DNA of 64,000 bases from the NCBI GenBank assembly GCA_902778275.1, contig CACYXE010000003.1, positions 62,001 to 126,000 on the forward strand, read 5' to 3'. This DNA is from Oscillospiraceae bacterium (lineage in GTDB: Bacteria > Bacillota > Clostridia > Oscillospirales > Oscillospiraceae). Below the pieces are notes generated by a model. The model made no database searches. It was not told the DNA's origin and worked only from the letters and a program-made list of their open reading frames with translations. Below, in pieces: positions 1 through 64,000 of the stretch. Every line of letters begins with the position of its first letter. Position 1 is the first letter of the stretch. A program made the translations under genes and the position numbers.

Positions 1-280
1 TGCCCCGGAACAGGCGGCGAACCAGGTCGTTTGCGGCCCAGTCGTTGTATTCCTGTTCAGATACCAGGGGGCTGTAATAGAACACCTTGCGCTTTTCCTG
101 GGAGACGGCGCCCTTGCCCAGCAGCCGCTGGATCAGGGTCTTGACCGTGGTGGCCTCCCAGCCCTTGCGCTCCTGCAGGGCCTGACGGATCTCCGTGACG
201 GGCAGGGCGTCCCCCGCCTCCCACAGGACCCGCATGACCTCCAACTCGGAATCGCTGATTTTTTCAGATAAGTTTTCCAT
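1..280 (-). CDS. BlaI/MecI/CopY-family transcriptional repressor, N-terminal part (3' end outside window)
   Basis: The visible 93 residues form the winged-helix domain of a BlaI/MecI-type repressor. They open with MENLSEKISDSELEVMRVLW and carry the family's recognition-helix signature TTVKTL at residues 44-49. Family members repress antibiotic-resistance or copper genes and are usually inactivated by proteolysis after a BlaR1-type membrane sensor signals. The partner would lie beyond the left edge, so the target cannot be named. The start is the ATG at 280-278, preceded by AAGGAG at 9-nt spacing. A near-consensus promoter lies upstream at 332-360, overlapped and flanked by dyads that probably are its own operators. 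The gene is truncated by the window, not broken. Confidence 0.85.
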   Translation of the reverse strand, partial: MENLSEKISDSELEVMRVLWEAGDALPVTEIRQALQERKGWEATTVKTLIQRLLGKGAVSQEKRKVFYYSPLVSEQEYNDWAANDLVRRLFRG

Positions 281-308
281 GGGATGACTCCTTCCCTTGC
301 AAGGACGA

Positions 309-360
309 GACTACGAACGTCGTCTGAACCTTGTATAGCACAAGAGACTACAATTGTCAA
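309..360 (-). promoter_or_regulatory. Promoter and dyad operators of the BlaI-like gene
   Basis: On the minus strand TTGACA (360-355), a 17-bp spacer and TATACA (337-332) form a near-consensus sigma-A promoter. An ACAATTGT palindrome (350-357) overlaps the -35, and an imperfect dyad GACTACGAACGTCGTC lies at 309-324, just downstream of the -10. Such paired dyads are typical of BlaI-family autoregulation; operator function is inferred. Confidence 0.65.
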
Positions 361-366
361 CCTAAT

Positions 367-381
367 TTAAGGAATCTTAAG
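367..381. promoter_or_regulatory. TTAAG-N5-TTAAG direct-repeat box
   Basis: TTAAG GAATC TTAAG, two half sites with a 10-bp period, lies 6 bp upstream of the -35 of the BlaI-like promoter and about 60 bp upstream of the glpK promoter. The same box occurs at 13134, 22950 and 34091. It resembles an OmpR/PhoP-type response-regulator site. Assignment to the regulator encoded at 23030 is inference. Confidence 0.45.
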
Positions 382-442
382 AAAGTTTTTCCCGGATCCG
401 GTCATCCGACCCGGCGGGCGCGGCGCGGCAGGCATAATAAAG

Positions 443-471
443 TTGCATTTTCCACCGGGCGGCGGTAAAAT
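443..471 (+). promoter_or_regulatory. glpK promoter
   Basis: TTGCAT (443-448), a 17-bp spacer and TAAAAT (466-471) give a sigma-A promoter about 25 bp upstream of the glpK ribosome site (GAAAGGAAAG). Confidence 0.6.
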
Positions 472-503
472 ATAACTATATAACTGCAGAAAGGAAAGTT
501 GAC

Positions 504-1997
504 ATGAAGTACATCATGGCCCTGGACCAGGGCACCACCAGTTCCCGCTGCATACTGTTCGATAAATCCGGCAACATCTGTGCCGCGGTGAATAAGGAAT
601 TCCGGCAGATCTACCCACAGCCCGGCTGGGTGGAGCATGACGCCGTCGAGATCTGGGACACCACCCTGGAGGTGGCCCGGGCCGCAGCGTCCAAGCTGGG
701 CGTGACCGCCCAGGACATCGCCGCCATCGGCATCACCAACCAGCGGGAGACCACGGTGGTCTGGGACAAGGAGACCGGCGAGCCCATCGCCAACGCCATC
801 GTCTGGCAGTGCCGCCGCACCAGCGACATTATCGACAAGCTGGTGGCCGAGGGCCACGGGGAGCTGATCCGGCAGAAGACCGGCCTGGTGCCTGACGCCT
901 ATTTCTCCGGCTCCAAAATCAAGTGGCTGCTGGACAATGTGCCCGGCGCCCGGCGGCGGGCCGAGGCGGGCAAACTGCTGTTCGGCACCATCGACAGCTG
1001 GCTGATCTGGAAGCTGACCGGAGGCCGTGTACATGTCACCGACTATACCAACGCCAGCCGCACTATGCTCTACAACATCCATGAGCTGAAGTGGGACGAG
1101 GAGCTGCTGCGGCTGCTGGAGATCCCGGCCAGCCTCCTGCCCGAGGTGAAGCCCAGCTCCTGCGTCTACGGCAAGACGGACTTTGAGATCGTGGGCGGGG
1201 AGATCCCCATCGCGGGCGCCGCGGGAGACCAGCAATGCGCCCTGTTCGGCCAATGCTGCTTTGAGCCCGGCACCATGAAGAACACCTACGGCACCGGCTG
1301 CTTTTTGCTGATGAACACCGGCGAGACCCCGGTGCAGAGCCAAAACGGTCTGGTGACCACCATTGCCGCCTCCACCGGCGACAAGGTGCAGTATGCCCTG
1401 GAGGGCAGCATCTTCGTGGCCGGCGCGGCCATCCAGTGGCTGCGGGACGAGTTGGGCATCCTTGCTTCCGCCAGGGAGAGTCAGCAATACGCCGAGAAGG
1501 TGCCCGATACCGCGGGGGCCTATGTGGTCCCGGCATTCACGGGCCTGGGCGCTCCCTATTGGAATCAGCGCGCCCGGGGCGCCATCGTGGGCGTGACCCG
1601 CGGCTTCAGCCGGGCCCATCTGGTCCGGGCGACCCTGGAATCCCTGGCCTATCAGACCCACGATATCGTGCGGGCCATGGAGCGGGACTCCGGCATCCCC
1701 ATCGCGGAGCTGAAGGTGGACGGCGGCGCCTGCGCCAACGATTTCCTCATGCAGTTCCAGTCCGATCTGATCGGCAGCGACGTGTACCGCCCCCGCTGCA
1801 TTGAGACCACCGCCCTGGGCGCCGCCTATCTGGCGGGCCTGGCCGTGGGCTACTGGGAGGACCTGAACGACGTGAAGAGCAACTGGTCGGTGGACAGGGT
1901 CTTTACAGCCGAGATGGACGAGGCAAAGCGCAAACAGCTGCTCCATGGCTGGAACAAGGCTGTCAAGTGCGCCCTGCTCTGGGGTCAGGAGGACTGA
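504..1997 (+). CDS. glpK: Glycerol kinase
   Basis: This 497-residue protein phosphorylates glycerol to sn-glycerol 3-phosphate with ATP in the cytoplasm, the entry step of glycerol use. It belongs to the FGGY sugar-kinase family and has the usual length (E. coli GlpK is 502). The N-terminal phosphate-binding stretch DQGTTSSRC is at residues 8-16, [14 protein letters not shown] near 162-175, and the C-terminal FGGY signature [18 protein letters not shown] near 404-421. The ATG follows AGAAAGGAAAG. The next gene starts 9 bp after the stop, so a HAD phosphatase is co-transcribed. No glpF, glpD or glpO is visible here, so the uptake and oxidation genes must be elsewhere. A shared terminator follows at 2831-2865. 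Confidence 0.97.
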
Positions 1998-2006
1998 TAC
2001 GAAGCC

Positions 2007-2825
2007 ATGAGCGAGTATACGAAGCTGCGAAACTGTGAGCTGTTCCTGTTCGACATGGACGGCACGCTTTACCTGGGGGATGAGGTCTACGACGGCGCCA
2101 TCGCGCTGATGGAAGACCTGCCGAACCTGGGGAAACGATATATCTATCTGACCAACAATTCTTCCCGGGCGGGCGTCGATTACATCACCCGCCTGCGGCG
2201 GCTGGGTTTTCCCTGCGAGGCGGAGAACGTCTTCACCTCCGGTATGGCTACCGGCCAGTATTTGAACCAGAACCACCCCGGGGCCAGCGTATACCTGGCC
2301 GGGACCAGGGCCTTTTACCGGGAGCTGCAGAGCTACGGCGTCCGCCTGGTCAATGACGAAAACGGCCATACGGAGGCGGACACGGTGGACGTGGTGGTCC
2401 AGGGCTTCGACACGGAGCTGGTCTATGAGAAGCTGGAGCGGGCCTGTCACTTCCTGCGCCGGGGCGCCGTGTTCATCGCGGCCAATCCCGACTGGGTCTG
2501 CCCCATGCCGGGCGACGAGGTTCTGCCCGACTGCGGCAGCATCTGCGCCCTGCTCACCGCCTCCAGCGGCGTGAAGCCCAACTACATCGGCAAGCCCAAC
2601 CGCAGCATGGTGGACGTGATCTCCAGGATGACCGGGATCCCCAACGAGAAGATCTGCGCGGTGGGGGATAGGCTCTATACCGATATCGCTGTGGCCCAGA
2701 ACGCCGGGGCCGTGTCCGTGCTGGTGCTTTCCGGCGAGACCGACCAGGCCATGGTGGACGCCGCCGAGCGCAAGCCCGACTACGTGCTGCCTTCGGTAAA
2801 GGAACTGCATTCGATTTTGAAGTGA
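2007..2825 (+). CDS. HAD-IIA family hydrolase (NagD/PGP-like phosphatase)
   Basis: A 272-residue HAD phosphatase of the class IIA (NagD, AraL, phosphoglycolate/glycerol-3-phosphate phosphatase) type. Motif I is DMDGT (residues 16-20; Asp16 nucleophile, Asp18 acid/base), motif II is TNNSS near 49-53, motif III includes the Lys of GKPNRSM near 195, and motif IV is GDRLYTDI near 222-229. The large C2 cap between motifs II and III fits class IIA. It starts 9 bp after glpK and shares its terminator. Class IIA enzymes include glycerol-3-phosphate phosphatases, so the pairing suggests an overflow role that reverses the kinase when glycerol 3-phosphate accumulates. The substrate is inferred from context only. 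Confidence 0.88.
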   Translation: MSEYTKLRNCELFLFDMDGTLYLGDEVYDGAIALMEDLPNLGKRYIYLTNNSSRAGVDYITRLRRLGFPCEAENVFTSGMATGQYLNQNHPGASVYLAGTRAFYRELQSYGVRLVNDENGHTEADTVDVVVQGFDTELVYEKLERACHFLRRGAVFIAANPDWVCPMPGDEVLPDCGSICALLTASSGVKPNYIGKPNRSMVDVISRMTGIPNEKICAVGDRLYTDIAVAQNAGAVSVLVLSGETDQAMVDAAERKPDYVLPSVKELHSILK

Positions 2826-2830
2826 GATGG

Positions 2831-2865
2831 AAAAAGCGGGGCGGTATGCACCGCCCCGCTTTTTT
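2831..2865 (+). terminator. Terminator of the glpK-HAD operon
   Basis: The stem AAAAGCGGGGCGG/CCGCCCCGCTTTT with a TATGCA-type loop and a run of six T starts 5 bp after the HAD stop codon. It is a clear intrinsic terminator. Confidence 0.9.
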
Positions 2866-2878
2866 GTGAGAACTGCCT

Positions 2879-4669
2879 ATGTTTATCATCAAATACGCGC
2901 TGCCCATCGCCTCGGCGCTGCTGCTCATCCTGTTCTTCTCTGCACTGCCGGCTCTGCATGTGTGTACCCTGCCGCTGGACGCGCCGGCGGAGAAGCGCGC
3001 GCGGCCGGATGCGGGCAGGCGGCGCTTTTCCCGGCGGGACTGGGCGGCGCTGCTGCTGATCATGGCGGCCTATGCCGCGGCGGCCTTCTGGCAGCTGGGC
3101 GACACCAGCGGCCCGGAGACCTATGCCTCCATGGCGGGAGAGAGCGCGGTGTTTCGGCTGCAGGGCGACGAAGCCCCTGAGCGGATCCTGCTGTTCCCCG
3201 GCGTGGGGATGGGCGGCTATACCCTCGAATACTCCGAGGACGGGGAGACCTATACCCAGGTCATGACCTTTGACCAGGGACATATCGAGGTGCTCAAGTG
3301 GGCGGAGCTGATACCGGAAACGGAGCTGCGGCCCCGCTTTGTGCGCCTGAGCTGCACCTCCGGCGAGCCGTGGATGGGGGAAGTGGTGCTGCTGGATGGA
3401 GAAGGCCGCGCGATCCCGGCGACGTCCTCGATCCCGGCGCTGTGCGACGAGCAGGACACGGCCCCCGCCGAGCAGAGCTTTATGAACTCCACCTACTTCG
3501 ATGAGATCTATCACGCCCGTACCGCCTGGGAGCATCTGCACGGCATCTGGCCCTACGAGATCTCCCACCCACCCCTGGGCAAGCTGATCATTTCCCTGGG
3601 CGTTTCGCTCTTCGGCATGACGCCTTTTGGCTGGCGCTTCATGGGCGCGCTCTTCGGCGTACTGATGCTGCCGGTGCTGTACGTGCTGCTGAAAAAGCTG
3701 TTCGGCGGCACGGCGATCCCGGTTCTCGGAACCGGACTGCTGGCCACAGACTTTATGCATTATACCCAGACCCGCATCGCCACCATCGACACTTACGCAG
3801 TGTTCTTCATTCTGTTGATGTATCTGTTCATGTACCTGTATCTGCGGGAGGGGAGTCTGCGCGCCCTGGCCCTGTCCGGCGTCTTTTTCGGTCTGGGCGC
3901 CGCCAGCAAGTGGACCTGTATCTACGCCGGCGCGGGCCTGGCCGTCCTCTGGGCCGGACACTGGCTGCTGCGTGCCGCGGACCATAAAAAACCGGGTCTG
4001 CTCGCTGCCTTCCTGCGCAACAGCCTGTTCTGCGTCCTGTTTTTTGTGCTGGTCCCCGCGCTGATCTACTATCTTGCGTACATCCCTTATGGACAGGCGG
4101 AGGGGGCGCGGCTGTTCAGCCGGGAGTATACCAGAATCGTGCTGGACAACCAGAGCTTCATGTTCAACTATCATGTGGGCGTGGTGGCTGAGCACCCCTA
4201 TTCTTCCCGCTGGTATCAGTGGATCCTGGATATCCGCCCGATCCTGTATTATCTGAACTATTTCGACGACGGGACGCGCTCCAGCATCTGCGCCTTTGTG
4301 AATCCGGCCCTTTGCTGGGGCGGGCTTCTGAGCCTCTTTGTGCTGATCTATACGGCCATCTTCCGCCGGGACCGCAAGGCGGCCTTCATCCTGATCGGCT
4401 ACCTGGCCCAGCTGCTTCCCTGGATCTTCATCCGCCGGCTCACCTTTGAGTATCACTATTTCCCGGCCACGGTGTTCCTGGTGCTGGCGCTGTGCTATGT
4501 GTTCAGCCTGCTGCGGGACAACCGGCGGAATTGGCTGCACTACGCAGTGCCCTTCACCTGCGCGAGCCTGCTGCTGTTCATTCTGTTCTTTCCAGGCCTC
4601 AGCGGGAAACCGGTGGACAACGCCACCGCCACAAAAATCATGCACTGGCTGCCCACCTGGCCCCTGTAA
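2879..4669 (+). CDS. PMT-family (GT39) membrane glycosyltransferase with N-terminal extracytoplasmic domain
   Basis: A 596-residue polytopic protein of the dolichyl-phosphate-mannose protein mannosyltransferase superfamily. These enzymes transfer a sugar from a polyprenyl-phosphate donor to a protein or lipid at the outer face of the membrane. Two N-terminal membrane helices (about 5-26 and 59-78) flank a variable linker. A soluble region of roughly 110 residues (about 80-195) looks like a galactose-binding/discoidin-type sandwich. The catalytic loop follows, with the family acidic pair in FDEIYHARTAW near 205 and HPPLGK near 230, then about eight more helices. The ATG sits 14 bp after the previous terminator with only a weak ribosome site, so the exact start is uncertain. 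The acceptor is unknown. Confidence 0.85.
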   Translation: MFIIKYALPIASALLLILFFSALPALHVCTLPLDAPAEKRARPDAGRRRFSRRDWAALLLIMAAYAAAAFWQLGDTSGPETYASMAGESAVFRLQGDEAPERILLFPGVGMGGYTLEYSEDGETYTQVMTFDQGHIEVLKWAELIPETELRPRFVRLSCTSGEPWMGEVVLLDGEGRAIPATSSIPALCDEQDTAPAEQSFMNSTYFDEIYHARTAWEHLHGIWPYEISHPPLGKLIISLGVSLFGMTPFGWRFMGALFGVLMLPVLYVLLKKLFGGTAIPVLGTGLLATDFMHYTQTRIATIDTYAVFFILLMYLFMYLYLREGSLRALALSGVFFGLGAASKWTCIYAGAGLAVLWAGHWLLRAADHKKPGLLAAFLRNSLFCVLFFVLVPALIYYLAYIPYGQAEGARLFSREYTRIVLDNQSFMFNYHVGVVAEHPYSSRWYQWILDIRPILYYLNYFDDGTRSSICAFVNPALCWGGLLSLFVLIYTAIFRRDRKAAFILIGYLAQLLPWIFIRRLTFEYHYFPATVFLVLALCYVFSLLRDNRRNWLHYAVPFTCASLLLFILFFPGLSGKPVDNATATKIMHWLPTWPL

Positions 4670-4719
4670 GGGCGCGATAGGCATAAAAAAAGAACGGCCT
4701 GCGCCGCCCCGTACCGTAT

Positions 4720-5007
4720 AAAAAAGAAGTAACCCTTGACTGCACACCCGGTTTTCGCACAGCCAAGGGTTACTTCTCTGAATTCTTGATATCTAACATA
4801 CTGGTTACCTCTCTTTCGTTAGAATGCGACCGTGTCATCTCAGGACTCTACTCTCAGGCGTCATCTTCAAAATCGCTTTCCGATATTCCCGTAAGCGGGA
4901 TAGCTATGTGCCGGAACGTTCCCTCTGTATGATCCCCGGTCTTCGTGGCCCCTTTCCTTCTTTTGAAGTTCGGGCCTCGTTACCTGTACATTGGACTCAT
5001 CCTTTCT
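4720..5007 (-). ncRNA. Structured noncoding RNA with own promoter and terminator (candidate raiA-type RNA)
   Basis: The minus strand holds a complete transcription unit without a convincing reading frame. A promoter lies at 5042-5014, a transcript of about 285 nt follows, and it ends in a hairpin with perfect 14-bp arms (AGAAGTAACCCTTG at 4725-4738, its complement at 4764-4777) and a U tract. Internal helices are readable: GGCCC...CTTC-AAAA-GAAG...GGGCC, CCCG-CTTA-CGGG and ATCG-GAAA-GCGAT. Size, GC-rich helices and A-rich junctions suggest a conserved structured RNA. The raiA motif, common in Clostridia, is my best guess from memory, with 6S RNA as an alternative; neither was verified. A 60-codon reading frame inside it lacks a ribosome site and is not believed. 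Confidence 0.65.
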
Positions 5008-5013
5008 GGCTAT

Positions 5014-5042
5014 AATATAGCAAATCTCAAAGGCATTGTCCA
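5014..5042 (-). promoter_or_regulatory. Promoter of the noncoding RNA
   Basis: On the minus strand TGGACA (5042-5037), 17 bp, then TATATT (5019-5014). This is a strong sigma-A type promoter reading into the structured RNA. Confidence 0.7.
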
Positions 5043-5128
5043 GTAGCAACCTTGTCTAAAATTTACAAAGCAAACTTGTGAAAAGCGACGGTTTTGTGCA
5101 AATCAGCCAGAAAAAAGTGAGGCAGCAC

Positions 5129-5240
5129 TTGACGAATCGTTCGTGTTATACTATATTTAATTCGTTGGGCTTTGTCATAGCTGGGGCGGCAAAAAAAGTC
5201 GGGAAACCCTCTTGACAATCCCAACAGTTTTTGCTATTAT
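5129..5240 (+). promoter_or_regulatory. Tandem promoters of tRNA-Ala
   Basis: Two sigma-A promoters in series point at the tRNA: TTGACG (5129)-17 bp-TATATT (5152), and TTGACA (5212)-17 bp-TATTAT (5235). Tandem strong promoters are normal for stable RNA genes. Nothing else is encoded between them. Confidence 0.75.
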
Positions 5241-5252
5241 ATCTTCGCTCAT

Positions 5253-5327
<75 letters not shown>

Positions 5328-5328
<1 letters not shown>

Positions 5329-5365
5329 AAAGAAACAGTCACCGAAAGGTGGCTGTTTTCTTTTG
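5328..5365 (+). terminator. Terminator of tRNA-Ala
   Basis: The stem AAAGAAACAGTCACC/GGTGGCTGTTTTCTTT closes on a GAAA loop directly after the CCA end. Confidence 0.85.
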
Positions 5366-5383
5366 GCACGGAATGGTTGGTGC

Positions 5384-5399
5384 AACCGCTGACCTCTTG
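5384..5399 (-). repeat. Inverted 16-bp copy of part of tRNA-Ala
   Basis: AACCGCTGACCTCTTG is the exact reverse complement of tRNA positions 5292-5307 (3' anticodon stem, variable loop, start of the T arm). It lies just beyond the tRNA terminator in an otherwise gene-free stretch (5366-5643). That stretch also holds a GC hairpin (5458-5486) and the promoter of the next gene. Confidence 0.6.
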
Positions 5400-5542
5400 C
5401 AATTTGATCAAAGCCGCCGGAGGCTGCTTTCCGGCACAGCAAAAAAGCATTAACACTACGCCGGTCTCCCGGGAGGAGGCCGGCGTTTCGCTTTGCCCGG
5501 TTGCGCCGACAACAGGCAGCCGTGAAAGTTTTTCCCGACGCG

Positions 5543-5571
5543 TTGACGGGAGGGCCTTTATGTGATATCGT
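5543..5571 (+). promoter_or_regulatory. Probable promoter of the GltD-like gene
   Basis: TTGACG (5543-5548), 17 bp, TATCGT (5566-5571). The -10 is imperfect. It leaves a leader of roughly 65 nt before the GGGAGG ribosome site. Confidence 0.45.
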
Positions 5572-5643
5572 AAATAACAGGAAAAAAGTACATATAAGTG
5601 CGCTGTTTGCCAATAAAACGAGCCCAACAGGGAGGAAAAACCG

Positions 5644-6882
5644 ATGGCTATTCATATCGTCGCGGAAGCGAATCGCTGTCTTAACTGTAAAAAACCCCTG
5701 TGTCAGCAGGGCTGTCCCGTCCATACGCCCATCCCCACGGTGATCCAGCTGTTCAAGGAGAACCGGCTGGTGGAGGCAGGGGAGATGCTGTTTGAAAACA
5801 ACCCGCTGTCCGCGGTCTGCGCCATCGTCTGCAACCACGAGAAGCAGTGCGCGGGCAGCTGCATCCGGGGCCGCAAGGACAGCCCCGTGCATTTTTCCAG
5901 CATCGAGCAGTACATCTCCGACATGTATCTGGACCGTATGACGGTCACAAAGCCGCCGCGGAAAAAGCAGCGGGTGGCGGTGATTGGCTCCGGCCCGGCG
6001 GGCATGACGGTGGCCATCGAGCTTGCCCGGCGGGGCTATCCGGTCACGGTGTTCGAGTGGAAGGGGAAGATCGGCGGCCTGCTGCAGTACGGCATCCCCG
6101 AGTACCGCCTGCCCAAGACCTTTCTGGACCGCTATCAGGCCCGTATGGAGGAAATGGGCATCACCTTCCGTACCAACACCACAATCGGCTCTGTGCTGAT
6201 GATCCACGAACTGATGCGGGACGGCTACGCCAGCATCTTCATCGGCACCGGCGCGGAGAAGCCCCGGACCCTGGGCATCCGGGGGGAGAGCCTGGGCAAC
6301 GTGCTCTTTGGCATGAACTACCTGGCCAACCCCCGGGGCCACAAGTTGGGAGACACGGTGGCCGTGATCGGCATGGGCAACGCCGCCATCGACGCGGCCC
6401 GCACGGCCCTGCGTAACGGGTCCCGCCATGTGACCCTCTACGCCCGCAGCAAGCATGTGACCGCCAGCTCCAGCGAGGTGGCCTATGCGGAGCTGGACGG
6501 GGCGGAGTTCATGTTCGGCATGCAGATCCTGGAGATCAACGACGAGGGGCCGCTGTTCTCCAAAGCCATCTTCGACGAGGAGGACAACATCATCGGCTAC
6601 GAGGAGGAGCCCGTGCAGGTCCATGCCGACTCCACCGTCATCTGCGTCAGCCAGGTGCCCCGGACCAAGCTGGTCCGTACCACCGTTGGGCTGGACCTGG
6701 ATGAACGGGGTACGCTGGCTGTGGATGAAAACTACATGACCACCAAGCCCGGCGTCTTTGCCGCCGGCGACGTGGTCACCGGGGCCAAGACCGTGGTCCA
6801 TGCGGTGGACGGGGCCAAAAAGGCCGCCGCGGCCATGATCCGCTATCTGGAACAGCGTGATGCCGCGGAGAATGCAGAATAA
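5644..6882 (+). CDS. NAD(P)-dependent FAD/iron-sulfur oxidoreductase, GltD (glutamate synthase small subunit)-like
   Basis: A 412-residue flavoprotein of the GltD/NfnB/DPYD-N family. It opens with a cysteine-rich Fe-S domain (CLNCKKPLCQQGCPVH at 13-28, second cluster around CAIVCNHEKQCAGSC near 59-73). It continues with the FAD dinucleotide fold (VIGSGPAGMTVAIELARRG near 113) and the NAD(P)H fold (VIGMGNAAIDAARTALRNG near 241). GAGDV-type FAD contacts are near the C-terminus (FAAGDVVTGAKTVVHAVDGA). Such proteins move electrons from NAD(P)H to a partner subunit. Here no glutamate synthase large subunit or other partner lies next to it, so the acceptor is unknown. The ATG follows GGGAGGAAAAACCG. 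A 19-bp hairpin lies 16 bp after the stop. Confidence 0.9.
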   Translation: MAIHIVAEANRCLNCKKPLCQQGCPVHTPIPTVIQLFKENRLVEAGEMLFENNPLSAVCAIVCNHEKQCAGSCIRGRKDSPVHFSSIEQYISDMYLDRMTVTKPPRKKQRVAVIGSGPAGMTVAIELARRGYPVTVFEWKGKIGGLLQYGIPEYRLPKTFLDRYQARMEEMGITFRTNTTIGSVLMIHELMRDGYASIFIGTGAEKPRTLGIRGESLGNVLFGMNYLANPRGHKLGDTVAVIGMGNAAIDAARTALRNGSRHVTLYARSKHVTASSSEVAYAELDGAEFMFGMQILEINDEGPLFSKAIFDEEDNIIGYEEEPVQVHADSTVICVSQVPRTKLVRTTVGLDLDERGTLAVDENYMTTKPGVFAAGDVVTGAKTVVHAVDGAKKAAAAMIRYLEQRDAAENAE

Positions 6883-6898
6883 AGCCAACCTTCAAAAA

Positions 6899-6966
6899 GC
6901 AAGAGGTCCGGTCTCACGGGATGTGAGACCGGACCTCTTGCCGGAAGCGGGGAAAGCGATTATACT
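6899..6966 (+). promoter_or_regulatory. Perfect 19-bp hairpin overlapping the -35 of the next gene
   Basis: Arms GCAAGAGGTCCGGTCTCAC (6899-6917) and its exact complement (6923-6941) flank a 5-nt loop. Downstream on the plus strand there is no U tract; on the minus strand GCTTTTTG follows. The right arm merges with a promoter for the next gene: TTGCCG (6938-6943), 17 bp, TATACT (6961-6966). It may end the GltD-like transcript, serve as an operator, or both. Confidence 0.55.
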
Positions 6967-7003
6967 TGAGTATAGAAAAACACAGACGGAGGGCGGTGAG
7001 CGG

Positions 7004-7777
7004 ATGGCGGCGGAGGACAAGCAAAAATTCCAGGAACTGGACCGGGCGATCTGCGCGCTGATCTGCCGCTCCCAGGGGATCAAGGCCCGAGAGATCGCAA
7101 ACAGCCTGGGCGTGGAGCGCCGGGCGGTGAATCATGAGCTGTACAGCTCACCGCTGATGAAGGAGCTGTGCTGGCAGGACGGCGACAGCCGCTGGCACGG
7201 GATCGTCCGGCAGGCAAGCCCCCATGTGGGGCTGCAGGAGTTCGCCGGGTATTACAGCCTGGTGGGCGATTTCCTGGCCCTGACAGAGGAGGAGTGGCTG
7301 CGGCAGCTGCAGGCGGGCTGCGTCAACATCGGGCGCAGTCTCAGCGACACCCGGGGCCTGCTGCACTCCTTTACGGACTGCCGTCAGCAGATGCTGCGGC
7401 TGTTCGAGGACCTGCAGAACATGCTGGGCCGGCGCTGTCTCGACTGGGAGATCGCCTTCGAGCTGCGGCTCAAGCGCTCCCGCCATGTGCGCATCTACGC
7501 GGACGTGCTGGTGCTGACCGAGGACCGGGTCTTCGCGCTGGAATTCAAGATGAAGGATACCATCGAGCCGGAGGAGGTGCTCCAGGCGGCCAAGTACTGC
7601 CCTTATCTGGAGATCCTGTTCGGCCCGGACTATGAGGTGATCCCCGTGCTGGTGCTGACCCGGGCCGCGGAGACTTTCCGTTTCGTCCCCATCGGGGGCA
7701 GTGACCGGGTGCTGCCGGTCTGCTCCGGCGACATGCTTTTCAACGCCTTTGACGAATACCTGGGCTTCCTGGGATAG
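7004..7777 (+). CDS. Protein with N-terminal helix-turn-helix and PD-(D/E)XK nuclease-like domain
   Basis: The function of this 257-residue cytoplasmic protein is not known to me. Residues about 10-45 look like a small DNA-binding HTH (ALICRSQGIKAREIANSLG). The C-terminal half carries a PD-(D/E)XK-like core: YADVLVLTEDRVFALEFKMK near 165-184, with the Asp and the ExK motif on adjacent strands, followed by a helix with Gln/Ala (EVLQAAKYCPYL). This arrangement is seen in restriction-like nucleases and in the nuclease-fold domains of conserved proteins of unknown role. The ATG at 7004 is chosen over upstream codons because GGAGGGCGG precedes it and the promoter -10 is at 6961. It stands alone, convergent with hlyIII. 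Confidence 0.6.
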   Translation: MAAEDKQKFQELDRAICALICRSQGIKAREIANSLGVERRAVNHELYSSPLMKELCWQDGDSRWHGIVRQASPHVGLQEFAGYYSLVGDFLALTEEEWLRQLQAGCVNIGRSLSDTRGLLHSFTDCRQQMLRLFEDLQNMLGRRCLDWEIAFELRLKRSRHVRIYADVLVLTEDRVFALEFKMKDTIEPEEVLQAAKYCPYLEILFGPDYEVIPVLVLTRAAETFRFVPIGGSDRVLPVCSGDMLFNAFDEYLGFLG

Positions 7778-7799
7778 GGTTCAAGTCCCTTCACCCTGG

Positions 7800-8465
7800 T
7801 TACAGCAGATAGGCGTATACGGACCAGAAGTGGCAGAAGGTCCCCAGCAGGCAGAACACATGGAATACGCAGTGGCGGTACTTCTTCCGTTTGCCCAGAC
7901 CGTAGAGCACGGAGCCGATGGTGTACATCACACCGCCCAGAACCATCCAGGTCAGACCCGGGGCGCCTACGCTGCCCAGCAGATCCCGCACGCCAAAGAG
8001 AATGGACCAGCCGCTGAGCAGGTGGCAGAGCACGCTGACGACCTGATAGCGGTCCACGTCAATGGCGGTGAAGGTGATCCCCGGGACGGAAAAGGCGAGG
8101 ACCAGCCCCAGCAGGATCCAGCCCCTGGCGCCGCCGACTCCCAGCAGGGAAACAGGAATGTAGGTGCCAAGCACCAGCAGATACACGTTGCAGTGGTCGA
8201 TGACCCGCAGCACCTTCTTGCCCTTGAGCCGGGGGGACAGAGCGTGGTAGATGCAGGAAATGGTATAAAGTTGGATCATGGCCAGACCGAAGAGGCTCAC
8301 GCTGACGACTGCTGCCGCGCCCCTGGCCCGGAGCAGCAGCAGAACCAGCGCGGCCAGACCCAACAGCGCGCCCAGACCGTGGGAGATGGCGTTGATCAGC
8401 TCCTCGCTGAGGCTGTAGCCGGGCAGGCTGACCACGTGCTTTTTCTTTTCCATGACGACGTCCAT
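7800..8465 (-). CDS. Hemolysin III family (PAQR-like) membrane protein
   Basis: A 221-residue seven-helix protein of the HlyIII/YqfA/PAQR superfamily. The conserved metal-site residues are visible: SHGLGA near residue 29, CIYHALSP in the second helix region, IDHCNVYLLVLGTYIP in the middle, and the paired histidines of HCVFHVFCLLGTFCHF at the C-terminus. Bacterial members act in the cytoplasmic membrane; hydrolase-like activity on lipids is proposed for the superfamily. The name 'hemolysin' comes from one old assay and should not be taken literally. The ATG at 8465 follows GGAGGTGTTGTG; upstream codons would overlap the promoter. The gene is monocistronic and convergent with the gene before it. 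Confidence 0.9.
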   Translation of the reverse strand: MDVVMEKKKHVVSLPGYSLSEELINAISHGLGALLGLAALVLLLLRARGAAAVVSVSLFGLAMIQLYTISCIYHALSPRLKGKKVLRVIDHCNVYLLVLGTYIPVSLLGVGGARGWILLGLVLAFSVPGITFTAIDVDRYQVVSVLCHLLSGWSILFGVRDLLGSVGAPGLTWMVLGGVMYTIGSVLYGLGKRKKYRHCVFHVFCLLGTFCHFWSVYAYLL

Positions 8466-8517
8466 CACAACACCTCCAATAGGGTTTCGAAATTGATTAT
8501 ATCTGGTATCAAAAACC

Positions 8518-8595
8518 ATATTAAGCAATTTCTTTTATTTTGTCAATAGCTTTTTGAACATACATCTTGTGGTTTTGGGACGGATATGCTATTCT
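8518..8595. promoter_or_regulatory. Divergent promoters of hlyIII and DUF1836 genes
   Basis: Minus strand: TTGACA (8546-8541), 17 bp, TAATAT (8523-8518). Plus strand: TTGTGG (8567-8572), 17 bp, TATTCT (8590-8595). Confidence 0.65.
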
Positions 8596-8615
8596 GTACC
8601 AAAGAGGTGACGGCT

Positions 8616-9128
8616 ATGAAACAGGAGACGACGATCCTTGCAGAGACCTGTGCGCTGCTTTCCCGGCAGAGACTGCCCCGCTGGCGGGAGCTGCCCGATC
8701 TGGATCTGTACATGGATCAGATCCTGTCCCTGGTGGGGCGCTATCTGGGGGACTATCCGGGCTTTGACGGAAAGGGGCTGACGGCTTCCATGGTGAACAA
8801 CTATGTGAAGCAGCAGGTGATGCCCGCGCCCGTGAAGAAGAAATATACCAAGACCCATCTGGCGTATCTGTTGGTGATCTGCCTGCTCAAGCCGGTGCTG
8901 CCCATCCCTGCCATCCGGCAGCTGCTGTCTGACGCGGTGGCGGCGCAGTCAGCGGAGGCCTTTTACGATGACTTCTGCCAACAGTTCGAGGACAACTGTC
9001 GGGCCGCCGCTGAGAGCAGCGCGGCCGGGGCGGAGAGCCGGGAGGACGCGCTGTGCCATGCGGCACTGCGGGCGCAGGCGGAGCAGGCTCTGGCCCTGCG
9101 CCTGGCCGCGTCTGCGGCGGAAGAATAA
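8616..9128 (+). CDS. DUF1836 domain protein
   Basis: A 170-residue soluble protein recognised as the DUF1836 family, common in Firmicutes. It has a MerR-like helical DNA-binding appearance in its first half: LTASMVNNYVKQQVMPAPVKKKYTKTHLAYLLVI-type text (residues about 58-90), the family's most conserved stretch. The function is not established; a transcription-regulator role is suspected. The tail (about 135-170) is Ala/Glu-rich and low in complexity. The ATG at 8616 follows AGAGGTGACGGCT. A GC-rich stem-loop (9133-9162) separates it from the next membrane gene, which may be co-transcribed. Confidence 0.8.
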   Translation: MKQETTILAETCALLSRQRLPRWRELPDLDLYMDQILSLVGRYLGDYPGFDGKGLTASMVNNYVKQQVMPAPVKKKYTKTHLAYLLVICLLKPVLPIPAIRQLLSDAVAAQSAEAFYDDFCQQFEDNCRAAAESSAAGAESREDALCHAALRAQAEQALALRLAASAAEE

Positions 9129-9170
9129 AAAACGGGGATAGCGGCCGGCCGCTTTCCCCGTGAACCTTGG

Positions 9171-9848
9171 ATGAAAGAAGACAGAACGATGGAGCAGAGA
9201 ACGAAACGGATCCTGATGAGCGTGCTGGGCGTGGTCATCTGCGGCCTCAGCGTAGGCATGTTCAAGCACGCAGCCTTTGGCGTAGACCCCTTCCAGACCC
9301 TGATGAGCGGGCTTGACGCCTGCATCCCCATCCGCTTTGGCACCCTGTACGTGATCGCCAATGTGGTCCTGCTGCTGTTTGCCCTGCTGCTGGACCGGCG
9401 GAAGACCGGCCTTGCCACGCTGATCAATCTGTTCCTGCTGGGCTATATCGCCGAGGGTTCCCAGCGCTGCCTGCAGGCCCTTCTGCCCGGGGCCGGACTT
9501 GCGGCCCGGCTGCTGTTGCTGCTGGCGGGGATCGTCATCATGTGTCTGGCCTCGGCCCTGTATTTCACCGCGGACCTGGGGGTCTCCACCTACGACGCGG
9601 TAGCGCTGATCTGGTCGGAGAAGCAGAGCCGTGTCGCCTTTCCTGTGTGCCGGGTGATCTGCGATCTGGCCTGCGTGGCGCTGGGCGTGCTGCTGTGCCG
9701 GGCCGCGGGTTTTTCTCTGCGGCAAATCACCGGCGTGGCCGGGATCGGCACTATTATCACGGCCTTTTTCATGGGGCCGCTGATCGCCTTTTTTAACACC
9801 CATGTGGCCCGGCCTTTCCTGTATGGCCGTGGACAGGGCGAGACCTGA
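9171..9848 (+). CDS. YczE/YitT-like integral membrane protein
   Basis: A 225-residue hydrophobic protein with about five to six membrane helices, similar in layout to the YczE/YyaS/YitT group. The conserved pattern GVDPFQTLMSG near residues 38-48 and its internal echo LGVSTYDAVAL near 140 are typical of the duplicated fold. B. subtilis YczE affects bacillibactin/surfactin-type processes, but no general function is known. Two starts are possible: ATG 9171, or ATG 9189 with a weak AAGAAG ribosome site; the first helix is included in both. A stem-loop with 15-bp arms (9133-9162) lies just upstream and could attenuate read-through from the DUF1836 gene. The NUDIX gene begins 16 bp downstream. Confidence 0.72.
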   Translation: MKEDRTMEQRTKRILMSVLGVVICGLSVGMFKHAAFGVDPFQTLMSGLDACIPIRFGTLYVIANVVLLLFALLLDRRKTGLATLINLFLLGYIAEGSQRCLQALLPGAGLAARLLLLLAGIVIMCLASALYFTADLGVSTYDAVALIWSEKQSRVAFPVCRVICDLACVALGVLLCRAAGFSLRQITGVAGIGTIITAFFMGPLIAFFNTHVARPFLYGRGQGET

Positions 9849-9863
9849 GGGGAGGGACAGGCT

Positions 9864-10418
9864 GTGGAGATCCTGGATATCTGCGACGAGCGCGGCCTGC
9901 CCACCGGGAAAACGATCGAGCGAGCCGAAGCCCACCGGCGGGGGATCCTGCACCGGACGGCCCATGTGTGGGTCGTCCGGCGGCGGGAGGGCCGCTGGGA
10001 GATCCTGCTGCAAAAACGCGCCCAAAACAAGGAGTCCTTTCCCGGTATGTTTGACACCTCCTCCGGAGGACATATTCCAACAGGCGCAGAGCCGCTGGAC
10101 TCGGCCCTGCGGGAGCTGGAGGAAGAGTTGGGCATCCGTGCCCGGCCGGAGCAGCTTGCCTATGCGGGACACTTCCGAAGCCAGTATGAGGCAGTCTTTT
10201 ACGGAGCTCCTTTCCGGGACAACGAATATACCCGGGTCTATGTGTACCGGGAGCCGGTGGAGCTCGGCGACTTGCGCCTTCAGACCGAGGAGGTGGAGGA
10301 GGTGCGCTGGTTCGACCTGGAGGCGGTCCGGGAGGAGATCCGCACCAGCAGGGAACGGATCTGCGTGCCCAGCGACGGCCTGGCCGTGCTGGCGGACTAT
10401 TTGAACAGAGAAGCGTAA
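9864..10418 (+). CDS. NUDIX hydrolase (IPP isomerase-like/YfcD-type)
   Basis: A 184-residue NUDIX protein. The NUDIX box GX5EX7REUXEEXGU is GGHIPTGAEPLDSALRELEE followed by ELGI near residues 71-94, with all catalytic glutamates present. The N-terminal text (EILDICDERGLPTGKTIERAEAHRRGILHRTAHVWVV) matches the YfcD/IPP-isomerase-like subgroup, whose members hydrolyse nucleoside or isoprenoid diphosphates. The substrate cannot be set. The start is GTG 9864 with GGGGAGGG upstream. It probably is translated from the same message as the membrane protein (16-bp gap) and ends at a terminator shared with the convergent cardiolipin synthase. Confidence 0.88.
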   Translation: MEILDICDERGLPTGKTIERAEAHRRGILHRTAHVWVVRRREGRWEILLQKRAQNKESFPGMFDTSSGGHIPTGAEPLDSALRELEEELGIRARPEQLAYAGHFRSQYEAVFYGAPFRDNEYTRVYVYREPVELGDLRLQTEEVEEVRWFDLEAVREEIRTSRERICVPSDGLAVLADYLNREA

Positions 10419-10419
10419 A

Positions 10420-10452
10420 GAAGCCGCGGCTTGTGCCGCGGCTTCTGCCTTT
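10420..10452. terminator. Bidirectional terminator between NUDIX and cls
   Basis: GAAGCCGCGGC-TTGT-GCCGCGGCTTC, with T-rich flanks on both strands, lies between two convergent stop codons. Confidence 0.8.
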
Positions 10453-10459
10453 CCGATAT

Positions 10460-12052
10460 TCAGATCAGCGGGGCGAGTACCTTGACCAGCACGCCCAGCA
10501 GCTTGGTGTACCATTTCTCCGCTTTCAGCGTCTCCATATCCACCGGACGGCACAGAGCCTGGGTCTCCAGAAAGTCGCCTCGGATCGCTTCGATGCAGTC
10601 CGTGCCGTTGAGATAGGCGGCGCACTCAAAGTGGTGGTACAGGCTGCGGTAGTCCAGATTGATGGTGCCCACTACCGCCTCCCGCCCGTCGGCCACAAAG
10701 ACCTTGGCGTGGACGAAGCCGGGGGTGTACTCATACAGCCTGACGCCGGAGCGCAGCAGGGCGGGGTAGTGGGTCTTGGCCAGGGCGTAGGGCATCCTCT
10801 TGTCCGGGACGCCCGGCAGGATCAGCCGCACGTCCACGCCCCGCTCGGCGGCAAAGCGCAGGGCGGTCTCCATCTCCCCGTCCAGCACCAGGTAGGGGGA
10901 CATGATGTATACGTAGTCCCGGGCCCGGTTGAGAATGTCCATGTAGACCCATTCGCCTACGCGCTCATCGTCCAGCGGGCAGTCGCCGTAGGGCAGGATA
11001 AAGCCCTTTGCCCCCTCCTGCGGCGGCACGGGCGCGTCCAGATATTCCGGCTCGAAGCGGGTATCCCGCTTATCGATGTTCCACATCTGCAGAAACATCA
11101 GCGTGAAGCTGCGCGCCGCCTGCCCCCGGATCATGACGGCGGCGTCCTTCCAGTGGCCGAAGCGGCGGACGGCGTTGATGTACTCATCCGCCAGATTCAC
11201 CCCGCCGGTGAAGGCGGTGTGTCCGTCAATAACCAGGATCTTCCGGTGGTCCCGGTAATTGTAATAGGTAGAGACAAAAGGCGTGATGGGCGCGAAGGCC
11301 TTGCACTGGATGCCCAGCTGGCCCAGCCGCTTGGGATAATTCCGGGGCAGGGTAAAGAACTCGTTGGTGCCGTCGTAGATCAGCCGCACGTCCACACCCT
11401 GGCTGGCCTTGCGGGCCAGGATCTCCAGGATCTGTCCCCACATGAGACCCTCGTCCACCACAAAGAACTCCAGGAAAATGTATTTTTTCGCCGTTTCCAG
11501 CTGCTTCAGCAGTTCAGGGAACAGATCGTCCCCAAGGGGAAAGTAGCGGACGGCGCAGCCGTCATAGACCGGGAAGCAGCCCGTGCGGCCCACATAGCGG
11601 GACAGGCCCTCCACCTCCGGCGCCAGCTTCCGGACGCGGTCCAGCACCTGGGGATCCTGGGGCAGGGCCTCCCGGGTCTCCTCGCTGAGAGCGGCAAAGC
11701 GGCGCTTGAGAAGCCTGTGGCCCAGGTCGCTCTGGATGTAGAGATACAGCAGAGCGCCGAAGGCGGGCAGAGCCATGATGACGATGATCCAGGTGATCTT
11801 GGCGCTGTTGTCGTGGCTGCCGTTGAGCAGGAACAGGGCCATGATGACGGAGAAGACCAGGTTGATGGTGTAGTAGTGGGGCAGATAGTCCCGCAGCATG
11901 CCAAAGCCGACCGCCATCAGCGCGATCTGCAGCAGCAGGAACAGCAGGATGAAGCCTGCCCGGCTGAATACTGCCCGCAGCAGGCCGTGGCGGCCCCGCT
12001 TCAGCAGGCGCAGCCCGGTATCCTTCATGTTGTCTGTGACGATCTGGCGCAT
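10460..12052 (-). CDS. cls: Cardiolipin synthase
   Basis: A 530-residue membrane enzyme that joins two phosphatidylglycerols to cardiolipin and glycerol. Two phospholipase-D HKD motifs are visible: HRKILVIDGHTAFTGGVNLA near residue 267 and HAKVFVADGREAVVGTINLD near 446. Two or three N-terminal helices (about 25-50, 52-72, 84-105) anchor it. A short region between the helices and the first PLD domain follows the usual Cls plan. The start ATG 12052 has GGAAGGG at modest distance. Its promoter is at 12153-12125. It is a single-gene unit convergent with the NUDIX gene. Confidence 0.95.
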   Translation of the reverse strand: MRQIVTDNMKDTGLRLLKRGRHGLLRAVFSRAGFILLFLLLQIALMAVGFGMLRDYLPHYYTINLVFSVIMALFLLNGSHDNSAKITWIIVIMALPAFGALLYLYIQSDLGHRLLKRRFAALSEETREALPQDPQVLDRVRKLAPEVEGLSRYVGRTGCFPVYDGCAVRYFPLGDDLFPELLKQLETAKKYIFLEFFVVDEGLMWGQILEILARKASQGVDVRLIYDGTNEFFTLPRNYPKRLGQLGIQCKAFAPITPFVSTYYNYRDHRKILVIDGHTAFTGGVNLADEYINAVRRFGHWKDAAVMIRGQAARSFTLMFLQMWNIDKRDTRFEPEYLDAPVPPQEGAKGFILPYGDCPLDDERVGEWVYMDILNRARDYVYIMSPYLVLDGEMETALRFAAERGVDVRLILPGVPDKRMPYALAKTHYPALLRSGVRLYEYTPGFVHAKVFVADGREAVVGTINLDYRSLYHHFECAAYLNGTDCIEAIRGDFLETQALCRPVDMETLKAEKWYTKLLGVLVKVLAPLI

Positions 12053-12124
12053 CTGTCCATCCCTTCCGCCTTGACCGGCCTTTCTGAGAATGCTATTATT
12101 TTGTAAAGAATACTTTAAAAAAAA

Positions 12125-12153
12125 ATTATACCGCTCCTTTTTTCCTGCGTCAA
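12125..12153 (-). promoter_or_regulatory. cls promoter
   Basis: Minus strand TTGACG (12153-12148), 17 bp, TATAAT (12130-12125), followed by a leader of about 65 nt that starts with a long T run. Confidence 0.7.
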
Positions 12154-12180
12154 GCAGGGGAGGGGCTGTGGGAGAAAGCC

Positions 12181-13113
12181 ATGACCCTGTTGATCATCCT
12201 TGTGGCGCTGGCGCTGCTGTTTCTGGCTCTGTGCTGGGGCGTCTACCGCATCACCTTTTACAATCCCATCCCCCGGAAAGAGGATCCCTACGATATCCCC
12301 AAGGGGCGGCAGTACCAGGAGACCAAGGAGTTCGCCCTGGAGCTGATCCGGGAATTCGACGCCCTGCCCTATGAGCAGGTGTACATCCGGTCTGTGGACG
12401 GTCTGCGTCTCAGCGGGCACTACTACCACGTGCGGGACGGGGCGCCCCTGCAGATCCAGATGCACGGCTACCACGGCACCACCCTGCGGGATTTCAGCGG
12501 CGGCAACCGGCTGGCGGCGGCGGCAGGCCACAACCGCCTGGTGATCGAGGAGCGGGCTCACGGGAACAGCGACGGCCACACCATCTGCTTCGGCGTGCTG
12601 GAGCGGCTGGACTGCAAGGCCTGGGCGGAGTACGCGGCGGCGCGCTTCGGCCCGGAGGTGCCCATCGTGCTGGTGGGGGTCTCCATGGGCGCGGCCACGG
12701 TGCTGATGGCCTCGGACCTGGAGCTGCCCGAAAATGTGCGCTGCATCGTGGCGGACTGCCCCTTCTCCGAACCCAGAGCCATCATCCGGGACGTGTGCCG
12801 CGCCAGCGTTCCCCTGCTGCGGCCGCTGCTGCCCCTGATGGGTCCCAGCGCCCGAATCTTCGGCCATTTCGATCTGGACGGGGCCAGCGCGCTCCGCTCC
12901 GTCGCCCGGACAAAACTGCCCATCCTGCTGATCCACGGGGAGGACGACCGCTTCGTCCCCTGCCGCATGAGCCGGGAGATCGCCGCGGCCTGCACGGGCC
13001 CGGTGCGGCTGGAGACCTTCCCCGGAGCGGGCCACGGGCTCAGCTATCTGGTGGACCCGGAGCGCTATGGCCGGGTGGTGACCGAATTCCTGGCGGAAAA
13101 CGGGATCGAATAA
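12181..13113 (+). CDS. Membrane-anchored alpha/beta hydrolase
   Basis: A 310-residue alpha/beta-hydrolase of the BAAT/YqkD/serine-aminopeptidase-like type. One N-terminal helix (residues about 2-22) anchors it, so the domain is probably extracytoplasmic. The catalytic triad can be read: the nucleophile elbow GVSMG near 166-170, Asp in HGEDDRFVP near 253, and His in GAGHG near 282. The oxyanion segment is HGYHGTT near 97. The substrate is unknown. The ATG follows GGGAGAAAGCC. A short weak stem (AAACCC/GGGTTT, 13115-13135) follows the stop and runs into the TTAAG box of the next operon. Confidence 0.85.
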   Translation: MTLLIILVALALLFLALCWGVYRITFYNPIPRKEDPYDIPKGRQYQETKEFALELIREFDALPYEQVYIRSVDGLRLSGHYYHVRDGAPLQIQMHGYHGTTLRDFSGGNRLAAAAGHNRLVIEERAHGNSDGHTICFGVLERLDCKAWAEYAAARFGPEVPIVLVGVSMGAATVLMASDLELPENVRCIVADCPFSEPRAIIRDVCRASVPLLRPLLPLMGPSARIFGHFDLDGASALRSVARTKLPILLIHGEDDRFVPCRMSREIAAACTGPVRLETFPGAGHGLSYLVDPERYGRVVTEFLAENGIE

Positions 13114-13133
13114 AAAACCCTGCTGCATGGGGT

Positions 13134-13148
13134 TTAAGAATTCTTAAG
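13134..13148 (+). promoter_or_regulatory. TTAAG-N5-TTAAG box upstream of the YtrA-type operon
   Basis: TTAAG AATTC TTAAG (10-bp period; also a 14-bp palindrome) lies 11 bp upstream of the -35 at 13159, a place typical for a response-regulator activator. Confidence 0.5.
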
Positions 13149-13158
13149 AAACGCGGTG

Positions 13159-13210
13159 TTGACCCACCGCGTTTCTTGTGCTATATTAACCGTACTAATA
13201 AGATTAATAC
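13159..13210 (+). promoter_or_regulatory. Promoter and operator of the GntR/ABC operon
   Basis: TTGACC (13159-13164), 17 bp, TATATT (13182-13187). The dyad GTACTAAT-AAG-ATTAATAC (13192-13210, 7 of 8 positions paired) covers the expected start site, fitting autorepression by the YtrA-type protein. Confidence 0.65.
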
Positions 13211-13243
13211 AGCTCGACACAGACAAGAAAGGAGGCGCGGCCC

Positions 13244-13606
13244 TTGATCCACATCAATTTCCGCGACGCGCGGCCCATCTATGAGCAGGTGCGGGACGGC
13301 TTTCGGCAGCTGATCCTGTCCGGGGCCCTGCCGGCGGACTCCAAAATGCCCTCGGTGCGGGAGCTGGCGGCGCAGCTGACCATCAACCCCAACACCATCC
13401 AGAGGGCCTATCGGGAGCTGGAGGCGGAGGGCTATATCTGTTCCGTGCCCGGCAAGGGCAGCTTTGTCCGGGAGCGCGGCGAGGCCGCCGCTGCCCGGAA
13501 GGCGGAGCTGCTGCGGCAGCTGAGCGCCCTGAGCAGGGAGCTGAAACTGTTGGGCGCCGGCGAGGAAGAGCTGCTGGCTGCCCTGAGAGGAGGAGAGACG
13601 CCATGA
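13244..13606 (+). CDS. GntR-family regulator, YtrA subfamily
   Basis: A 120-residue repressor with a full N-terminal winged HTH (PIYEQVRDGFRQLILSGALP at 11-30, then PSVRELAAQLTINPNTIQRA near 36-55) and a short helical dimerisation tail. This is the layout of the YtrA subfamily, which controls adjacent ABC exporters responding to cell-wall antibiotics or stress. The start is TTG 13244 behind AAAGGAGG at 9-nt spacing. The stop overlaps the ABC ATPase start by 4 bp (ATGA), so the two are translationally coupled. The dyad at 13192-13210 is the likely binding site. Confidence 0.9.
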   Translation: MIHINFRDARPIYEQVRDGFRQLILSGALPADSKMPSVRELAAQLTINPNTIQRAYRELEAEGYICSVPGKGSFVRERGEAAAARKAELLRQLSALSRELKLLGAGEEELLAALRGGETP

Positions 13607-14496
13607 TCCAAGTACGCGATCTGGTCAAGAGCTTTGAGGGCTTTCGGGCCCTGGACGGCTTGAATATCACCGTGCCCAAGGGCGCGGTCTACGGGCTGGT
13701 AGGCCCCAACGGGGCCGGTAAATCCACAGTGATCCGCCATCTGGCGGGCATCTACCGGCAGGACAGCGGCGAGATTTTGATCGACGGCCAGCCGGTGTAT
13801 GAGAATCCGGCGGTGAAAAGCCGCCTGGCCTATATCCCCGACGACATATTCTATTATACCCAGGCCAGCATCCGGGATATGATGCATTTTTACCGGGAGC
13901 TCTATCCCACGTTCAACGAGGACGTGTTCGAGAGCCTGGGCCAGATCTTCCAGCTGAACCCCAAGCGCATGATGCGCCGTCTCAGCAAGGGGCAGCAGAA
14001 GCAGGCGGCCTTCTGGCTGGCCTTGTCCCTGCGGCCGGAAGTGGTGATCCTGGACGAGCCGGTGGACGGCCTGGATCCGGTGATGCGCCGACAGGTGTGG
14101 AGCCTGCTGCTGTCCGACGTGGCGGAGCGGGGGACTACGGTGCTGGTGTCCTCCCACAACCTGCGGGAGCTGGAGGATGTGTGCGACCATGTGGGCATCA
14201 TGGACCACGGCAAAATGCTCCTGGAGCGGAGTCTCAGCGAACTGCAGGACAACATCGTTAAGATCCAGCTGGCCTACGCCGACGGCGGGCAGCTGCCGGA
14301 GGATCTGGAGATCCTGCACCGCTCCGCCACGGGACGGCTGCAGCAGCTGATCCTGCGGGGCACGGCGGAGGAACTGAGCGGAAAGCTCCGGGCCACGGAC
14401 CCTCTGTTTCTGGACGTGGTGCCGCTGAGCCTGGAGGAGATCTTTATCTACGAGTTGGGAGGTGCGGGACATGAAGTCCAGAACATCCTTCTATAA
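13603..14496 (+). CDS. ABC transporter ATP-binding protein (YtrB-like)
   Basis: A 297-residue ATPase. Walker A is GPNGAGKST near 35-43, the signature loop is LSKGQ near 127-131 (a variant of LSGGQ seen in this exporter group), Walker B is VVILDEP near 148-154, and the switch His is in VSSHNL near 185. A C-terminal extension of about 70 residues follows the nucleotide-binding domain. It couples ATP hydrolysis to the membrane subunit encoded next, with which it overlaps by 26 bp. Regulator, ATPase and permease together match YtrABC-type export/stress systems. The substrate is unknown. Confidence 0.93.
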   Translation: MIQVRDLVKSFEGFRALDGLNITVPKGAVYGLVGPNGAGKSTVIRHLAGIYRQDSGEILIDGQPVYENPAVKSRLAYIPDDIFYYTQASIRDMMHFYRELYPTFNEDVFESLGQIFQLNPKRMMRRLSKGQQKQAAFWLALSLRPEVVILDEPVDGLDPVMRRQVWSLLLSDVAERGTTVLVSSHNLRELEDVCDHVGIMDHGKMLLERSLSELQDNIVKIQLAYADGGQLPEDLEILHRSATGRLQQLILRGTAEELSGKLRATDPLFLDVVPLSLEEIFIYELGGAGHEVQNILL

Positions 14497-16324
14497 CGCG
14501 GGCGTGGGCAAAAATCTGCTGCGCCGCTTCTGGCCGGTGTGGGCGGCCTATCTGGCGCTGCTGCTGGTGGACTTCGTTTTCCATCTGCCCCAGCAGCTGG
14601 CGGAAGCGGCCCGCACGGCATCGCCCTACGGCAGGACCAGCTTCGAGGTGCTGGTGCTGCAGAACGCCGTGGACCAGATCCACATCATTGTCATCGCGGC
14701 AGTGCTCTCGGCCATGGCGGCCTACAGCTACCTCTACACCAACCGGGCCTGCGGCATGATGAACGCCCTGCCCATCCGCCGGGAGACCATGTTCGGTACG
14801 GCGTTTCTCACGGGGCTTGCGCCGCTGCTGCTGGCCCAGGTGCTGGCGGTGGGGCTCACGGCTCTGACCTGTCTGGAGTATAAGCTGCCCTTCGTCTATC
14901 TGCTCCGCTGGCTGGGGCTGGTGGCTATGGCCACGGTGGCCTTCTACGGCTTCGCGGTGTTCTGCGCGGTACTCACCGGCAATATCCTGGTGCTGCCGGC
15001 GGTGTATGTGGTGCTGAACCTGACCGCCGTAGTGGCGGAGGCCTGTATCCAGGCGGTGCTGGGCGCCATGCGCTACGGCTATGCGGACGTCGGAATCCGG
15101 TTGGGCGCCCTGTCGCCCATCGCCTTTGTGTTCCGCCGCGGCTTTGGTGTGTATACCGGCGCGGACGGCCGGGCCGTGGTTACGGGCGCCGGTACCCTGG
15201 GCACCTACTGCGCGGCGGGTCTGGTGCTCTCGGCCCTGGCCCTGCTGATCTATCGCAGGCGGCACATGGAATGCGCCACCGACGTGGTGGCGGTGCCCAT
15301 CCTCAAGCCGGTGTTCCAGTACTGCATGGCCTTCGGCACGGCCTTCGTCCTGCCGGTGGTGGTGGCGGAGATGCTGCGTTTCGATACCGACCTGCGGGGC
15401 CTGCCCCTGACGCTCCTGCTGCTGCTCCTGATCCTGCTGGGGGCTTTCCTGGGCTGGACTGTTGCCGAGATGCTGATGCAGAAATCCCTGAAGGTCTTCT
15501 TCCGGAACTGGAAGGGCCTGGCCGTGGTCTGCGCCGTCCTGCTGCTGATCGTGGGCGCCGCGGAGTTTGATCTGTTTGGCTACGAACGCCGCGTCCCCGC
15601 GCCGGACACGGTGGAGAGCGTTTCCCTCAACCGCTGTGAGCTGCAGGAACCGGAGAACGTGGCGGCGGCCGTGGCTCTGCATCAGAGCCTGGTGGACCAC
15701 AAGCGCCTGTACGACGGAGAATCCAACGGCTTCGGCGTCAGCATCGAATATGTCCTGAAGAACGGAAAGCGGCTCAATCGCAATTATGTCCTGCCCTACG
15801 ACCCGGAGGGGAAGATCGCCTTGAACGGGGACCTGCAGAGCTTCCAGGATCTGACCAACAGCCGGGAGGCCATCCGCTGGCGGGTGACGCCCAAGCTGCC
15901 CGTGGAGGAGCGGTATGTGAGCGACGCCCAGCTCTACTACAGCTATATGAATGAGGACGGCTATCTGGTGGACGGCCATGTGCGCCTGTCGCCGGAGCAG
16001 GCGGTGGAGCTGTACCAAAACGGCATTCTGCCGGACGCTGCGGAGAGCACGGTGGCGCTGAACTATGTGACGGACGGCCAACCGGGGAGCCTGACCCTCT
16101 CGAACGTGCACTTCAATATGAATCTGGAGGAAGACCCCCTGACGCCCCGCTACTATCAGGATAACTATAGATACGACTATCTGTGGTTCAATCTCTATCT
16201 GGAGTCGGCACACACCATGCAGTGGCTCCGGGAGAACACGGCGCTGGCGGACCAGATCTGTTCCGAGGCGGAGCTGATCGCGGCGGAGCAGCAGGCCCGG
16301 GGCGCGTCCGTACCGGCCGCGTGA
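14471..16324 (+). CDS. ABC transporter membrane protein with extracytoplasmic C-terminal region
   Basis: A 617-residue permease with about eight membrane helices in two groups (roughly residues 20-330, then 345-365), followed by a soluble tail of about 230 residues containing no helix. The tail (SVSLNRCELQEPENVAAAV onwards) is a conserved feature of the large YtrC/YtrD-like membrane subunits. I chose ATG 14471 because GGGAGGTGCGGGAC precedes it; a GTG at 14462 is also in frame. It overlaps the ATPase gene by 26 bp. It probably forms a homodimer with two ATPase subunits. Substrate and direction are inferred from the family only. Confidence 0.85.
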   Translation: MKSRTSFYNAGVGKNLLRRFWPVWAAYLALLLVDFVFHLPQQLAEAARTASPYGRTSFEVLVLQNAVDQIHIIVIAAVLSAMAAYSYLYTNRACGMMNALPIRRETMFGTAFLTGLAPLLLAQVLAVGLTALTCLEYKLPFVYLLRWLGLVAMATVAFYGFAVFCAVLTGNILVLPAVYVVLNLTAVVAEACIQAVLGAMRYGYADVGIRLGALSPIAFVFRRGFGVYTGADGRAVVTGAGTLGTYCAAGLVLSALALLIYRRRHMECATDVVAVPILKPVFQYCMAFGTAFVLPVVVAEMLRFDTDLRGLPLTLLLLLLILLGAFLGWTVAEMLMQKSLKVFFRNWKGLAVVCAVLLLIVGAAEFDLFGYERRVPAPDTVESVSLNRCELQEPENVAAAVALHQSLVDHKRLYDGESNGFGVSIEYVLKNGKRLNRNYVLPYDPEGKIALNGDLQSFQDLTNSREAIRWRVTPKLPVEERYVSDAQLYYSYMNEDGYLVDGHVRLSPEQAVELYQNGILPDAAESTVALNYVTDGQPGSLTLSNVHFNMNLEEDPLTPRYYQDNYRYDYLWFNLYLESAHTMQWLRENTALADQICSEAELIAAEQQARGASVPAA

Positions 16325-16356
16325 AAGAAGTCCCAAAACGGCGACAGGCTGTTTCC

Positions 16357-16390
16357 GTCATTGCGAACCCGTGACCGTGTCACTGGTGCA
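16357..16390 (+). repeat. REP-like element (GTCATTGCGA type)
   Basis: The text CGTCATTGCGAACCC followed by a GTGAC/GTCAC hairpin resembles the left half of the repeat seen at 22797-22830. The expected right end GGCAATCC has decayed. It opens the 378-bp gene-free stretch 16325-16702. Confidence 0.4.
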
Positions 16391-16434
16391 GACTGTAGAC
16401 AAACCCCTTACAGGCCCGCCTGGACAAGTAAGGG

Positions 16435-16577
16435 GGATTGTGAAGGGGGACGGGGAGGCCCCCTTCACGTACAATCCACGCAAAAAGGGAACTTTTTCGG
16501 AAGTTCCCTTTTTTGCGCTTCAAGCTGTCGGCACTTTGTCGACAGCTTGAAGCGGCGGGAAGTCCCGCCGCCTTTTT
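16435..16577 (+). repeat. Array of four consecutive stem-loops
   Basis: Four hairpins follow one another: 16435-16477 (GGATTGT, then GTGAAGGGGG/CCCCTTCAC); 16482-16514 (AAAAAGGGAACTT/AAGTTCCCTTTTTT, a terminator); 16517-16553 (GCTTCAAGCTGTCG and its exact complement); and 16554-16577 (GGCGGG-AAGT-CCCGCC with a T5 tail, a second terminator). They insulate the ABC operon from htrA. Confidence 0.65.
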
Positions 16578-16606
16578 GCCGGGTGTTCACAAATTTTGAA
16601 CGCTTT

Positions 16607-16661
16607 GTTTAAAAATTCTTGCGAGTTTGTTCATGTCAAGGTCATAAATGCGGGGTATAGT
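16607..16661 (+). promoter_or_regulatory. htrA promoter region with degenerate TTTAA-N5-CTTGC site
   Basis: A good -10 (TATAGT, 16656-16661) has no recognisable -35 at 17 or 18 bp, which suggests activator dependence. TTTAA-AAATT-CTTGC (16608-16622) lies where the YTTAA-N5-CTTAA boxes lie at the promoters at 13159 and 22976. Confidence 0.4.
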
Positions 16662-16702
16662 AAAGCCACAAAAGGAAATCCAGAGCAAAAGAGGTCTTAG
16701 AC

Positions 16703-18148
16703 ATGTTCGATCCCGAAGAGAGCGGGAAAAAGGAAACGGAAGTTTCCAACGCGCAGAACACCGAACCCCAGGTCGGCGGCAGTGAGGCCGGACCCATCGA
16801 CGGGGAATATCATTACAACAAAGACGGCTACAGCCAGAGAATATACGCGGACGCTCACTATGAGCCCGCGGGGGAGAGCACGGTACCACCCCGGTACTAC
16901 ACGCCCCCCGAGAAGAGTACCAGGACCGTGAAGGTCAAAAAGCCGAAAGCCAGGAAGGGCATCGGCGTCGTAGGCGCCATCTGCATGTGCTTGGTCTGCG
17001 CCCTGCTGGGCGGTATCGTGACCGGCGGCGTGATCGGCAGCCAGCTGAACGGGCGCATCGCCGCCTTGGAGGAGAGCGTCTCCACCAACGCCGACGCCAT
17101 CCGGGAGATGGGCACGGTGTCCCAGACCGTACCCGCCGCCTCCGCGGTAGTCAGCTCCGGCCCTGCGGTGGAACCCGCCCAGATCTACGCCCAGGCCCTG
17201 AAGCAGGCCGTGGGCATTACCACCGAGGTCACCTATCGCAACTACTTCGGCATGACCTCCTCCTCCGCCGTTTCCGGCTCCGGCTTCATCATTTCCTCCA
17301 ACGGCTACATCCTCACCAATTACCATGTGATCGAGTACGCCTACGAGGACAACCTGGACGTGATGGTCATGACCTACGACGGCACCAAGTACAAGGCCAG
17401 CATCGTGGGCGTGGAGCAGAGCAACGACGTTGCCGTGCTGAAGATCGACGCCGACAACCTCAACGCCGTCACCTTCGGCAACAGCGACGCCATCTCCGTG
17501 GGCGAGACGGTCTACGCAGTGGGCAATCCCCTGGGCGAGCTGGAGTTCAGCATGTCCACCGGTCATGTGAGCGCCCTGGACCGGGTGATCTCCACCGAAG
17601 AGTCCGAATCCATCAATATGTTCCAGATCGACGCGGCGGTCAACTCCGGCAACTCCGGCGGCCCTGTGTATAACGCCCAGGGCCAGGTCATCGGAATCGT
17701 CACCGCCAAGTACAGCAGCACCGGCGTGGAGGGTCTCGGCTTCGCCATCCCCATCAACGACGCCGCCAACATCGCAAACGATCTGATCACCAAGGGCTAC
17801 GTGACAGGCAAGGCCTATATGGGCGTGCGCCTGGATGAGCGCTACAATTCCATGTACGCCCAGTATTACAACATGCCCCTCGGCGCCTATGTCTACTCGG
17901 TGGACAACGGCACCTGCGCCGAGACCGCGGGCATCCAGGCCGGTGATATCATCACCAAGGTCAACGACACCGAGATCAGCAGCTACACCGATCTCAAGCA
18001 GGCCCTGCGGCAGTATTCCGCCGGCGATGTGGCCCAGCTCACGGTGTACCGCGCCGGGGAGGAGCTGATCCTGAGCATCACCTTCGACGAGGCGAAGCCC
18101 AGCAACCTCTCCGACAGCCCCGCCCAGATCGAACCGGCTGTGGGCTGA
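16703..18148 (+). CDS. HtrA/DegP-like membrane-anchored serine protease
   Basis: A 481-residue S1C protease for quality control of proteins outside the membrane. An 88-residue cytoplasmic tail, rich in charged residues and Tyr, precedes one membrane helix (about 89-112). The trypsin-like domain carries His in TNYHVIE near 207, Asp in SNDVAVLKID near 242 and Ser in NSGNSGGPVY near 317. One C-terminal PDZ domain follows (MGVRLDER... to about 465). The length and single PDZ match Firmicute HtrA/YkdA/YvtA proteins. The ATG follows AAAGAGGTCTTAGAC. The promoter region suggests control by a cell-envelope stress regulator. Confidence 0.93.
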   Translation: MFDPEESGKKETEVSNAQNTEPQVGGSEAGPIDGEYHYNKDGYSQRIYADAHYEPAGESTVPPRYYTPPEKSTRTVKVKKPKARKGIGVVGAICMCLVCALLGGIVTGGVIGSQLNGRIAALEESVSTNADAIREMGTVSQTVPAASAVVSSGPAVEPAQIYAQALKQAVGITTEVTYRNYFGMTSSSAVSGSGFIISSNGYILTNYHVIEYAYEDNLDVMVMTYDGTKYKASIVGVEQSNDVAVLKIDADNLNAVTFGNSDAISVGETVYAVGNPLGELEFSMSTGHVSALDRVISTEESESINMFQIDAAVNSGNSGGPVYNAQGQVIGIVTAKYSSTGVEGLGFAIPINDAANIANDLITKGYVTGKAYMGVRLDERYNSMYAQYYNMPLGAYVYSVDNGTCAETAGIQAGDIITKVNDTEISSYTDLKQALRQYSAGDVAQLTVYRAGEELILSITFDEAKPSNLSDSPAQIEPAVG

Positions 18149-18198
18149 TATAACATCGATACTTTTCTACTCCTATAAATCCTCTCTTTTCTCCCAAA

Positions 18199-18238
18199 AC
18201 GAAGGGCCGCATACCTCGGTATGCGGTCCTTTGTTTTG
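18199..18238 (+). terminator. htrA terminator
   Basis: AACGAAGGGCCGCATACC-TCGG-TATGCGGTCCTTTGTTTT, a long stem with a U-rich tail, about 50 bp after the htrA stop. Confidence 0.85.
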
Positions 18239-18361
18239 CTGGCAGGGCGCCTGCCGCGTCAGCATTTGCTGTATTTTCTTCTTGCAGGGTCTTGATTTTT
18301 CCCGGTTTTCCTGTACAATGAAAAAGTCAAAATGAATCATTCTTCTGGAGGAATCAAAACC

Positions 18362-18916
18362 ATGACCTATGAAATAGACATAGCCGGCATGAAGCGGGAG
18401 CTGCCCCTGTGCAAGGTCTCCAACGATCTGTACATCGGCGCGTTCGTCCTGTTCGGGGATGTGGAGATTACCGTCCACGCCGCCACCGAGCTTTTAAAGC
18501 GCGCCCCCGAGTACGACTATCTGATCGCCCCCGAGGCCAAGTCCATCCCCCTGCTGTATGAGATGGCCCGGCAGTCCGGTGCGGACGAGTATTTCCTGGC
18601 CCGCAAAGGCCCCAAGGCCTATATGTCCGGCGTGTTTGAAGTGAACGTCAAGTCCATCACCACCATGGGTGTGCAGAAACTGGTCATCGACACCGCCGAC
18701 GCCGAGAAGATCCGCGGCAAGCGGATGCTGATCCTGGACGACGTGATCTCCACCGGCGAGTCCCTGCATGCCATGGAAGAGCTGGTCACCCAGGCCGGCG
18801 GCATCATTGCCGGCAAGATGGCGGTTCTGGCCGAGGGCGACGCTGCCAAGCGGGATGATATCATCGTCCTGGCCCCGCTGCCGCTGTTCAATCCCGACGG
18901 CACCCCGAAGGCGTGA
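18362..18916 (+). CDS. Phosphoribosyltransferase (adenine phosphoribosyltransferase-like)
   Basis: A 184-residue type I PRTase. The PRPP-binding loop LDDVISTGES is near residues 124-133, preceded by the flexible-loop region and followed by an APRT-like C-terminus. It resembles the Firmicute paralogue group annotated as APRT/xanthine PRTase-like; purine-base salvage is likely but the base is not certain. The ATG at 18362 follows TGGAGGAATC. The promoter TTGATT-16 bp-TACAAT is at about 18292-18319. A five-unit heptamer repeat lies between its stop and the terminator at 18954. Confidence 0.8.
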   Translation: MTYEIDIAGMKRELPLCKVSNDLYIGAFVLFGDVEITVHAATELLKRAPEYDYLIAPEAKSIPLLYEMARQSGADEYFLARKGPKAYMSGVFEVNVKSITTMGVQKLVIDTADAEKIRGKRMLILDDVISTGESLHAMEELVTQAGGIIAGKMAVLAEGDAAKRDDIIVLAPLPLFNPDGTPKA

Positions 18917-18917
18917 G

Positions 18918-18952
18918 CGAGATTCGAGTTTAGAGAATCGAGATTCGAGAAA
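18918..18952 (+). repeat. Five tandem heptamers between stop codon and terminator
   Basis: CGAGATT, CGAGTTT, AGAGAAT, CGAGATT, CGAGAAA: five in-phase 7-mers that begin one base after the stop and end at the terminator stem. Sister arrays are at 25714, 41060, 58399 and 60543. Confidence 0.8.
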
Positions 18953-18953
18953 A

Positions 18954-18986
18954 AACGGCCCCTGCGGAAAATCCGCAGGGGCCGTT
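18954..18986. terminator. Bidirectional terminator between PRTase gene and tadA
   Basis: AACGGCCCCTGCGGA-AAA-TCCGCAGGGGCCGTT lies between convergent genes, with a T run on the minus side. Confidence 0.85.
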
Positions 18987-18988
18987 GT

Positions 18989-19435
18989 CTATCGCTTGTC
19001 CTGGAAGAAGCTTCGCAGCAGGGCGGCGCAGTCCTCCGCCAGCACGCCGCCGTAGACGGCAGGACGGTGGCCGTAGCGCTCCTGGAACAGGTCGATGACG
19101 CTGCCGCAGGAGCCGGACTGGGACTCCCGGGCACCGAAGACCAGGGTGGGGATGCGGGCGTTGATGATGGCGCCGGTACACATGGGGCAGGGCTCCAGCG
19201 TCACAAAGAGGCTGCAGCCCTCCAGGCGCCAGGTCCCCAGGGCGGCGCAGGCCTGGCGGATGGCCTCCACTTCCGCGTGGGCGGTGGCGTCGGCCTTCTC
19301 CTCCCGGCGGTTGCGGCCCCGGCCGATGATCGCCCCGTCGGGCCCGGCGACCACGCAGCCCACCGGCACCTCGCCGGCCTCCGCAGCCTCCCGGGCCAGG
19401 GCCAGGGCCTCACGCATATAGGCTTCCCGTTCCAT
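18989..19435 (-). CDS. tadA: tRNA-specific adenosine deaminase
   Basis: A 148-residue zinc deaminase that converts A34 of tRNA-Arg(ACG) to inosine. The catalytic HAE is in ATAHAEVEAI near 51-60 and the zinc Cys pair is PCPMC near 82-86, with spacing and length as in TadA. The core EVPVGCVV near 22-29 is also diagnostic. The ATG at 19435 follows CAAGGAGTCGTCT. It lies downstream of pta on the same strand, separated by a strong terminator (19456-19477), so it probably has its own weak promoter or is read-through dependent. Confidence 0.95.
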   Translation of the reverse strand: MEREAYMREALALAREAAEAGEVPVGCVVAGPDGAIIGRGRNRREEKADATAHAEVEAIRQACAALGTWRLEGCSLFVTLEPCPMCTGAIINARIPTLVFGARESQSGSCGSVIDLFQERYGHRPAVYGGVLAEDCAALLRSFFQDKR

Positions 19436-19455
19436 AGACGACTCCTTGAAAACAA

Positions 19456-19477
19456 GGGCGGCGCAGCTGCGCCGCCC
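19456..19477 (-). terminator. pta terminator
   Basis: Perfect 11-bp arms GGGCGGCGCAG/CTGCGCCGCCC with TTGTTTTC following on the minus strand. Between it and the pta stop lies T-rich text (TTTCGTTTTTGCTTTTAG) resembling the heptamer repeats, but with 6/7/6 spacing. Confidence 0.8.
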
Positions 19478-19510
19478 TCTAAAACTAAAAGCAAAAACGA
19501 AAGACCGACC

Positions 19511-20509
19511 TTATGCTAAAGCCGCGGTGATGATGGACATCAGGTAAACTTCCTCCGCGTTGCAGCCGCGGCTCAGGTCGTTGATGGGGGCGTTCAGGCC
19601 CTGCAGGATGGGGCCGAAGGCCGCGAAGCCGCCCAGACGCTGGGCAATCTTATAGCCGATGTTGCCGGACTGGATCTCCGGGAAGATGAAGGTGTTGGCG
19701 TAGCCGGCCACCGGGCTTCCGGGGAACTTCAGCTGGCCCACGGTGGGGGACACGGCGGCGTCGAACTGCATCTCGCCGTCCACAGCCAGCTCCGGATCCT
19801 TCTCCTTGACGATGGCGGTGGCGTTGCGCACCAGATCCACGTTGGCGCCCTTGCCGGAGCCCTTGGTGGAGTAGCTGAGCATGGCGACCTTCGGGTCGAT
19901 GCCGAAGACCTTGGCGGTCTTGGCGGTCTCAATGGCCACCTCGGCCAGCTGGGCGGCGGCGGACAGGGTCACATTGCCCTCCTTATCCAGCTTGTCCTGA
20001 TAGTCGATGTTGATGGCGCAGTCGCCCATGCAGATCATCTCGTCGCCGCGGGTGAGGATAAAGCAGGAGGACACCAGATTGGCGCCGGGCTTGGTCTTGA
20101 CCAGCTGCAGCGCGGGGCGGACGGTGTCGGCGGTGGAGTAGGTGGCGCCGCCCAGCAGCGCGTCGGCCACGCCCATCTTCACCAGCATGGTGCCGAAGTA
20201 GTTGCCCTGGCTCAGGGTCTGGCGGGCCTCCTCGGGGCTGATCTTGCCCTTGCGCAGGGCTACCATCTCCTCAACCATCTCGTCCATCCGCTCATAGGTG
20301 GCGGGGTCGATGATCTCCAGGCCCTCGATGTCGAAGCCGCCCTTGGCGGCAGCGGCCTTGACCTCGTCCACATTGCCCACCAGCACGGGGGTCAGGAAGC
20401 CGTCCTTCTTCAGGCGGGCGGCGGATTCCAGGATGCGGGCGTCGGGGCCCTCGGTATAGACGATCTTGCGGGGATTGGCTTTCAGAATTTCAACCAAATT
20501 TTCAAACAT
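19511..20509 (-). CDS. pta: Phosphate acetyltransferase
   Basis: A 332-residue enzyme converting acetyl-CoA and phosphate to acetyl-phosphate, the first step of acetate formation. It is the short, single-domain Pta of Firmicutes (E. coli Pta is twice as long). The family text LGGATYSTADTVRPALQLVKT, the SGKGANVDLV-like substrate site and the C-terminal GFAAFGPILQGLNAPINDLSRG are clear. The ATG at 20509 is chosen because GGAGG lies 9 nt upstream; longer forms reach into the promoter. ackA is not adjacent. The promoter TTGAAA-17 bp-TACAGT is at 20580-20552. Confidence 0.95.
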   Translation of the reverse strand: MFENLVEILKANPRKIVYTEGPDARILESAARLKKDGFLTPVLVGNVDEVKAAAAKGGFDIEGLEIIDPATYERMDEMVEEMVALRKGKISPEEARQTLSQGNYFGTMLVKMGVADALLGGATYSTADTVRPALQLVKTKPGANLVSSCFILTRGDEMICMGDCAINIDYQDKLDKEGNVTLSAAAQLAEVAIETAKTAKVFGIDPKVAMLSYSTKGSGKGANVDLVRNATAIVKEKDPELAVDGEMQFDAAVSPTVGQLKFPGSPVAGYANTFIFPEIQSGNIGYKIAQRLGGFAAFGPILQGLNAPINDLSRGCNAEEVYLMSIITAALA

Positions 20510-20551
20510 GTGTAAAAACCTCCATAAAGTAATTACGGATATAACAGATAT

Positions 20552-20580
20552 ACTGTAACACTCCTGTGTGACTTTTTCAA
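20552..20580 (-). promoter_or_regulatory. pta promoter
   Basis: Minus strand TTGAAA (20580-20575), 17 bp, TACAGT (20557-20552), with a second possible -10 (TATATC) just downstream. Confidence 0.5.
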
Positions 20581-20600
20581 GGATTATCGCATATTTTCTG

Positions 20601-20629
20601 TTTACAAAGGGCGCATTCGCCGCTATAAT
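20601..20629 (+). promoter_or_regulatory. Promoter of the XRE-lepA operon
   Basis: TTTACA (20601-20606), 17 bp, TATAAT (20624-20629), a close match to consensus. Transcription should start near 20636. Confidence 0.75.
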
Positions 20630-20660
20630 ACTCATTGTTATATTGATGGAGCGTGAACTT

Positions 20661-20971
20661 ATGGAACGGACTTTTCATGGGACCCTGTCCACCCTGCGCC
20701 GGGGCCGCGGCCTGAGCCAGCGGCAGGCGGCGGCGGACCTGGGGATCAGCCAGGCTCTGCTGAGCCATTACGAGACCGGCGCAAGAGAGCCGGGACTGAA
20801 CTTCGTCTGCCGGGCCTGTGACTATTACGGCGTGACGGCGGACTATCTGCTGTGCCGCTCGGCCCATCCGGGCGACGTGAGCATCAAGGAATCCAGGGCT
20901 TTCCTGGCGGAGGTGCGAAGCATACTGGACCGGGCGGAGAACGCCCTGAACGAGATCGGCGGTGAACAGCT

Positions 20972-20975
<4 letters not shown>
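20661..20975 (+). CDS. XRE-family HTH regulator
   Basis: A 104-residue protein. An HTH_3 domain fills residues about 8-65 ([20 protein letters not shown], then [20 protein letters not shown]), followed by a short helical tail of unknown role. I chose ATG 20661 (TGGAG 9 nt upstream); ATG 20646 is an alternative. Its stop overlaps the lepA start by 4 bp (ATGA). A regulator translationally coupled to lepA is unusual enough to note; its target is unknown. Confidence 0.85.
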
Positions 20976-22777
<1,802 letters not shown>

Positions 22778-22796
22778 CGCGAAAGCATTATAATAC

Positions 22797-22897
22797 GGAT
22801 TGCCACGGGCCTGCGGCCCTCGCAATGACAGGGGAAGGCGCGATACCGCGCCTTCCCTTTGCTTGTCATTCCGAGGAGCGAAGCGACGCGAGAATCC
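22797..22897. repeat. Pair of REP-like elements flanking the lepA terminator
   Basis: Copy 1 (22797-22830) runs GGATTGCCAC, a GGGCC/GGCCC hairpin, GCAATGACA. Copy 2 (22864-22897) runs TGTCATTCCGAGGAGC, then GAAGCGACGCGAGAATCC, in the opposite orientation. Between them lies the terminator stem GGAAGGCGCG/CGCGCCTTCC (22833-22856) with a CTTTGCTT tail. Elements of this look are dispersed in many gut Clostridia. Confidence 0.6.
22833..22860 (+). terminator. lepA terminator
   Basis: Perfect 10-bp stem with an ATAC loop followed by CTTTGCTTG, nested between two REP-like copies. Confidence 0.65.
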
Positions 22898-22949
22898 GTT
22901 TTTGCGCAGCGTTTTCGCTTGTTTCGGTGGTTTCTTATAGGAGACATCT

Positions 22950-23004
22950 TTAACAATTCTTAAGAATTTGCCTCCTTGGTTCTTAAAAGGCATCGGCTTA
23001 TAAT
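22950..23004 (+). promoter_or_regulatory. Promoter of the two-component operon with TTAAC-N5-TTAAG box
   Basis: TTGGTT (22976-22981), 17 bp, TATAAT (22999-23004). Eleven base pairs upstream lies TTAAC-AATTC-TTAAG (22950-22964), the box shared with 367, 13134 and 34091. This is a plausible autoregulatory site for the response regulator. Confidence 0.6.
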
Positions 23005-23029
23005 GAAGCCGAAAACGAGAGGTGAGAAC

Positions 23030-23722
23030 ATGTACAACATTCTCATTTGCGACGACGAAAAGGATATCGTCTCCGCCCTGGAGATCTACCTGCGGGCCGA
23101 GGGCTACCGGACCTTCGCCGCCTGCGACGGGTGGGAGGCCCTGGCGGTGCTGGAGCGGGAGGAGATCCATCTGGTACTGCTGGATATCATGATGCCGCAG
23201 CTGGACGGGATCAGCGCCATGAATGAGCTGCGCCGGTACAGCAATGTGCCGGTGATCCTGCTGACCGCCAAGGGCGAGGACACCGACAAGGTCCTGGGTC
23301 TGAACGTGGGCGCCGACGACTATGTGACCAAGCCCTTCAACCCGGTGGAGCTGCTGGCCCGGGTTCGCTCCCAGCTGCGGCGCTACATGCAGCTGGGCGG
23401 CAGCACGAAGCGGGAGGACCTGCTGAGCGTCGGCGGTCTCAGCCTGGACGACAGGAGCAAGGAAGTGACCGTGGACGGGGAGGCCGTGAGCCTGACCCCC
23501 ACGGAGTACGAGATTTTAAAGCTGATGCTGGAGCACCCGGGGCAGGTGTTTTCACCCCGGGAGCTGTACCGCCGGGTCTGGAACGATGAGCCCTACGGCG
23601 CGGAGAGTACCGTGGCGGTGCACATCCGGCACCTGCGGGAAAAGATCGAGATCGACCCGGCCCAGCCCCGCTATGTGAAGGCGGTCTGGGGTCAGGGCTA
23701 TAAGCTGGAGAGGGGGAAGTGA
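23030..23722 (+). CDS. OmpR-family response regulator
   Basis: A 230-residue regulator. The receiver domain has the acidic pair Asp8-Asp9, phospho-acceptor Asp52 (LLDIMMPQLDG) and the conserved Lys in LLTAKGED near 100. The C-terminal winged helix is of the OmpR/PhoB type (LTPTEYEILKLMLEHPGQVF near 155-175, then VHIRHLREKIE). It is transcribed with the kinase that starts one base after its stop. The ATG at 23030 follows GAGAGGTGAGAAC. The direct-repeat box in its own promoter and near three other promoters suggests a local regulon. Confidence 0.95.
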   Translation: MYNILICDDEKDIVSALEIYLRAEGYRTFAACDGWEALAVLEREEIHLVLLDIMMPQLDGISAMNELRRYSNVPVILLTAKGEDTDKVLGLNVGADDYVTKPFNPVELLARVRSQLRRYMQLGGSTKREDLLSVGGLSLDDRSKEVTVDGEAVSLTPTEYEILKLMLEHPGQVFSPRELYRRVWNDEPYGAESTVAVHIRHLREKIEIDPAQPRYVKAVWGQGYKLERGK

Positions 23723-23723
23723 C

Positions 23724-25724
23724 ATGAAAAAACTCCGCGGCAGTCTGGCCGTCAAGATCACGGCCATCGTGCTGCTGTGCCTGCTGGTGCTGGCCTTCAC
23801 GGCCTCTGCGGTGGGGGCGCTGGCTCTCCATGAGCTGGGGGCCTACTCCGGCGGCTACGACAGCGCCCGCCAGACGATGCTGACCGATCTCTGCCGGGAC
23901 CGGACCATGCGCGCGGCGGAGCGGGTCCTGGAATGGGGCGACGACGCGGATTCGGTCTACGCCCACGAGAACTTCCGCTTTGCCATCCATGATCCGGAGG
24001 GAGAGCTGCTGTATACCAACTATGACGGCAGCGGCTTCCTGGCCCACGTGGGCTGGGACTATGCCCGCTATCAGGCGGTTGAAGCCGCACCCGAACCCAC
24101 CACGCAGCCCGGGGAGACGCCCCGGGTCACGCCTACACCTGCGCCCACGATGCAGGTGCGGAACAACGACGCTGACATCATGTTTGAGGAGGGGAAGGGA
24201 GAGATCGTCTGGGAGCAGGAGGACCCGGGCGTACAGCTGAAGACCTGGCACATCGACGGCTATATCCCCGAGACGCTGACGGCACAGGATGAGATCCAGC
24301 ACGCCCTGCGGCTTTACGACTGGGGCTACAGCCTGCGCTACGCCGTCTACGCCGCCGCCGGCGTGAGCCTGCTGCTGGGGGTGCTGCTGTTCATCTTCCT
24401 GTGCTCCGCCGCCGGACACCGGGACGCGAGCGAGACCATTACGCCCAATTTCGTGGACAAGCTGCCCTTCGACCTGCTGACGGCCATTGTCATCACCGGG
24501 GTGAGCCTGGCCCTGGTGGCCATGGCGGAGGTGCTCAGCTTCAACGGCGGGGAGATCATCATCGGCGCCTTCCTGCTGCTGGCGGCGGGGCTGCTGTTCC
24601 TGCTCTGGTGCATGAGTTTTGCCACCCGGGTGAAGCTGGGCGGCGCGCTGAAAAGCTGCCTGATCTACCGCTTCCTGGCCTGGTGCTGGAAAGGACTGCG
24701 ACTGGGCGGAAAGGGCCTCATCAGCCTGCTGCGCGGCCTGCCCATGATCCGCAAGTGGGCGCTGATCATCGCCGCCGTGTGGGTGGGCGAGCTCCTGATC
24801 ATGAGCCTTTTCGGGGTATACCCGGAGGAATTTTTCCTCTGGCTGCTGGAGCATCTGCTGCTGACGGCTCTGGCCTTTTACCTGATCCTCAGCTTCCGGC
24901 GGCTGCGCCTGGGGGCCAAGGAGATCGCCGCGGGGAATGAGGCTTACGTGGTAGATACCCGCTATCTCGTCGGCGAGCTGGCCGACCATGCCAACGATCT
25001 GAACCACATCCGCGACGGGCTGAACGCCGCCGTGGCGGAGCGCATGAAGTCCGAGCGCTTTCGCACGGAACTGATCACCAACGTGTCCCACGATATCAAG
25101 ACCCCGCTGACCTCCATTATCAACTATGTGGATCTGCTGGAGAAGGAGGAACCGGAGAACGAAAAGGTACGGGAATATGTGCAGGTGCTGTCAAGGCAGT
25201 CGGGGCGGCTGAAAAAGCTGATCGACGATCTGATCGAGGCCAGCAAGGCCTCCACCGGGAACCTGCCCGTGGTCAAGGAGCCCTGCGAGCTGGGGGTGCT
25301 GCTGGACCAGACGGCGGGGGAATACGGTGAGCGGCTGTCCGCTGCCGGGCTGGAGCTGGTGCTCTCCCGGCCGGAGGAGCCGGTGACCATCCTGGCTGAC
25401 GGGCGGCACATGTGGCGCATCTTTGACAACCTGATGGGCAACGCCCTGAAATACGCCCAGCCGGGGACGCGGGTCTATCTGAGCCTGGCCCGGCAGGCCG
25501 GGAAGGCCCAGGTCACCTTCCGCAACATCTCCCGCAGCCAGCTGAACGTCAGCGGCGAGGAGTTGATGGAGCGCTTTGTGCGGGGCGACAGCGCCCGCAG
25601 CACCGAAGGCAGCGGCCTGGGGCTCTCCATCGCCCGAAGCCTGACCCAGCTGCAGGGCGGACAGATGGACCTGACCGTGGATGGGGACCTGTTCAAGGTG
25701 ACCTTGTCATTTGACAGTTTTTAG
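23724..25724 (+). CDS. Multi-spanning sensor histidine kinase
   Basis: A 666-residue kinase. One N-terminal helix (about 10-32) is followed by an extracytoplasmic region of about 160 residues. About five further helices (roughly 210-230, 250-270, 275-297, 350-370, 375-392) come next, then the HisKA domain with H-box NVSHDIKTPLTSIINYV near 453. The N box is FDNLMGNALKYA near 566. The usual G1 motif DxGxG is replaced by RNISRSQLNVSGEEL, while G2 GSGLGLSIARSL is intact; this degenerate G1 occurs in a Firmicute kinase subgroup. It phosphorylates the upstream regulator. The last codons and stop lie inside a heptamer array (25714-25748). Confidence 0.93.
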   Translation: MKKLRGSLAVKITAIVLLCLLVLAFTASAVGALALHELGAYSGGYDSARQTMLTDLCRDRTMRAAERVLEWGDDADSVYAHENFRFAIHDPEGELLYTNYDGSGFLAHVGWDYARYQAVEAAPEPTTQPGETPRVTPTPAPTMQVRNNDADIMFEEGKGEIVWEQEDPGVQLKTWHIDGYIPETLTAQDEIQHALRLYDWGYSLRYAVYAAAGVSLLLGVLLFIFLCSAAGHRDASETITPNFVDKLPFDLLTAIVITGVSLALVAMAEVLSFNGGEIIIGAFLLLAAGLLFLLWCMSFATRVKLGGALKSCLIYRFLAWCWKGLRLGGKGLISLLRGLPMIRKWALIIAAVWVGELLIMSLFGVYPEEFFLWLLEHLLLTALAFYLILSFRRLRLGAKEIAAGNEAYVVDTRYLVGELADHANDLNHIRDGLNAAVAERMKSERFRTELITNVSHDIKTPLTSIINYVDLLEKEEPENEKVREYVQVLSRQSGRLKKLIDDLIEASKASTGNLPVVKEPCELGVLLDQTAGEYGERLSAAGLELVLSRPEEPVTILADGRHMWRIFDNLMGNALKYAQPGTRVYLSLARQAGKAQVTFRNISRSQLNVSGEELMERFVRGDSARSTEGSGLGLSIARSLTQLQGGQMDLTVDGDLFKVTLSFDSF

Positions 25725-25748
25725 GTTTTAGATTGTAGTTTTCAGGAG
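25714..25748 (+). repeat. Five tandem heptamers spanning the kinase stop codon
   Basis: ACAGTTT, TTAGGTT, TTAGATT, GTAGTTT, TCAGGAG. The array contains the end of the kinase coding sequence, its TAG stop, and the AGGAG that serves as ribosome site of the next gene. Confidence 0.75.
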
Positions 25749-25761
25749 AAATATTCGAACC

Positions 25762-28152
25762 ATGAAGAAACGCATTTCCGCCCTGCTGGCGGCGGCCCTG
25801 TGCCTGGGGCTGCTGGCCGGCTGCGGCGATCAACAGACAGAGCCGGCCCGGGAGACCCAGGCACCGGAGACGGAGGAGGTCTACGCCTCCGCTTTCAGCC
25901 CCATGACCTTTCCGGAGCGTGTGGAGCCGACCCTTTGGGCCATTGGAGAAGAGGAGATCTACGCCGCCGCCTGTGAAAAGGTGGGGGAAAGGGAGATCCC
26001 CGAAGGGTCGGCACCGGAGTATGAGGGCCAGTACGATGTGATGGGCTGGCGGCTGTACAGCATCGGGCCGGACGGTACGGCTCAACTGCTGGACTACACG
26101 TCCCCGCCTGTGCCGGAGGACAGCGATGGACGAAAAAACTACAGCGCGTCTATCGGCCTGGAGCGCTTATTTCTGCTGCCCGACGGCGGCCTGCTGGCCG
26201 TGGAGTGTCTGAGCGAAAACTGGTACACAGGAGAGGAGGACCTGCCGGAAGATTCCGACGACTATTGGGCACATGTGGAAAACCGCTATGCCTTTACCCT
26301 GCGCCGCCTGGACGCCCAGGGGCGGGAGCTGGAGAGCCATCCTCTTGCGGCAGACAACGGCGGGGCCTATCTCAGCTTCTATTCCGCCATCCTGGACGGC
26401 GAGGGGAACCTGTATGTGACCGACGACCAGGCCATCTGGGTTTTCAACCCGGAGGGCACGCTGCTGCAGCGGGTGGAAACGGCGGGCAGCTGGGTCTACG
26501 ACATGGTGCGGCTTAAGGACGGACGAGCCGCTATGGAGACCTGGGACAACGGCATGCAGTTGCTGACCGTGGATCCCAGGACCGGCAGCCTGGAAAAGCT
26601 GACGACCCTGGAGGGCTTCGGGGAGAAGCTGATGACCGGCGCCGGAGACTATGATTTTTATTACACTGACGGCACCCGCCTTTACGGCTACGATCTGGTG
26701 GATCAGAAGGCCGCGGAGGTGCTGGACTGGCTGGCCTGCGACCTGTCCGCCTACGAGGTCCAATGCGCTGTGATGGACGATACCGGTCAGATCTCTGCGG
26801 TGAGCCAAAGCCAGGGGGAAGCCCCGCAGCAGGTGACGCTGCGGAAGCAGAGTCGGGACGCGATCGCGGAGCGGCAGGTGCTGACCCTGGGGACCCTGTA
26901 CCCGGAGGGCGTCAGCGATGCGGTACTGCGCTTCAACCGCAGCCAGGACCGGGTGCGCATCCAGCTGCGGGACTACTCAGACTATGTAAACGGCGATGAT
27001 TACGAGGCCGGGCTGCAGAAGCTGACCACGGAGATCCTGGCCGGGAATCTACCGGATCTGCTGAGCCTGGACAGCCTGCCCTATGCCCAGCTGGCGGCCA
27101 AGGGTCTGCTGGAGGATCTGTACCCCTACATCGACGCCGATGACGAATTGAGCCGCGGGGACTTTTTTGAAAACGTGCTGCACAGCATGGAGGTGGGCGG
27201 AAAGCTCTGCCAGGCCGCGCCGGGCTTTTCCGTCATCACCCTGATGGGCCCCAGTGATGTGGTGGGCGATACCCCCGGCTGGACCTACGACGCCTTCGAC
27301 GCGGCTGCGGCCGCCATGCCCGAGGGCTGCACGGCCCTGGGGCCGGAGGTGGGCCGGGACAATATCCTGGAGATGTGCACATACCTGTCCCTGGACGATT
27401 TCGTGGACTGGGATGCGGGAACATGCGACTTTGAAAGTGAGAGCTTTCTGCGGCTGTTGGAATTCTGCAGACAGTTTCCCAAGCTGGAGCAGATGGCCTA
27501 CGACGAGGACGGCTCCGACATGAGCCGCATCGCCGAGGGGCGGCAGCTGCTGGTGTTCACCAGCCTCTTCAGCATGGACGATGCGGTGTACAACGACCAG
27601 TATTTCCGCGGCAAGTCCACCTATATCGGCTTCCCTACCCTCCGCGGCACCGGCAACATCCTCTCTCCCACAAGCGGCTATGGGATGAGCGCCTCCTGCG
27701 CCGACAAGGAGGCGGGCTGGGCCTTCCTGCGGGATTTCCTCACCCGGGACTATCAGGAGAAATACAGTACGGAGATCGGCCTGCCCCTGAACCGGGCGGC
27801 CTTCCAGACGGCACTGGACAAGGCCATGGAGGTGGAGTATGAGAAGGACGCCCAGGGCCACTACATCCTGGATGCCAACGGCGAGCGGATCCCCACCTCC
27901 AAGGGCGGCATGGGCCTGAGTGTGGGCGGCGGCGCGGTGATGGAGTTCGAGCTCTGGGCCATGACGCAGCAGCAGGCGGATAAGCTGATGGAACTGATCA
28001 AGACCTCCACCAAGGCGGTGGATATGAACAGCACCCTCTTCGGTATCATCAAAACCGAGGCGGAGGCCTACTTCGCCGGGCAAAAGACCGCGGGAGAGGT
28101 GGCCCGGCTCATCCAGAGCAAGGCCAATCTGTACATCAGCGAACAGCGATAA
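25762..28152 (+). CDS. Large lipoprotein: propeller-like region fused to an ABC-type solute-binding domain
   Basis: A 796-residue lipoprotein. The signal peptide ends in the lipobox LLAGC (Cys22). Residues about 40-375 are a beta-rich, repetitive region resembling a WD/NHL-type propeller (recurring GxLYVTDDQxIWVFN, TDGTRLYGYDL text). Residues about 375-796 resemble family 1 extracellular solute-binding proteins (VLRFNRSQDRVRIQLRDY, then TEILAGNLPDLLSLDSLPYAQLA). No permease or ATPase is adjacent. It is the third gene of the two-component operon (37-bp gap), so it may feed the sensor rather than a transporter. This role is inference. The ATG follows CAGGAG at 12 nt. Confidence 0.82.
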   Translation: MKKRISALLAAALCLGLLAGCGDQQTEPARETQAPETEEVYASAFSPMTFPERVEPTLWAIGEEEIYAAACEKVGEREIPEGSAPEYEGQYDVMGWRLYSIGPDGTAQLLDYTSPPVPEDSDGRKNYSASIGLERLFLLPDGGLLAVECLSENWYTGEEDLPEDSDDYWAHVENRYAFTLRRLDAQGRELESHPLAADNGGAYLSFYSAILDGEGNLYVTDDQAIWVFNPEGTLLQRVETAGSWVYDMVRLKDGRAAMETWDNGMQLLTVDPRTGSLEKLTTLEGFGEKLMTGAGDYDFYYTDGTRLYGYDLVDQKAAEVLDWLACDLSAYEVQCAVMDDTGQISAVSQSQGEAPQQVTLRKQSRDAIAERQVLTLGTLYPEGVSDAVLRFNRSQDRVRIQLRDYSDYVNGDDYEAGLQKLTTEILAGNLPDLLSLDSLPYAQLAAKGLLEDLYPYIDADDELSRGDFFENVLHSMEVGGKLCQAAPGFSVITLMGPSDVVGDTPGWTYDAFDAAAAAMPEGCTALGPEVGRDNILEMCTYLSLDDFVDWDAGTCDFESESFLRLLEFCRQFPKLEQMAYDEDGSDMSRIAEGRQLLVFTSLFSMDDAVYNDQYFRGKSTYIGFPTLRGTGNILSPTSGYGMSASCADKEAGWAFLRDFLTRDYQEKYSTEIGLPLNRAAFQTALDKAMEVEYEKDAQGHYILDANGERIPTSKGGMGLSVGGGAVMEFELWAMTQQQADKLMELIKTSTKAVDMNSTLFGIIKTEAEAYFAGQKTAGEVARLIQSKANLYISEQR

Positions 28153-28183
28153 ACAACAAGCTGCCCGGCCGGGCAAAGAAAAG

Positions 28184-28222
28184 GCCGACAGCCGACTCCC
28201 GCAATGGGAGTCGGCTGTCGGC
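28184..28222. terminator. Bidirectional terminator
   Basis: 17-bp perfect arms GCCGACAGCCGACTCCC with a GCAAT loop between convergent genes; CCTTTTCTTTG follows on the minus strand. Confidence 0.85.
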
Positions 28223-28241
28223 TTATGTTGTCGGCGGCCGT

Positions 28242-30347
28242 TTACAGAGGGATCTCCACCTGCTCGGCCAGCTCCTTCAGCCGGGCTTCGATCTGTTCGG
28301 AGATGTCCCGGCTCATGCGGCTGTTCAAGGCGAGCAGCTCCTCGTTGTCCGCGCTGCTGAGCAGCTTATCGTAATTGGCGCGGATGCGGGCGCGGATGGC
28401 CTGCATGCGCCGCTCGGAAATACCGTCCCCATCGCCCCAGCGGAAGCGGGGGAGAAGATGGCGCTTCTTCGGTTTGCCCTCGGCGGCCTCCTGTTCGGAA
28501 AAGAGCTTGCCGGAGGCGGCCTTTTTAACTGCGTCCGCGATGCCCAGGCTGGGCGCTTCCAGACGGGGGAGGGCATTGGCCAGGGCCAGACGGCGGATCG
28601 AAAGCGGCAGGTCCGCGATCATCAGCTTTTCGTCGATGGCCTTTTTCCCCATGGCGTGGCTGACCATCAGCACCAGGAAGGACAGCAGGAAGCCGATGAG
28701 CATGCCGACGGGTCCTTCGGCTACCAGGACCACGCCGCTGCCGCCGCAGAGCATGGCGATCAGGATGGAGATGATGGACTCCACGAACACAGCCGTCCAG
28801 GTCAGCGTGTCGCCGGCCAGGACGTCCTTGGCTTCCAGCTTTTCCAACAGGCGGAAGTCGCTGGCGGTGAGCGCCGAGGAGATCCCCAGGGAACGCTCCG
28901 GCACATGATAGCGGCGGCAGATCTCAGAGGTGTACTGCTCCAGCTCCTCCGAGACGCTCAGCAGCCAGTCGGTCACCGGCTGGTGCAGGCCCTGACGGGC
29001 TTCCTCTGAGTAGAGGTAGATCTTGATGCGCTCCTGCAGGGTGGCCTCCATGTCGCACAGACGCCGGATCTTCCCGTTCTTCCAGTCCAGCAGCACAGGC
29101 TTGACGGCATGGTCCAGCAGCGGGTCCAGCAGCTGATCCAGCGCGCTGCGGTAGAGATCGTTCAGGCGGCCGGATACCAGCGCCTCCACGGCGTTGGAGG
29201 AGATGAGCTCGTCCACCTCCGCCCGGAAACGCTGCAGCTCGTCGTCGATGCGCCCGCACCAAGCCAAGCCCCGGGCGACGCTGAATTCCGGCTCCCGGTC
29301 GGCATAGATGACGGCGTCGGGAAAGACCTCCCCGCACCAGCTGCGGATCTCCTCCATACGGGAGACGCCGCCGGTGAGGAACAGCAGTTCCGGCTGCTCC
29401 ACGCCGATGCTGTCCCGGACCTCCCGCAGTCCCGCGCAGAAGACGGACTTGAAGGACTTGCCGCCCAGCTGAGGACAGGGCGTGTCCGTCAGCAGGCGGG
29501 ACATCTCGGCGTCCATACGCAGATCCAGGATCAGCGGCTCGTCATAGGTGATGAGAAGGGACTCGACGCATTCCTGCTGCCCGCGCTCCCCGGCAGGCAT
29601 GGAGTAGTAGCGCTCCTTGAGATGCCGTGCGTGCAGCTCGCAGTCCACCTGCCAGCTCTCGCTCTCCGCCAGCACCTTCCGCAGCGCGGCGGCCTTGGGA
29701 GACCGGTCCACGCAGGCGTTCAGCAGCACCTCGTCCATGACGCCGCCGCCCAGGGCGACTTCGCCGCCGGTGCGGATCTCGGCCTCCTTGCCTTTGTTGA
29801 TGTAGGCAAAGTCCGTGGTGGAAGAGCCGATGTCTACCACCAGCACGGTTTTGGAGCGCAGGTCCACGTAGTCCCGCACGGAGTTGGACTGGATCGCCCC
29901 CACCATGACCGCCCGGGATTCGGACACCACGTGGGGCGTGGGAAAGCCGATGGTCTCAAAGATGCGCTGGTAGCGCTCCCGCGCCTCGGCGTTCCAGCCG
30001 GCGGGACAGCCCACATAGACGCTGTTGCTCTTTTCCCCGCCCACCAGGTCCCCGCTGCCCCGCAGAGATTCAAAAACCCGGGCGGAAAAGTCACGGATGA
30101 GCGCGGCGCTGTCGGACTGGGCGTTCAGGAAGCGCCGCTTGAAGCGCGCGGCGCTGCGCACCGCCGCGGCGGCGGAGCGGGCGGCCTTGTCGCCGATGCG
30201 GATCTCCCCGTCCCGCATGATGGCCCAGACGGTGATGATCACTTTGTTGCCTTCGACTTCGATGATTTCGGGATAGTTTTTCCCCTCGCTGCTGACGCGG
30301 GCCAGGGTGCTTTCGCCATCCCCAAGGTCAAAGCCCCAGTATTGCAT
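28242..30347 (-). CDS. Hsp70-like ATPase with C-terminal membrane hairpin
   Basis: A 701-residue protein with a divergent Hsp70 nucleotide-binding domain. Phosphate-1 is FDLGDGESTLARV (6-18), phosphate-2 is VVDIGSSTTDFAYI near 170-183, and the adenosine motif is LLFLTGGVSRMEEI near 334. No DnaK-type substrate-binding beta domain is visible. The NBD continues into a helical region (about 400-540), then two closely spaced hydrophobic helices (about 543-595), and a charged helical C-terminus. It is probably a membrane-attached chaperone-like ATPase. It is transcribed behind a GrpE-like gene (57-bp gap), which supports an exchange-factor cycle. The ATG follows GGGAGG. The client is unknown. Confidence 0.75.
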   Translation of the reverse strand: MQYWGFDLGDGESTLARVSSEGKNYPEIIEVEGNKVIITVWAIMRDGEIRIGDKAARSAAAAVRSAARFKRRFLNAQSDSAALIRDFSARVFESLRGSGDLVGGEKSNSVYVGCPAGWNAEARERYQRIFETIGFPTPHVVSESRAVMVGAIQSNSVRDYVDLRSKTVLVVDIGSSTTDFAYINKGKEAEIRTGGEVALGGGVMDEVLLNACVDRSPKAAALRKVLAESESWQVDCELHARHLKERYYSMPAGERGQQECVESLLITYDEPLILDLRMDAEMSRLLTDTPCPQLGGKSFKSVFCAGLREVRDSIGVEQPELLFLTGGVSRMEEIRSWCGEVFPDAVIYADREPEFSVARGLAWCGRIDDELQRFRAEVDELISSNAVEALVSGRLNDLYRSALDQLLDPLLDHAVKPVLLDWKNGKIRRLCDMEATLQERIKIYLYSEEARQGLHQPVTDWLLSVSEELEQYTSEICRRYHVPERSLGISSALTASDFRLLEKLEAKDVLAGDTLTWTAVFVESIISILIAMLCGGSGVVLVAEGPVGMLIGFLLSFLVLMVSHAMGKKAIDEKLMIADLPLSIRRLALANALPRLEAPSLGIADAVKKAASGKLFSEQEAAEGKPKKRHLLPRFRWGDGDGISERRMQAIRARIRANYDKLLSSADNEELLALNSRMSRDISEQIEARLKELAEQVEIPL

Positions 30348-30404
30348 TGCGGATGCCTCCCTTCGGGAGATTCAGATTCAAATTGCGGAAAAGGAAAGGC
30401 CGGA

Positions 30405-31250
30405 TCAGCCGTCGATATGCTCGGTAGCCCGCCCGACCAGCAGCAGTTTGCCGTCGGCGACCAGAGCCGGCCGCTGGGTGGCGGTGGCCTTTTTGGTGGG
30501 CAGCAGCTCAAAGAGCTCGGCGCTGTCCGCGCCGTAGTCAACGACCTCGACGCCCTGACGGCGCAGCCATGGCGTCAGCTGCCGCAGCTGGCGGAGAGCG
30601 TAGTCCCCGTTCCCGGCATAGAGGGCCTCCAGCAGATCGCCCACCAGCTTCAGACTCTCCCCGTCCAGGGCAGGGCCGTCCGCGGGTGCCGCTTCCGCGG
30701 CCTCCTGCTGCCAGCCCCTGGAGAGATCCAGGAATTCAGCGGTCTTACGGTCCATGGTCTCGGTGGTCTTCTTCAAAGTCCGCCAGACCACATCCGGGTC
30801 AAGCCCGGCGCGGACGCGGACCTCCCGTTCCCCATACCAGAGGCGTCCGGCCAGAAAGGCGCTGAGGGCCGCGGCGGCCATCAGGGCGCAGCCGACCAGA
30901 TAATACTCCTTGATCAGCAGGGCGGCGACCAGGCCGAAGATGACGGCCAGCAGCAGGGTGATCAAAGCGCCGGTGCGAAAGCGCCGCTTGGAGATCTCCT
31001 TCTGGGCGGTGCCCGCTGTGAGCAGCGCCAGCATGTCCCGTACCGCGGCGGTCTGGCAGTCGGCAAGAGCCTGCCGCATGGGATCATCGGTACAGGCGGC
31101 GTTGTAACGCAGCAGGATCTTGCTGAAAGCCTCGTCCAGACGGACGGCGCTCTGCTTCCGGTCCTTATCGTAGAGCGCATCGGCCTTCAGTTCGCTGCGG
31201 AGTTTTTCTTCGTCTGCTTTCAGCAGACCGCTCATGGTGACAGCATCCAT
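30405..31250 (-). CDS. Membrane protein with GrpE-like C-terminal domain
   Basis: A 281-residue protein. A cytoplasmic helical region (1-95) precedes two adjacent membrane helices (about 100-118 and 122-140). A coiled segment (about 150-215) and a C-terminal beta-type domain follow, reading RQGVEVVDYGADSAELFEL then KATATQRPALVADGKLL. This pattern (helix, GVE..D.G..F, then ...RPALV.DGKLL) recalls the end of GrpE, the Hsp70 nucleotide-exchange factor. It is the first gene of an operon with the Hsp70-like gene. I take ATG 31250 (GGGGTG upstream, 27 nt after the predicted start site) rather than 31265. GrpE homology is moderate and should be tested by profile search. Confidence 0.6.
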   Translation of the reverse strand: MDAVTMSGLLKADEEKLRSELKADALYDKDRKQSAVRLDEAFSKILLRYNAACTDDPMRQALADCQTAAVRDMLALLTAGTAQKEISKRRFRTGALITLLLAVIFGLVAALLIKEYYLVGCALMAAAALSAFLAGRLWYGEREVRVRAGLDPDVVWRTLKKTTETMDRKTAEFLDLSRGWQQEAAEAAPADGPALDGESLKLVGDLLEALYAGNGDYALRQLRQLTPWLRRQGVEVVDYGADSAELFELLPTKKATATQRPALVADGKLLLVGRATEHIDG

Positions 31251-31283
31251 ACGCAGACACCCCATTTTGTCAGGTTCAGCATG

Positions 31284-31312
31284 ATTTTACAACATTTCCG
31301 GAGCACTTACAA
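31284..31312 (-). promoter_or_regulatory. Promoter of the GrpE-like/Hsp70-like operon
   Basis: Minus strand TTGTAA (31312-31307), 17 bp, TAAAAT (31289-31284). No CIRCE-like inverted repeat is seen, so HrcA control is unlikely. Confidence 0.55.
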
Positions 31313-31347
31313 CAAGCAAAATGAAAAGAGACGGCGGGCAGAACAAA

Positions 31348-31391
31348 AAAGACCGGCAGGAAAGCGTTCTCCGGCTTTCCTGTCGGTCTTT
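31348..31391 (-). terminator. Terminator of the cupin gene
   Basis: Arms AAAGACCGGCAGGAAAGC and GCTTTCCTGTCGGTCTTT (one G-T pair) with an 8-nt loop; followed on the minus strand by TTTTTTGTTC. Confidence 0.85.
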
Positions 31392-31406
31392 CGACGGACT
31401 GGCCCT

Positions 31407-31754
31407 TTACTTGAACAGCACCAGGGCGATCATCTCCAGGGGCTCGTCGCCGACACAGCGGATACCGTGCTCCTGTTCCGCGTCCACGAAGGTCACGTCT
31501 CCGGGGCCAACGGTCACAGTGACGCCGTTGTCATTGTACTCTCCCCGGCCCTTGAGGACGTAGTAGGTCTCCCCGTCGCCATGGTGCACGTGGTCGCCGA
31601 TGGAGCAGCCGGGGCGGATCACCACATGGGAGAACACGCGGCCCTTGTTGTACATCTCCTCCCGGGTGTTGAGTATGTGGTTGAGAATGACCTCTCCGTC
31701 GCCGTCGAACATCTTCTTGACTTCGACGGTCTTTTCATCGCTGCGTCTGATCAT
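31407..31754 (-). CDS. Small cupin-domain protein
   Basis: A 115-residue single-domain cupin. Motif 1 is GDHVHHGDGETYYVLKGRGE near 53-72, with the metal ligands His-His-Glu, and motif 2 is GDVTFVDAEQEHGI near 85-98. Such small cupins bind a metal and act as isomerases, dioxygenases or sensors; the text alone does not decide. The ATG follows AAAGGAGGATAAACC, an ideal ribosome site. A promoter (TTGCTT-18 bp-TATGAT, 31808-31779) precedes it, so it is a single-gene unit. Confidence 0.88.
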   Translation of the reverse strand: MIRRSDEKTVEVKKMFDGDGEVILNHILNTREEMYNKGRVFSHVVIRPGCSIGDHVHHGDGETYYVLKGRGEYNDNGVTVTVGPGDVTFVDAEQEHGIRCVGDEPLEMIALVLFK

Positions 31755-31955
31755 GGTTTATCCTCCTTTATTATCAAAATCATAGACGATTGCTAAAGCT
31801 GGAAGCAAGCTCGGATCATTGCCCTGCAGGGAGTTAGAATTCGTTTTTGGGGCAGCTTTGCTGCCTCAAAAACACCCTGAGCCGAGCTGAGCGAGGCCTC
31901 GCGCCGACCAAACGCGGCTTTTCCTGCGCAGGCCGCGTACGATGAGCGCGAGCCC
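31755..31955. other. Intergenic stretch with a 14-bp hairpin
   Basis: No gene is supported here. It contains the cupin promoter (31779-31808), a hairpin GTTTTTGGGGCAGC/GCTGCCTCAAAAAC (31843-31873) and GC-rich text without clear structure. The hairpin may add a second stop for leftward transcripts of the LUD gene. Confidence 0.5.
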
Positions 31956-31983
31956 TCAATTGCGAAACTCGTTTCGCAATTGA
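31956..31983 (-). terminator. Stem-loop after the LUD gene
   Basis: Perfect 12-bp arms TCAATTGCGAAA/TTTCGCAATTGA with a CTCG loop, 5 bp after the stop; the U tract is weak (GGGCTCG). Confidence 0.6.
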
Positions 31984-31988
31984 CTATA

Positions 31989-32579
31989 TCAATATCCGTA
32001 GGCTTCGTCGATCAAAATGACTTCGGTCTCCATGTCCATCATGGGCATCCAGGTGACCAGCAGGGCCCGGCAGATCCGGTCCGCGCTGCGGCAGTCGTGG
32101 CACTTCTCGTCGATCTGGCAGGGGGGCTTGTTGGGGAAGCGCTTGCAGTTGGTCACCGCGGCGGTGTTGTGGGCCCGGTCCAGGGCGGAATCAAAATCGG
32201 GACAGATCTTGTTGCTGCCCACCACATAATAGACCTTCTTCCGGCCAAAGACCTGGCCCGCCAGCCGGTTGCCCCGGCCGTCGATGTTCAGGATCTGCCC
32301 GTCCTCGGTCATGGCGTTGGCGCTGGTGATGTAGACGGCGGCGTGGTTGGCGTTCTCCAAAGTCTCCCAGCCGGGCGTCTTCCAGTGCCAGTACACGGTG
32401 TTGTGCTCGCTGAGCTTCTCGAACAGGCCCAGCTGCTCCGCGGTCTTGCTGCCGCCGATGCCCACCGTGGTGTCCCGAATCTGCCCGCACAGATAGTCCG
32501 CGGCCTCCGCGCCGGTGGCGAAATGCTGTACGGCAAAGCCCCGCAGCTTCAGCTGGCGGATGGTTTTTTCCATATCCAT
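31989..32579 (-). CDS. LUD-domain protein (lactate utilization LutC/YkgG-like)
   Basis: A 196-residue protein of the LUD superfamily. The characteristic GIGGSKTAEQLG near residue 39, AVYITSANAMTEDGQILNID near 80 and NRLAGQVFGRKKVYYVVGSNK near 102 are visible. A C-terminal Cys-rich tail (PPCQIDEKCHDCRSADRICR) may bind a metal. LutC-type proteins take part in lactate oxidation with Fe-S partners, but LutA/B are not adjacent and stand-alone LUD proteins are common in Clostridia with unknown roles. The ATG at 32579 follows GGAGGTAAACG. A 10-bp dyad (32606-32631) covers the promoter. Confidence 0.85.
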   Translation of the reverse strand: MDMEKTIRQLKLRGFAVQHFATGAEAADYLCGQIRDTTVGIGGSKTAEQLGLFEKLSEHNTVYWHWKTPGWETLENANHAAVYITSANAMTEDGQILNIDGRGNRLAGQVFGRKKVYYVVGSNKICPDFDSALDRAHNTAAVTNCKRFPNKPPCQIDEKCHDCRSADRICRALLVTWMPMMDMETEVILIDEAYGY

Positions 32580-32605
32580 ATCGTTTACCTCCATATAAGA
32601 AAGAT

Positions 32606-32631
32606 CCGCTTTGATATTATCATCAAAGCGG
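32606..32631 (-). promoter_or_regulatory. 10-bp dyad operator overlapping the LUD promoter
   Basis: CCGCTTTGAT-N6-ATCAAAGCGG is a perfect inverted repeat. The minus-strand -10 TAATAT lies inside it (-35 TTGCCA, 18 bp upstream). A repressor site is the simplest reading. Confidence 0.6.
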
Positions 32632-32680
32632 GTCGTTTGGCAAGTGATACCGAGCATTATATGTGGAGCGGGACAGGCGC

Positions 32681-33988
32681 TCAGTTCTTATAGAAAAAGC
32701 TGGTGTCTTCTCCGGTCTCACCGTTATCGTAGGTCCAGGAGACGCCCTCGTTGTTGCCGTCCACATAGACCAGCTTGCCGTGGCCGCCGGTGTACTTGAC
32801 CTGGGAAGTATTCGCCTCTCTGTCCACCACGGTCATGACGCAGTCCGTATAAGAGAGGACCCCCGTGTCGCTGAATTTACCGCTGAAGGTCCAGTTGGAG
32901 AGATCCTTATAGCTGCCGGACCAGTCCACGCTGACCTTATACAGCTCCGGGCTGCCGGTGATCTTCATGGTTCCTCGCTGGGCGAGTTGCTCCACATAGG
33001 TGCCGGTGTAATCGAAGGCAGCGGCCGCTGCCGTTTTTTGGGTCCCGCCGGACGTGCCGCCGCTGACAGTAATGGTCGCCGAGCCGGTATTGGTGCTGCC
33101 CACATTGTTGCGGAAGGCGCAGTAGACCTTCCATCCGTTCAGCTCAGCGGGGATGTTCTTCAGCTGCATGGTACCTTGATCGCCGTTTACGATCTGCAGG
33201 GAGCTGAATTCCTTGGCCGCCTGGGTGTAGTCCAGGTCCCGGCTGCCGTCGGGGCTGACGAAGTGCCAGACCGCCCAGATGGCGTCCTCGTGTTTGGCTA
33301 CGAAGTAGGCGTTCTCCCCGGCCTTGACGGTCTCACCTGTGGGACTTTTGGTGACCTTCGGAGCGCCGTCCGCAGAGCCGGTGACCGTGATTGTCGCCGA
33401 ATCCGTCGTGACTGCGCCGCTGTTGTTGCTGAAGCGGCAATAGACCTTCCATCCGTTCAGAGCTTCCGGGATGTTCTGCAGCTGCATGGTGCTGGCGAAG
33501 CCCTTGTCGATCGTCAGCTTGGGAAACTCCTTGGCCGCCTGGGTGTAGTCCAGATCCCGGCTGCCGTCGGGGCTGACGAAATGCCACTCCGCCCAGATGG
33601 CATTTTCATATTTGGCCACGAACCAGCAGGAGCCGCCGATGATGACTTTTTCATCCGTGGGGCTTTTGGTCACACGGGGCAGATTGCTTTGGGCAGGCGT
33701 CTGCGTGGGGGCAGGCGTGGCCTCAGGCGCAGGGGTAGTGACGGGCGCAGGCGTGGCCTCGGGCGCAGGGGTGGGTGAGCTTTCCGGCACGGGGGTAGAC
33801 TCGGGGACGATCACGGCCGGAACGTCTGAGGAAGCCTCGGGAATCGCAGCCTCGGGCGTGGGTGCGGCGGTGGCAGCGGGCGTGGGAGATACGGTCAGAT
33901 TCTCCGCCTGCTTGCGCAAGCCGCAGCCGCTGAGCAGCAGGAGACAGATCAGGAGCATGCAAAACACGGACAGCTTTCTTTTCCTCAT
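32681..33988 (-). CDS. Lipoprotein with Pro/Thr-rich spacer and two Ig-like repeats
   Basis: A 435-residue surface lipoprotein. The signal peptide ends in LLSGC (Cys near 22). Residues about 30-105 are a Pro/Thr/Ala/Glu spacer (PTPAPEATPAP type), likely to span the cell wall. Two near-identical modules of about 95 residues follow, each with KSPT-E-V-G-FVAK-E-AIWA-WHFVSPDG then a SRDLDYTQAAKEF core and ending in an Ig-like strand (SATITV). A different C-terminal beta-domain (about 320-435) closes the protein. The function is unknown; adhesion or wall binding is possible. ATG 33988 follows GAGGAGAGG. Its promoter carries the TTAAG-type box. Confidence 0.85.
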   Translation of the reverse strand: MRKRKLSVFCMLLICLLLLSGCGLRKQAENLTVSPTPAATAAPTPEAAIPEASSDVPAVIVPESTPVPESSPTPAPEATPAPVTTPAPEATPAPTQTPAQSNLPRVTKSPTDEKVIIGGSCWFVAKYENAIWAEWHFVSPDGSRDLDYTQAAKEFPKLTIDKGFASTMQLQNIPEALNGWKVYCRFSNNSGAVTTDSATITVTGSADGAPKVTKSPTGETVKAGENAYFVAKHEDAIWAVWHFVSPDGSRDLDYTQAAKEFSSLQIVNGDQGTMQLKNIPAELNGWKVYCAFRNNVGSTNTGSATITVSGGTSGGTQKTAAAAAFDYTGTYVEQLAQRGTMKITGSPELYKVSVDWSGSYKDLSNWTFSGKFSDTGVLSYTDCVMTVVDREANTSQVKYTGGHGKLVYVDGNNEGVSWTYDNGETGEDTSFFYKN

Positions 33989-34056
33989 ATCTTTTCCTCT
34001 CCTCGTCAAAACAAGCTTGAAGCCGACTGCGGGACCACCGCAGTTCGGCTGATCCA

Positions 34057-34105
34057 AGTATAGCACCATGGAATCGGGGAAACAAGATTTTTAAGAAAGG
34101 TTAAG
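34057..34105 (-). promoter_or_regulatory. Promoter of the Ig-repeat lipoprotein with CTTAA-N5-CTTAA box
   Basis: Minus strand TTGTTT (34085-34080), 17 bp, TATACT (34062-34057). CTTAA-CCTTT-CTTAA (34105-34091) lies 5 bp upstream of the -35, as at the BlaI-like promoter. Confidence 0.6.
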
Positions 34106-34151
34106 ATTTAAAATTACCCGACAAGGGCAGCCGGCAACTGCGCTTATCGGG
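34106..34151 (-). terminator. Terminator of the nucleotidyltransferase gene
   Basis: The minus-strand stem CCCGATAAGCGCAG/CTGCCCTTGTCGGG is followed by TAATTTTAAAT. It sits 10 bp after the stop. Confidence 0.7.
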
Positions 34152-34161
34152 TTTTCAGCTT

Positions 34162-35199
34162 TTAGCTCCGGGGATTCCCCTCGAGAGCACGGGCAAGATC
34201 CCGGGCGGATATGGCCAATTCCCTGGCGAATTCCGCGTCGGGCGCGTCCACATCGATGCGGATGGCCGATCGCTGTGCCAGAGGCGCGATGTGCAGCCGG
34301 AAACGGCCGGTGTCGAGGCGGATGCCGTCGCTGTAATCCGCGTCCATTTCCAGCATACAGCGGGACAGGGCGCCCATCAGCTCCGCCCGGCTGCGGCAGG
34401 GACATTCCAGCCGGGCCGCTGCCGCCTCGGTGTCGGCAGGCTCCGCTGCTGCGGCGGCGGGACGGAAGGCCTCCGGCACCGGCAGGGCCAAGCGCCCCTC
34501 CAGGGCGTCCACACAACAGCGGTAGTAAGAGAGAGGCGTGCCCACGTCTGTCCAGTAGCCCTCCATGGGTACGCCCAGCAGCAGCCGGTCCTGCTTCAGC
34601 AGCATAGGGAACAGATCGTTGGCAAAGTCGAATTCCCGGTCCGCCGGGATGCAGGCCAGGGCTTGGGGGGAGAGCACGTAGATCCCGGTGTTTACCAGGT
34701 CCGTCACCACCCGGTCCCAGCCGGGCTTTTCGATGAAGGCCCGCACCCGGCCGTCGTCTTCGGTGACGGTGAGACCGTAGCGCAGGGGCTCCGGGTTCCG
34801 GTACAGGGCCAGGGTCACGGCGGCCCGGCTCTCCCGGTGGCGCTGCAGCAGCAGTGACAGATCAAAGTCGCAGGCGGCGTCGCCGCTGATCACCAGCACG
34901 TCCTCATCCCCGATGAAGTCCGCGCAGTTTTTTACGCTCCCGGCGGTGCCCAGGGGCCGCTCCTCCACCCGGTACTGCAGCTGCAGGCCCAGGCGGCTGC
35001 CGTCGCCGAAGCAGTCCATGATGTCTTCCGCCCGGTATTTTACCGCCGCGCAGACGTCCGCAAAGCCGTGCTTTTTCAGCAGCAGCAGGATATGTTCCAT
35101 CAGCGGCCTGCCCAGCAGGGGGACCAGAGGCTTGGGACGCTCGCCGGTGACGGCCTTCAGGCGTGTGCCCTGGCCGCCGGCCATGATGACCGCTTTCAC
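34162..35199 (-). CDS. Sugar-phosphate nucleotidyltransferase with phosphomannomutase domain-IV-like tail
   Basis: A 345-residue enzyme. Residues 1-225 are a full NTP-transferase domain: KAVIMAGGQGTRLKAVTGER (2-21), PKPLVPLLGRPLMEHIL, the acidic GDAACDFDL near 105 and a YWTDVGTP substrate loop near 212. The family makes GDP-mannose, GDP-manno-heptose or related sugars. The last about 85 residues (from ECPCRSRAELMGAL, through YSDGIRLDTGRFRLHIAP, to DAEFARELAI) look like the fourth domain of a phosphohexomutase, without the first three domains. Long fusions of GMPP and PMM exist, so this could be an internally deleted descendant. The start is GTG 35199 behind GGGAGGG. Confidence 0.75.
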   Translation of the reverse strand: MKAVIMAGGQGTRLKAVTGERPKPLVPLLGRPLMEHILLLLKKHGFADVCAAVKYRAEDIMDCFGDGSRLGLQLQYRVEERPLGTAGSVKNCADFIGDEDVLVISGDAACDFDLSLLLQRHRESRAAVTLALYRNPEPLRYGLTVTEDDGRVRAFIEKPGWDRVVTDLVNTGIYVLSPQALACIPADREFDFANDLFPMLLKQDRLLLGVPMEGYWTDVGTPLSYYRCCVDALEGRLALPVPEAFRPAAAAAEPADTEAAAARLECPCRSRAELMGALSRCMLEMDADYSDGIRLDTGRFRLHIAPLAQRSAIRIDVDAPDAEFARELAISARDLARALEGNPRS

Positions 35200-35281
35200 A
35201 GGATCCCTCCCTTCCTCGACTCCGCGGCGCATGCAAGCCGCGCCGCCCTGTTATTATTTGTCTCTGGGAGTAAATTATTTG

Positions 35282-35310
35282 TTGTAAAGAGAAAATAGAT
35301 TTGATATAAT
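35282..35310 (+). promoter_or_regulatory. gdpP operon promoter
   Basis: TTGTAA (35282-35287), 17 bp, TATAAT (35305-35310), 30 bp upstream of the GGGGGAGG ribosome site. Confidence 0.75.
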
Positions 35311-35352
35311 ATATTCTTGTATTAGTATCTCAACTTTGGGGGAGGTGCGCCG

Positions 35353-37353
35353 GTGAAATCCAACAAGAATCTCAAACGGCTTTCGGAGCCGGGGGTGGGC
35401 ATCCATCTGCTGTTCATGGTGTTCTTCGCCCTGGCTACGCTGTACTTCCGGATGTACTACCTGGCCGCGGCCGAGGGCGCGGTGATCGTGGTGCTGGTGG
35501 TCTATACGCTGATTGCGCGGCGCATCAAGGAGCGGCAGCTGGCCGCTTATATCGAGTCGGTCACCTACGACACGGAAAACGCCAAAAACAATACCCTGAT
35601 GAACTTCCCCCTGCCCATCGCTGTGTTCCGGCTGGATGATTCCACCATCGTCTGGGGCAACGATATGTTCTTCCAGATGTGCGGCACCACCGGCACCCGG
35701 CTGGACGCCAGCATCACGGACCTGGTGCCCCAGTTCTCCGGCAAGTGGCTGCTGGAAGGGAAGACCCAATATCCCACGCTGCTGGAGGTGGACGGCAGAA
35801 AGTACCAGCTCCACGGCAATCTGATCCGCTCGGAAAAGAGCGAGGAAGACAGCGCCTTCATGGGCATCACCTACTGGGTGGATATTACAGAGTATGACGA
35901 TATCCGTCAGAAATATGAGAATTCCCGCCCGGTACCGGGCATCATCGTCATCGACAATCTGGAGGAGCTGGCCCGCAACCAGCCGGAGCGCGTGAAAAAC
36001 GAGATGCGCGACTCCATCGAGGAGCTGCTCAGCCAGTGGGTCGGCGGCTATAAGGGCTTTATTCGCCGCTATGACCGGGACCGCTTCCTGCTGATGGTGG
36101 ACAAGCAGAGCCTGGGCCAGATGAAGCAGGACCGCTTCCGTCTGCTAGAGGAGATGCACCGGGTGAAAAACCCCAACGGCATCGAGGCCTCCATCAGCAT
36201 CGGCCTGGGCGAGGACACCGCCAGCTTCGGCGAGGGGCTGCAGTTCGCGGATATGGCCACGGAGCTGGCCCTGTCCCGGGGCGGCGACCAGACGGTCATC
36301 AAGAACCGGCTCAGCTTTGAGTTTTTCGGCGGCCGGGGCAGCGAAGTGGAAAAGCGTACCAAGGTCCGCTCCCGGGTCATGGCCAACACCCTGGCGGAGC
36401 TGGTACGGGATTCCTCCAAGGTCCTGGTCATGGGCCACAAGATGGCCGATCTGGACGCGCTGGGCGCGGCGGCGGGCATCTGCTGCCTGGCGAGAAAATG
36501 CGGCGTGAAGTGCAGCATCGTCATCCATCCCACGCTGAACGCCGTGGGCCAGCTGCTGGAGCGAATGAAGCGGGAGCCTGAATACAGGGAAGCCTTCCTG
36601 ACGCCCCAGGAAGCCATGCTGGCAGCCGACGGGCGGACCCTGCTGGTGGTCGTGGACACCAACCGGCCCGAGCAGGTCGAAGATTCAGATCTGCTGGACG
36701 CCTGCAACCGGGTGGCCGTTATCGACCACCACCGGGTGGCCGCCACTTATATCCACAACGCGGCCCTGGGCTTTATCGAGCCCTACGCCTCCTCCGCCTG
36801 CGAGCTGCTGACGGAGATCCTGCAGGAGGTGGCGGAGCCGGCGGACGTGCTCCGCTGCGAGGCGGAGGCCATGCTCTCCGGCATCGTGCTGGACACCAAG
36901 AGCTTTTCCCTGCGCACCGGTGAACGCACCTTTGACGCGGCGGCCTGGCTGCGCCGGGCTGGTGCGGACACCACGGAGGTCAAGAAGCTGTTCCAGACCG
37001 ATATGGACAGGACCGTGGCCCGCTACAAGATCATGCAGTTGGCCGAGGAGTACCGGCAAGTGGCCATCGCCGCCACGGAGGAGACCCAGGAGCGCGTCAC
37101 CGCGGCCAAGGCGGCGGACGAGCTGCTGAACATCTCCGGCGTGGACGCCTCGGTGGTCGTCGTGCCCGACGGGCAGGGCGGCGTACAGATCTCCGCCCGG
37201 TCTATCGGCGAGCTGAACGTGCAGATCCTCATGGAGAAGCTGGGCGGCGGCGGCAACCGCAGCGCGGCGGCGGCCCAACTGGCCGACACGACTGTGAGCG
37301 AAGCGGTGCAGAAGGTCCGCGGCGCCATCGACGAATATCTGGGCCAGGCCTGA
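35353..37353 (+). CDS. gdpP: Cyclic-di-AMP phosphodiesterase GdpP
   Basis: A 666-residue membrane enzyme that cleaves c-di-AMP, controlling turgor and wall stress. Two N-terminal helices (about 15-60), a degenerate PAS domain (about 75-165) and a degenerate GGDEF domain (about 175-310) precede the DHH/DHHA1 catalytic module. Its metal ligands are [15 protein letters not shown] near 361-375, [12 protein letters not shown] near 436 and [11 protein letters not shown] near 457. The length and order match B. subtilis GdpP/YybT (659). The start is GTG 35353 with a strong ribosome site. It heads the conserved gdpP-rplI-dnaB order. Confidence 0.96.
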
Positions 37354-37391
37354 GAAGGCTGAGGCAGAAACATAGTAAGGAGAATACGGAC

Positions 37392-37841
37392 ATGAAAGTT
37401 ATTTTCAATACCGACGTGAAGGGCCAGGGCAAAAAGGGCGAGATGAAAGAGGTATCCCAGGGCTACGCCCGCAACTATCTGATCCCCCGGGGTCTGGCCA
37501 CCGAGGCCACGGCCGACAATCTCAACGCCCTGAAGCTGAAGGAGAAGGCCAAGGCCGCCCAGATCGCCAAGGAGAAGGCCCAGGCCGAGGCTTACGCCAA
37601 GCAGCTGGGCGCCGTGCAGGTGACCGTGCGGGCCAAGGCGGGCTCCGGCGGCAAGCTCTTCGGCGCCGTCACCTCCGAGGCCATCAGCAAGGCCCTCAAG
37701 GAGCAGTTCGACATGGACATCGAGAAGAACAAGATCGTCCAGGCCGAACCCATCAAGTCTTTTGGCAGCTATACCGTCAAGGCCAAGCTGGGCTATGAGA
37801 TCAGCGGCAACATCAACGTGCTGGTGGTCGAAGAGAAGTAA
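37392..37841 (+). CDS. rplI: 50S ribosomal protein bL9
   Basis: A 149-residue ribosomal protein at the L1-stalk base. The N-domain ([20 protein letters not shown], then [13 protein letters not shown]), long connecting helix and C-domain ([16 protein letters not shown]) are all complete. Ribosome site AAGGAG. It sits between gdpP and dnaB as in many Firmicutes. Confidence 0.98.
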
Positions 37842-37864
37842 GAGAGCGTTAGAGAGGTTAAGTC

Positions 37865-39211
37865 ATGGACGAGCTTCTGGGCAGAAAAATACCGCAGTCC
37901 GCGCAGGCGGAACAGGCGGTCATAGGGTCCATTCTGATCGACCCCAACTGCGTGCCGGAGGTCCTGGAGCAGCTGAAGGCGGATGAGTTCTACAGCAAAC
38001 TCAACCGGGATATCTACGAGACGGTCTATGCCATGTTCTCCTATGGGCAGACCATCGACCCGGTGACGGTCCTGGACCAGATGAAGGTCCGGGGCGTGTA
38101 TCAGGATAACTGCCCGGAGTATGTGGCGGAGGTCATGCGCCAGACGCCCACCGCGGCCAACGTCCTGGAGTACGCGGCCATCGTGCGGGACAGGGCGCTG
38201 CTGCGCCGCCTGGGCGAGACCGCCGACGAGATCAACACCATGGTCTACGAGGGCGCCGGCGAGGCCGACGCCATGCTGGAGGCGGCGGAGCGGAAGATCT
38301 ATGCCCTGCGCCAGGGGCGGTCCATCGGCGGTCTGACGCCGATCGCCTCGGTGATGCAGAACGTGATCGACAAAATGAGCGAGGCGGCGGCTTCCGGCAG
38401 CCGGATCCCCGGCCTGTCCACGGGCCTGCCGGATCTGGACCGGATGATCCTGGGCCTGAACAAGGGCGAGTTCGTGCTGATCGCCGCCCGGCCCGGCATG
38501 GGCAAGACCAGCATCGCCCTGAACATCGCCCTGTACGCGGCTATGAGCCAGGGCAAGACGGTGGCCATCTTCTCCCTGGAAATGTCCCGGGAGCAGCTGG
38601 TGTCCCGCTTCCTGTCCAAGGCGGCGCTGGTGCCGTCCCAGAACCTGCTGACCGGCCAGCTGACCGAGCAGCAGTGGCGGGACATCTCCGACGCGGCTAC
38701 TGCCATCAGCGCCACCGATATCCGCATCGACGACAATCCCACCCTGACGGTATCGGACATGAACGCCCAATGCCGCAGGCTCAACAAGCTGGACCTGGTG
38801 GTCATCGACTACCTGCAGCTGATGCAGTCGGCCGGAAGCGGCCACAGCTGGTCCAACGAGAGCCGTACCCAGGCGGTCAGCGACATCAGCCGTATGATGA
38901 AGATCATGGCCAAGGAGCTGAACGTGCCGGTGATGTGCCTGAGCCAGCTGTCCCGCGCCAGCGAGACGAGGCAGGAGAAGCGGCCCATGCTCTCCGACCT
39001 GCGGGAATCCGGCGCCATCGAGCAGGACGCGGACGTGGTCATCGGCCTGTACCGGGAAGGCTACTATAACAAAGAATGTGAGAATCCCAATCTGGCGGAG
39101 GCCATCGTGCTGAAAAACCGCAAGGGCTCCACGGGAACGGTGGAGCTGGCCTGGCTGCCGGAGTATACCTCTTTCCAGTCCGTGGAGCGGCGCTACGACT
39201 ATGACAATTGA
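37865..39211 (+). CDS. dnaB: Replicative DNA helicase
   Basis: A 448-residue hexameric helicase (DnaC in B. subtilis naming). The N-terminal primase-binding domain begins PQSAQAEQAVIGSILIDP. The RecA-like motor has Walker A ARPGMGKTS near 208-216, Walker B LVVIDYLQLM near 311, and the conserved SQLSRASETRQEKRPMLSDL near 359. The end overlaps tilS by 11 bp. Ribosome site GAGAGG upstream. Confidence 0.97.
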   Translation: MDELLGRKIPQSAQAEQAVIGSILIDPNCVPEVLEQLKADEFYSKLNRDIYETVYAMFSYGQTIDPVTVLDQMKVRGVYQDNCPEYVAEVMRQTPTAANVLEYAAIVRDRALLRRLGETADEINTMVYEGAGEADAMLEAAERKIYALRQGRSIGGLTPIASVMQNVIDKMSEAAASGSRIPGLSTGLPDLDRMILGLNKGEFVLIAARPGMGKTSIALNIALYAAMSQGKTVAIFSLEMSREQLVSRFLSKAALVPSQNLLTGQLTEQQWRDISDAATAISATDIRIDDNPTLTVSDMNAQCRRLNKLDLVVIDYLQLMQSAGSGHSWSNESRTQAVSDISRMMKIMAKELNVPVMCLSQLSRASETRQEKRPMLSDLRESGAIEQDADVVIGLYREGYYNKECENPNLAEAIVLKNRKGSTGTVELAWLPEYTSFQSVERRYDYDN

Positions 39212-40541
39212 CCGTTCGCTGATCCCCGTGGGCAGCCGGGTGCTTTGCGCCGTGTCCGGCGGGGCGGACTCCATGTGTCTGCTGCACCTGCTGTGGAGCA
39301 GGCGGGGGGAGCTGGGGATCGAAGTCTGCGCCGCTCACTACGAGCATGGCCTGCGGGGCGAGGAAGCCCTGCGGGACGCGGCCTTCGTCGCCGACTGGTG
39401 CGGGTCGCGGGACATCTCCTGCACTGTGGAGCACGGCGACGTAAAGGCTTATGCGGCGGAGACCGGGCAGGGCGTCGAGGCGGCGGCAAGAGAGCTGCGC
39501 TACGCCTTTCTGCAGCGGACGGCGGAGGAGCTGGGCTGCGATCTCATCGCCACCGCCCACAACGCCGACGACAACGCCGAGACCCTGCTGCTGCACCTGT
39601 GCCGTGGCAGCGGCACCGCCGGGCTCGGCGGCATCCCGCCTGTCCGCGGGAACATCGTCCGGCCGCTGCTGGGCTGCACCCGCCCGGAGATCGAGGCATA
39701 TCTGAAAGAAACCGGCGTCTCCCATGTGGAGGACAGCAGCAACGGCAGCGACACCTATGCCCGCAATCTCCTGCGCCACCGGGTTACGCCGGTGCTGCGG
39801 GAACTGAACCCCGCTTTTGCGGCGGCGGCGGGCCGCACGGCGGCCCTGCTGCGGCAGGATGAGGATTGCCTGCAAGCCCTGGCCGCGGCCTTTGTCGAGG
39901 GCCATTTCGACGGGGAGAGCCTGCCGCTGGACGCGCTGGACGCGCTGCATCCGGCGATTGCGTCCCGTGTGCTGCGCGCGCTGTGTCCGGAGACGTTGGA
40001 GCAGAAGCATGTGGACGCGGCCCTGGCCCTGTGCCGGGGGACGGAGCGGGCTCTGCTGGATCTGCCCGGCGCGCGGCTGCGGCGGGAGCAGGGACGGCTG
40101 TGGTTTTCTCCGGAGGAGGACTCTTCGATCCCGGAGCGGGAACTGGTGCCTGGGGAGACCCTGGCGATCCCGGAGCTGGGAATTCGATTGCACACAATGT
40201 TTACGGATCCTTACGAAGAAATTCACGGCTTGTTCAAAACTTACAGCTTCAAATATGCGAATATATGTGGTAGACTGTTTTGCACCGGCCGCAGGCCGGG
40301 GGACCGACTGCGCATGGCGGGCCGGGGCTGCAGCAAAAGCTTGAAGGCCCTGTTCACCGAGGCGGGCATGACCCGGTCCCAGCGGGACCGGACCCTGGTC
40401 CTGCGGGACGAGGAAGGGATTCTGGCGGCCTTTGGTCTGGCCCAGGCGGAACGGAGCGTTCCCGCACCGGGGGACCGGGTGCTGCAGATTCGGATAGAGA
40501 AGACAGACGACAGGGAGGCAGGATATGGAGAGCGCGATTGA
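39201..40541 (+). CDS. tilS: tRNA(Ile)-lysidine synthase
   Basis: A 446-residue enzyme that puts lysine on C34 of tRNA-Ile(CAU). The N-type ATP pyrophosphatase motif is AVSGGADSMC near 14-23, with AHNADDNAETLLLHLCRGSG near 114-133. The C-terminal TilS substrate-binding domains follow (CGRLFCTGRRPGDRLRMAGR near 354). It overlaps dnaB upstream and hpt downstream (17 bp), so translation is coupled through the operon. Confidence 0.95.
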   Translation: MTIDRSLIPVGSRVLCAVSGGADSMCLLHLLWSRRGELGIEVCAAHYEHGLRGEEALRDAAFVADWCGSRDISCTVEHGDVKAYAAETGQGVEAAARELRYAFLQRTAEELGCDLIATAHNADDNAETLLLHLCRGSGTAGLGGIPPVRGNIVRPLLGCTRPEIEAYLKETGVSHVEDSSNGSDTYARNLLRHRVTPVLRELNPAFAAAAGRTAALLRQDEDCLQALAAAFVEGHFDGESLPLDALDALHPAIASRVLRALCPETLEQKHVDAALALCRGTERALLDLPGARLRREQGRLWFSPEEDSSIPERELVPGETLAIPELGIRLHTMFTDPYEEIHGLFKTYSFKYANICGRLFCTGRRPGDRLRMAGRGCSKSLKALFTEAGMTRSQRDRTLVLRDEEGILAAFGLAQAERSVPAPGDRVLQIRIEKTDDREAGYGERD

Positions 40542-41058
40542 GCGGGTGCTGATCACCCGGGAGGAGTTGGAGCGGCATGTGGCGCGCATCGGCGCGCAGA
40601 TCTCGGAGGACTACGCCGGCAAGGATCCCATTTTCGTGGGGGTCTTGAAGGGCTGCTTCATCTTCATGGCGGATCTGATGCGGCATGTGACCATCAACTG
40701 CTCTATGGACTTCATGGCCGTTTCCTCCTACAGCGGCACCAATTCCACCGGCGCCGTGAAGATCAACAAGGACCTGAGCGAGGACATCGGCGGCAGGCAT
40801 ATCATCCTGGTGGAGGATATCCTGGATTCCGGCGTGACGCTCAATTATCTGAAAAACTATCTGCAGGTGCGCGAGCCCGCGTCCATCGCGGTGGCCACCC
40901 TGATGGATAAGCCCGCCCGGCGCAAGGCGGATATCTACGCGGACTACTCCGGTTTTGAGGTGCCGGACGCCTTTGTGGTGGGCTATGGCCTGGACTACAA
41001 TGAGCGCTACCGGAACCTGCCCTATATCGGCGTACTCAAGCCGGAGATCTACGAGTGA
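40525..41058 (+). CDS. hpt: Hypoxanthine phosphoribosyltransferase
   Basis: A 177-residue purine salvage enzyme making IMP or GMP from hypoxanthine or guanine. The PRPP motif ILVEDILDSGVTL is near 92-104 and the base-binding end VVGYGLDYNERYRNLPYIG near 151-169. The tilS-hpt-ftsH order is a conserved Firmicute arrangement. The ribosome site AGGCAGG lies inside the tilS coding end. A heptamer array follows the stop. Confidence 0.97.
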   Translation: MESAIERVLITREELERHVARIGAQISEDYAGKDPIFVGVLKGCFIFMADLMRHVTINCSMDFMAVSSYSGTNSTGAVKINKDLSEDIGGRHIILVEDILDSGVTLNYLKNYLQVREPASIAVATLMDKPARRKADIYADYSGFEVPDAFVVGYGLDYNERYRNLPYIGVLKPEIYE

Positions 41059-41059
41059 A

Positions 41060-41094
41060 CGAGATTTGAGTTTTGAGAATCGAGTTTTGAGAAA
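41060..41094 (+). repeat. Five tandem heptamers after hpt
   Basis: CGAGATT, TGAGTTT, TGAGAAT, CGAGTTT, TGAGAAA, starting one base after the hpt stop. A stem CAAAACCGAAGCCC/GGGTTCGGTTTTG (41123-41158, one bulge) follows. The remainder up to 41253 holds the ftsH leader without clear promoter elements. Confidence 0.8.
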
Positions 41095-41253
41095 AGCGGC
41101 CTGGCTGAAAGAATGAGAAAAAAACAAAACCGAAGCCCAGCGAAGCGGGTTCGGTTTTGATAAGGAAGAGGGAAGGAGCAGAGTGCAGTTTTCGCCGCCC
41201 CGGCGGAAACGGAACGGCGCGAGTTTCTTCTGACGTAAGGATGTGAACATTAC

Positions 41254-43338
41254 TTGAAACCCCAACGCAACCGTGCAAGAGATCTGGGCTTTTACGTTCT
41301 GCTGCTGGTGATCATGGTCGCGGTGATCTTCACCATGACCCGTGACAGCGGAGGCTCCGAGGTCGACAACTATTCCGACCTGGTGGATCTGTTCAAGAAC
41401 GAAAAGGTTCAGTCTTTCAAAACCGAGGGCAACACCATCATCCTGCGGGTACGCACGGATGACGCGGAGAACCCCACGGAGGAGATGACCTACGACCTGT
41501 ACAGTTTCTCCCTGTTCTATGAGGACTTCGGGGAGATGATCTGGGACCAGTACGAGTCCGGCGTCATCGAGGAATACGACTATAACGAGGGCTTTGTAGT
41601 GCCCTGGTGGGCCAGTATTTTGCCCTATCTGCTGCTGATGGGCGGCGCTATGGTGCTGTGGTATGTGATGATGAATCGCATGGGCGGCGGCGCCGGCGGT
41701 GTTGCCAAGTTCAGCAAGGCCCGCACCCGTCTGGGCAGCGAGGAGAAGAACAAAAAGACCTTTGCCGACGTGGCCGGCTGCGATGAAGAGAAGGAAGAGC
41801 TGGCCGAGATCGTGGACTTTTTGAAGGACCCCAAGGCCTACACCGCCATGGGCGCGCGTATCCCCAAGGGCGTGCTGCTGGTTGGCCCTCCGGGCACCGG
41901 CAAGACCCTGCTGGCCAAGGCTGTGGCCGGCGAGGCCGGCGTACAGTTCCTGTCCATCTCCGGCTCCGACTTCGTGGAGCTGTACGTGGGCGTGGGCGCC
42001 GGGCGCGTGCGCGACCTGTTTGAGCAGGCCAAGAAGGCCGCCCCGGCCATCATCTTCATCGATGAGATCGACGCGGTGGGCCGCCAGAGAGGCAGCGGCC
42101 TGGGCGGCGGACATGACGAGCGCGAGCAGACCCTGAACCAGCTGCTGGTGGAGATGGACGGCTTCGGCAACAACGAGGGCGTCATCGTCATGGCGGCCAC
42201 CAACCGGGCGGATATCCTGGACAACGCCCTGCTGCGTCCCGGCCGTTTTGACCGCCAGGTCTATGTGGGCCTGCCGGATATCAAGGGCCGCGAGGCCATT
42301 TTGAAGATCCATTCCCGGGACAAGCAGCTTGCCGAGGACGTGGATCTCAACAGCATCGCCAAGGGCACGCCGGGCTTTGCCGGCGCGGACCTGGAGAACC
42401 TGATGAACGAGGCGGCCCTGCTGGCCGTGCGCCGCAAGCACCGCTTCATCACCATGGACGATATCGACGAGGCCATCCTCAAGGTCCAGATGGGCCCGGA
42501 GAAGAAGAGCCGCAAGATGAGCGACAAGGCCCGCCGGCTCACCGCTTATCACGAGTCCGGTCACGCGGTGGCGGCCAGGTTCTGCCAGCATGTGGATCCG
42601 GTGCACTATATCACCATTATCCCCCGCGGCCCCGCGGGCGGCTTCACCCTGTTCCGGCCCCAGGAGGATGTGGAGAACTTCACCTCCCGTGCGGAGATGT
42701 ATGAGAACATCGTGGTGGCCCTGGGCGGCCGCATGGCGGAGAAGCTGTTTCTGGACGACATCTCCACCGGCGCCTCCGGCGATATCCAGTCGGCCAGTTC
42801 CCTGGCCCGGGATATGGTCACCAAGTACGGTATGAGCGAGCGCCTGGGCCCCATCTCCTATGACAGCTCCGGCCACAGCATCTTCATCGGCCGTGACTTC
42901 GGCCAGACCAAGAGCTATTCCGAGGAGACGGCGGCCGCCATCGACGAAGAGGTCAAGGCCATCTTTGACCGGGCGGCGGCGGACTGCGAGAAGATCCTCA
43001 CGGAGCACAACGAGCAGCTGCGCGCCATCGCCGAGTACCTGCTGGCCCACGAGACCATGGAGGGCGAGGAGTTCAACTACTTCTTCGAGCACGGCGAGTT
43101 CATGCCCGAGGCGGAGAAGGCGGCGAAGCTGGCCCGCCGGGACAAGACCATCGAGCGCCCGGCCCGGAAGATCTCCATGGTCAGCGGCGATGAGCCGGAG
43201 AAACAAAGCGAACCACCGGCGGTCGAGGCCGCGCCCGGGGCGAGTGCCGCTCCGGAAGCGGGCACCGCCAGCGAGGCCGGGACGGCTCAGGCCGTGCAGG
43301 CCGCGCCGGAAGGCGAAGCGGAAAAGAAAGAAGAATAA
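41254..43338 (+). CDS. ftsH: ATP-dependent zinc metalloprotease FtsH
   Basis: A 694-residue membrane AAA+ protease. Helices at about 8-24 and 120-140 flank a small extracytoplasmic domain. AAA+: Walker A GPPGTGKT near 211-218, Walker [13 protein letters not shown] near 265, and the second region of homology [20 protein letters not shown] near 314-333. The zinc site is HESGHAVA near 432, with the third ligand Asp in a [15 protein letters not shown] context near 500. The start is TTG 41254, with AAGG about 13 nt upstream, which is weak and may limit expression. The C-terminal 45 residues are Ala/Glu-rich. A terminator follows at 43345. Confidence 0.96.
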
Positions 43339-43344
43339 AAAAGC

Positions 43345-43381
43345 ACGCAGGGCGATCCGAAGATCGCCCTGCGTTTCGTTT
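43345..43381 (+). terminator. ftsH terminator
   Basis: ACGCAGGGCGATC-CGAA-GATCGCCCTGCGT followed by TTCGTTT. Confidence 0.88.
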
Positions 43382-43476
43382 ACAGCGGACGGGGAAGCGG
43401 GGCTCCAAAGCAGGAACGGCCGCCGCGTCGCGCTTCAATGAAAGGGGTCTGCGTTCGCCCGCTCGGTTCCGTCGAG

Positions 43477-44700
43477 CTAAGCGGCTTGCCCTTTTCCGCC
43501 AGATCCGGCGGCGCCCGGGCTTGCGGCGGCTTTAAGAAAACGCTTGATTTTCCGCGGGAGCCAGAGAAGCGCGCGGCCGAGTCGATAGTCCCTGGAGGCT
43601 TTGAGCAGCTTGTTTTTCTGTTTGTACTGCTTATACTGCTTGTTCTGCTGCATGTACTGTGCTGCCTTCTCTTTCTCGGCAAGGGCCTGTCTTTTCGCGC
43701 GCTGAAGGTCGGCTTTCATAGCTGCCGGCTTCACTACCAGCGTCTCAAAACGGCTTTGCTCCTCCAGCGAAAGCTGGTAGCGCTTTTCCTTTTCCGCCTG
43801 ACTGCAGGCGAGGTATTTCTGTATCGCTCTGTTCTGCAGGCCCCGAGTATGCCTGATCAGAATACGCTCCAGCCCCGGTTCGCAGAGGAAATCGGGCGCG
43901 GCGAATATTTTCTGGATCTCCAGTATGCAGCGGTACAGGTTGTAGGCGTTGGCAAGCGTGACGGGTCCGTTGATTTGAGAATCGGTGTGGATCCGATAGT
44001 AATACAGGCATCTGTTCAGGCAGCCTGCGCGCTGTACCTTCATGAGCACCGAAAAGGTCCAGACCTCGTCTTCATGGATCATGCCCGGAACAAATAAGAT
44101 CTGATGCTTCAGAATGAAATCACGGGTGATGATGCATCCCCAGGCGGGAACGATTAAGTCCATTTTCGGATTCGTCTTCAGTTCCCGAAACAGCGCCTGC
44201 CCGGTGTAGATCCGGTTCTCTTCCAATTCGCGCTCGAGATAATTCCGGTTCATTTGACCGGCTATGATCTGCCCCTCCGGGGTTTCGGCAAAGGCCACCG
44301 AATTGAAGCACAGATACTCCAGATCGTTTCGCTCCATTTGCGTAATGACAAGCCCCAGAGCACCCGGCTCGAGGAGATCATCGCTGTCCATATAATAGAG
44401 ATACTTTCCCTTTGCCGCGTGAGTACCGGTGTTCCGCGCTGCGCTGGCGCCCCGGTTTTCCTGGTCAAGGATGCGAATGCGGGGATCCCTTGCTGCATAG
44501 TCGGCCAGGATCTTCCCTGACTTGTCCGTGGAGCCGTCGTTCACGCAGAGGATCTCCATGTCCCGGAAATCCTGCATCAGGAGACTGTCCATCGCCTCAG
44601 CCAGGTAAGGCTCGGCATTGTATACGGCGATAATGACCGAGAGGAGCGGCCCCTGTTCCGATTCGTCCCCCGCGTATGTGTTTTTTACCTTGTCGTCCAT
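43477..44700 (-). CDS. Family 2 glycosyltransferase with basic coiled C-terminus
   Basis: A 407-residue GT-A fold glycosyltransferase. The N-terminal SVIIAVYNAEPYLAEAMDSL near 21-40, nucleotide-binding VNDGSTDKS near 53 and metal-binding MDSDDLLEPG near 109-118 are typical of capsule or wall-teichoic glycosyltransferases. Catalytic acids are in HEDEVW near 200. Residues about 300-407 are a basic, Gln/Lys-rich helical tail (YMQQNKQYKQYKQKNKLLK), probably membrane-associating or a tether. No transmembrane helix is seen. The ATG at 44700 follows GGGGGAAAGC. It stands alone, so the acceptor is unknown. Confidence 0.88.
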   Translation of the reverse strand: MDDKVKNTYAGDESEQGPLLSVIIAVYNAEPYLAEAMDSLLMQDFRDMEILCVNDGSTDKSGKILADYAARDPRIRILDQENRGASAARNTGTHAAKGKYLYYMDSDDLLEPGALGLVITQMERNDLEYLCFNSVAFAETPEGQIIAGQMNRNYLERELEENRIYTGQALFRELKTNPKMDLIVPAWGCIITRDFILKHQILFVPGMIHEDEVWTFSVLMKVQRAGCLNRCLYYYRIHTDSQINGPVTLANAYNLYRCILEIQKIFAAPDFLCEPGLERILIRHTRGLQNRAIQKYLACSQAEKEKRYQLSLEEQSRFETLVVKPAAMKADLQRAKRQALAEKEKAAQYMQQNKQYKQYKQKNKLLKASRDYRLGRALLWLPRKIKRFLKAAASPGAAGSGGKGQAA

Positions 44701-44802
44701 GCTTTCCCCCGATTGTCCTATAAAAACTATATGATGGCGAAAAGCCAAAAAGCTTTTCGCCGCGCCGCTTTGCCATATATTCATTGCAATGAGCATCGGG
44801 CA

Positions 44803-44875
44803 AATGATTCTTTGAATCATTCGCTGCCAAACTTGTCGCTTGGCAGCGAAATCAATCGGATCTTCGATTGATTTC
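44803..44875. repeat. Three contiguous perfect hairpins
   Basis: AATGATTC-TTT-GAATCATT (44803-44821), CGCTGCCAA-N9-TTGGCAGCG (44822-44848) and GAAATCAATCG-N6-CGATTGATTTC (44848-44875) abut without spacers. They lie in the 281-bp gene-free stretch between two minus-strand genes. Confidence 0.75.
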
Positions 44876-44981
44876 GCCATCCGATGATCATTATAAAGTC
44901 CACGGCGGCGTCACAGGAAGCCTGATTCTTAAACAGGCCCGGCTAATGCAGCCGGTCCGCCTCCGCTGCATCGTATATTGT

Positions 44982-47285
44982 TTATGGGTTCTTTCGGAAA
45001 GCCCGGTAGAAGGCCAGAGCACCCAGGCCCAAAGACCAGGCCATGATCCACCAGGAGATGGCTTCAGCCGGAGAGCCGTGGACGATGGTGCTGACGGCTA
45101 CTATAAACAAATAGGCCATGTTGACGCCTGCCACACCGTGCAGGATGCGCACAAAGAGACTCCGCGCTTTTCGAGGCGCCTCGCAAAGGCGGTAGCGCAG
45201 ATAAATCAGGAGAGCCGTGAACAGGCCGCAGAGAACCAGTATGGGAACATCACCGGGCCGGGTGCTGGACGAAGAGGCCAAACGATCTGTGCCGTAGTAA
45301 AAAAAGAGTAAGCCCATGATCCAGCTTGCTACGCGCAGCTTCCTGAAGTCGCTGAGGTTCTTCTCACTGAGCCGCTGCCTGTCCTTTTCAGCCTCCGGGT
45401 GGCCCATGTCCGCCGCCTTCTGATACCAGTCCAGGGCGGTATTCACCTGGCGTTTGGTGCTGTCGCCCTTTTCATACAGCTTCGCCAGACTGTAAGCCGC
45501 CTGGGCCGAGCCCAAGTCCACAGCTTTCTCATACCAGGAGATGGCCTGCTTCGCATCCTTGGGACGGCCCCGGCCCTCCCGGTACAGATCGCCCAGACTG
45601 CAGCAGGCGTAGGCGTTGCCCTGCCGGGCTGCATGTTCATACCAATCGACCGCCAAGCCCGGATCCGCCTCGACGCCCAGACCCCGCTCCAGGCAGCGGG
45701 CGTAGCGGAATTGGGCAAAGCCGTGACCCTCCTGCGCGGCACGCAGGTAACAGGCTGCGGCCTTGGCGGGATCCGGATCCGTGCCGCGGCCCTCTTCAAA
45801 AGCGATGCCCAGATTATATATGGCCGACACGTTTCCCTGAGAGGCCGCCGCTTTCAGCGGCGGCAGCGCTTTGCCCAGATTCCGCTCGACCCCAATGCCG
45901 TTTGCATAGCAGACGGCCAGAGCCAGCTGCGCGTCGGCATGGCCCTGTATCGCCGCCTGGCGATAGAGCTGAGCAGCCCGCTCCCGGTCCACTTGCACGC
46001 CAATGCCGTTTTCGTACTGCAGGCCCAGGAAATACTGCGCCCGGGGGAAGTTCTGCTCCGCCGCGCGGGCAAAAAGCTGGGCTGCTTTCTCCCGATTCTT
46101 TTCCACACCCTGGCCGTTATAATACAGCACACCCAGGTTGCAGAGCCCCTCGGCGCCGTCAAGCGCCGCCGCCTGCCGGTAAAGCTCGACGGCCCGGTCC
46201 AGATCCTGCTGCACGCCGCGGCCCAGCTCATAAAACAGGCCAAGATACGCCAGACCCTGGGGATTGCCCGCCTGGGCGCTGAGCTGAAAGCATTGGAAAG
46301 CCTTGGCGTCATCTGCGTCAGTGCCGCTGCCGTGCATGCAGGCAAGCCCCACACGGAACATGGCCCGGCTGTCACCGGCCTGGGCGGCGCGCTCATAGTA
46401 GCGGAAGGCTTCCGCTTCATCCTTTTGCGTGCCGTCGCCGCGGTCCAGACAGAGGGCGGTGAAAAACTGGGCCTTGACCGAACCCCGGTCTGCCGCTTCG
46501 CGGAACAGGGAAAAGGCCTTCTCCCGATCCTCCTCCACATCCATGCCGTTATAATACAGTATGCCCAGGGAACAGATGGCGTCGGCGTAGTGCTGCTGGG
46601 CGGCCTCCTCGTAGAGCAGACGGGCCTTTTTCAGGTCCCGCGGCACGCCTTCGCCGTTTTCATAGCAGACACCCAGGAAGAAAAGCGCCCGGGGAAAGTG
46701 CTGGTCCGCGGCCTTGGCAAAGAGCTGGGCGGCCATTTCCCGGTCCTGGGCCGTGCCGAGGCCGTTATAGTACAGCACACCCAGGCTGCAAAGTCCCATG
46801 GGATAGTTCAGATCCGCGGCGGCACGATACAGCTGAAAGGCCCGGGCGGGGTCCGGCTGCAGCAGAGAACTGCCGTTTTCATACTGCAGTCCCAGCGTGC
46901 AGAGCGCGGGGAGATACTTGGCCTCCGCCGCCTCCTGCAGCAGCTCCAGCGCACGCTGGGGGTCGGGCTCTGTGCCCAGCCTCTGGTCGTAACAGTAGGA
47001 CAGATAATAGCGGCCGGCCGGGTCCTCCGGCGGCAGTTGGCTGAACCAGTAGAAGGCCTGCTCCGGATCCCTGGGACGTCCGTCCTCCTCACCGAGGAAG
47101 TACAGCCCCAGTTCCAGGGCCGCGACGGGATCGCCCCCTTCGGCGGCGCTTTGCAGCGCGGAGAGCTGCTCCTGATGCTCCTGCTTTTGCTGCTGCCAGC
47201 GCTTGGCCGCCTCCAGAAACTCCGGCGAAATGAACACGGTCTCGTTGCTTTCCCGCTCCAAGGGAGCTTGATCGTACGTATCCAT
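44982..47285 (-). CDS. Sel1-like repeat protein with C-terminal membrane domain
   Basis: A 767-residue protein. After a short N-terminal helical part, about 15 Sel1-like repeats of 36 residues (consensus A...Lg.lY..G.gv..d..kA..w...AA.qg) run from about 45 to 625 and form a solenoid for protein binding. Four hydrophobic helices (about 660-680, 690-710, 718-740, 742-762) end the protein, so the solenoid is probably cytoplasmic and membrane-attached. Partners are unknown. Sel1 solenoids often scaffold signalling or secretion complexes. The ATG follows AAGGAGAAGGGGCC. The promoter is at 47350-47322. Confidence 0.88.
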   Translation of the reverse strand: MDTYDQAPLERESNETVFISPEFLEAAKRWQQQKQEHQEQLSALQSAAEGGDPVAALELGLYFLGEEDGRPRDPEQAFYWFSQLPPEDPAGRYYLSYCYDQRLGTEPDPQRALELLQEAAEAKYLPALCTLGLQYENGSSLLQPDPARAFQLYRAAADLNYPMGLCSLGVLYYNGLGTAQDREMAAQLFAKAADQHFPRALFFLGVCYENGEGVPRDLKKARLLYEEAAQQHYADAICSLGILYYNGMDVEEDREKAFSLFREAADRGSVKAQFFTALCLDRGDGTQKDEAEAFRYYERAAQAGDSRAMFRVGLACMHGSGTDADDAKAFQCFQLSAQAGNPQGLAYLGLFYELGRGVQQDLDRAVELYRQAAALDGAEGLCNLGVLYYNGQGVEKNREKAAQLFARAAEQNFPRAQYFLGLQYENGIGVQVDRERAAQLYRQAAIQGHADAQLALAVCYANGIGVERNLGKALPPLKAAASQGNVSAIYNLGIAFEEGRGTDPDPAKAAACYLRAAQEGHGFAQFRYARCLERGLGVEADPGLAVDWYEHAARQGNAYACCSLGDLYREGRGRPKDAKQAISWYEKAVDLGSAQAAYSLAKLYEKGDSTKRQVNTALDWYQKAADMGHPEAEKDRQRLSEKNLSDFRKLRVASWIMGLLFFYYGTDRLASSSSTRPGDVPILVLCGLFTALLIYLRYRLCEAPRKARSLFVRILHGVAGVNMAYLFIVAVSTIVHGSPAEAISWWIMAWSLGLGALAFYRAFRKNP

Positions 47286-47321
47286 GGCCCCTTCTCCTTA
47301 TGACAAAGTTTTCCTGCTGCT

Positions 47322-47453
47322 ATGATAGCATGTTTGCCGGCGGCTGACAACGCCTTTTCCCTGAAAAGGTGCGGCCGGTCGCTGCCTCGACGGGAAAAAG
47401 TTGGGGCTCCGGGGCAGGCCGCTATTGAGAAAAGGGCGGCGCTGTGATATAAT
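47322..47453. promoter_or_regulatory. Divergent promoters of the Sel1 gene and ychF
   Basis: Minus strand TTGTCA (47350-47345), 17 bp, TATCAT (47327-47322). Plus strand TTGAGA (47425-47430), 17 bp, TATAAT (47448-47453). ychF then has a leader of about 105 nt with GC-rich complementary text (GGCCC.../GGGGC). Confidence 0.7.
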
Positions 47454-47566
47454 TTTTTTGTTATAAGTGCCGCTTCCGCCCGGCCCATGGGGCGCGGACG
47501 GCCCCGCAGGGGAGCAGGCGGGACCGCTGAAGAATACGAGAATCGTTTGAAGGAGATACAGCTGAG

Positions 47567-48640
47567 ATGAAATTAGGGATCGTGGGTCTGCCCAACGTGG
47601 GCAAGACGACGCTGTTCAACGCACTGACCGGCGCCAGGGCGGAGACCAGCAGCTACTCCAACGCCGGGGCCAAGCCCAACATCGGCACCGCCAAGGTGCC
47701 CGACGAGCGGCTGGACTGGCTGGCGGAGTACTATCATCCGAAGAAGTACACCCCCGCCACCATCGAGTTCGTGGATGTGGCCGGCGTCAGCGCCGGCGGC
47801 AAGGGCAACGAGGTGTTCCAGGCCATCCGGCAGGTGGACGCCTTGGTGCAGGTGGTCCGCTGTTTTGAAAATGAGGATATCTTTCTGGAGAAGGCAGACG
47901 CGGTGCGGGACGCTTCCTCTTTCGAGCTGGAGCTGATCCTGGCGGACATCGAGGTGGTGGAGCGCCGTCTGGAGCGGGCGAAGAAAAACGCCAAGAGCGG
48001 CGATAAGAAGTATAAGCGCGAGGTGGAGATGTGCCAGGCCCTGATCGCCCACCTGGAGGAGGAGAAGCCGGCCCGGGATTTCGAGTTCACCGACGAGGAC
48101 AAGGATATCCTGGCCGACGGCGGCCTGCTGACCATCAAACCCGTCATCTATGCCGCCAACCTGGACGAGGACGGAATGAGCCATCTGGACGCCAACGCAA
48201 ACTTCAAGGCGCTCAGCGAGTACGCGGCCAAGCAGGGCGCGGCGGTGCTGCCGGTGGCGGCCAAATTTGAGGAGGACATCGCCGAACTGGACGACGAGGA
48301 GGCCCGGATGTTTATGGAGGATCTGGGGCTCACCGAGACGGGCCTGGACCGGCTGATCCGCACCTCCTATGACCTGCTGGGCTATATTTCCTTCCTGACC
48401 GCGGGCGAGGACGACGTACACGCCTGGACCATCGTCAAGGGCACCAAGGCCCCCAGAGCTGCGGGCAAGATCCACACGGATATCGAGCGTGGCTTTATCC
48501 GGGCCGAGATCGTGGCCTTTGAGGATCTGAAGGCCTGCGGCAGCATGGCCGCAGCCAAGGAGAAGGGCCTGTTCCGGCTGGAGGGCAAGGAGTATGTGAT
48601 GCAGGATGGAGACGTGACCCAGTTCCGCTTTAACGTATAA
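47567..48640 (+). CDS. ychF: Redox-regulated ATPase YchF
   Basis: A 357-residue Obg-family P-loop protein that prefers ATP and acts with the ribosome in stress responses. P loop: GLPNVGKTT at 6-14. G3: FVDVAGVSAGGKGNEV near 65-80, with the hydrophobic catalytic replacement typical of YchF. A helical insert and a C-terminal TGS domain ending GDVTQFRFNV follow. The ATG follows AAGGAG at 11 nt. Terminator at 48658. Confidence 0.97.
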   Translation: MKLGIVGLPNVGKTTLFNALTGARAETSSYSNAGAKPNIGTAKVPDERLDWLAEYYHPKKYTPATIEFVDVAGVSAGGKGNEVFQAIRQVDALVQVVRCFENEDIFLEKADAVRDASSFELELILADIEVVERRLERAKKNAKSGDKKYKREVEMCQALIAHLEEEKPARDFEFTDEDKDILADGGLLTIKPVIYAANLDEDGMSHLDANANFKALSEYAAKQGAAVLPVAAKFEEDIAELDDEEARMFMEDLGLTETGLDRLIRTSYDLLGYISFLTAGEDDVHAWTIVKGTKAPRAAGKIHTDIERGFIRAEIVAFEDLKACGSMAAAKEKGLFRLEGKEYVMQDGDVTQFRFNV

Positions 48641-48657
48641 ACCATCAAAAGCAGAGA

Positions 48658-48697
48658 AAAACGCCCGCCTGATCTGGAAAGATCGGGTGGGCGTTTT
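48658..48697 (+). terminator. ychF terminator
   Basis: AAAACGCCCGCCTGATCT-GGAA-AGATCGGGTGGGCGTTTT (one G-T pair). The next promoter starts within 5 bp of it. Confidence 0.88.
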
Positions 48698-48701
48698 GCG
48701 C

Positions 48702-48730
48702 TGGACATTGCCGGCGAATGGGTGTATATT
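48702..48730 (+). promoter_or_regulatory. Promoter of the deacetylase-DUF1015 operon
   Basis: TGGACA (48702-48707), 17 bp, TATATT (48725-48730). Confidence 0.6.
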
Positions 48731-48764
48731 GCTCATATATGCCATTAAAGAGGAAGAAAGAACC

Positions 48765-49973
48765 ATGAAGAAGAAACTGTTTTTGCTGCTCGTCCTGACC
48801 GCGCTGGCGCTGGCTCTTTGCGCCTGCGGCGCGGCACAGACCGCCGCCGAGCCCACGCCGGAGCCGACCCCGGAGCCTACGCCCACACCCTTTCCCGAGC
48901 CGGTGATGGTCCAGGGGGGCGAGGTCTATATGGACGGGCAGGCCCTTGCCGGCGGGCGGCTGATCCAGAACGGCGAGGAATACATCAAGCTGTCTGAAGC
49001 GGCGGAGGCCTTGGGCTCCGCGCTGCAGCATGAGGCGGACAGCGAGGACTTTGCCTTTGCCTGGCGCAAGAGTATGGTGGAGCTGAGCGCGGGCAGCAGG
49101 ACGGCCAGATATCTGGATCAGGACCGGGAGCTGGATGCGGCGCCCCTGCTGTGTGACGGAGGGGCCGACCTGTACGTGCCGGTGAAGTCCTTCTGCGACG
49201 CGGCGGAGATCGGCTATTTCTTCGACGAGGAATATGACACCGTGTACTGCACGCCGGCTACCGGCAACTGGACCCTGCCGGAGAACTACGTGGTGGCAGT
49301 GATGATGTATCACGAGCTGGGCCATGCTTCGGAGGAGGCCAACCTCTTCGTGGACGTGAGCAGCCTGGAGGAACAGATCCAGTTTTTGCAGGAAAACGGC
49401 TTTACCCCCATCTGGTTTGAGGATCTGTGGCATGTGGAGGATTTTTCAAAACCCGTGATCCTGGTCTTCGACGACGGCTACAAGAGCATGTACACCAAGC
49501 TCCTGCCGGTGCTGGAGAAGTACCAGTGCAAGGCGGAGGTGGCGGTCGTCCAACGCTATTCCGAGAAGGTGGGCGGCATGCACATGGATCTGGACGAGGT
49601 GCTGGCCCTGAACGATTCCGGCCTGGTGGCGCTGTCCAGCCATGGCGTCAACCATGTGAATGTAGGCGAGTGGGGCGTGGACTATGAGCATGAGATCCGG
49701 GACTCCAGCATCTGGATGACGCGGACTCTGAAGAAGGCGCCTCTGACCTTCGTCTATCCCATCGGCGGCAGCACCCCGGCAGTGCAGGAAGTGGTGCGCC
49801 AGTACTACCGCTTCGGCGTGAAGATGGTGGGCAACCCCTTCAATACCAGCAATGATCCCACCATGGTTTACCGGTTTTTCATCGAGCGGCAGACTTCTCT
49901 GCCCAGCTATGCCTATATGCTGGCCAAGGCCTTTGATGATCCCTCTATCAACAACTATGTACCGAGAAAGTGA
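48765..49973 (+). CDS. Polysaccharide deacetylase (CE4) lipoprotein
   Basis: A 402-residue lipoprotein. The signal peptide ends in ALCAC (lipid Cys near 20), followed by a Thr-Pro-Glu spacer. A copper-amine-oxidase-N-like wall-binding domain spans about 50-165 (VYMDGQALAGGRLIQNGEEY onwards). The NodB-type deacetylase domain has VFDDGYKSMY near 234 and the metal histidines in LSSHGVNHVNV near 286. CE4 enzymes remove acetyl groups from peptidoglycan or other glycans outside the cell. The second motif-1 Asp is present. The start ATG 48765 follows GAGGAAGAAAG. The DUF1015 gene begins 13 bp after its stop. Confidence 0.88.
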   Translation: MKKKLFLLLVLTALALALCACGAAQTAAEPTPEPTPEPTPTPFPEPVMVQGGEVYMDGQALAGGRLIQNGEEYIKLSEAAEALGSALQHEADSEDFAFAWRKSMVELSAGSRTARYLDQDRELDAAPLLCDGGADLYVPVKSFCDAAEIGYFFDEEYDTVYCTPATGNWTLPENYVVAVMMYHELGHASEEANLFVDVSSLEEQIQFLQENGFTPIWFEDLWHVEDFSKPVILVFDDGYKSMYTKLLPVLEKYQCKAEVAVVQRYSEKVGGMHMDLDEVLALNDSGLVALSSHGVNHVNVGEWGVDYEHEIRDSSIWMTRTLKKAPLTFVYPIGGSTPAVQEVVRQYYRFGVKMVGNPFNTSNDPTMVYRFFIERQTSLPSYAYMLAKAFDDPSINNYVPRK

Positions 49974-49986
49974 GGAGAAAGGCAGC

Positions 49987-51219
49987 GTGAACGTTTTCGT
50001 GCCCGCCGATATCCTGCTGCCGCAGCTGGAGGATATGGGCAAATGGGCGGTGGTCGCCTGCGACCAGTTCACCTCCCAGCCGGACTACTGGCGGGGGGTG
50101 CGGGAGACTGTGGGCGCGGCGCCATCGGCGCTGGAGCTGATCCTGCCGGAGGTGGAGCTGAGCGGCTCCTATGAGCAGCGCATCCCCGCCATCCATGCCG
50201 CTATGGCCCGGTATCTGGCGGAGGGGCTGTTCCGGGAATACCCGGTCTCCTTCGTGTACGTGGAGCGGCGGCTGCTGGACGGAAAGATCCGCCCCGGCCT
50301 AGTAGGCGCTGTGGATCTTGAGCAGTATGACTACAGCGCTGATGCGGTCTCCGCCGTAAGAGCCACCGAGCGCACGGTGGTGGAGCGCATTCCGCCCCGG
50401 CAGAAGGTGCGGCGGGGCGCGAGCCTGGAGCTGCCCCATGTGCTGCTGCTGTGCGACGACCCGGAGGACCGGATCCTCGCTCCGCTGGCGGCGGTGAAAG
50501 AAAGGCTGCCCCTTCTGTACGACTTTGAACTGATGCAGGGCGGCGGGCCCATCAAGGGCTGGCTGGTCCAGGGTAAGGAAGCGCAGCTGGTGCAGCAGCG
50601 CCTGGCGGCGTATGAGGCCGAAGGCCGGGAACGCTGCGGCCATGAGAGCGCGATGCTCTATGCCGTGGGCGACGGGAATCACTCCCTGGCCACGGCCAAG
50701 GCCTGCTGGGAGGAGCAGAAGCGGACCCTGTCCCCTGAACAGTGGGCGGCGCATCCGGCGCGTTTTGCGCTGGTGGAGCTGGAGAACCTGTACGACGACA
50801 GCCAGCAGATCGAGCCCATCCATCGGATCGTGACCCGTGTGGACGCCGCGGCCCTGCTGGAGGCGGCCCGGACGCAGATCTGCGCCGATGGAGGTTTTCC
50901 GGTGCCCTGGGTCAGCGGCGGCGACAGCGGTGTGCTGTTCCTGGACCCGGCAAAGGGCCAGCTGCCGGTGGGTATCCTGCAGAATTTCCTGGATGCGTAT
51001 CTGGCCGCCAAGGGCGGTGAGATCGATTACATCCACGACGACGAAGCCCTGCGCGCGCTGGCTGCCAGGCCGGGGGCCGTCGGCTTCCTGCTGCCGGCCA
51101 TCGGGAAGGAGCAGCTGTTTCGCGGCATCATCGCTGACGGCGTGCTGCCCCGCAAGACCTTCTCCATGGGCCACGCGGTGGAGAAGCGCTATTATCTGGA
51201 AGCCAGAAAGATCGTATAG
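49987..51219 (+). CDS. DUF1015 family protein
   Basis: A 410-residue cytoplasmic protein of the DUF1015 family. Its hallmark AVGDGNHSLATAK is near residues 230-242, and FDPxQFTSQP-like text (CDQFTSQPDYW) near 22. The family is widespread in anaerobes, and its biochemical role is not settled to my knowledge. The start is GTG 49987 behind AGGAGAAAGGCAGC; an upstream ATG (49957) lacks a ribosome site and would overlap the previous gene. It is co-transcribed with the deacetylase lipoprotein. Confidence 0.85.
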   Translation: MNVFVPADILLPQLEDMGKWAVVACDQFTSQPDYWRGVRETVGAAPSALELILPEVELSGSYEQRIPAIHAAMARYLAEGLFREYPVSFVYVERRLLDGKIRPGLVGAVDLEQYDYSADAVSAVRATERTVVERIPPRQKVRRGASLELPHVLLLCDDPEDRILAPLAAVKERLPLLYDFELMQGGGPIKGWLVQGKEAQLVQQRLAAYEAEGRERCGHESAMLYAVGDGNHSLATAKACWEEQKRTLSPEQWAAHPARFALVELENLYDDSQQIEPIHRIVTRVDAAALLEAARTQICADGGFPVPWVSGGDSGVLFLDPAKGQLPVGILQNFLDAYLAAKGGEIDYIHDDEALRALAARPGAVGFLLPAIGKEQLFRGIIADGVLPRKTFSMGHAVEKRYYLEARKIV

Positions 51220-51423
51220 TTACCGATACAGAAACAAAGCGCGGTATGCGCTTTTGAAAAAGCCCTTGCGGAGAAAGCCGGACGGGAGGATCAGAAGTCA
51301 AAGCGGGGATCCCGGCCGCAGCAGCGGGACTGCCCGGGTCGGCACAAAAAAGAGGATGTGCGTCGGGCCGCACTCCGTAGGGAAACTGCTTTGAGGCGGC
51401 AATTACCGGCTCAAAAGGACATG
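51220..51423 (+). other. Gene-free, hairpin-rich 3' region after DUF1015
   Basis: No coding sequence is supported. At least three helices can be drawn: GCGC-N5-GCGC, GTGCG-N6-CGCAC (51358-51373) and TTTGAGGCGG-N6-CCGGCTCAAA (51391-51416, 9 of 10 pairs). A strong terminator then ends the transcript. It could be a structured 3' UTR or a small RNA. I looked for known riboswitch cores (cobalamin, ZTP, THF, ykkC) and did not find them. Confidence 0.4.
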
Positions 51424-51457
51424 AAACAGGCGTGACCACTATGGTCACGCCTGTTTT
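51424..51457 (+). terminator. Terminator of the deacetylase-DUF1015 operon
   Basis: AAACAGGCGTGACC-ACTAT-GGTCACGCCTGTTT, then TGTC. Beyond it the base composition drops into AT-rich DNA. Confidence 0.88.
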
Positions 51458-51585
51458 GTCAGTCTGATCCGGATTTTGGGGTGCAAAATCCGATGCTCGT
51501 TATGAATGTGGACAATGAATTACTAGTTCAAGTCTGGGATTGTGATCACATGAAATGGTTTCGTCATAATGACACCTCTATTCAC

Positions 51586-52428
51586 TTATTCTTCAATGAT
51601 TGACCGCAAGAGTTCCGGCCATCGGGTGAGAACTTCACGTCCGACGATTACTTCATCAACAACACCGCTATTCATTGCATCGATCAAACGGCACAAATAT
51701 GATTTCCCTTGAACCCACCATGTTCTATAGGCATCAATAAACAGAACGTGATACACCTTTCTGCCTGTCCTATCATATAGTTCCTTGAATTCAAAGCCGT
51801 CTAACTGTGTTTCATATACACCATCGGCAACACGACTGCCGAACGTGGTTGCATAATAGTATTCTTTGATTTCCCATACCATTTTAGGGCTTTCAATGCT
51901 GGGATATGCGCCGTCAAAGCGCCTTGATGAAGCGCCGATTATCCTGTTGTTATCGTCCCAAACATAAACAAGCCCGCGCGGGTCATCATCAAAGCCCAAA
52001 GAGCGAGTGTTTCCCGTTATTTCTCTTATTGTCTTTTCAGCAATTATGTTTATGATTGCAGTAAAGAAAGCAACCTGCTTCATTGCCCCTTTCTGCTTAT
52101 TCAACGGAAGTTTGCAATAATAGTTTCCGACACTGTGAAGTATTTCCCAATTTCTGAATTCTTCACTTGCAGTTTCAGCGTCCATTAACATACTTTCGGC
52201 AAACCTGTTTAGCAAATCCGCACGCATTTTTGAATATTGTGCGGCACAAACTATAGTATCTTCAGAAGCGTTTATGCCGCGTTCCATGCAAAGCGCTTTG
52301 ATTGTACTTATGGGATATTTCTTGACAAGTCCTTCACCGCGTTCTGTATAGCCGAGGTTTTCAGAGATGTATTTAACAAATGCCCAAAAAGAAGCATCCA
52401 TGCCCTGAAATCTTTCAAATGCCAGCAT
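51586..52428 (-). CDS. Putative type II restriction endonuclease
   Basis: A 280-residue soluble protein, AT-rich in codon use compared with its neighbours. The candidate PD-(D/E)XK site is DGAYPSIESPKMVWEIKEYY near 170-189, with Asp and the E-x-K on successive strands. It has no clear similarity that I can name. Its restriction role is deduced from the company: a 77-residue controller-like HTH gene overlaps its start by 14 bp, and a divergent Dam-class adenine methyltransferase follows. The recognition sequence is unknown. The gene appears intact. A promoter for controller plus endonuclease lies in the C-box region. Confidence 0.7.
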   Translation of the reverse strand: MLAFERFQGMDASFWAFVKYISENLGYTERGEGLVKKYPISTIKALCMERGINASEDTIVCAAQYSKMRADLLNRFAESMLMDAETASEEFRNWEILHSVGNYYCKLPLNKQKGAMKQVAFFTAIINIIAEKTIREITGNTRSLGFDDDPRGLVYVWDDNNRIIGASSRRFDGAYPSIESPKMVWEIKEYYYATTFGSRVADGVYETQLDGFEFKELYDRTGRKVYHVLFIDAYRTWWVQGKSYLCRLIDAMNSGVVDEVIVGREVLTRWPELLRSIIEE

Positions 52429-52648
52429 CGCTTTCGACCTCCTGAAATAATTTCGATATGCTCATATTAAGCGCGTTGGCCATTTTTCCGATATTTTCAA
52501 GCGAGACATTCCTTTTGCCTAACTCAATATCGCTTATGTATGTACGGTGCAAATCACACATATCAGCAAACTTTTCCTGTGAAATGTCCTTTGACAATCT
52601 GATTTTGCGGACAGTTTGTCCAAAGGCGAACAGTAAATCTTTTTGCAT
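52415..52648 (-). CDS. Restriction-modification controller (C) protein, XRE HTH
   Basis: A 77-residue protein that is almost entirely an HTH_3 domain: FGQTVRKIRLSKDISQEKFA near 9-28, then HRTYISDIELGKRNVSLENI near 34-53. Length and sequence match C proteins of type II systems. These bind C-boxes, delaying endonuclease and limiting methylase expression. It overlaps the endonuclease gene by 14 bp. The ATG at 52648 follows CTAGGAGGTGTCAAGCC. Confidence 0.88.
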   Translation of the reverse strand: MQKDLLFAFGQTVRKIRLSKDISQEKFADMCDLHRTYISDIELGKRNVSLENIGKMANALNMSISKLFQEVESDAGI

Positions 52649-52684
52649 GGCTTGACACCTCCTAGCTTGTTTATTATAATAATG

Positions 52685-52715
52685 TTGCAGACTATGGGTC
52701 TACAGACTATAAGTT
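52685..52715. promoter_or_regulatory. C-box operator with overlapping methylase and controller promoters
   Basis: GACTATGGGTC-TACA-GACTATAAGT carries two C-box-like half operators (minus strand ACTTATAGTC and ACCCATAGTC). The methylase promoter TTGCAG (52685)-17 bp-TATAAG (52708) lies wholly within it. The controller promoter on the minus strand (TAGACC, 18 bp, TATAAT at 52683-52678) borrows its -35 from it. Confidence 0.7.
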
Positions 52716-52733
52716 ACAGAACGGGGTGAAACC

Positions 52734-53591
52734 TTGATTCCTGCTTTGTTAAAATGGATAGGCAATAAACAACGTTTCGCAGAAACGATCATTTCATATA
52801 TGCCGCACAGCTTCAATAACTACTATGAGCCGTTTTTAGGCAGCGGCGCGGTTATGGCAGAATTGCTTTATGCCGATTCAACAATGCTGTTTCCGCATTT
52901 TGAACAGGCGTATGGGAGTGACATATTACCTTTCCTTATTGAGATTTTCAATATTACAAAAGAAAACCCGAAAGCCATTGTTGACCATTATAGAAAAGAA
53001 ATCTCTGAATATTATCAAGACCCCATAAAGAAGTATGATGAAATTAGAGATAGATTTAATGCCGCGCATAACCCCTATGATTTTGTCCTGCTTTCAAGGA
53101 CGTGTTATTCAGGCGTTATTCGCTTTCGCAAGGCTGACGGGTATATGAGCACACCGCGCGGCCCGCACAAGCCGATAAGCCCGGAAACATTTGAAAACCG
53201 TATAACGTTTTGGCATAACTTGTTGCAAAAGGCTTCATTTTCCTGTGAAAGCTATACAGAGTCAATGAAGCGCCCAAAAGAGGGCGACGTGGTTTATTGT
53301 GACCCGCCATATACGCATTCACAAAGCATTATATACGGCGCACAGGAATTTAATATTGATACGTTATGGAAGATGATTGCAGAATGCAAGGAACGCGGCG
53401 CAAAAGTAATGTTGTCAATCAACGGAATGCGGGATTCAAAGAAAAAGGACATTTCCGTAACACCGCCTGACGGACTATTTGAACGCAAGCTATTTGTGAA
53501 TTGCGGAACATCTATGATTGACAGATTACAAAACACCGGAAGGGAAATGAGAGATAAAAAGGTTGACGATCAACTTTTATTGACGTGGTAA
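52734..53591 (+). CDS. DNA adenine-N6 methyltransferase (Dam/D12 class)
   Basis: A 285-residue alpha-class N6-adenine methylase. The N-terminal LLKWIGNKQRFAETI near 5-19 is the D12-class start, motif I is YYEPFLGSGAV near 30-40, and catalytic motif IV is DPPY near 189-192. It protects the host from the endonuclease encoded divergently. The start is TTG 52734, right behind GGGGTG and inside the family's conserved beginning, so no longer form is expected. The promoter is embedded in the C-box. Codon use is AT-rich, in keeping with recent transfer. Confidence 0.92.
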   Translation: MIPALLKWIGNKQRFAETIISYMPHSFNNYYEPFLGSGAVMAELLYADSTMLFPHFEQAYGSDILPFLIEIFNITKENPKAIVDHYRKEISEYYQDPIKKYDEIRDRFNAAHNPYDFVLLSRTCYSGVIRFRKADGYMSTPRGPHKPISPETFENRITFWHNLLQKASFSCESYTESMKRPKEGDVVYCDPPYTHSQSIIYGAQEFNIDTLWKMIAECKERGAKVMLSINGMRDSKKKDISVTPPDGLFERKLFVNCGTSMIDRLQNTGREMRDKKVDDQLLLTW

Positions 53592-53780
53592 ACGAATATC
53601 TTCAAATGTCTTTTAGTGTCGGCTTGTAGATCTTAGTGACAAATAAGCGACAAATGGGCATAGAAAAGCGGCGGAAATCCTTACTTTTCAAGGGTTTCCG
53701 CCGTTCTGAATATACTCTTTTTACAGACGACATGGCAACTTCCTTACGAAGTGCCTCCTTCGCACATCCTCTTTTGTTTT
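53592..53780. other. Right flank of the RM island
   Basis: No gene. Two direct GACAAAT copies (53638-53644 and 53649-53655) precede a hairpin GGCGGAAATCCTT/AAGGGTTTCCGCC (53670-53702, one G-T pair) that may stop the methylase transcript. GC content returns to the host level from about 53750. Confidence 0.45.
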
Positions 53781-54581
53781 TTACTTTGCGGTCAGCAGGA
53801 CCTCATCGCTTTCCAGTTGGACACCGGCCAGCTGGGCGAACTTGTCCACAAGCTGCTGCTTGGTCAGCTGCTTTTTTTCCTCGCCGCTGACGTCCAGGAT
53901 GATGCGGCCCTCGTTCATCATGATGAGCCGGTTGCCGTGCTGGATGGCGTCGGTCATGTTGTGGGTGATCATCAGGGCGGTCAGATTGTTCTCGTTGACG
54001 ATGCGGTCGGACAGCTCCAGCACCTTGGCGGCGGTGGCCGGGTCCAGGGCGGCGGTATGCTCGTCCAGCAGCAGGAGTTTGGGCTGCTTGAGGGCGGCCA
54101 TCAACAGGGTGACCGCCTGGCGCTGGCCGCCGGACAGCAGGCCCACCTTGGCCGTCAGCCGGTCCTCCAGGCCCAGGCCCAGGGTCTTGAGCAGCTCGTG
54201 GTAGTCCGCCCGCTCCAGCTTGGTGACGCCCCAGCGCAGCCCGCGCTTATCGCCCCGACGCTTGGCCAGAGCCAGGTTCTCCTCCAACTGCATGTTGGGC
54301 GCGGTGCCCATCATGGGATCCTGGAACACGCGGCCGATGAGACTGGCCCGCTTGTGCTCCGGCAGGGCGGTGATGTCCTGCCCGTCCAGGAGGATGCGCC
54401 CCTCATCCACAGGCCAGACGCCGGCGATGGCGTTGAGCATGGTGGACTTGCCGGCGCCGTTGCCGCCGATGACGGTGACAAAGTCGCCCGGGGCCAGATG
54501 CAGGGACAGATTGCTGAGAGCCTTCTTTTCGTTGATGGTTCCGGGGTTGAAGGTCTTGCTGATGTTTTGGATGTCCAGCAT
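53781..54581 (-). CDS. ABC transporter ATP-binding protein (TrpZ-like, aromatic amino acid type)
   Basis: A 266-residue ATPase. Walker A is GGNGAGKST near 37-45, signature LSGGQRQAV near 147-155, Walker B LLLLDEHTAALDP near 168, and switch His ITHNM near 201. It pairs with the BPD_transp_2 permease and the PF04392-type binding protein encoded upstream, the TrpXYZ arrangement. The ATG at 54581 has AGGGGG within the permease end; the coding sequences are separated by 5 bp. Expression is expected to depend on the leader-peptide attenuator ahead of the binding-protein gene. Confidence 0.92.
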   Translation of the reverse strand: MLDIQNISKTFNPGTINEKKALSNLSLHLAPGDFVTVIGGNGAGKSTMLNAIAGVWPVDEGRILLDGQDITALPEHKRASLIGRVFQDPMMGTAPNMQLEENLALAKRRGDKRGLRWGVTKLERADYHELLKTLGLGLEDRLTAKVGLLSGGQRQAVTLLMAALKQPKLLLLDEHTAALDPATAAKVLELSDRIVNENNLTALMITHNMTDAIQHGNRLIMMNEGRIILDVSGEEKKQLTKQQLVDKFAQLAGVQLESDEVLLTAK

Positions 54582-54586
54582 ATCGT

Positions 54587-55531
54587 TCAGCCCCCTTTCT
54601 TTTTCAGTCTGGCAAAGGAGCTCTTCTGCTGGCCGCGCAGATAGGGGACCGCCAGGAACAGCGCCACCACCACGGCGGTGAACAGCTTCAGATCGTTGGA
54701 GTTGAGCTTCAGCCACAGCACGATGACGATGACCAGGTAGTAGACGATGCCGCCGATGACGGTAAAGCTCAGTGTGCCGTAGAAGTTCAGCCGCTTGCCC
54801 AGGATGGCGCCGCCCAGCACCTCGCCGATGATGACGGCGGCAAGGCCTATGACGATGGCGCCGCGGCCCATGTTGATGTCCGCGAAGCCCTGGTACTGGC
54901 TGAGCAGGCCGCCGGACAGGGCCACGATGCCGTTGGACAGGGACAGGCCCAGCAGCTTCATGTTGTCGATGTTGATGCCCAGAGCCCGGCTCATGGCCGG
55001 GTTGTTGCCGGTGGCGCGCAGGGCGGAGCCCTGCTCCGTGCCGAAGTACCAGTACAATATACTGATAAGCACCAGGGCGAGGATGAGACCGGTCAGAATG
55101 GCGGAGGGGATATTGCGGGACGAGAGCAGCAGCCGATACTTGTCCACGCTGACCGCCTTGTTGGCCGCCATGCCCATGATGTGCAGATTGATCGAATACA
55201 GAGAAAACTGGGTCAGGATGCCCGCCAGGATGGCCGGGATGCCCAGCTTGGTGTGCAGCAGGCCGGTGACCAGGCCCGCCAGCAGTCCGGCGATCGCGGC
55301 CACGATCAGCGCCGCCCAGGCGGGCCAGCCCCCCAGGATCAGCATGACGGTCACGGCGCCGCCGGTAGTAAAGGAGCCATCCACTGTCAGATCGGCTACG
55401 TCCAGCAGCCGGAAGGTGATGTAGATGCCCAGGGCCATGATGCCCCAGATGATGCCCTGCGAAATGCCGCCGGGCATATTTTTAACCAGTTTGAGCAGGC
55501 TCAGAGAAGCAAAATATGCGGATATGCTCAC
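54587..55531 (-). CDS. ABC transporter permease (TrpY-like)
   Basis: A 314-residue permease of the branched-chain/BPD_transp_2 family with about nine membrane helices (starting GISQGIIWGIMALGIYITFR near 22-41). The conserved ADLTVDGSFTTGGAV near 46-60 and LRATGNNPAMSRALGINIDN near 171-190 are the family's cytoplasmic-loop text, including the EAA-like coupling region. The start is GTG 55531 behind GAGGTGTGATCT. A 12-bp stem-loop separates it from the binding-protein gene. Confidence 0.93.
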   Translation of the reverse strand: MSISAYFASLSLLKLVKNMPGGISQGIIWGIMALGIYITFRLLDVADLTVDGSFTTGGAVTVMLILGGWPAWAALIVAAIAGLLAGLVTGLLHTKLGIPAILAGILTQFSLYSINLHIMGMAANKAVSVDKYRLLLSSRNIPSAILTGLILALVLISILYWYFGTEQGSALRATGNNPAMSRALGINIDNMKLLGLSLSNGIVALSGGLLSQYQGFADINMGRGAIVIGLAAVIIGEVLGGAILGKRLNFYGTLSFTVIGGIVYYLVIVIVLWLKLNSNDLKLFTAVVVALFLAVPYLRGQQKSSFARLKKKGG

Positions 55532-55551
55532 AGATCACACCTCAGTCATGT

Positions 55552-55579
55552 ACCCCGGCGGGAGAGATCCCGCCGGGGT
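55552..55579 (-). promoter_or_regulatory. Intercistronic stem-loop between binding protein and permease genes
   Basis: ACCCCGGCGGGA-N4-TCCCGCCGGGGT, perfect 12 bp, no U tract. Such loops protect the upstream message from 3' exonucleases and lower downstream expression, fitting the excess of binding protein needed over permease. Confidence 0.65.
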
Positions 55580-55603
55580 GCGTAGTTTCAGAGCAGAGAG
55601 GGA

Positions 55604-56602
55604 TCAGCCCTCGATGGCCTCGTAAGTGTCGGGAACCTCGATACCAAGGGCCTCGCAGTTGACGGGATTGTATTTCTTGGCAAAGGGAGCGTACTGGATC
55701 TCCATGGAGGAGACGTCGGCGCCCTCGCTGAGGATCTGAGCGGCCATCTGGCCGGTCACGACGCCCAGGTCATAGTAAGAGATGGACAGGGTGGCCACGC
55801 CGCAGCCGGAGCACAGGCCTTCCTCACCGGCGACGATGGGGACCTGCTTGTTCAGGGCCACGTTGTTGATCAGCTCCGCGTTGGAGGCGGCGGTGTTGTC
55901 GGTGGGGATGTAGAGCACGTCGTTCTCGTCACAGGCGGTGTTGGTGACGGCGGCCACGTCGTTGGAGTCGGCGAAGGTGTAGTCGGTGACGGTGTAGCCC
56001 ATGCCCTCCAGGACGGGACGGATCTCGTCAGCCTGGAACAGGGAGTTGGGCTCGCCGGAGCAGTAGAGCAGGCCCACGTTCTTGGCATCGGGGAACAGCT
56101 CGTTGACGACGCCGGCCAGCTGATCGCCGGGCACGCCGTCGGAGGTGCCGGAAATGTTGATGCCGGTGGCGCCGGACCAGTCGTCAATGCCCAGAGCGGA
56201 GGCATAGTCGGTGACAGAGGTGCCCAGGATGGGGATGGAACCGGTGGCGGCCTGCGCGGCCAGCAGAGCCGGGGTGGCGTTGGCCATGATCAGATCCACC
56301 TCGTCGGAGACGAACTGGTTGCAGATGGTGGCGCAGGTGGCGGAGTCACCGGAGGCGTTCTGCTCGGTGAAGGTGACACTGTCGCCCAGTGCGTCGGTCA
56401 GAGCGTCCTTGAAGCCCTGGGTGGCGGCGTCCAGCGCGGGGTGCTGCACCAGCTGGCAAATGCCGACGGTGTAGCTGGCGCCCTCGGCGGCGGGCTCGGC
56501 AGCGGGCTCGGCGGCCGGGGCGGCCGGGGCGGCGGAGCTGCCGCAGGCAGCCAGCGCGAAGACCATGGTCAGTGCGCAGAGAATAGCGATGATCTTTTTC
56601 AT
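55604..56602 (-). CDS. ABC substrate-binding lipoprotein (TrpX-like, PF04392 type)
   Basis: A 332-residue lipoprotein: signal peptide with lipobox ALAAC (Cys near 20), a short Ala/Pro/Glu linker, then the two-lobed periplasmic-binding fold. The start of the fold, YTVGICQLVQHPALDAATQG near 44-63, is characteristic of the TrpX/ABC_sub_bind group. GVPGDQLAGVVNELFPDAKNVGLLY and a C-terminal VVTGQMAAQILSEGADVSSM also match. It should capture an aromatic amino acid outside the cell. The tyrosine-rich leader peptide upstream argues for tyrosine (or tyrosine and phenylalanine) as the ligand. ATG 56602 follows GGAGGAAAAACAAA. Confidence 0.9.
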   Translation of the reverse strand: MKKIIAILCALTMVFALAACGSSAAPAAPAAEPAAEPAAEGASYTVGICQLVQHPALDAATQGFKDALTDALGDSVTFTEQNASGDSATCATICNQFVSDEVDLIMANATPALLAAQAATGSIPILGTSVTDYASALGIDDWSGATGINISGTSDGVPGDQLAGVVNELFPDAKNVGLLYCSGEPNSLFQADEIRPVLEGMGYTVTDYTFADSNDVAAVTNTACDENDVLYIPTDNTAASNAELINNVALNKQVPIVAGEEGLCSGCGVATLSISYYDLGVVTGQMAAQILSEGADVSSMEIQYAPFAKKYNPVNCEALGIEVPDTYEAIEG

Positions 56603-56648
56603 TTTGTTTTTCCTCCAATTGTTGCGGCGGTTCTCGCGCCGAACGAAT

Positions 56649-56729
56649 AAAAAAACTGCCCGGTCCGTGAAGTCCGTGCAGCGTTCAGATCGTCCGGATG
56701 GGGCCTGTTTCAATTGCAGCACAAACTTC
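56649..56729 (-). promoter_or_regulatory. Transcription attenuator: 11-bp antiterminator versus intrinsic terminator
   Basis: Minus strand. Terminator: CTGCaCGG (56681-56674)...CCGgGCAG (56663-56656), then seven U (56655-56649). Antiterminator: GAAGTTTGTGC (56729-56719), in codons 21-24 of the leader peptide, pairs over 11 positions (two G-U) with GCACGGACTTC (56679-56669), which includes most of the terminator's left arm and its loop. The two folds are mutually exclusive. A further hairpin CTATTAC...GTAATAG lies in the leader coding region. Confidence 0.8.
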
Positions 56730-56790
56730 TATTACCCACTTTAAAGTAGTAATAGGAGTAGTATGCAAAAACAAACAGGAACAGGGCCAT
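56710..56790 (-). CDS. Tyrosine-rich leader peptide of the ABC importer operon
   Basis: A 26-residue peptide, MALFLFVF at the start then AYYSYYYF at 9-16, with five Tyr and four Phe in total. It has an ideal ribosome site (GGAGG at 56801-56797, 6 nt before ATG 56790) and is preceded by its own promoter. Its stop (TGA at 56712-56710) lies just after the antiterminator 5' strand. A ribosome held at Tyr codons 10-15 leaves codons 21-24 free to form the antiterminator; a ribosome reaching the stop covers them, and the terminator forms. It was found by reading the leader, being too short for ordinary gene calls. Function is inferred from the geometry. Confidence 0.8.
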   Translation of the reverse strand: MALFLFVFAYYSYYYFKVGNRSLCCN

Positions 56791-56817
56791 GATGCGCCTC
56801 CGCCGATTGATGCTTGT

Positions 56818-56846
56818 ACTTTAGCACTTTTTGGTGTTGAAGTCAA
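56818..56846 (-). promoter_or_regulatory. Promoter of the leader peptide and ABC importer operon
   Basis: Minus strand TTGACT (56846-56841), 17 bp, TAAAGT (56823-56818). Transcription should start near 56811, 6-10 nt before the leader ribosome site, giving an untranslated leader of about 210 nt to the binding-protein gene. Confidence 0.7.
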
Positions 56847-56990
56847 GCCGCATCTGCGCCCTTTTTGAAACTTTGACCGATTTCACGAAACACTGTGGCT
56901 GACGGCGGCGGAAAGATGCAAATTGCATAAAATTATGGGCTTTTTTCCCGCGGGTCCGGTTGGAAAGCGGGAGGTCGGGGCATACTTCTA

Positions 56991-57019
56991 TTGATTATTC
57001 CTGAGAAAATAGGTATACT
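56991..57019 (+). promoter_or_regulatory. Promoter of the LCP gene
   Basis: TTGATT (56991-56996), 17 bp, TATACT (57014-57019). It excludes the ATG at 57020 as start and supports ATG 57044. Confidence 0.65.
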
Positions 57020-57043
57020 ATGGACGCTTGGAAAGGGAACGAT

Positions 57044-58396
57044 ATGCAGGACGAGAAGAAACCGAAGAAAATACGCATTCTGGCGGCAGTACTGGGCGGC
57101 CTGGCCGCGGTGCTGCTGGTGCTTTACTGCGCCTACCGGGTCTGGGAGCGGCCGCCGGAGATCGAAGCGACGCCGGAACCCACCGCCGCGCCTACTGCCG
57201 CCGCGCCGTCGCCCACGCCTACCATGGAGCCCATGCCGGAGGGCTTGGCCTTTGACACCAGCCGGCAGGACGGCGTGTATACGGTGCTGCTGGTGGGCGG
57301 CGATCGGGTCAGCGGCAACACCGACACCATGCTGGTGGCCAGGTTCGATACCCGCAAGCATGAAATCAACGTGGTCAGCGTCCCGCGGGACACCATCATC
57401 AACGTGGACTGGGATATCCGCAAGCTCAATTCCGTGTACGCCGGATCCCTGAACAACGGCGGCACTGGCATCGACTCGCTGACCATGCACTTCAGGCGCC
57501 TGCTTGGCTTCGACGTGGACTGCTACGCGGTGATCAATCTGGACTATTTCGTGTATCTGATCGACGCGCTGGGCGGCGTGGATTTCTACGTGCCCTTTGA
57601 TATGGACTATGAGGACGACAGCCAGGGCTTGTACATCCATCTGAAAGAGGGGCAGCAGCATCTCAACGGCTACGAGGCCATGGGGCTGTGCCGGTTCCGG
57701 GCCGCCTATGTGACCGGGGATCTTGGCCGCATCGAGATGCAGCAGGCCTTCATGAAGGCCTGCGCCGAGCAGTTCATCACCCTGGGGAACGTCCCCAACG
57801 CTCCCATCGTGCTGGAGCTGATGACCGACGGCCTGACCACGAATCTGTCCAGGGCCAACATCGCGTGGTTCATCCGCCAGGGGCTGCAGTGCAAAAGCGA
57901 GGACGTGCATTTTTACACCATGCCCTGCGACCAGGCCATGCTCCAGGGCTACAGCTACGCCGTGCCCCGGCTGGGGGCCTGGCTGGAGATGATCAATCGG
58001 GAGCTGAACCCCTATGATACCCAGGTGACCAGCGCCAACGTGGACATCGTCTACCGCAGCGGCGCCAATTACGCCGCCACCACCGGGCTGCAGGGCGCCT
58101 GGTACTATGAAGATCCCGGGCCGGCGCCCATTGTGACGCCCACGCCCACTCAGGAGCCGGGCGGCCCCACCATCATCGAGGTGACACCGAAGCCGCCGGA
58201 GACCTTCCCGCCGGAGTGGATGTTCCTGCCATCTCCCACACCGTCCGCTGAGACGCAGGAGCAAGCCGAGCCGGACAGCGCCGCCGCGCCGGCGCCCGCG
58301 GCGGAGGAGACGCCCGGGCCTGCGGACACATCCCCGCCCGCGGCGGAGGGCGAAACGGATGAGACGCCCGACTTCGCCATACGGCTGGGCGGGTGA
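57044..58396 (+). CDS. LytR-CpsA-Psr (LCP) family cell-wall glycopolymer transferase
   Basis: A 450-residue type II membrane protein. One N-terminal helix (about 11-32), a Pro/Thr/Ala spacer, and the LCP catalytic domain follow. The domain starts VYTVLLVGGDRVSGNTDTM near 82-100; SVPRDTIINV near 116 carries the conserved Arg-Asp, and the C-terminal Arg of GLCRFRAAYVTGDLGRI near 219 is part of the pyrophosphate site. LCP enzymes attach teichoic acid-like or capsular polymers to peptidoglycan outside the membrane. A long Pro/Glu/Ala tail (about 365-440) is unusual. ATG 57044 follows GGAAAGGGAACG. A heptamer array and a terminator follow the stop. Confidence 0.92.
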   Translation: MQDEKKPKKIRILAAVLGGLAAVLLVLYCAYRVWERPPEIEATPEPTAAPTAAAPSPTPTMEPMPEGLAFDTSRQDGVYTVLLVGGDRVSGNTDTMLVARFDTRKHEINVVSVPRDTIINVDWDIRKLNSVYAGSLNNGGTGIDSLTMHFRRLLGFDVDCYAVINLDYFVYLIDALGGVDFYVPFDMDYEDDSQGLYIHLKEGQQHLNGYEAMGLCRFRAAYVTGDLGRIEMQQAFMKACAEQFITLGNVPNAPIVLELMTDGLTTNLSRANIAWFIRQGLQCKSEDVHFYTMPCDQAMLQGYSYAVPRLGAWLEMINRELNPYDTQVTSANVDIVYRSGANYAATTGLQGAWYYEDPGPAPIVTPTPTQEPGGPTIIEVTPKPPETFPPEWMFLPSPTPSAETQEQAEPDSAAAPAPAAEETPGPADTSPPAAEGETDETPDFAIRLGG

Positions 58397-58398
58397 AA

Positions 58399-58433
58399 CG
58401 AGTTTTGCGTTTTGAGAATCAAGATTCGAGAAA
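58399..58433 (+). repeat. Five tandem heptamers after the LCP gene
   Basis: CGAGTTT, TGCGTTT, TGAGAAT, CAAGATT, CGAGAAA, between the stop (two bases) and the terminator stem, which they overlap by three bases. Confidence 0.8.
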
Positions 58434-58461
58434 GCGCCGGGCATACCGCCCGGCGCTTTTC
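58431..58461. terminator. Bidirectional terminator between the LCP and coat genes
   Basis: AAAGCGCCGGGC-ATACC-GCCCGGCGCTTT with T-rich flanks. On the minus side, TAAGTTTTCGTTTTTAG-type text separates it from the coat gene stop. Confidence 0.88.
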
Positions 58462-58480
58462 TAAAACTAAAAACGAAAAC

Positions 58481-58723
58481 TTACCCCACAAACTTCTGCT
58501 TCACCTGCTGGATGCGCTGGGGCTGCTCGGGCTGGGCGGTATACCAGCCGTGGCCGGACATCTGCTGATAGATGTCGCTCTGCATGCACAATGCGTCGTT
58601 CAGGGCGCTTTGGAAGGCCTGGTGCACGTTGGGGGTGCTGGATTCGATGGAGCCGTGCATCAGCAGATCGCACATGCCCTTGGCGGAGGTCAGCAGACCC
58701 TCCATGATCTCTTTGTCATTCAT
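58481..58723 (-). CDS. Spore coat protein, CotF-like (first of a pair)
   Basis: An 80-residue helical protein of the CotF/ferritin-like coat family: a leading helix MNDKEIMEGLLTSAKGMCDL, then VHQAFQSALNDALCMQSDIY near 33-52, and MSGHGWY near 55-61, the short conserved end of CotF-type proteins. These proteins coat the endospore and imply that the organism sporulates. The gene overlaps no other; it follows its sister gene by 13 bp and has its own ribosome site GAGGAGGGC. Confidence 0.8.
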   Translation of the reverse strand: MNDKEIMEGLLTSAKGMCDLLMHGSIESSTPNVHQAFQSALNDALCMQSDIYQQMSGHGWYTAQPEQPQRIQQVKQKFVG

Positions 58724-58736
58724 AGCAGCGCCCTCC

Positions 58737-58910
58737 TCACATCAGATTGAGAAACTGGTTGAACAGCTTCTGGTTGGTATTGGCCAACTGCTGGGCCTGG
58801 CTGCGCAGGGCCGGATCGCTGAGCTGATCGGCTGCCGTGCGGCACTGGGTCATAAGAAACTGGCTGTGGCCCAGCGCGTCTTCGATATAGAGCAATTCTT
58901 TGGGACTCAT
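58737..58910 (-). CDS. Small CotF-like coat-associated protein (second of a pair)
   Basis: A 57-residue, all-helical protein (MSPKELLYIEDALGHSQFLM, then LRSQAQQLANTNQKLFNQFL). It resembles the N-terminal half of CotF-type coat proteins and is encoded directly ahead of the other half-like protein. The two together look like a split CotF. The ATG at 58910 follows GAGGTGAAGTCC. Expression late in sporulation is expected, but no clear sporulation-sigma promoter could be read. An 18-bp palindrome lies 23 bp upstream. Confidence 0.72.
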   Translation of the reverse strand: MSPKELLYIEDALGHSQFLMTQCRTAADQLSDPALRSQAQQLANTNQKLFNQFLNLM

Positions 58911-58933
58911 GGACTTCACCTCGTTCAAGATTC

Positions 58934-58951
58934 AACACAGCGCGCTGTGTT
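58934..58951. promoter_or_regulatory. 18-bp perfect palindrome upstream of the coat genes
   Basis: AACACAGCGCGCTGTGTT lies in the leader of the coat gene pair. It could be an operator or an RNA hairpin. Confidence 0.5.
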
Positions 58952-59000
58952 CGCTTTTAGTATCTGCGCGCATGCGGCGCTTAGACCCGGCAAAAAGCGG

Positions 59001-59029
59001 TTGGCAAAAGTTGACGCGTGTGGTAAAAT
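59001..59029 (+). promoter_or_regulatory. Promoter of the AtpI-like/nucleotidyltransferase pair
   Basis: TTGGCA (59001-59006), 17 bp, TAAAAT (59024-59029). Confidence 0.6.
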
Positions 59030-59064
59030 TTTAAAAAATCCGTCGTGGAAACGGAGGACTTGTC

Positions 59065-59385
59065 ATGGGCTATGTACTCGGCGCGATCTGCGGCCTGATC
59101 TGGGGCGCCGCGGCGGCGCTTTTGAATCATCAGATCAGCAAACGCAGCATTCTGAAAAACAACACCGCCTCCCTGCTGGGGGCCAATGTGCTGCGCATCC
59201 TGGTGGACCTGGCGGCCCTGGCCGCCGTGTTCTTCCTGCGGAAGGTGCTGCCCTTCCGCTATGAGGCGGCCTTGATCGCCACGGCCGTGGCCATGAGCAT
59301 GGTGACCATCTTCTGCGCCTTCCGCATGAGCGCGGACCTGGCCAAGCAGAAGAAGGACGGCGAGAGCGGGGACGGGACGCCATGA
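59065..59385 (+). CDS. Small membrane protein, ATP synthase subunit I-like
   Basis: A 106-residue protein with three predicted membrane helices (about 3-20, 44-62, 68-90) and a charged C-terminal tail. The layout recalls AtpI/UncI-like proteins that assist ATP synthase ring assembly, but no atp genes are near. The similarity rests on topology, so the call is tentative. Ribosome site GGAGG before the ATG. The stop overlaps the start of the nucleotidyltransferase gene by 4 bp (ATGA), so they are translated together. Confidence 0.5.
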   Translation: MGYVLGAICGLIWGAAAALLNHQISKRSILKNNTASLLGANVLRILVDLAALAAVFFLRKVLPFRYEAALIATAVAMSMVTIFCAFRMSADLAKQKKDGESGDGTP

Positions 59386-60545
59386 CCCGGGAGCAGAGTG
59401 CTCTGATCGGACTGCTGGGCTGCGCCCTGCGGGGCGAGCGGCCGGAGGCCGGGCTCCTGGCGGGCGTGGACCAGGAGCTGCTGTATGCGGAGGCCGGGCG
59501 GCACATGGTGGCCGCCATGACGGGCATGGCGCTGGAGGACGCGGCCCTGCCGGACATGGACGCACAGGCCATGGAGCGCTGGAAGCAGGCGGCCGGGATG
59601 GGCCGCTACCGGCGGATCCTGATGGACCGGGAGCGGGAGGCGCTGCTGGGCTTTCTGGAGGAGCAGGGGATCTGGTACCTGCCGCTGAAGGGCATCCTGC
59701 TGCAGGAGCTGTACCCCCGCTTCGGCATGCGGGAGATGGCGGACAACGACATCCTCTACGATGTACACGGCCGGGAAGCGCTGCGGCGGTTCATGATCGA
59801 GCGGGGCTATGAGGCCTCGTCCGTCCGCATGGAGGTGCACGACGACTTCCGCAAGCCGCCGCTGTACCATTTCGAGATGCACACGCGCCTGTTTGAGGAG
59901 AGCTTCGACGACGCGATCTTCGCCTACTATGAGGACACGGCGCGGCTGCTGCGTCCGGACGGGGACAGGCGCTTCGGCCGTCATATGAGCGAGGAGGATT
60001 TCTTCCTCTACTTTCTGGCCCATGCCTACCGTCACTTCGCCCGGGAGGGCACCGGCCTGCGCACTCTGACGGACTGCTCCCTGTTCCTGCGGGCCAGGGA
60101 GGAGCTGCTGGACCGGGACTATCTGGATCGGGAACTGCAGACCCTGGGGCTGACGGACTTTGCCCATACCCTGTGCGGCCTGAGCCGGAAGCTGTTTGAG
60201 CGCCCGGCGGCGGGGGACGGCCCTACTCTGACAGCGGAGGAGCAGGCCATGCTGGACGAGGTGCTGTCCTCCGGCGTGTACGGCACCTGGGAGCAGAAGG
60301 TGGACAAGGCCCTGCGCCGCCTGCAGCCGGAGGGCGGGGAGATCTGTCCCGGCACCCGACTCCGCTACGTGCTGCGCCGCCTGTTCCCGGAGGCACGGCG
60401 GATGCGCAATTACAACGCCTTCGTGCAGAAGCACCCCTGGGCGCTGCCTGCCGCCTATGTGGAGCGGATCGTCAAATGCGCGCCGCCCCTTTGGAAGCAG
60501 ACGCTGAACGAGCTGCGCCTGCTGCGCAAGGCGGGGAAGGAATAA
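59382..60545 (+). CDS. Nucleotidyltransferase-family protein (NTP_transf_5 type)
   Basis: A 387-residue cytoplasmic protein of the uncharacterised nucleotidyltransferase family often found in peptide-modification and lasso-peptide clusters. The active region is YLPLKGILLQELYPRFGMRE near 104-123, followed by MADNDILYD near 124-132, where the acidic pair would hold the metal. HFEMHTRLFEE near 167 and FFLYFLAHAYRHFAREGTG near 207 are further conserved parts. It is encoded convergently with the S26/PqqD/HPr-kinase-like operon, and the two meet at a 20-bp terminator. The substrate (peptide or nucleotide) is unknown. Its stop codon opens a heptamer array. Confidence 0.78.
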   Translation: MTREQSALIGLLGCALRGERPEAGLLAGVDQELLYAEAGRHMVAAMTGMALEDAALPDMDAQAMERWKQAAGMGRYRRILMDREREALLGFLEEQGIWYLPLKGILLQELYPRFGMREMADNDILYDVHGREALRRFMIERGYEASSVRMEVHDDFRKPPLYHFEMHTRLFEESFDDAIFAYYEDTARLLRPDGDRRFGRHMSEEDFFLYFLAHAYRHFAREGTGLRTLTDCSLFLRAREELLDRDYLDRELQTLGLTDFAHTLCGLSRKLFERPAAGDGPTLTAEEQAMLDEVLSSGVYGTWEQKVDKALRRLQPEGGEICPGTRLRYVLRRLFPEARRMRNYNAFVQKHPWALPAAYVERIVKCAPPLWKQTLNELRLLRKAGKE

Positions 60546-60577
60546 GTTTTTAGATTATAGTTTTTAGTTTTCAGAAG
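60543..60577 (+). repeat. Five tandem heptamers beginning with the stop codon
   Basis: TAAGTTT, TTAGATT, ATAGTTT, TTAGTTT, TCAGAAG. The TAA stop is the first three bases of the array, which ends 5 bp before the terminator. Confidence 0.85.
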
Positions 60578-60582
60578 TATAA

Positions 60583-60626
60583 CGGCAAAAGGCTCCGGCG
60601 CGAAACCGCGCCGGAGCCTTTTGCCG
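60583..60626. terminator. 20-bp bidirectional terminator
   Basis: CGGCAAAAGGCTCCGGCGCG, loop AAAC, and the exact complement, between convergent genes. T-rich text follows on both sides. Confidence 0.88.
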
Positions 60627-60664
60627 GTTATGCTTATAAAAACGAAAATCTGAAAACGCACCGC

Positions 60665-61096
60665 TCACTTTTCCAGCAGCTTTTTCAGACGCAGCAGCGC
60701 CCGCTTGGTCAGCACGCGGGGGCCCTGGATGGTCAGGACCAGGGCAGTATAGGCCCGGTAGGCCGGGTCGTTGACAGTGCCGGGTCTCCCGTCCCGGACA
60801 AAGGAGCTCATAACGCCGAGAATATCTTCCTCGGCCACGGCCTCGGTCCCGATGGCGTTGTCGCCCCGGCAGACATAGTCCGCCGCCCGGACTTTGATCA
60901 CCCGGTGGAGCACATAGTTCCCCCGATGGCGAAACAGCACCACGTCCCCGACCCGGCAGCGGTCGGGGCCCTTTTTGGTCACGGTGAACAGATCCCGCCC
61001 CTGGCGCAGCAGGGGCTCCATGCTGGTCCCCTTGTTGGTATAGGTCAGCATGCCGTGCCGCTCCAGCTGCTGCTCAAAGGAAAGGGACTCATTCAT
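60665..61096 (-). CDS. S24/S26-family (SipW/ER-type) signal-peptidase-like protein
   Basis: A 143-residue protein. The catalytic Ser lies in KGTSMEPLL near 25-33, and the general-base position of signal peptidases is His rather than Lys in YVLHRVIKV near 63-71, the SipW/ER-type Ser-His form. The third box GDNAIGTEAV is near 84. The usual N-terminal membrane anchor is absent and the C-terminus is only mildly hydrophobic (ALVLTIQGP), so it may act on a cytoplasmic or modified peptide. The ATG at 61096 overlaps the PqqD-like gene by 8 bp. It is the last gene of the HPr-kinase-like/PqqD/peptidase operon. Confidence 0.8.
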   Translation of the reverse strand: MNESLSFEQQLERHGMLTYTNKGTSMEPLLRQGRDLFTVTKKGPDRCRVGDVVLFRHRGNYVLHRVIKVRAADYVCRGDNAIGTEAVAEEDILGVMSSFVRDGRPGTVNDPAYRAYTALVLTIQGPRVLTKRALLRLKKLLEK

Positions 61097-61346
61097 CCAG
61101 CGCACCCACGGCCCGCAGGGTCTCCAGCGCCTTCTTCACGTCCCGGGCCAGGGGCTTTTCCGGGGTCTCATAGCGCGCCTGCAGGGCGGCGATCAGCTCC
61201 GCCTCGCTCCGGTCCTGTGTCAGCAGGGAGAGGATCTCCCCAAAGATGGCGTTGCCCCGGACCAGGCCGGCAAAGCCGCCGCCCGCGGGCACCAGGTAAG
61301 TCTCGTCTCCGTTCCGGTGGACGAGGAATTCCTCTTTCAGCTTCAT
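61089..61346 (-). CDS. PqqD-like peptide-binding protein (RiPP recognition element)
   Basis: An 85-residue protein with the PqqD fold: FLVHRNGDETYLVPAGGGFA (beta strands, about 7-26), LVRGNAIFGEILSLLTQDRS (helix), then a winged-helix-like end. PqqD and related recognition elements bind the leader part of a precursor peptide and present it to modifying enzymes. It is coupled to the HPr-kinase-like gene (4-bp ATGA overlap) and to the peptidase gene (8-bp overlap). Ribosome site AAGGAGGAAACGCC. Confidence 0.85.
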   Translation of the reverse strand: MKLKEEFLVHRNGDETYLVPAGGGFAGLVRGNAIFGEILSLLTQDRSEAELIAALQARYETPEKPLARDVKKALETLRAVGALDE

Positions 61347-62059
61347 GGCGTTTCCTCCTTGCGCATGGTCTGATAGGCCAGCGCCGCCGCCTCCGGCTCC
61401 ATGTTGCAGCGCAGCCGGTAAAAGCGCAGCTGCGCGCAGAGCCTGTCCAGCAGGGCCAGGGTCTTGTGCAGGGCCGTCCTGTCCTCCGGCCGGTAGGCCT
61501 GGGCCAGCAGCAGGGGCCAGACCTCCGCCCCGGACAGGGGCGCGATGGCGTTTTCCGCCGCCCGCTCCAGAAAGCAGACGGCACGCAGCGGGGCTGAGGC
61601 GTTCTCCCCCAGGCGGTGCTTGCCGTTCCAGGGGGTGCCGAAGACGGTGACGCCCTCCGGCCCCAGGCGCAGCAGAGGCTTGTCGTCGTTGATCATGCGC
61701 ACCCGGCCGCCCAAAAGCTCCCGCCAGAGCCGGGCGTGGGTGCTCTTGCCGGTGCCGCTGGGCGCGGTGAACAGATAGCCGACGCCGTCGGCGGCCAGGG
61801 CAGAGCCGTGGAACAGCAGCGTGTCCCGGGCGGGCATGGCCTCGGCGATCTGCCGGTAGACGGCCAGGGTCTCCAGATAGGCGTCGGAATGCCCGGCACC
61901 GTCGTCCGCGGCGCGCTCCCGGGCGATGCCCGCCGCCGTGACGCGCACGGTCAGCTCCGGCGCGCCCTGCGCGCGGTAGTCCCGGCACAGGTCATGAACC
62001 TGGGCGTACAGGGAGATGATCTCGATATTCGTTTCCGCGATGCGGTACAGGCCGGTCAT
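61343..62059 (-). CDS. HPr-kinase-like P-loop protein
   Basis: A 238-residue protein resembling the C-terminal kinase domain of HPr kinase/phosphorylase. Its P loop TAPSGTGKSTHARLW is near 98-112, the conserved INDDKPLLRLG near 124, and GTPWNGKHRLGENASAPLRA near 140. The HPr-binding N-terminal domain and the phosphorylase signature are missing. Similar kinases (ThcoK/PsmK type) phosphorylate a C-terminal Ser of lasso peptides, next to PqqD-like and nucleotidyltransferase genes. No lasso cyclase or B2 protease is present here, so the target may be the small acidic protein encoded upstream. ATG 62059 follows GGAGGGCTGCCC. Confidence 0.82.
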   Translation of the reverse strand: MTGLYRIAETNIEIISLYAQVHDLCRDYRAQGAPELTVRVTAAGIARERAADDGAGHSDAYLETLAVYRQIAEAMPARDTLLFHGSALAADGVGYLFTAPSGTGKSTHARLWRELLGGRVRMINDDKPLLRLGPEGVTVFGTPWNGKHRLGENASAPLRAVCFLERAAENAIAPLSGAEVWPLLLAQAYRPEDRTALHKTLALLDRLCAQLRFYRLRCNMEPEAAALAYQTMRKEETP

Positions 62060-62114
62060 GGGCAGCCCTCCGATCCTTCCAGGCTCGCCGGGGATCGACA
62101 GGACCCCGCCTCTT

Positions 62115-62144
62115 ATTATAGGCGGCATGGCCCGGCTTTGTCAA
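62115..62144 (-). promoter_or_regulatory. Promoter of the kinase-PqqD-peptidase operon
   Basis: Minus strand TTGACA (62144-62139), 18 bp, TATAAT (62120-62115). Confidence 0.75.
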
Positions 62145-62151
62145 TCGCCGG

Positions 62152-62186
62152 GGAAAAGGAAACGACCGCCGCAGAAGCTGCGGCGG
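62152..62186 (-). terminator. Terminator of the small acidic protein gene
   Basis: CCGCCGCAG-AAG-CTGCGGCGG followed on the minus strand by TCGTTTCCTTTTCC. Confidence 0.7.
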
Positions 62187-62259
62187 CCTTGTTCGACAGT
62201 ATTGCTCGTCCGGAGAAAAAGGTGCCATGGGGCGAACTCCCGCGGCACTTGTGACAGGG

Positions 62260-62610
62260 TCAGGTGTTTGCTTCGTAATACGCTTGCGTATAATAATTGC
62301 CATCCGAACCCTTGATCCAGGTGGTGCCGGTCTCATCTGTATAGGTGGGATACGCAGTATCCCCTATGGTTATGGTTCCGCTCGGAGTCAGCACGTGACT
62401 TCCCGGCTCGTCATTATAATTTGCAGAGATCTCTTCACCGCCGTTCTGGCTGCCGTCATCGTCGCCGGTGGTGGGGTCGTCCTTGGCGGGCGTCTCCGGG
62501 GTCGCGGCGTCGTCCTTGTCGTCGGCCTCGGCCGCATCCGAGGCAGTGATGATATCCACCGCGCCGAAGCGGATGATCTCCAGCGTCAGTTCTTCGTACA
62601 GCTTCTTCAT
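62260..62610 (-). CDS. Small acidic protein with leader-like N-terminus (candidate precursor/substrate)
   Basis: A 116-residue protein of unknown family. The first 25 residues, MKKLYEELTLEIIRFGAVDI then ITASD, have a Tyr/Leu/Ile helical pattern ending in DIITAS, like the leaders of many short peptides next to PqqD genes. A strongly acidic, Thr/Pro/Asp-rich linker (about 27-65) and a compact Thr/Gly/Tyr-rich C-terminus (about 66-116, ending YYEANT) follow. There is no signal peptide or Cys. It has the strongest promoter of the region and an ideal ribosome site (AAGGAGGAGG). A precursor or phosphorylation-substrate role is inference from position. Confidence 0.6.
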   Translation of the reverse strand: MKKLYEELTLEIIRFGAVDIITASDAAEADDKDDAATPETPAKDDPTTGDDDGSQNGGEEISANYNDEPGSHVLTPSGTITIGDTAYPTYTDETGTTWIKGSDGNYYTQAYYEANT

Positions 62611-62662
62611 GGGGCCTCCTCCTTTACGTGAAAAAAGTTTGGAAATCCTTGGATTTGGCCCC

Positions 62663-62691
62663 ATTATATATAGATATATATAAATTGTCAA
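62663..62691 (-). promoter_or_regulatory. Near-consensus promoter of the small acidic protein
   Basis: Minus strand TTGACA (62691-62686), an all-AT-rich 17-bp spacer, TATAAT (62668-62663): a full consensus match. Confidence 0.88.
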
Positions 62692-62703
62692 GAACGGCGG
62701 CGC

Positions 62704-62730
62704 AAAAAAAGCCGGTCTGTGACCGGCTTT
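62704..62730 (-). terminator. Terminator of the GT2-gtrA-def operon
   Basis: AAAGCCGGTC-TGT-GACCGGCTTT with TTTTTTTG following on the minus strand; the stop codon of the deformylase-like gene lies inside the stem. Confidence 0.85.
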
Positions 62731-63223
62731 ACAGATCGCGCTTCATTTCCATCAGATAGAAGGACTTGTTGTCCACCGCGCGCATGGTGGCGAGGATCCC
62801 GTCCAGATGGTCGTACTCGTGCTGCAGCAGTTCGGACAGGTCGCCCTCCAGGGCCATCTCCTGAGGCCGGCCGCTTCCGTCTGTATAGGAGATCACCGCG
62901 CGCTTGTACCGCTCCACCCGGACCAGCAGTCCGGGGAAGGACATGCAGTCGTCCAGCAGGGTGTACTTCTCATCGTCGGGAAAGGACAGGCTGGGATTGA
63001 CGAAGACATAGGGTTTGTCGGTGTACATGTACAGCAGGCGGCGCCCCACGCCGATCTGGGGCGCGGCGATGGCCCGGCCCGCGCCGTGGACCCGGCGGTA
63101 CTCCATCAGCGTGTCGTGCAGGTCCTCCACCCAGCCGGACAGGGAGGGCCGGTCCTCCTCCGTCACCGGGGGGCTGACCTCATACAGCTTCGGGTCGCCC
63201 AGCTTCAAGATTTCCCGGATCAT
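62729..63223 (-). CDS. Peptide deformylase-like protein (divergent)
   Basis: A 164-residue zinc/iron hydrolase of the deformylase family. Motif 1 is AIAAPQIGVG near 46-55. Motif 2 reads DDCMSFPG near 95, where the standard form is EGCLS. Motif 3 is LQHEYDHLDG near 133-142, with all metal ligands (Cys, His, His) and the catalytic Glu. It should remove formyl groups from N-termini, but the altered motif 2 suggests a paralogue beside the housekeeping enzyme. The ATG at 63223 overlaps the GtrA stop by 3 bp and follows AAGGAGGACG. It ends the glycosyltransferase-gtrA operon. Confidence 0.85.
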   Translation of the reverse strand: MIREILKLGDPKLYEVSPPVTEEDRPSLSGWVEDLHDTLMEYRRVHGAGRAIAAPQIGVGRRLLYMYTDKPYVFVNPSLSFPDDEKYTLLDDCMSFPGLLVRVERYKRAVISYTDGSGRPQEMALEGDLSELLQHEYDHLDGILATMRAVDNKSFYLMEMKRDL

Positions 63224-63648
63224 GCGTCCTCCTTCTTTTTGCGGAAAATCAGCAGCTTGCTGATCACATAGTTCAAAACGACGACCACCACCTGACCGAT
63301 CACCTTGATGAGCATGTCGTTGCAGTGGAGCAGGGTGACGAACACGAACAGCAGCAGCTCCTCCACCCCCAGGGTGGCGAGCCTCCCCGCGTAGAAGGAC
63401 ACGAACTGCCGCAGCCATTCGCCCCGGCTCTCCGGCTGGGCCTCAAAGACCCACTTGGCGTTGGTAAAGTAGGCGAAGGTCACCGCGCAGATCCAGCTGA
63501 TCACGTTGGCGATCAGGGTGTTGAGCCCCAGGGGGTGCCCGGCCAGCCAGAAGGTGACCAGACTGACCACAGTGGTGAGCCCGCCGAAGATCAGATACAG
63601 CAGCACTTCCTTGTATTTCAGGCACAGGGCCTTGATTTTCTCGATCAT
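63220..63648 (-). CDS. GtrA-family membrane protein
   Basis: A 142-residue protein with four membrane helices: LLYLIFGGLTTVVSLVTFWL near 17-36, NVISWICAVTFAYFTNAKWV near 48-67, and two more at about 83-105 and 112-130. The TNAKWVF end of the second helix is the GtrA hallmark. GtrA proteins flip polyprenyl-phosphate sugars made by a partner GT2 enzyme, which is the gene directly upstream (stop/start overlap of 3 bp). Confidence 0.93.
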   Translation of the reverse strand: MIEKIKALCLKYKEVLLYLIFGGLTTVVSLVTFWLAGHPLGLNTLIANVISWICAVTFAYFTNAKWVFEAQPESRGEWLRQFVSFYAGRLATLGVEELLLFVFVTLLHCNDMLIKVIGQVVVVVLNYVISKLLIFRKKKEDA

Positions 63649-64000
63649 TCCGCCGTTTCCTCCCTGCCGCAGACGCGGGATATGATGTACCGGGGACGGC
63701 CCTTGATCTCCTCATAGATCCGGGCCACATAAAAGCCGATGATGCCCAGACTGATCATAACAAGGGAGGAAGCGATCAGCAGCAGCAGGATCACCGTGGT
63801 GAAGCCGCCCAGGGCGTTGCCCAGGATCTTCTGCACCAGCGCCTCTACCCCGAAGACCACCGCAATGATCAGCATCACCACGCCCAGGACGGTGATGATG
63901 TGCAGCGGCGCGGAGGAGAAGGAGCCGATGTTGTTGATGGCGTACTTGATCAGGGACTTGGTGGACCACTTGCTCTCGCCGGCCACCCGGTCCCGGACCC
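63645..64000 (-). CDS. Polyprenyl-phosphate glycosyltransferase, C-terminal part (5' end outside window)
   Basis: About 117 C-terminal residues of a DPM1/GtrB-like GT2 enzyme. The text RDRVAGESKWSTKSLIKYAI marks the family's end of the catalytic domain, followed by two membrane helices (about 35-60 and 70-95) and the closing GIIGFYVARIYEEIKGRPRY. The reading frame is open to the window edge. It makes a polyprenyl-phosphate hexose for the GtrA flippase encoded next. The acceptor glycosyltransferase is not in view, though the PMT-family enzyme at 2879 uses this type of donor. Confidence 0.9.
   Translation of the reverse strand, partial: VRDRVAGESKWSTKSLIKYAINNIGSFSSAPLHIITVLGVVMLIIAVVFGVEALVQKILGNALGGFTTVILLLLIASSLVMISLGIIGFYVARIYEEIKGRPRYIISRVCGREETAE

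Follow-up and report, generated by a model that had tools for sequence, protein, structure and literature searches.

In the trp and pheA leaders of Escherichia coli, a short peptide with a run of codons for the regulated amino acid, alternative RNA pairings and an intrinsic terminator precede the first gene. The general logic of attenuation is also given in PMC9413887. Regular leader-peptide attenuation has been described for Proteobacteria and Actinobacteria and, in the case of His, for Firmicutes (PMC2965389); the published His leader attenuators are from bacilli, Eubacteriales and Erysipelotrichales (PMC2965389, PMC9413887). Tyrosine genes of Firmicutes have been described as T-box controlled (PMC2494555, PMC1262725), Tyr T-boxes being reported in this phylum (PMC2494555), and trpX of Streptococcus suis is under a T-box (PMC9382623). 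In addition, leaders with aromatic codons have been proposed in a few cases. The motif uORFC-13-1, an upstream open reading frame (uORF) that has one or more Phe codons and is followed by a terminator and aroF, has 24 examples from Acholeplasma and environmental sequences, and attenuation was suggested for it (PMC8632094). A figure legend (PMC6429828, Fig. 6) mentions two candidates detected in a set of five genomes, uORFs with Phe and Tyr codons that are associated with shikimate genes, and a putative Phe-Tyr-Phe leader peptide precedes the DAHP synthase gene aroF of Corynebacterium glutamicum (PMC4046766).

Here we analyse a stretch of 64,000 nucleotides from an Oscillospiraceae bacterium (the window), in which a predicted Tyr-codon attenuator precedes the genes of an ABC importer. 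The leader resembles those of E. coli trp and pheA in its short codon-run peptide, its alternative pairings and the intrinsic terminator before the first gene, and the trp leader also in that the importer attenuator sits behind a repressor-like candidate operator. It differs from them in being clostridial, in its Tyr and Phe codons and in fronting an importer and aroF-tyrA in place of trp or pheA, and no Rfam family was matched by the leaders tested. With uORFC-13-1 it shares the Phe-codon uORF followed by a terminator and aroF, whereas the Tyr run and the antiterminator seen here are not part of the description of that motif, on which this comparison is based. The shikimate candidates of PMC6429828 likewise combine aromatic codons with shikimate genes, no importer being mentioned in their legend, and, going by their description, they could include a relative of the Tyr leader family. 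The C. glutamicum aroF leader is also an aromatic leader peptide before a DAHP synthase gene, but it is actinobacterial, has three aromatic residues and is presented in the passages at hand with no described covariation. The His leaders of Firmicutes similarly use regular leader-peptide attenuation in place of T-boxes, but with His codons and at hisS/hisZ and his operons, while the T-boxes of trpX and of Tyr genes, which serve a related importer or the same amino acid through RNA control by tRNA charging, bind the tRNA directly without a leader peptide. An initial sequence-only reading of the window had called an attenuator of this kind uncommon in Firmicutes; this was a fair description, although the published His leaders provide precedents. 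In the excerpts of the literature matches listed, neither a tyrosine attenuator on an importer nor a Tyr leader family in Clostridia was found, and the main text of a later uORF survey (PMC11109978) contains neither tyrosine nor aroF.

The Leader and the Importer Genes in the Window

The elements considered in this work are the following:

56818 to 56846, minus strand: promoter, TTGACT-17-TAAAGT, with an extended -10 (TG ahead of the second hexamer)
56818 to 56843, minus strand: imperfect 26-bp palindrome, ACTTCAACAC-N6-GTGCTAAAGT, between -35 and -10, candidate operator for an importer repressor
56797 to 56801, minus strand: GGAGG, Shine-Dalgarno site for the leader peptide, read in the sequence
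56710 to 56790, minus strand: leader peptide ORF, 26 codons with five Tyr codons, conserved in relatives and covered by the frame test
56714 to 56768, minus strand: 1:2 hairpin, from folding, its consensus form with compensatory changes
56719 to 56729, minus strand: strand 2, 5' arm of the antiterminator, GAAGUUUGUGC, from fold and alignment
56669 to 56679, minus strand: strand 3, 3' arm of the antiterminator, GCACGGACUUC, doubling as the 5' side of the terminator
56649 to 56682, minus strand: intrinsic terminator, stem 56682-56655 by folding, U7 at 56655-56649
55604 to 56602, minus strand: substrate-binding protein of TyrX/TrpX type (PF04392), from profile and structure comparison
54587 to 55531, minus strand: ABC permease (PF02653), profile match
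53781 to 54581, minus strand: ABC ATPase (PF00005), profile match

All leader elements proposed in the sequence-only reading are present on the minus strand, with coordinates right to within one base. The promoter, the GGAGG, the 26-codon frame and AYYSYYYF at residues 9-16 of the peptide (MALFLFVFAYYSYYYFKVGNRSLCCN, then stop) stand as described there. Its 11-bp antiterminator (56729-56719 with 56679-56669) folds with 11 continuous pairs plus two more, and its terminator with the U7 tail has, by folding, a stem one base longer than had been noted. In the 1:2 hairpin the Tyr codons lie in the 5' arm (56768-56745) and strand 2 in the 3' arm (56740-56714). The antiterminator of the window leader is stronger than the terminator (-17.3 vs -12.7 kcal/mol in one fold analysis and -17.5 vs -11.4 in another). 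When the whole leader is free, its minimum-energy fold (-57.5 kcal/mol) combines the 1:2 hairpin with the terminator; the z-score is -3.53, and 0 of 200 shuffles do as well. A simple terminator scan did not list the window terminator.

The nearest solved structure by sequence to the importer binding protein is 6hni, confirmed as CD0873 of Clostridioides difficile. This protein binds tyrosine; Glu263 contacts the hydroxyl and Tyr279 replaces a Gln of a Trp-binding homologue, and its authors credit tyrosine selectivity to these two residues (PMC6816091). Their equivalents in the window protein are Glu260 and Tyr276, and in 114 aligned binding proteins Glu is found in 112 and Tyr in 113. The earlier suggestion that the importer takes up tyrosine is backed by this match, so that tyrosine is supported as the predicted substrate. 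The TrpX equivalog NF041285 was rejected as a name: since the protein scores 207.8 bits against an NCBI cut-off of 390, it is, on score, better called a tyrosine-type relative than TrpX. A paralogue encoded in the same genome, 37% identical, has Ala at the first pocket position; this trpX paralogue lies under a T-box match (71 bits vs a gathering score of 93) with the specifier UGG, read by eye.

Conservation and Covariation of the Leader in Related Importer Loci

A search with the binding protein gave matches in 34 of 60 genomes, own included. The leader architecture was present at 20 of the 24 same-genus importer loci with readable upstream DNA (own included), and it is kept in L030 and L041, whose peptides are Phe-dominant. 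L035 has an odd Tyr-rich leader, and no leader was found upstream of three of the 24 loci (L024, L029, L031). Typical importer leader peptides contain FAYRYYRYF or AAYYYYYYF; their codons are followed by UAAUAG-NN-GUUUGUGCUGC, and then by GCCGCAC-RGAC-loop-GUGCGGC-U-tract. Boxes resembling the window promoter also lie 5' of the relatives' leaders, which argues against a transcription start downstream of 56710. Among named contigs with the leader, the labels are Clostridia, Clostridiales, Oscillospiraceae, Ruminococcaceae or Bacillota, and several of these contigs are ruminant-derived.

Covariation was evaluated in an alignment of 31 importer leaders, which omits L016 (close to L019), L018 (close to L017), L047 (same as L013) and the odd L035, and adds L049. 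In the gapless blocks of strands 2 and 3, 322 of 341 cells are paired, compared with a mean of 287 and a maximum of 305 in 10,000 permutations of the partners, statistics that ignore kinship among the leaders. At the four outer variable positions of the antiterminator, 109 of 124 cells are paired against a permutation maximum of 97, and sliding the partner strand by 1-2 bases leaves only 97-177 cells paired. The outer bases covary as GAAG/CUUC, GUCG/UGAC or CGAC, and GCGG/CUGC; L051 fits poorly, with 5 of 11 antiterminator positions paired. RNAalifold, given the same 31 rows with no structure supplied, recovered the 1:2 hairpin and the 2:3 helix, along with three extra pairs (columns 21-23 with 155-157), and both sides are changed in at least one row for 11 of its 22 pairs. 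Relatives keep the codons for aromatic residues as well as the two helices, with compensatory changes, as had been anticipated from the window. The architecture is beyond chance: the same reading frame, run of Tyr codons, antiterminator and terminator are seen repeatedly in the genus, accompanied by covariation.

A Second Copy in Front of aroF and Distribution Beyond the Genus

Genomes were searched with two covariance models, R1, built from the 31 importer leaders only, and R2, which also includes aroF leaders; matches were counted up to E = 0.001 with the stricter filters of Infernal. A second R1 match in the genome of the window (G000:C1:151687-151810, leader MNARFYTAYYYFTVTQR) fronts an aroF-tyrA-aroB-aroA operon, in which DAHP synthase (NF006421, TIGR01361), aroB (TIGR01357) and aroA (TIGR01356) were identified, and prephenate dehydrogenase (tyrA) was the best match, below its cut-off, for the other gene. 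The sequence-only reading of an importer attenuator is supported, but it was too narrow, as the aroF operon is fronted as well.

Within the genus, R1 matched 75 of 102 genomes, 47 of these more than once, and the other 27 had no match; among the 34 genomes with a completeness of 90% or more and a contamination of 5% or less, 25 had a match and 9 did not. The 123 matches lie before the importer (64, a figure that includes the training leaders of R1), before aroF (58) and before tyrA (1); 63 importer and 58 DAHP synthase neighbours were assigned by tblastn, and a contig-cut importer and the tyrA by eye. Both importer and aroF leaders are present in 46 genomes of the genus.

In the order, R1 matched 37 of 394 genomes and 26 of 169 genera (own included). 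The 37 matches other than our own comprise 34 before aroF, one before an importer in another genus of the family (L335), one before tyrS (L332; TIGR00234, with a gap of about 440 bases) and a weak one judged unrelated (L339). The placement before aroF across the order is an independent result, because R1 was trained without any aroF leader. In the class, R2 matched 30 of 391 genomes (own included), and 25 of the 30 non-own matches precede aroF. L243 lies before a prephenate dehydrogenase gene, L236 before a gene for a chorismate mutase/prephenate dehydratase-type protein and L340 before that of a PaaK-like protein (560 bits, cut-off 646), and two weak matches (L252, L254) were judged unrelated, so that order and class together hold 3 unrelated matches among 67 non-own ones. 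In the phylum, 4 of 398 genomes matched (own included), the other three being outside the class, with the leader before aroF. Seven leaders that are rich in Phe but of a different kind (L070, L076, L096, L099, L116, L119, L121), tested among 19 loci, gave no R2 match and are not counted as members.

Reading Frame

The frame was analysed in 76 leaders other than the 31 importer ones, which had been picked by Shine-Dalgarno site, start codon and position only, ignoring aromatic content. These 76 provide the fair frame test, as aromatic content had played a part in the choice of the 31 importer leaders. The set includes 15 aroF leaders of the genus (own included), the unrelated L252 and L254, and three leaders judged to be in the wrong frame (L197, L205, L239). 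A Shine-Dalgarno-like site precedes 73 of the 76 and 69 start with ATG, both features being favoured by the picking rule. Tyr codons number 311 in the leader frame, while frame 1 has 25 and frame 2 has 80; for Phe the three counts are 312, 184 and 142, with 1,738 codons in frame and 1,662 for frames 1 and 2. The 31 importer leaders have 126 Tyr codons in frame, against 3 and 8, and 97 Phe codons, of 603.

Proposed Switch

Cognate 2:3 duplexes were stronger than non-cognate ones in the importer leaders (-20.2 vs -16.5; 0 of 10,000 permutations), a test covering 27 of the 31, some with poor hairpins (e.g. L021, L028), after L013, L051, L059 and L061 were dropped with no terminator detected. The same was seen in the other matches, almost all of them aroF leaders (-18.7 vs -13.7; 0 of 10,000 permutations), here with 68 of 74, as L252 and L254 were set aside and 6 were lost with no terminator; poor hairpins in this set include L185 and L218. 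In folds of the 76 leaders, which rest on an alignment fitted to a model containing the 2:3 helix, strands 2 and 3 pair in 75 when strand 4 is absent. When strand 4 is present and strand 2 is free, the equilibrium folds contain the terminator in 67 of 76 and 2:3 in 3, strand 3 of the window leader being misplaced in this set. Since equilibrium favours 3:4 over 2:3, the switch would have to be kinetic. Attenuation in trp is likewise held to be kinetic.

We propose that RNA polymerase would start near 56811 and a ribosome would begin translating the 26-codon leader. With charged tRNA-Tyr plentiful, the ribosome would reach the stop codon and cover strand 2, strands 3 and 4 would pair, and transcription would end in the U7 at 56649. 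A shortage of charged tRNA-Tyr, perhaps also of charged tRNA-Phe, would make the ribosome stall on the Tyr run and occupy strand 1; strand 2 could then pair with strand 3 as soon as the latter is made, the terminator would not form and the importer would be transcribed. Without translation, both 1:2 and 3:4 would form, resulting in termination. In some leaders the stop codon lies just before strand 2, and others are read through strand 2; given the usual size of a ribosome footprint, strand 2 would be covered in both kinds once the ribosome has reached the stop codon. With aroF-tyrA-aroB-aroA under the same element and its own aromatic leader, synthesis and uptake would share one sensor design.

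Several features of a classical attenuator are found together here: a short ORF with a ribosome-binding site, clustered in-frame codons for the amino acid of the regulated pathway, an antiterminator that covaries and excludes the terminator, and a strand 1 that overlaps the control codons and forms a hairpin with strand 2. Judging from sequence, we assign a probability of about 0.93 to the element being a ribosome-mediated attenuator of the trp/phe-leader type that senses tyrosine, perhaps also phenylalanine, and controls tyrosine synthesis and import.

Alternative Explanations

That a short ORF and an unrelated terminator should have come together by chance is hardly credible, even though the window terminator and antiterminator, folded alone, are ordinary compared with shuffles (z -0.98 and -1.42), since this explanation is met by the conservation with covariation, the frame-specific Tyr codons and the placement of the matches before aroF and importer genes. 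An RNA that binds a metabolite or a protein (a riboswitch or an RNA-binding antiterminator), with the ORF being incidental, could be suspected from the conserved core 3' of the leader codons; we consider it very improbable, because that core is accounted for by its pairing with strands 1 and 3, and because the frame specificity of the Tyr codons, as well as the frequent Shine-Dalgarno-like sites and ATG starts (as noted, both preferred by the picking rule), speak against an incidental ORF. The Rfam searches also count against a riboswitch. The window gave no match at the leader and no T-box (RF00230) anywhere; 15 importer loci had none at the gathering score, and a permissive search of 12 aroF loci returned a single snoRNA match, outside the leader, so that a T-box or another Rfam RNA was ruled out for the leader at the loci searched. 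Elsewhere in the genome there are seven T-box matches, two of them over the cut-off, and the genes, read by eye from the protein starts, are valS, asnB, alaS, trpB, the trpX paralogue, pheS and thrS; no tyrosine T-box was seen among these matches, in a genome that is 84% complete.

The ribosome-mediated attenuator could also respond to phenylalanine. As the in-frame share of Phe is as high as that of Tyr, Phe and Tyr may jointly be the signal. A stronger version, in which charging of tRNA-Phe is sensed as much as or above that of tRNA-Tyr, making the leader a general aromatic sensor, is a tentative possibility that we regard as the less probable one. It fits the nearly identical Phe and Tyr counts in the 76 leaders, the many Phe codons of the importer leaders, the peptides of L041 (six Phe codons, zero Tyr) and L030 (five Phe, one Tyr), the genes behind L236 and L340, and the dependence of all aromatic amino acids on DAHP synthase. 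However, Phe codons are common in frames 1 and 2 too and Tyr codons are rare there, so that the in-frame excess is far sharper for Tyr; besides, the leader-fronted operon of this genome contains a prephenate dehydrogenase gene, the pocket residues of the importer are of the tyrosine type, one match in the order fronts tyrS, and the pheS-like gene of this genome is under a separate T-box with a UUC specifier (gene and codon by eye). The remaining explanation concerns the promoter palindrome, which is two mismatches from perfect, something equalled in 0 of 100 shuffles. Were a DNA-binding repressor at this site the main regulator of the importer, the attenuator would be minor. We find this improbable, though not without arguments: a window with at least 8 of 10 symmetric pairs was present in 44 of 57 importer promoters (mean 8.49 vs 6.36 in shuffled sequences; this being the best window within about 145 bases, sometimes another palindrome, as in G026 and G093), the leaderless importers L055 and L065 have comparable palindromes by eye, and the two TrpR-family proteins of the genome were counted in its favour. 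Against it, aroF promoters with the same leader lack the palindrome (6 of 45 with such a window; mean 6.58 vs 6.31 in shuffled sequences), and the two controls are mutually compatible.

Because the palindrome is found in importer and not in aroF promoters, and the pattern has a single site in the genome of the window, at the importer, import may have a repressor besides attenuation, the candidate operator adding control on top of the attenuator. An operator regulon was rejected, as our genome holds the importer site only and, with one mismatch allowed, the pattern occurs in 20 of 41 genomes of the genus and its reversed control in 13 of 41; sites away from the importer are near background. A HisR or TrpR operator was discarded too, since the palindrome misfits the published HisR consensus (cacTTTA-N6-TAAAgtg) and that of TrpR. 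One of the two TrpR-family genes adjoins a gene read by eye as hisZ.

Significance of the Tyrosine Leader

The tyrosine leader is, on the evidence of the comparisons made here, a widespread variant of leader-peptide attenuation that is well supported at the sequence level. We think it probable, with less confidence than for the attenuator itself, that these leaders form an unannotated attenuator family of common origin, specific for Tyr with or without Phe, by which many Clostridia regularly control their aromatic supply. If so, the DAHP synthase operon and the tyrosine importer would be under one RNA design, in a genome that uses T-boxes for further amino acids; tyrS and a prephenate dehydratase-type gene would each add one case and tyrA-type genes two, and the family would be a first well-supported example of a classical attenuator that responds to tyrosine. 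The leader could also help to annotate the aromatic metabolism of uncultured Clostridia, given that 3 of the 67 non-own matches in order and class were unrelated. With one attenuator design on tyrosine synthesis and uptake alongside T-boxes, the choice that a lineage makes between a ribosome-based and a tRNA-binding sensor would become testable.

Phe-rich leaders and leaders before other genes

Three loci (L-numbers denote loci fetched from the window's genome or its relatives, each with its own coordinates) carry leaders with the architecture of the proposed Tyr/Phe leader-peptide attenuator family and Phe-dominant peptides:

L030: SGRSFFYF
L041: KFSFRPFSFSF
L215: SYPFFFYF

The importers of L030 and L041 retain the tyrosine-type pocket residues (those corresponding to Glu260 and Tyr276 of the window's binding protein).

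A second kind of aromatic leader was seen upstream of the same importer in other Clostridia (L070, L076, L096, L099, L116, L119 and L121). These leaders are Phe-rich and about 50 codons long, and in them CCCAUCUG pairs, as judged by eye, with the terminator CGGAUGGG, as exemplified in L096 by CCGUCUG with CGGACGG. The second covariance model, R2, which includes aroF leaders, gave no match to any of the seven.

Family leaders were also found before other genes. In an order-level relative (L332, 157-1599) tyrS (TIGR00234) may be part of the regulon, since a family leader lies around 440 bases upstream of it, and in a class-level relative (L340, 134-1613) a Phe-rich family leader is located upstream of a phenylacetate-CoA ligase-like gene.

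Other features of the window and its genome

A palindrome overlaps the importer promoters, and a similar one was recognized by eye in the leaderless importers L055 and L065:

56818-56843: ACTTTAGCAC-N6-GTGCTAAAGT

Two divergent genes are present at 51586-53591, possibly a restriction-modification pair:

51586-52428, minus strand: ORF of 280 aa
52734-53591, plus strand: adenine DNA methyltransferase (read by eye)

Two TrpR-family proteins are encoded in the window's genome (L126, 1465-1761; L125, 1480-1776); one of the genes adjoins hisZ, according to a by-eye reading, and the other a methyltransferase-like gene.

The paralogous importer

The paralogous importer of the window's genome is preceded by a T-box (L044, 230-488), the specifier of which was read by eye as UGG. 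Trp-type and Tyr-type importers within one genome would therefore be under different tRNA-charging sensors.
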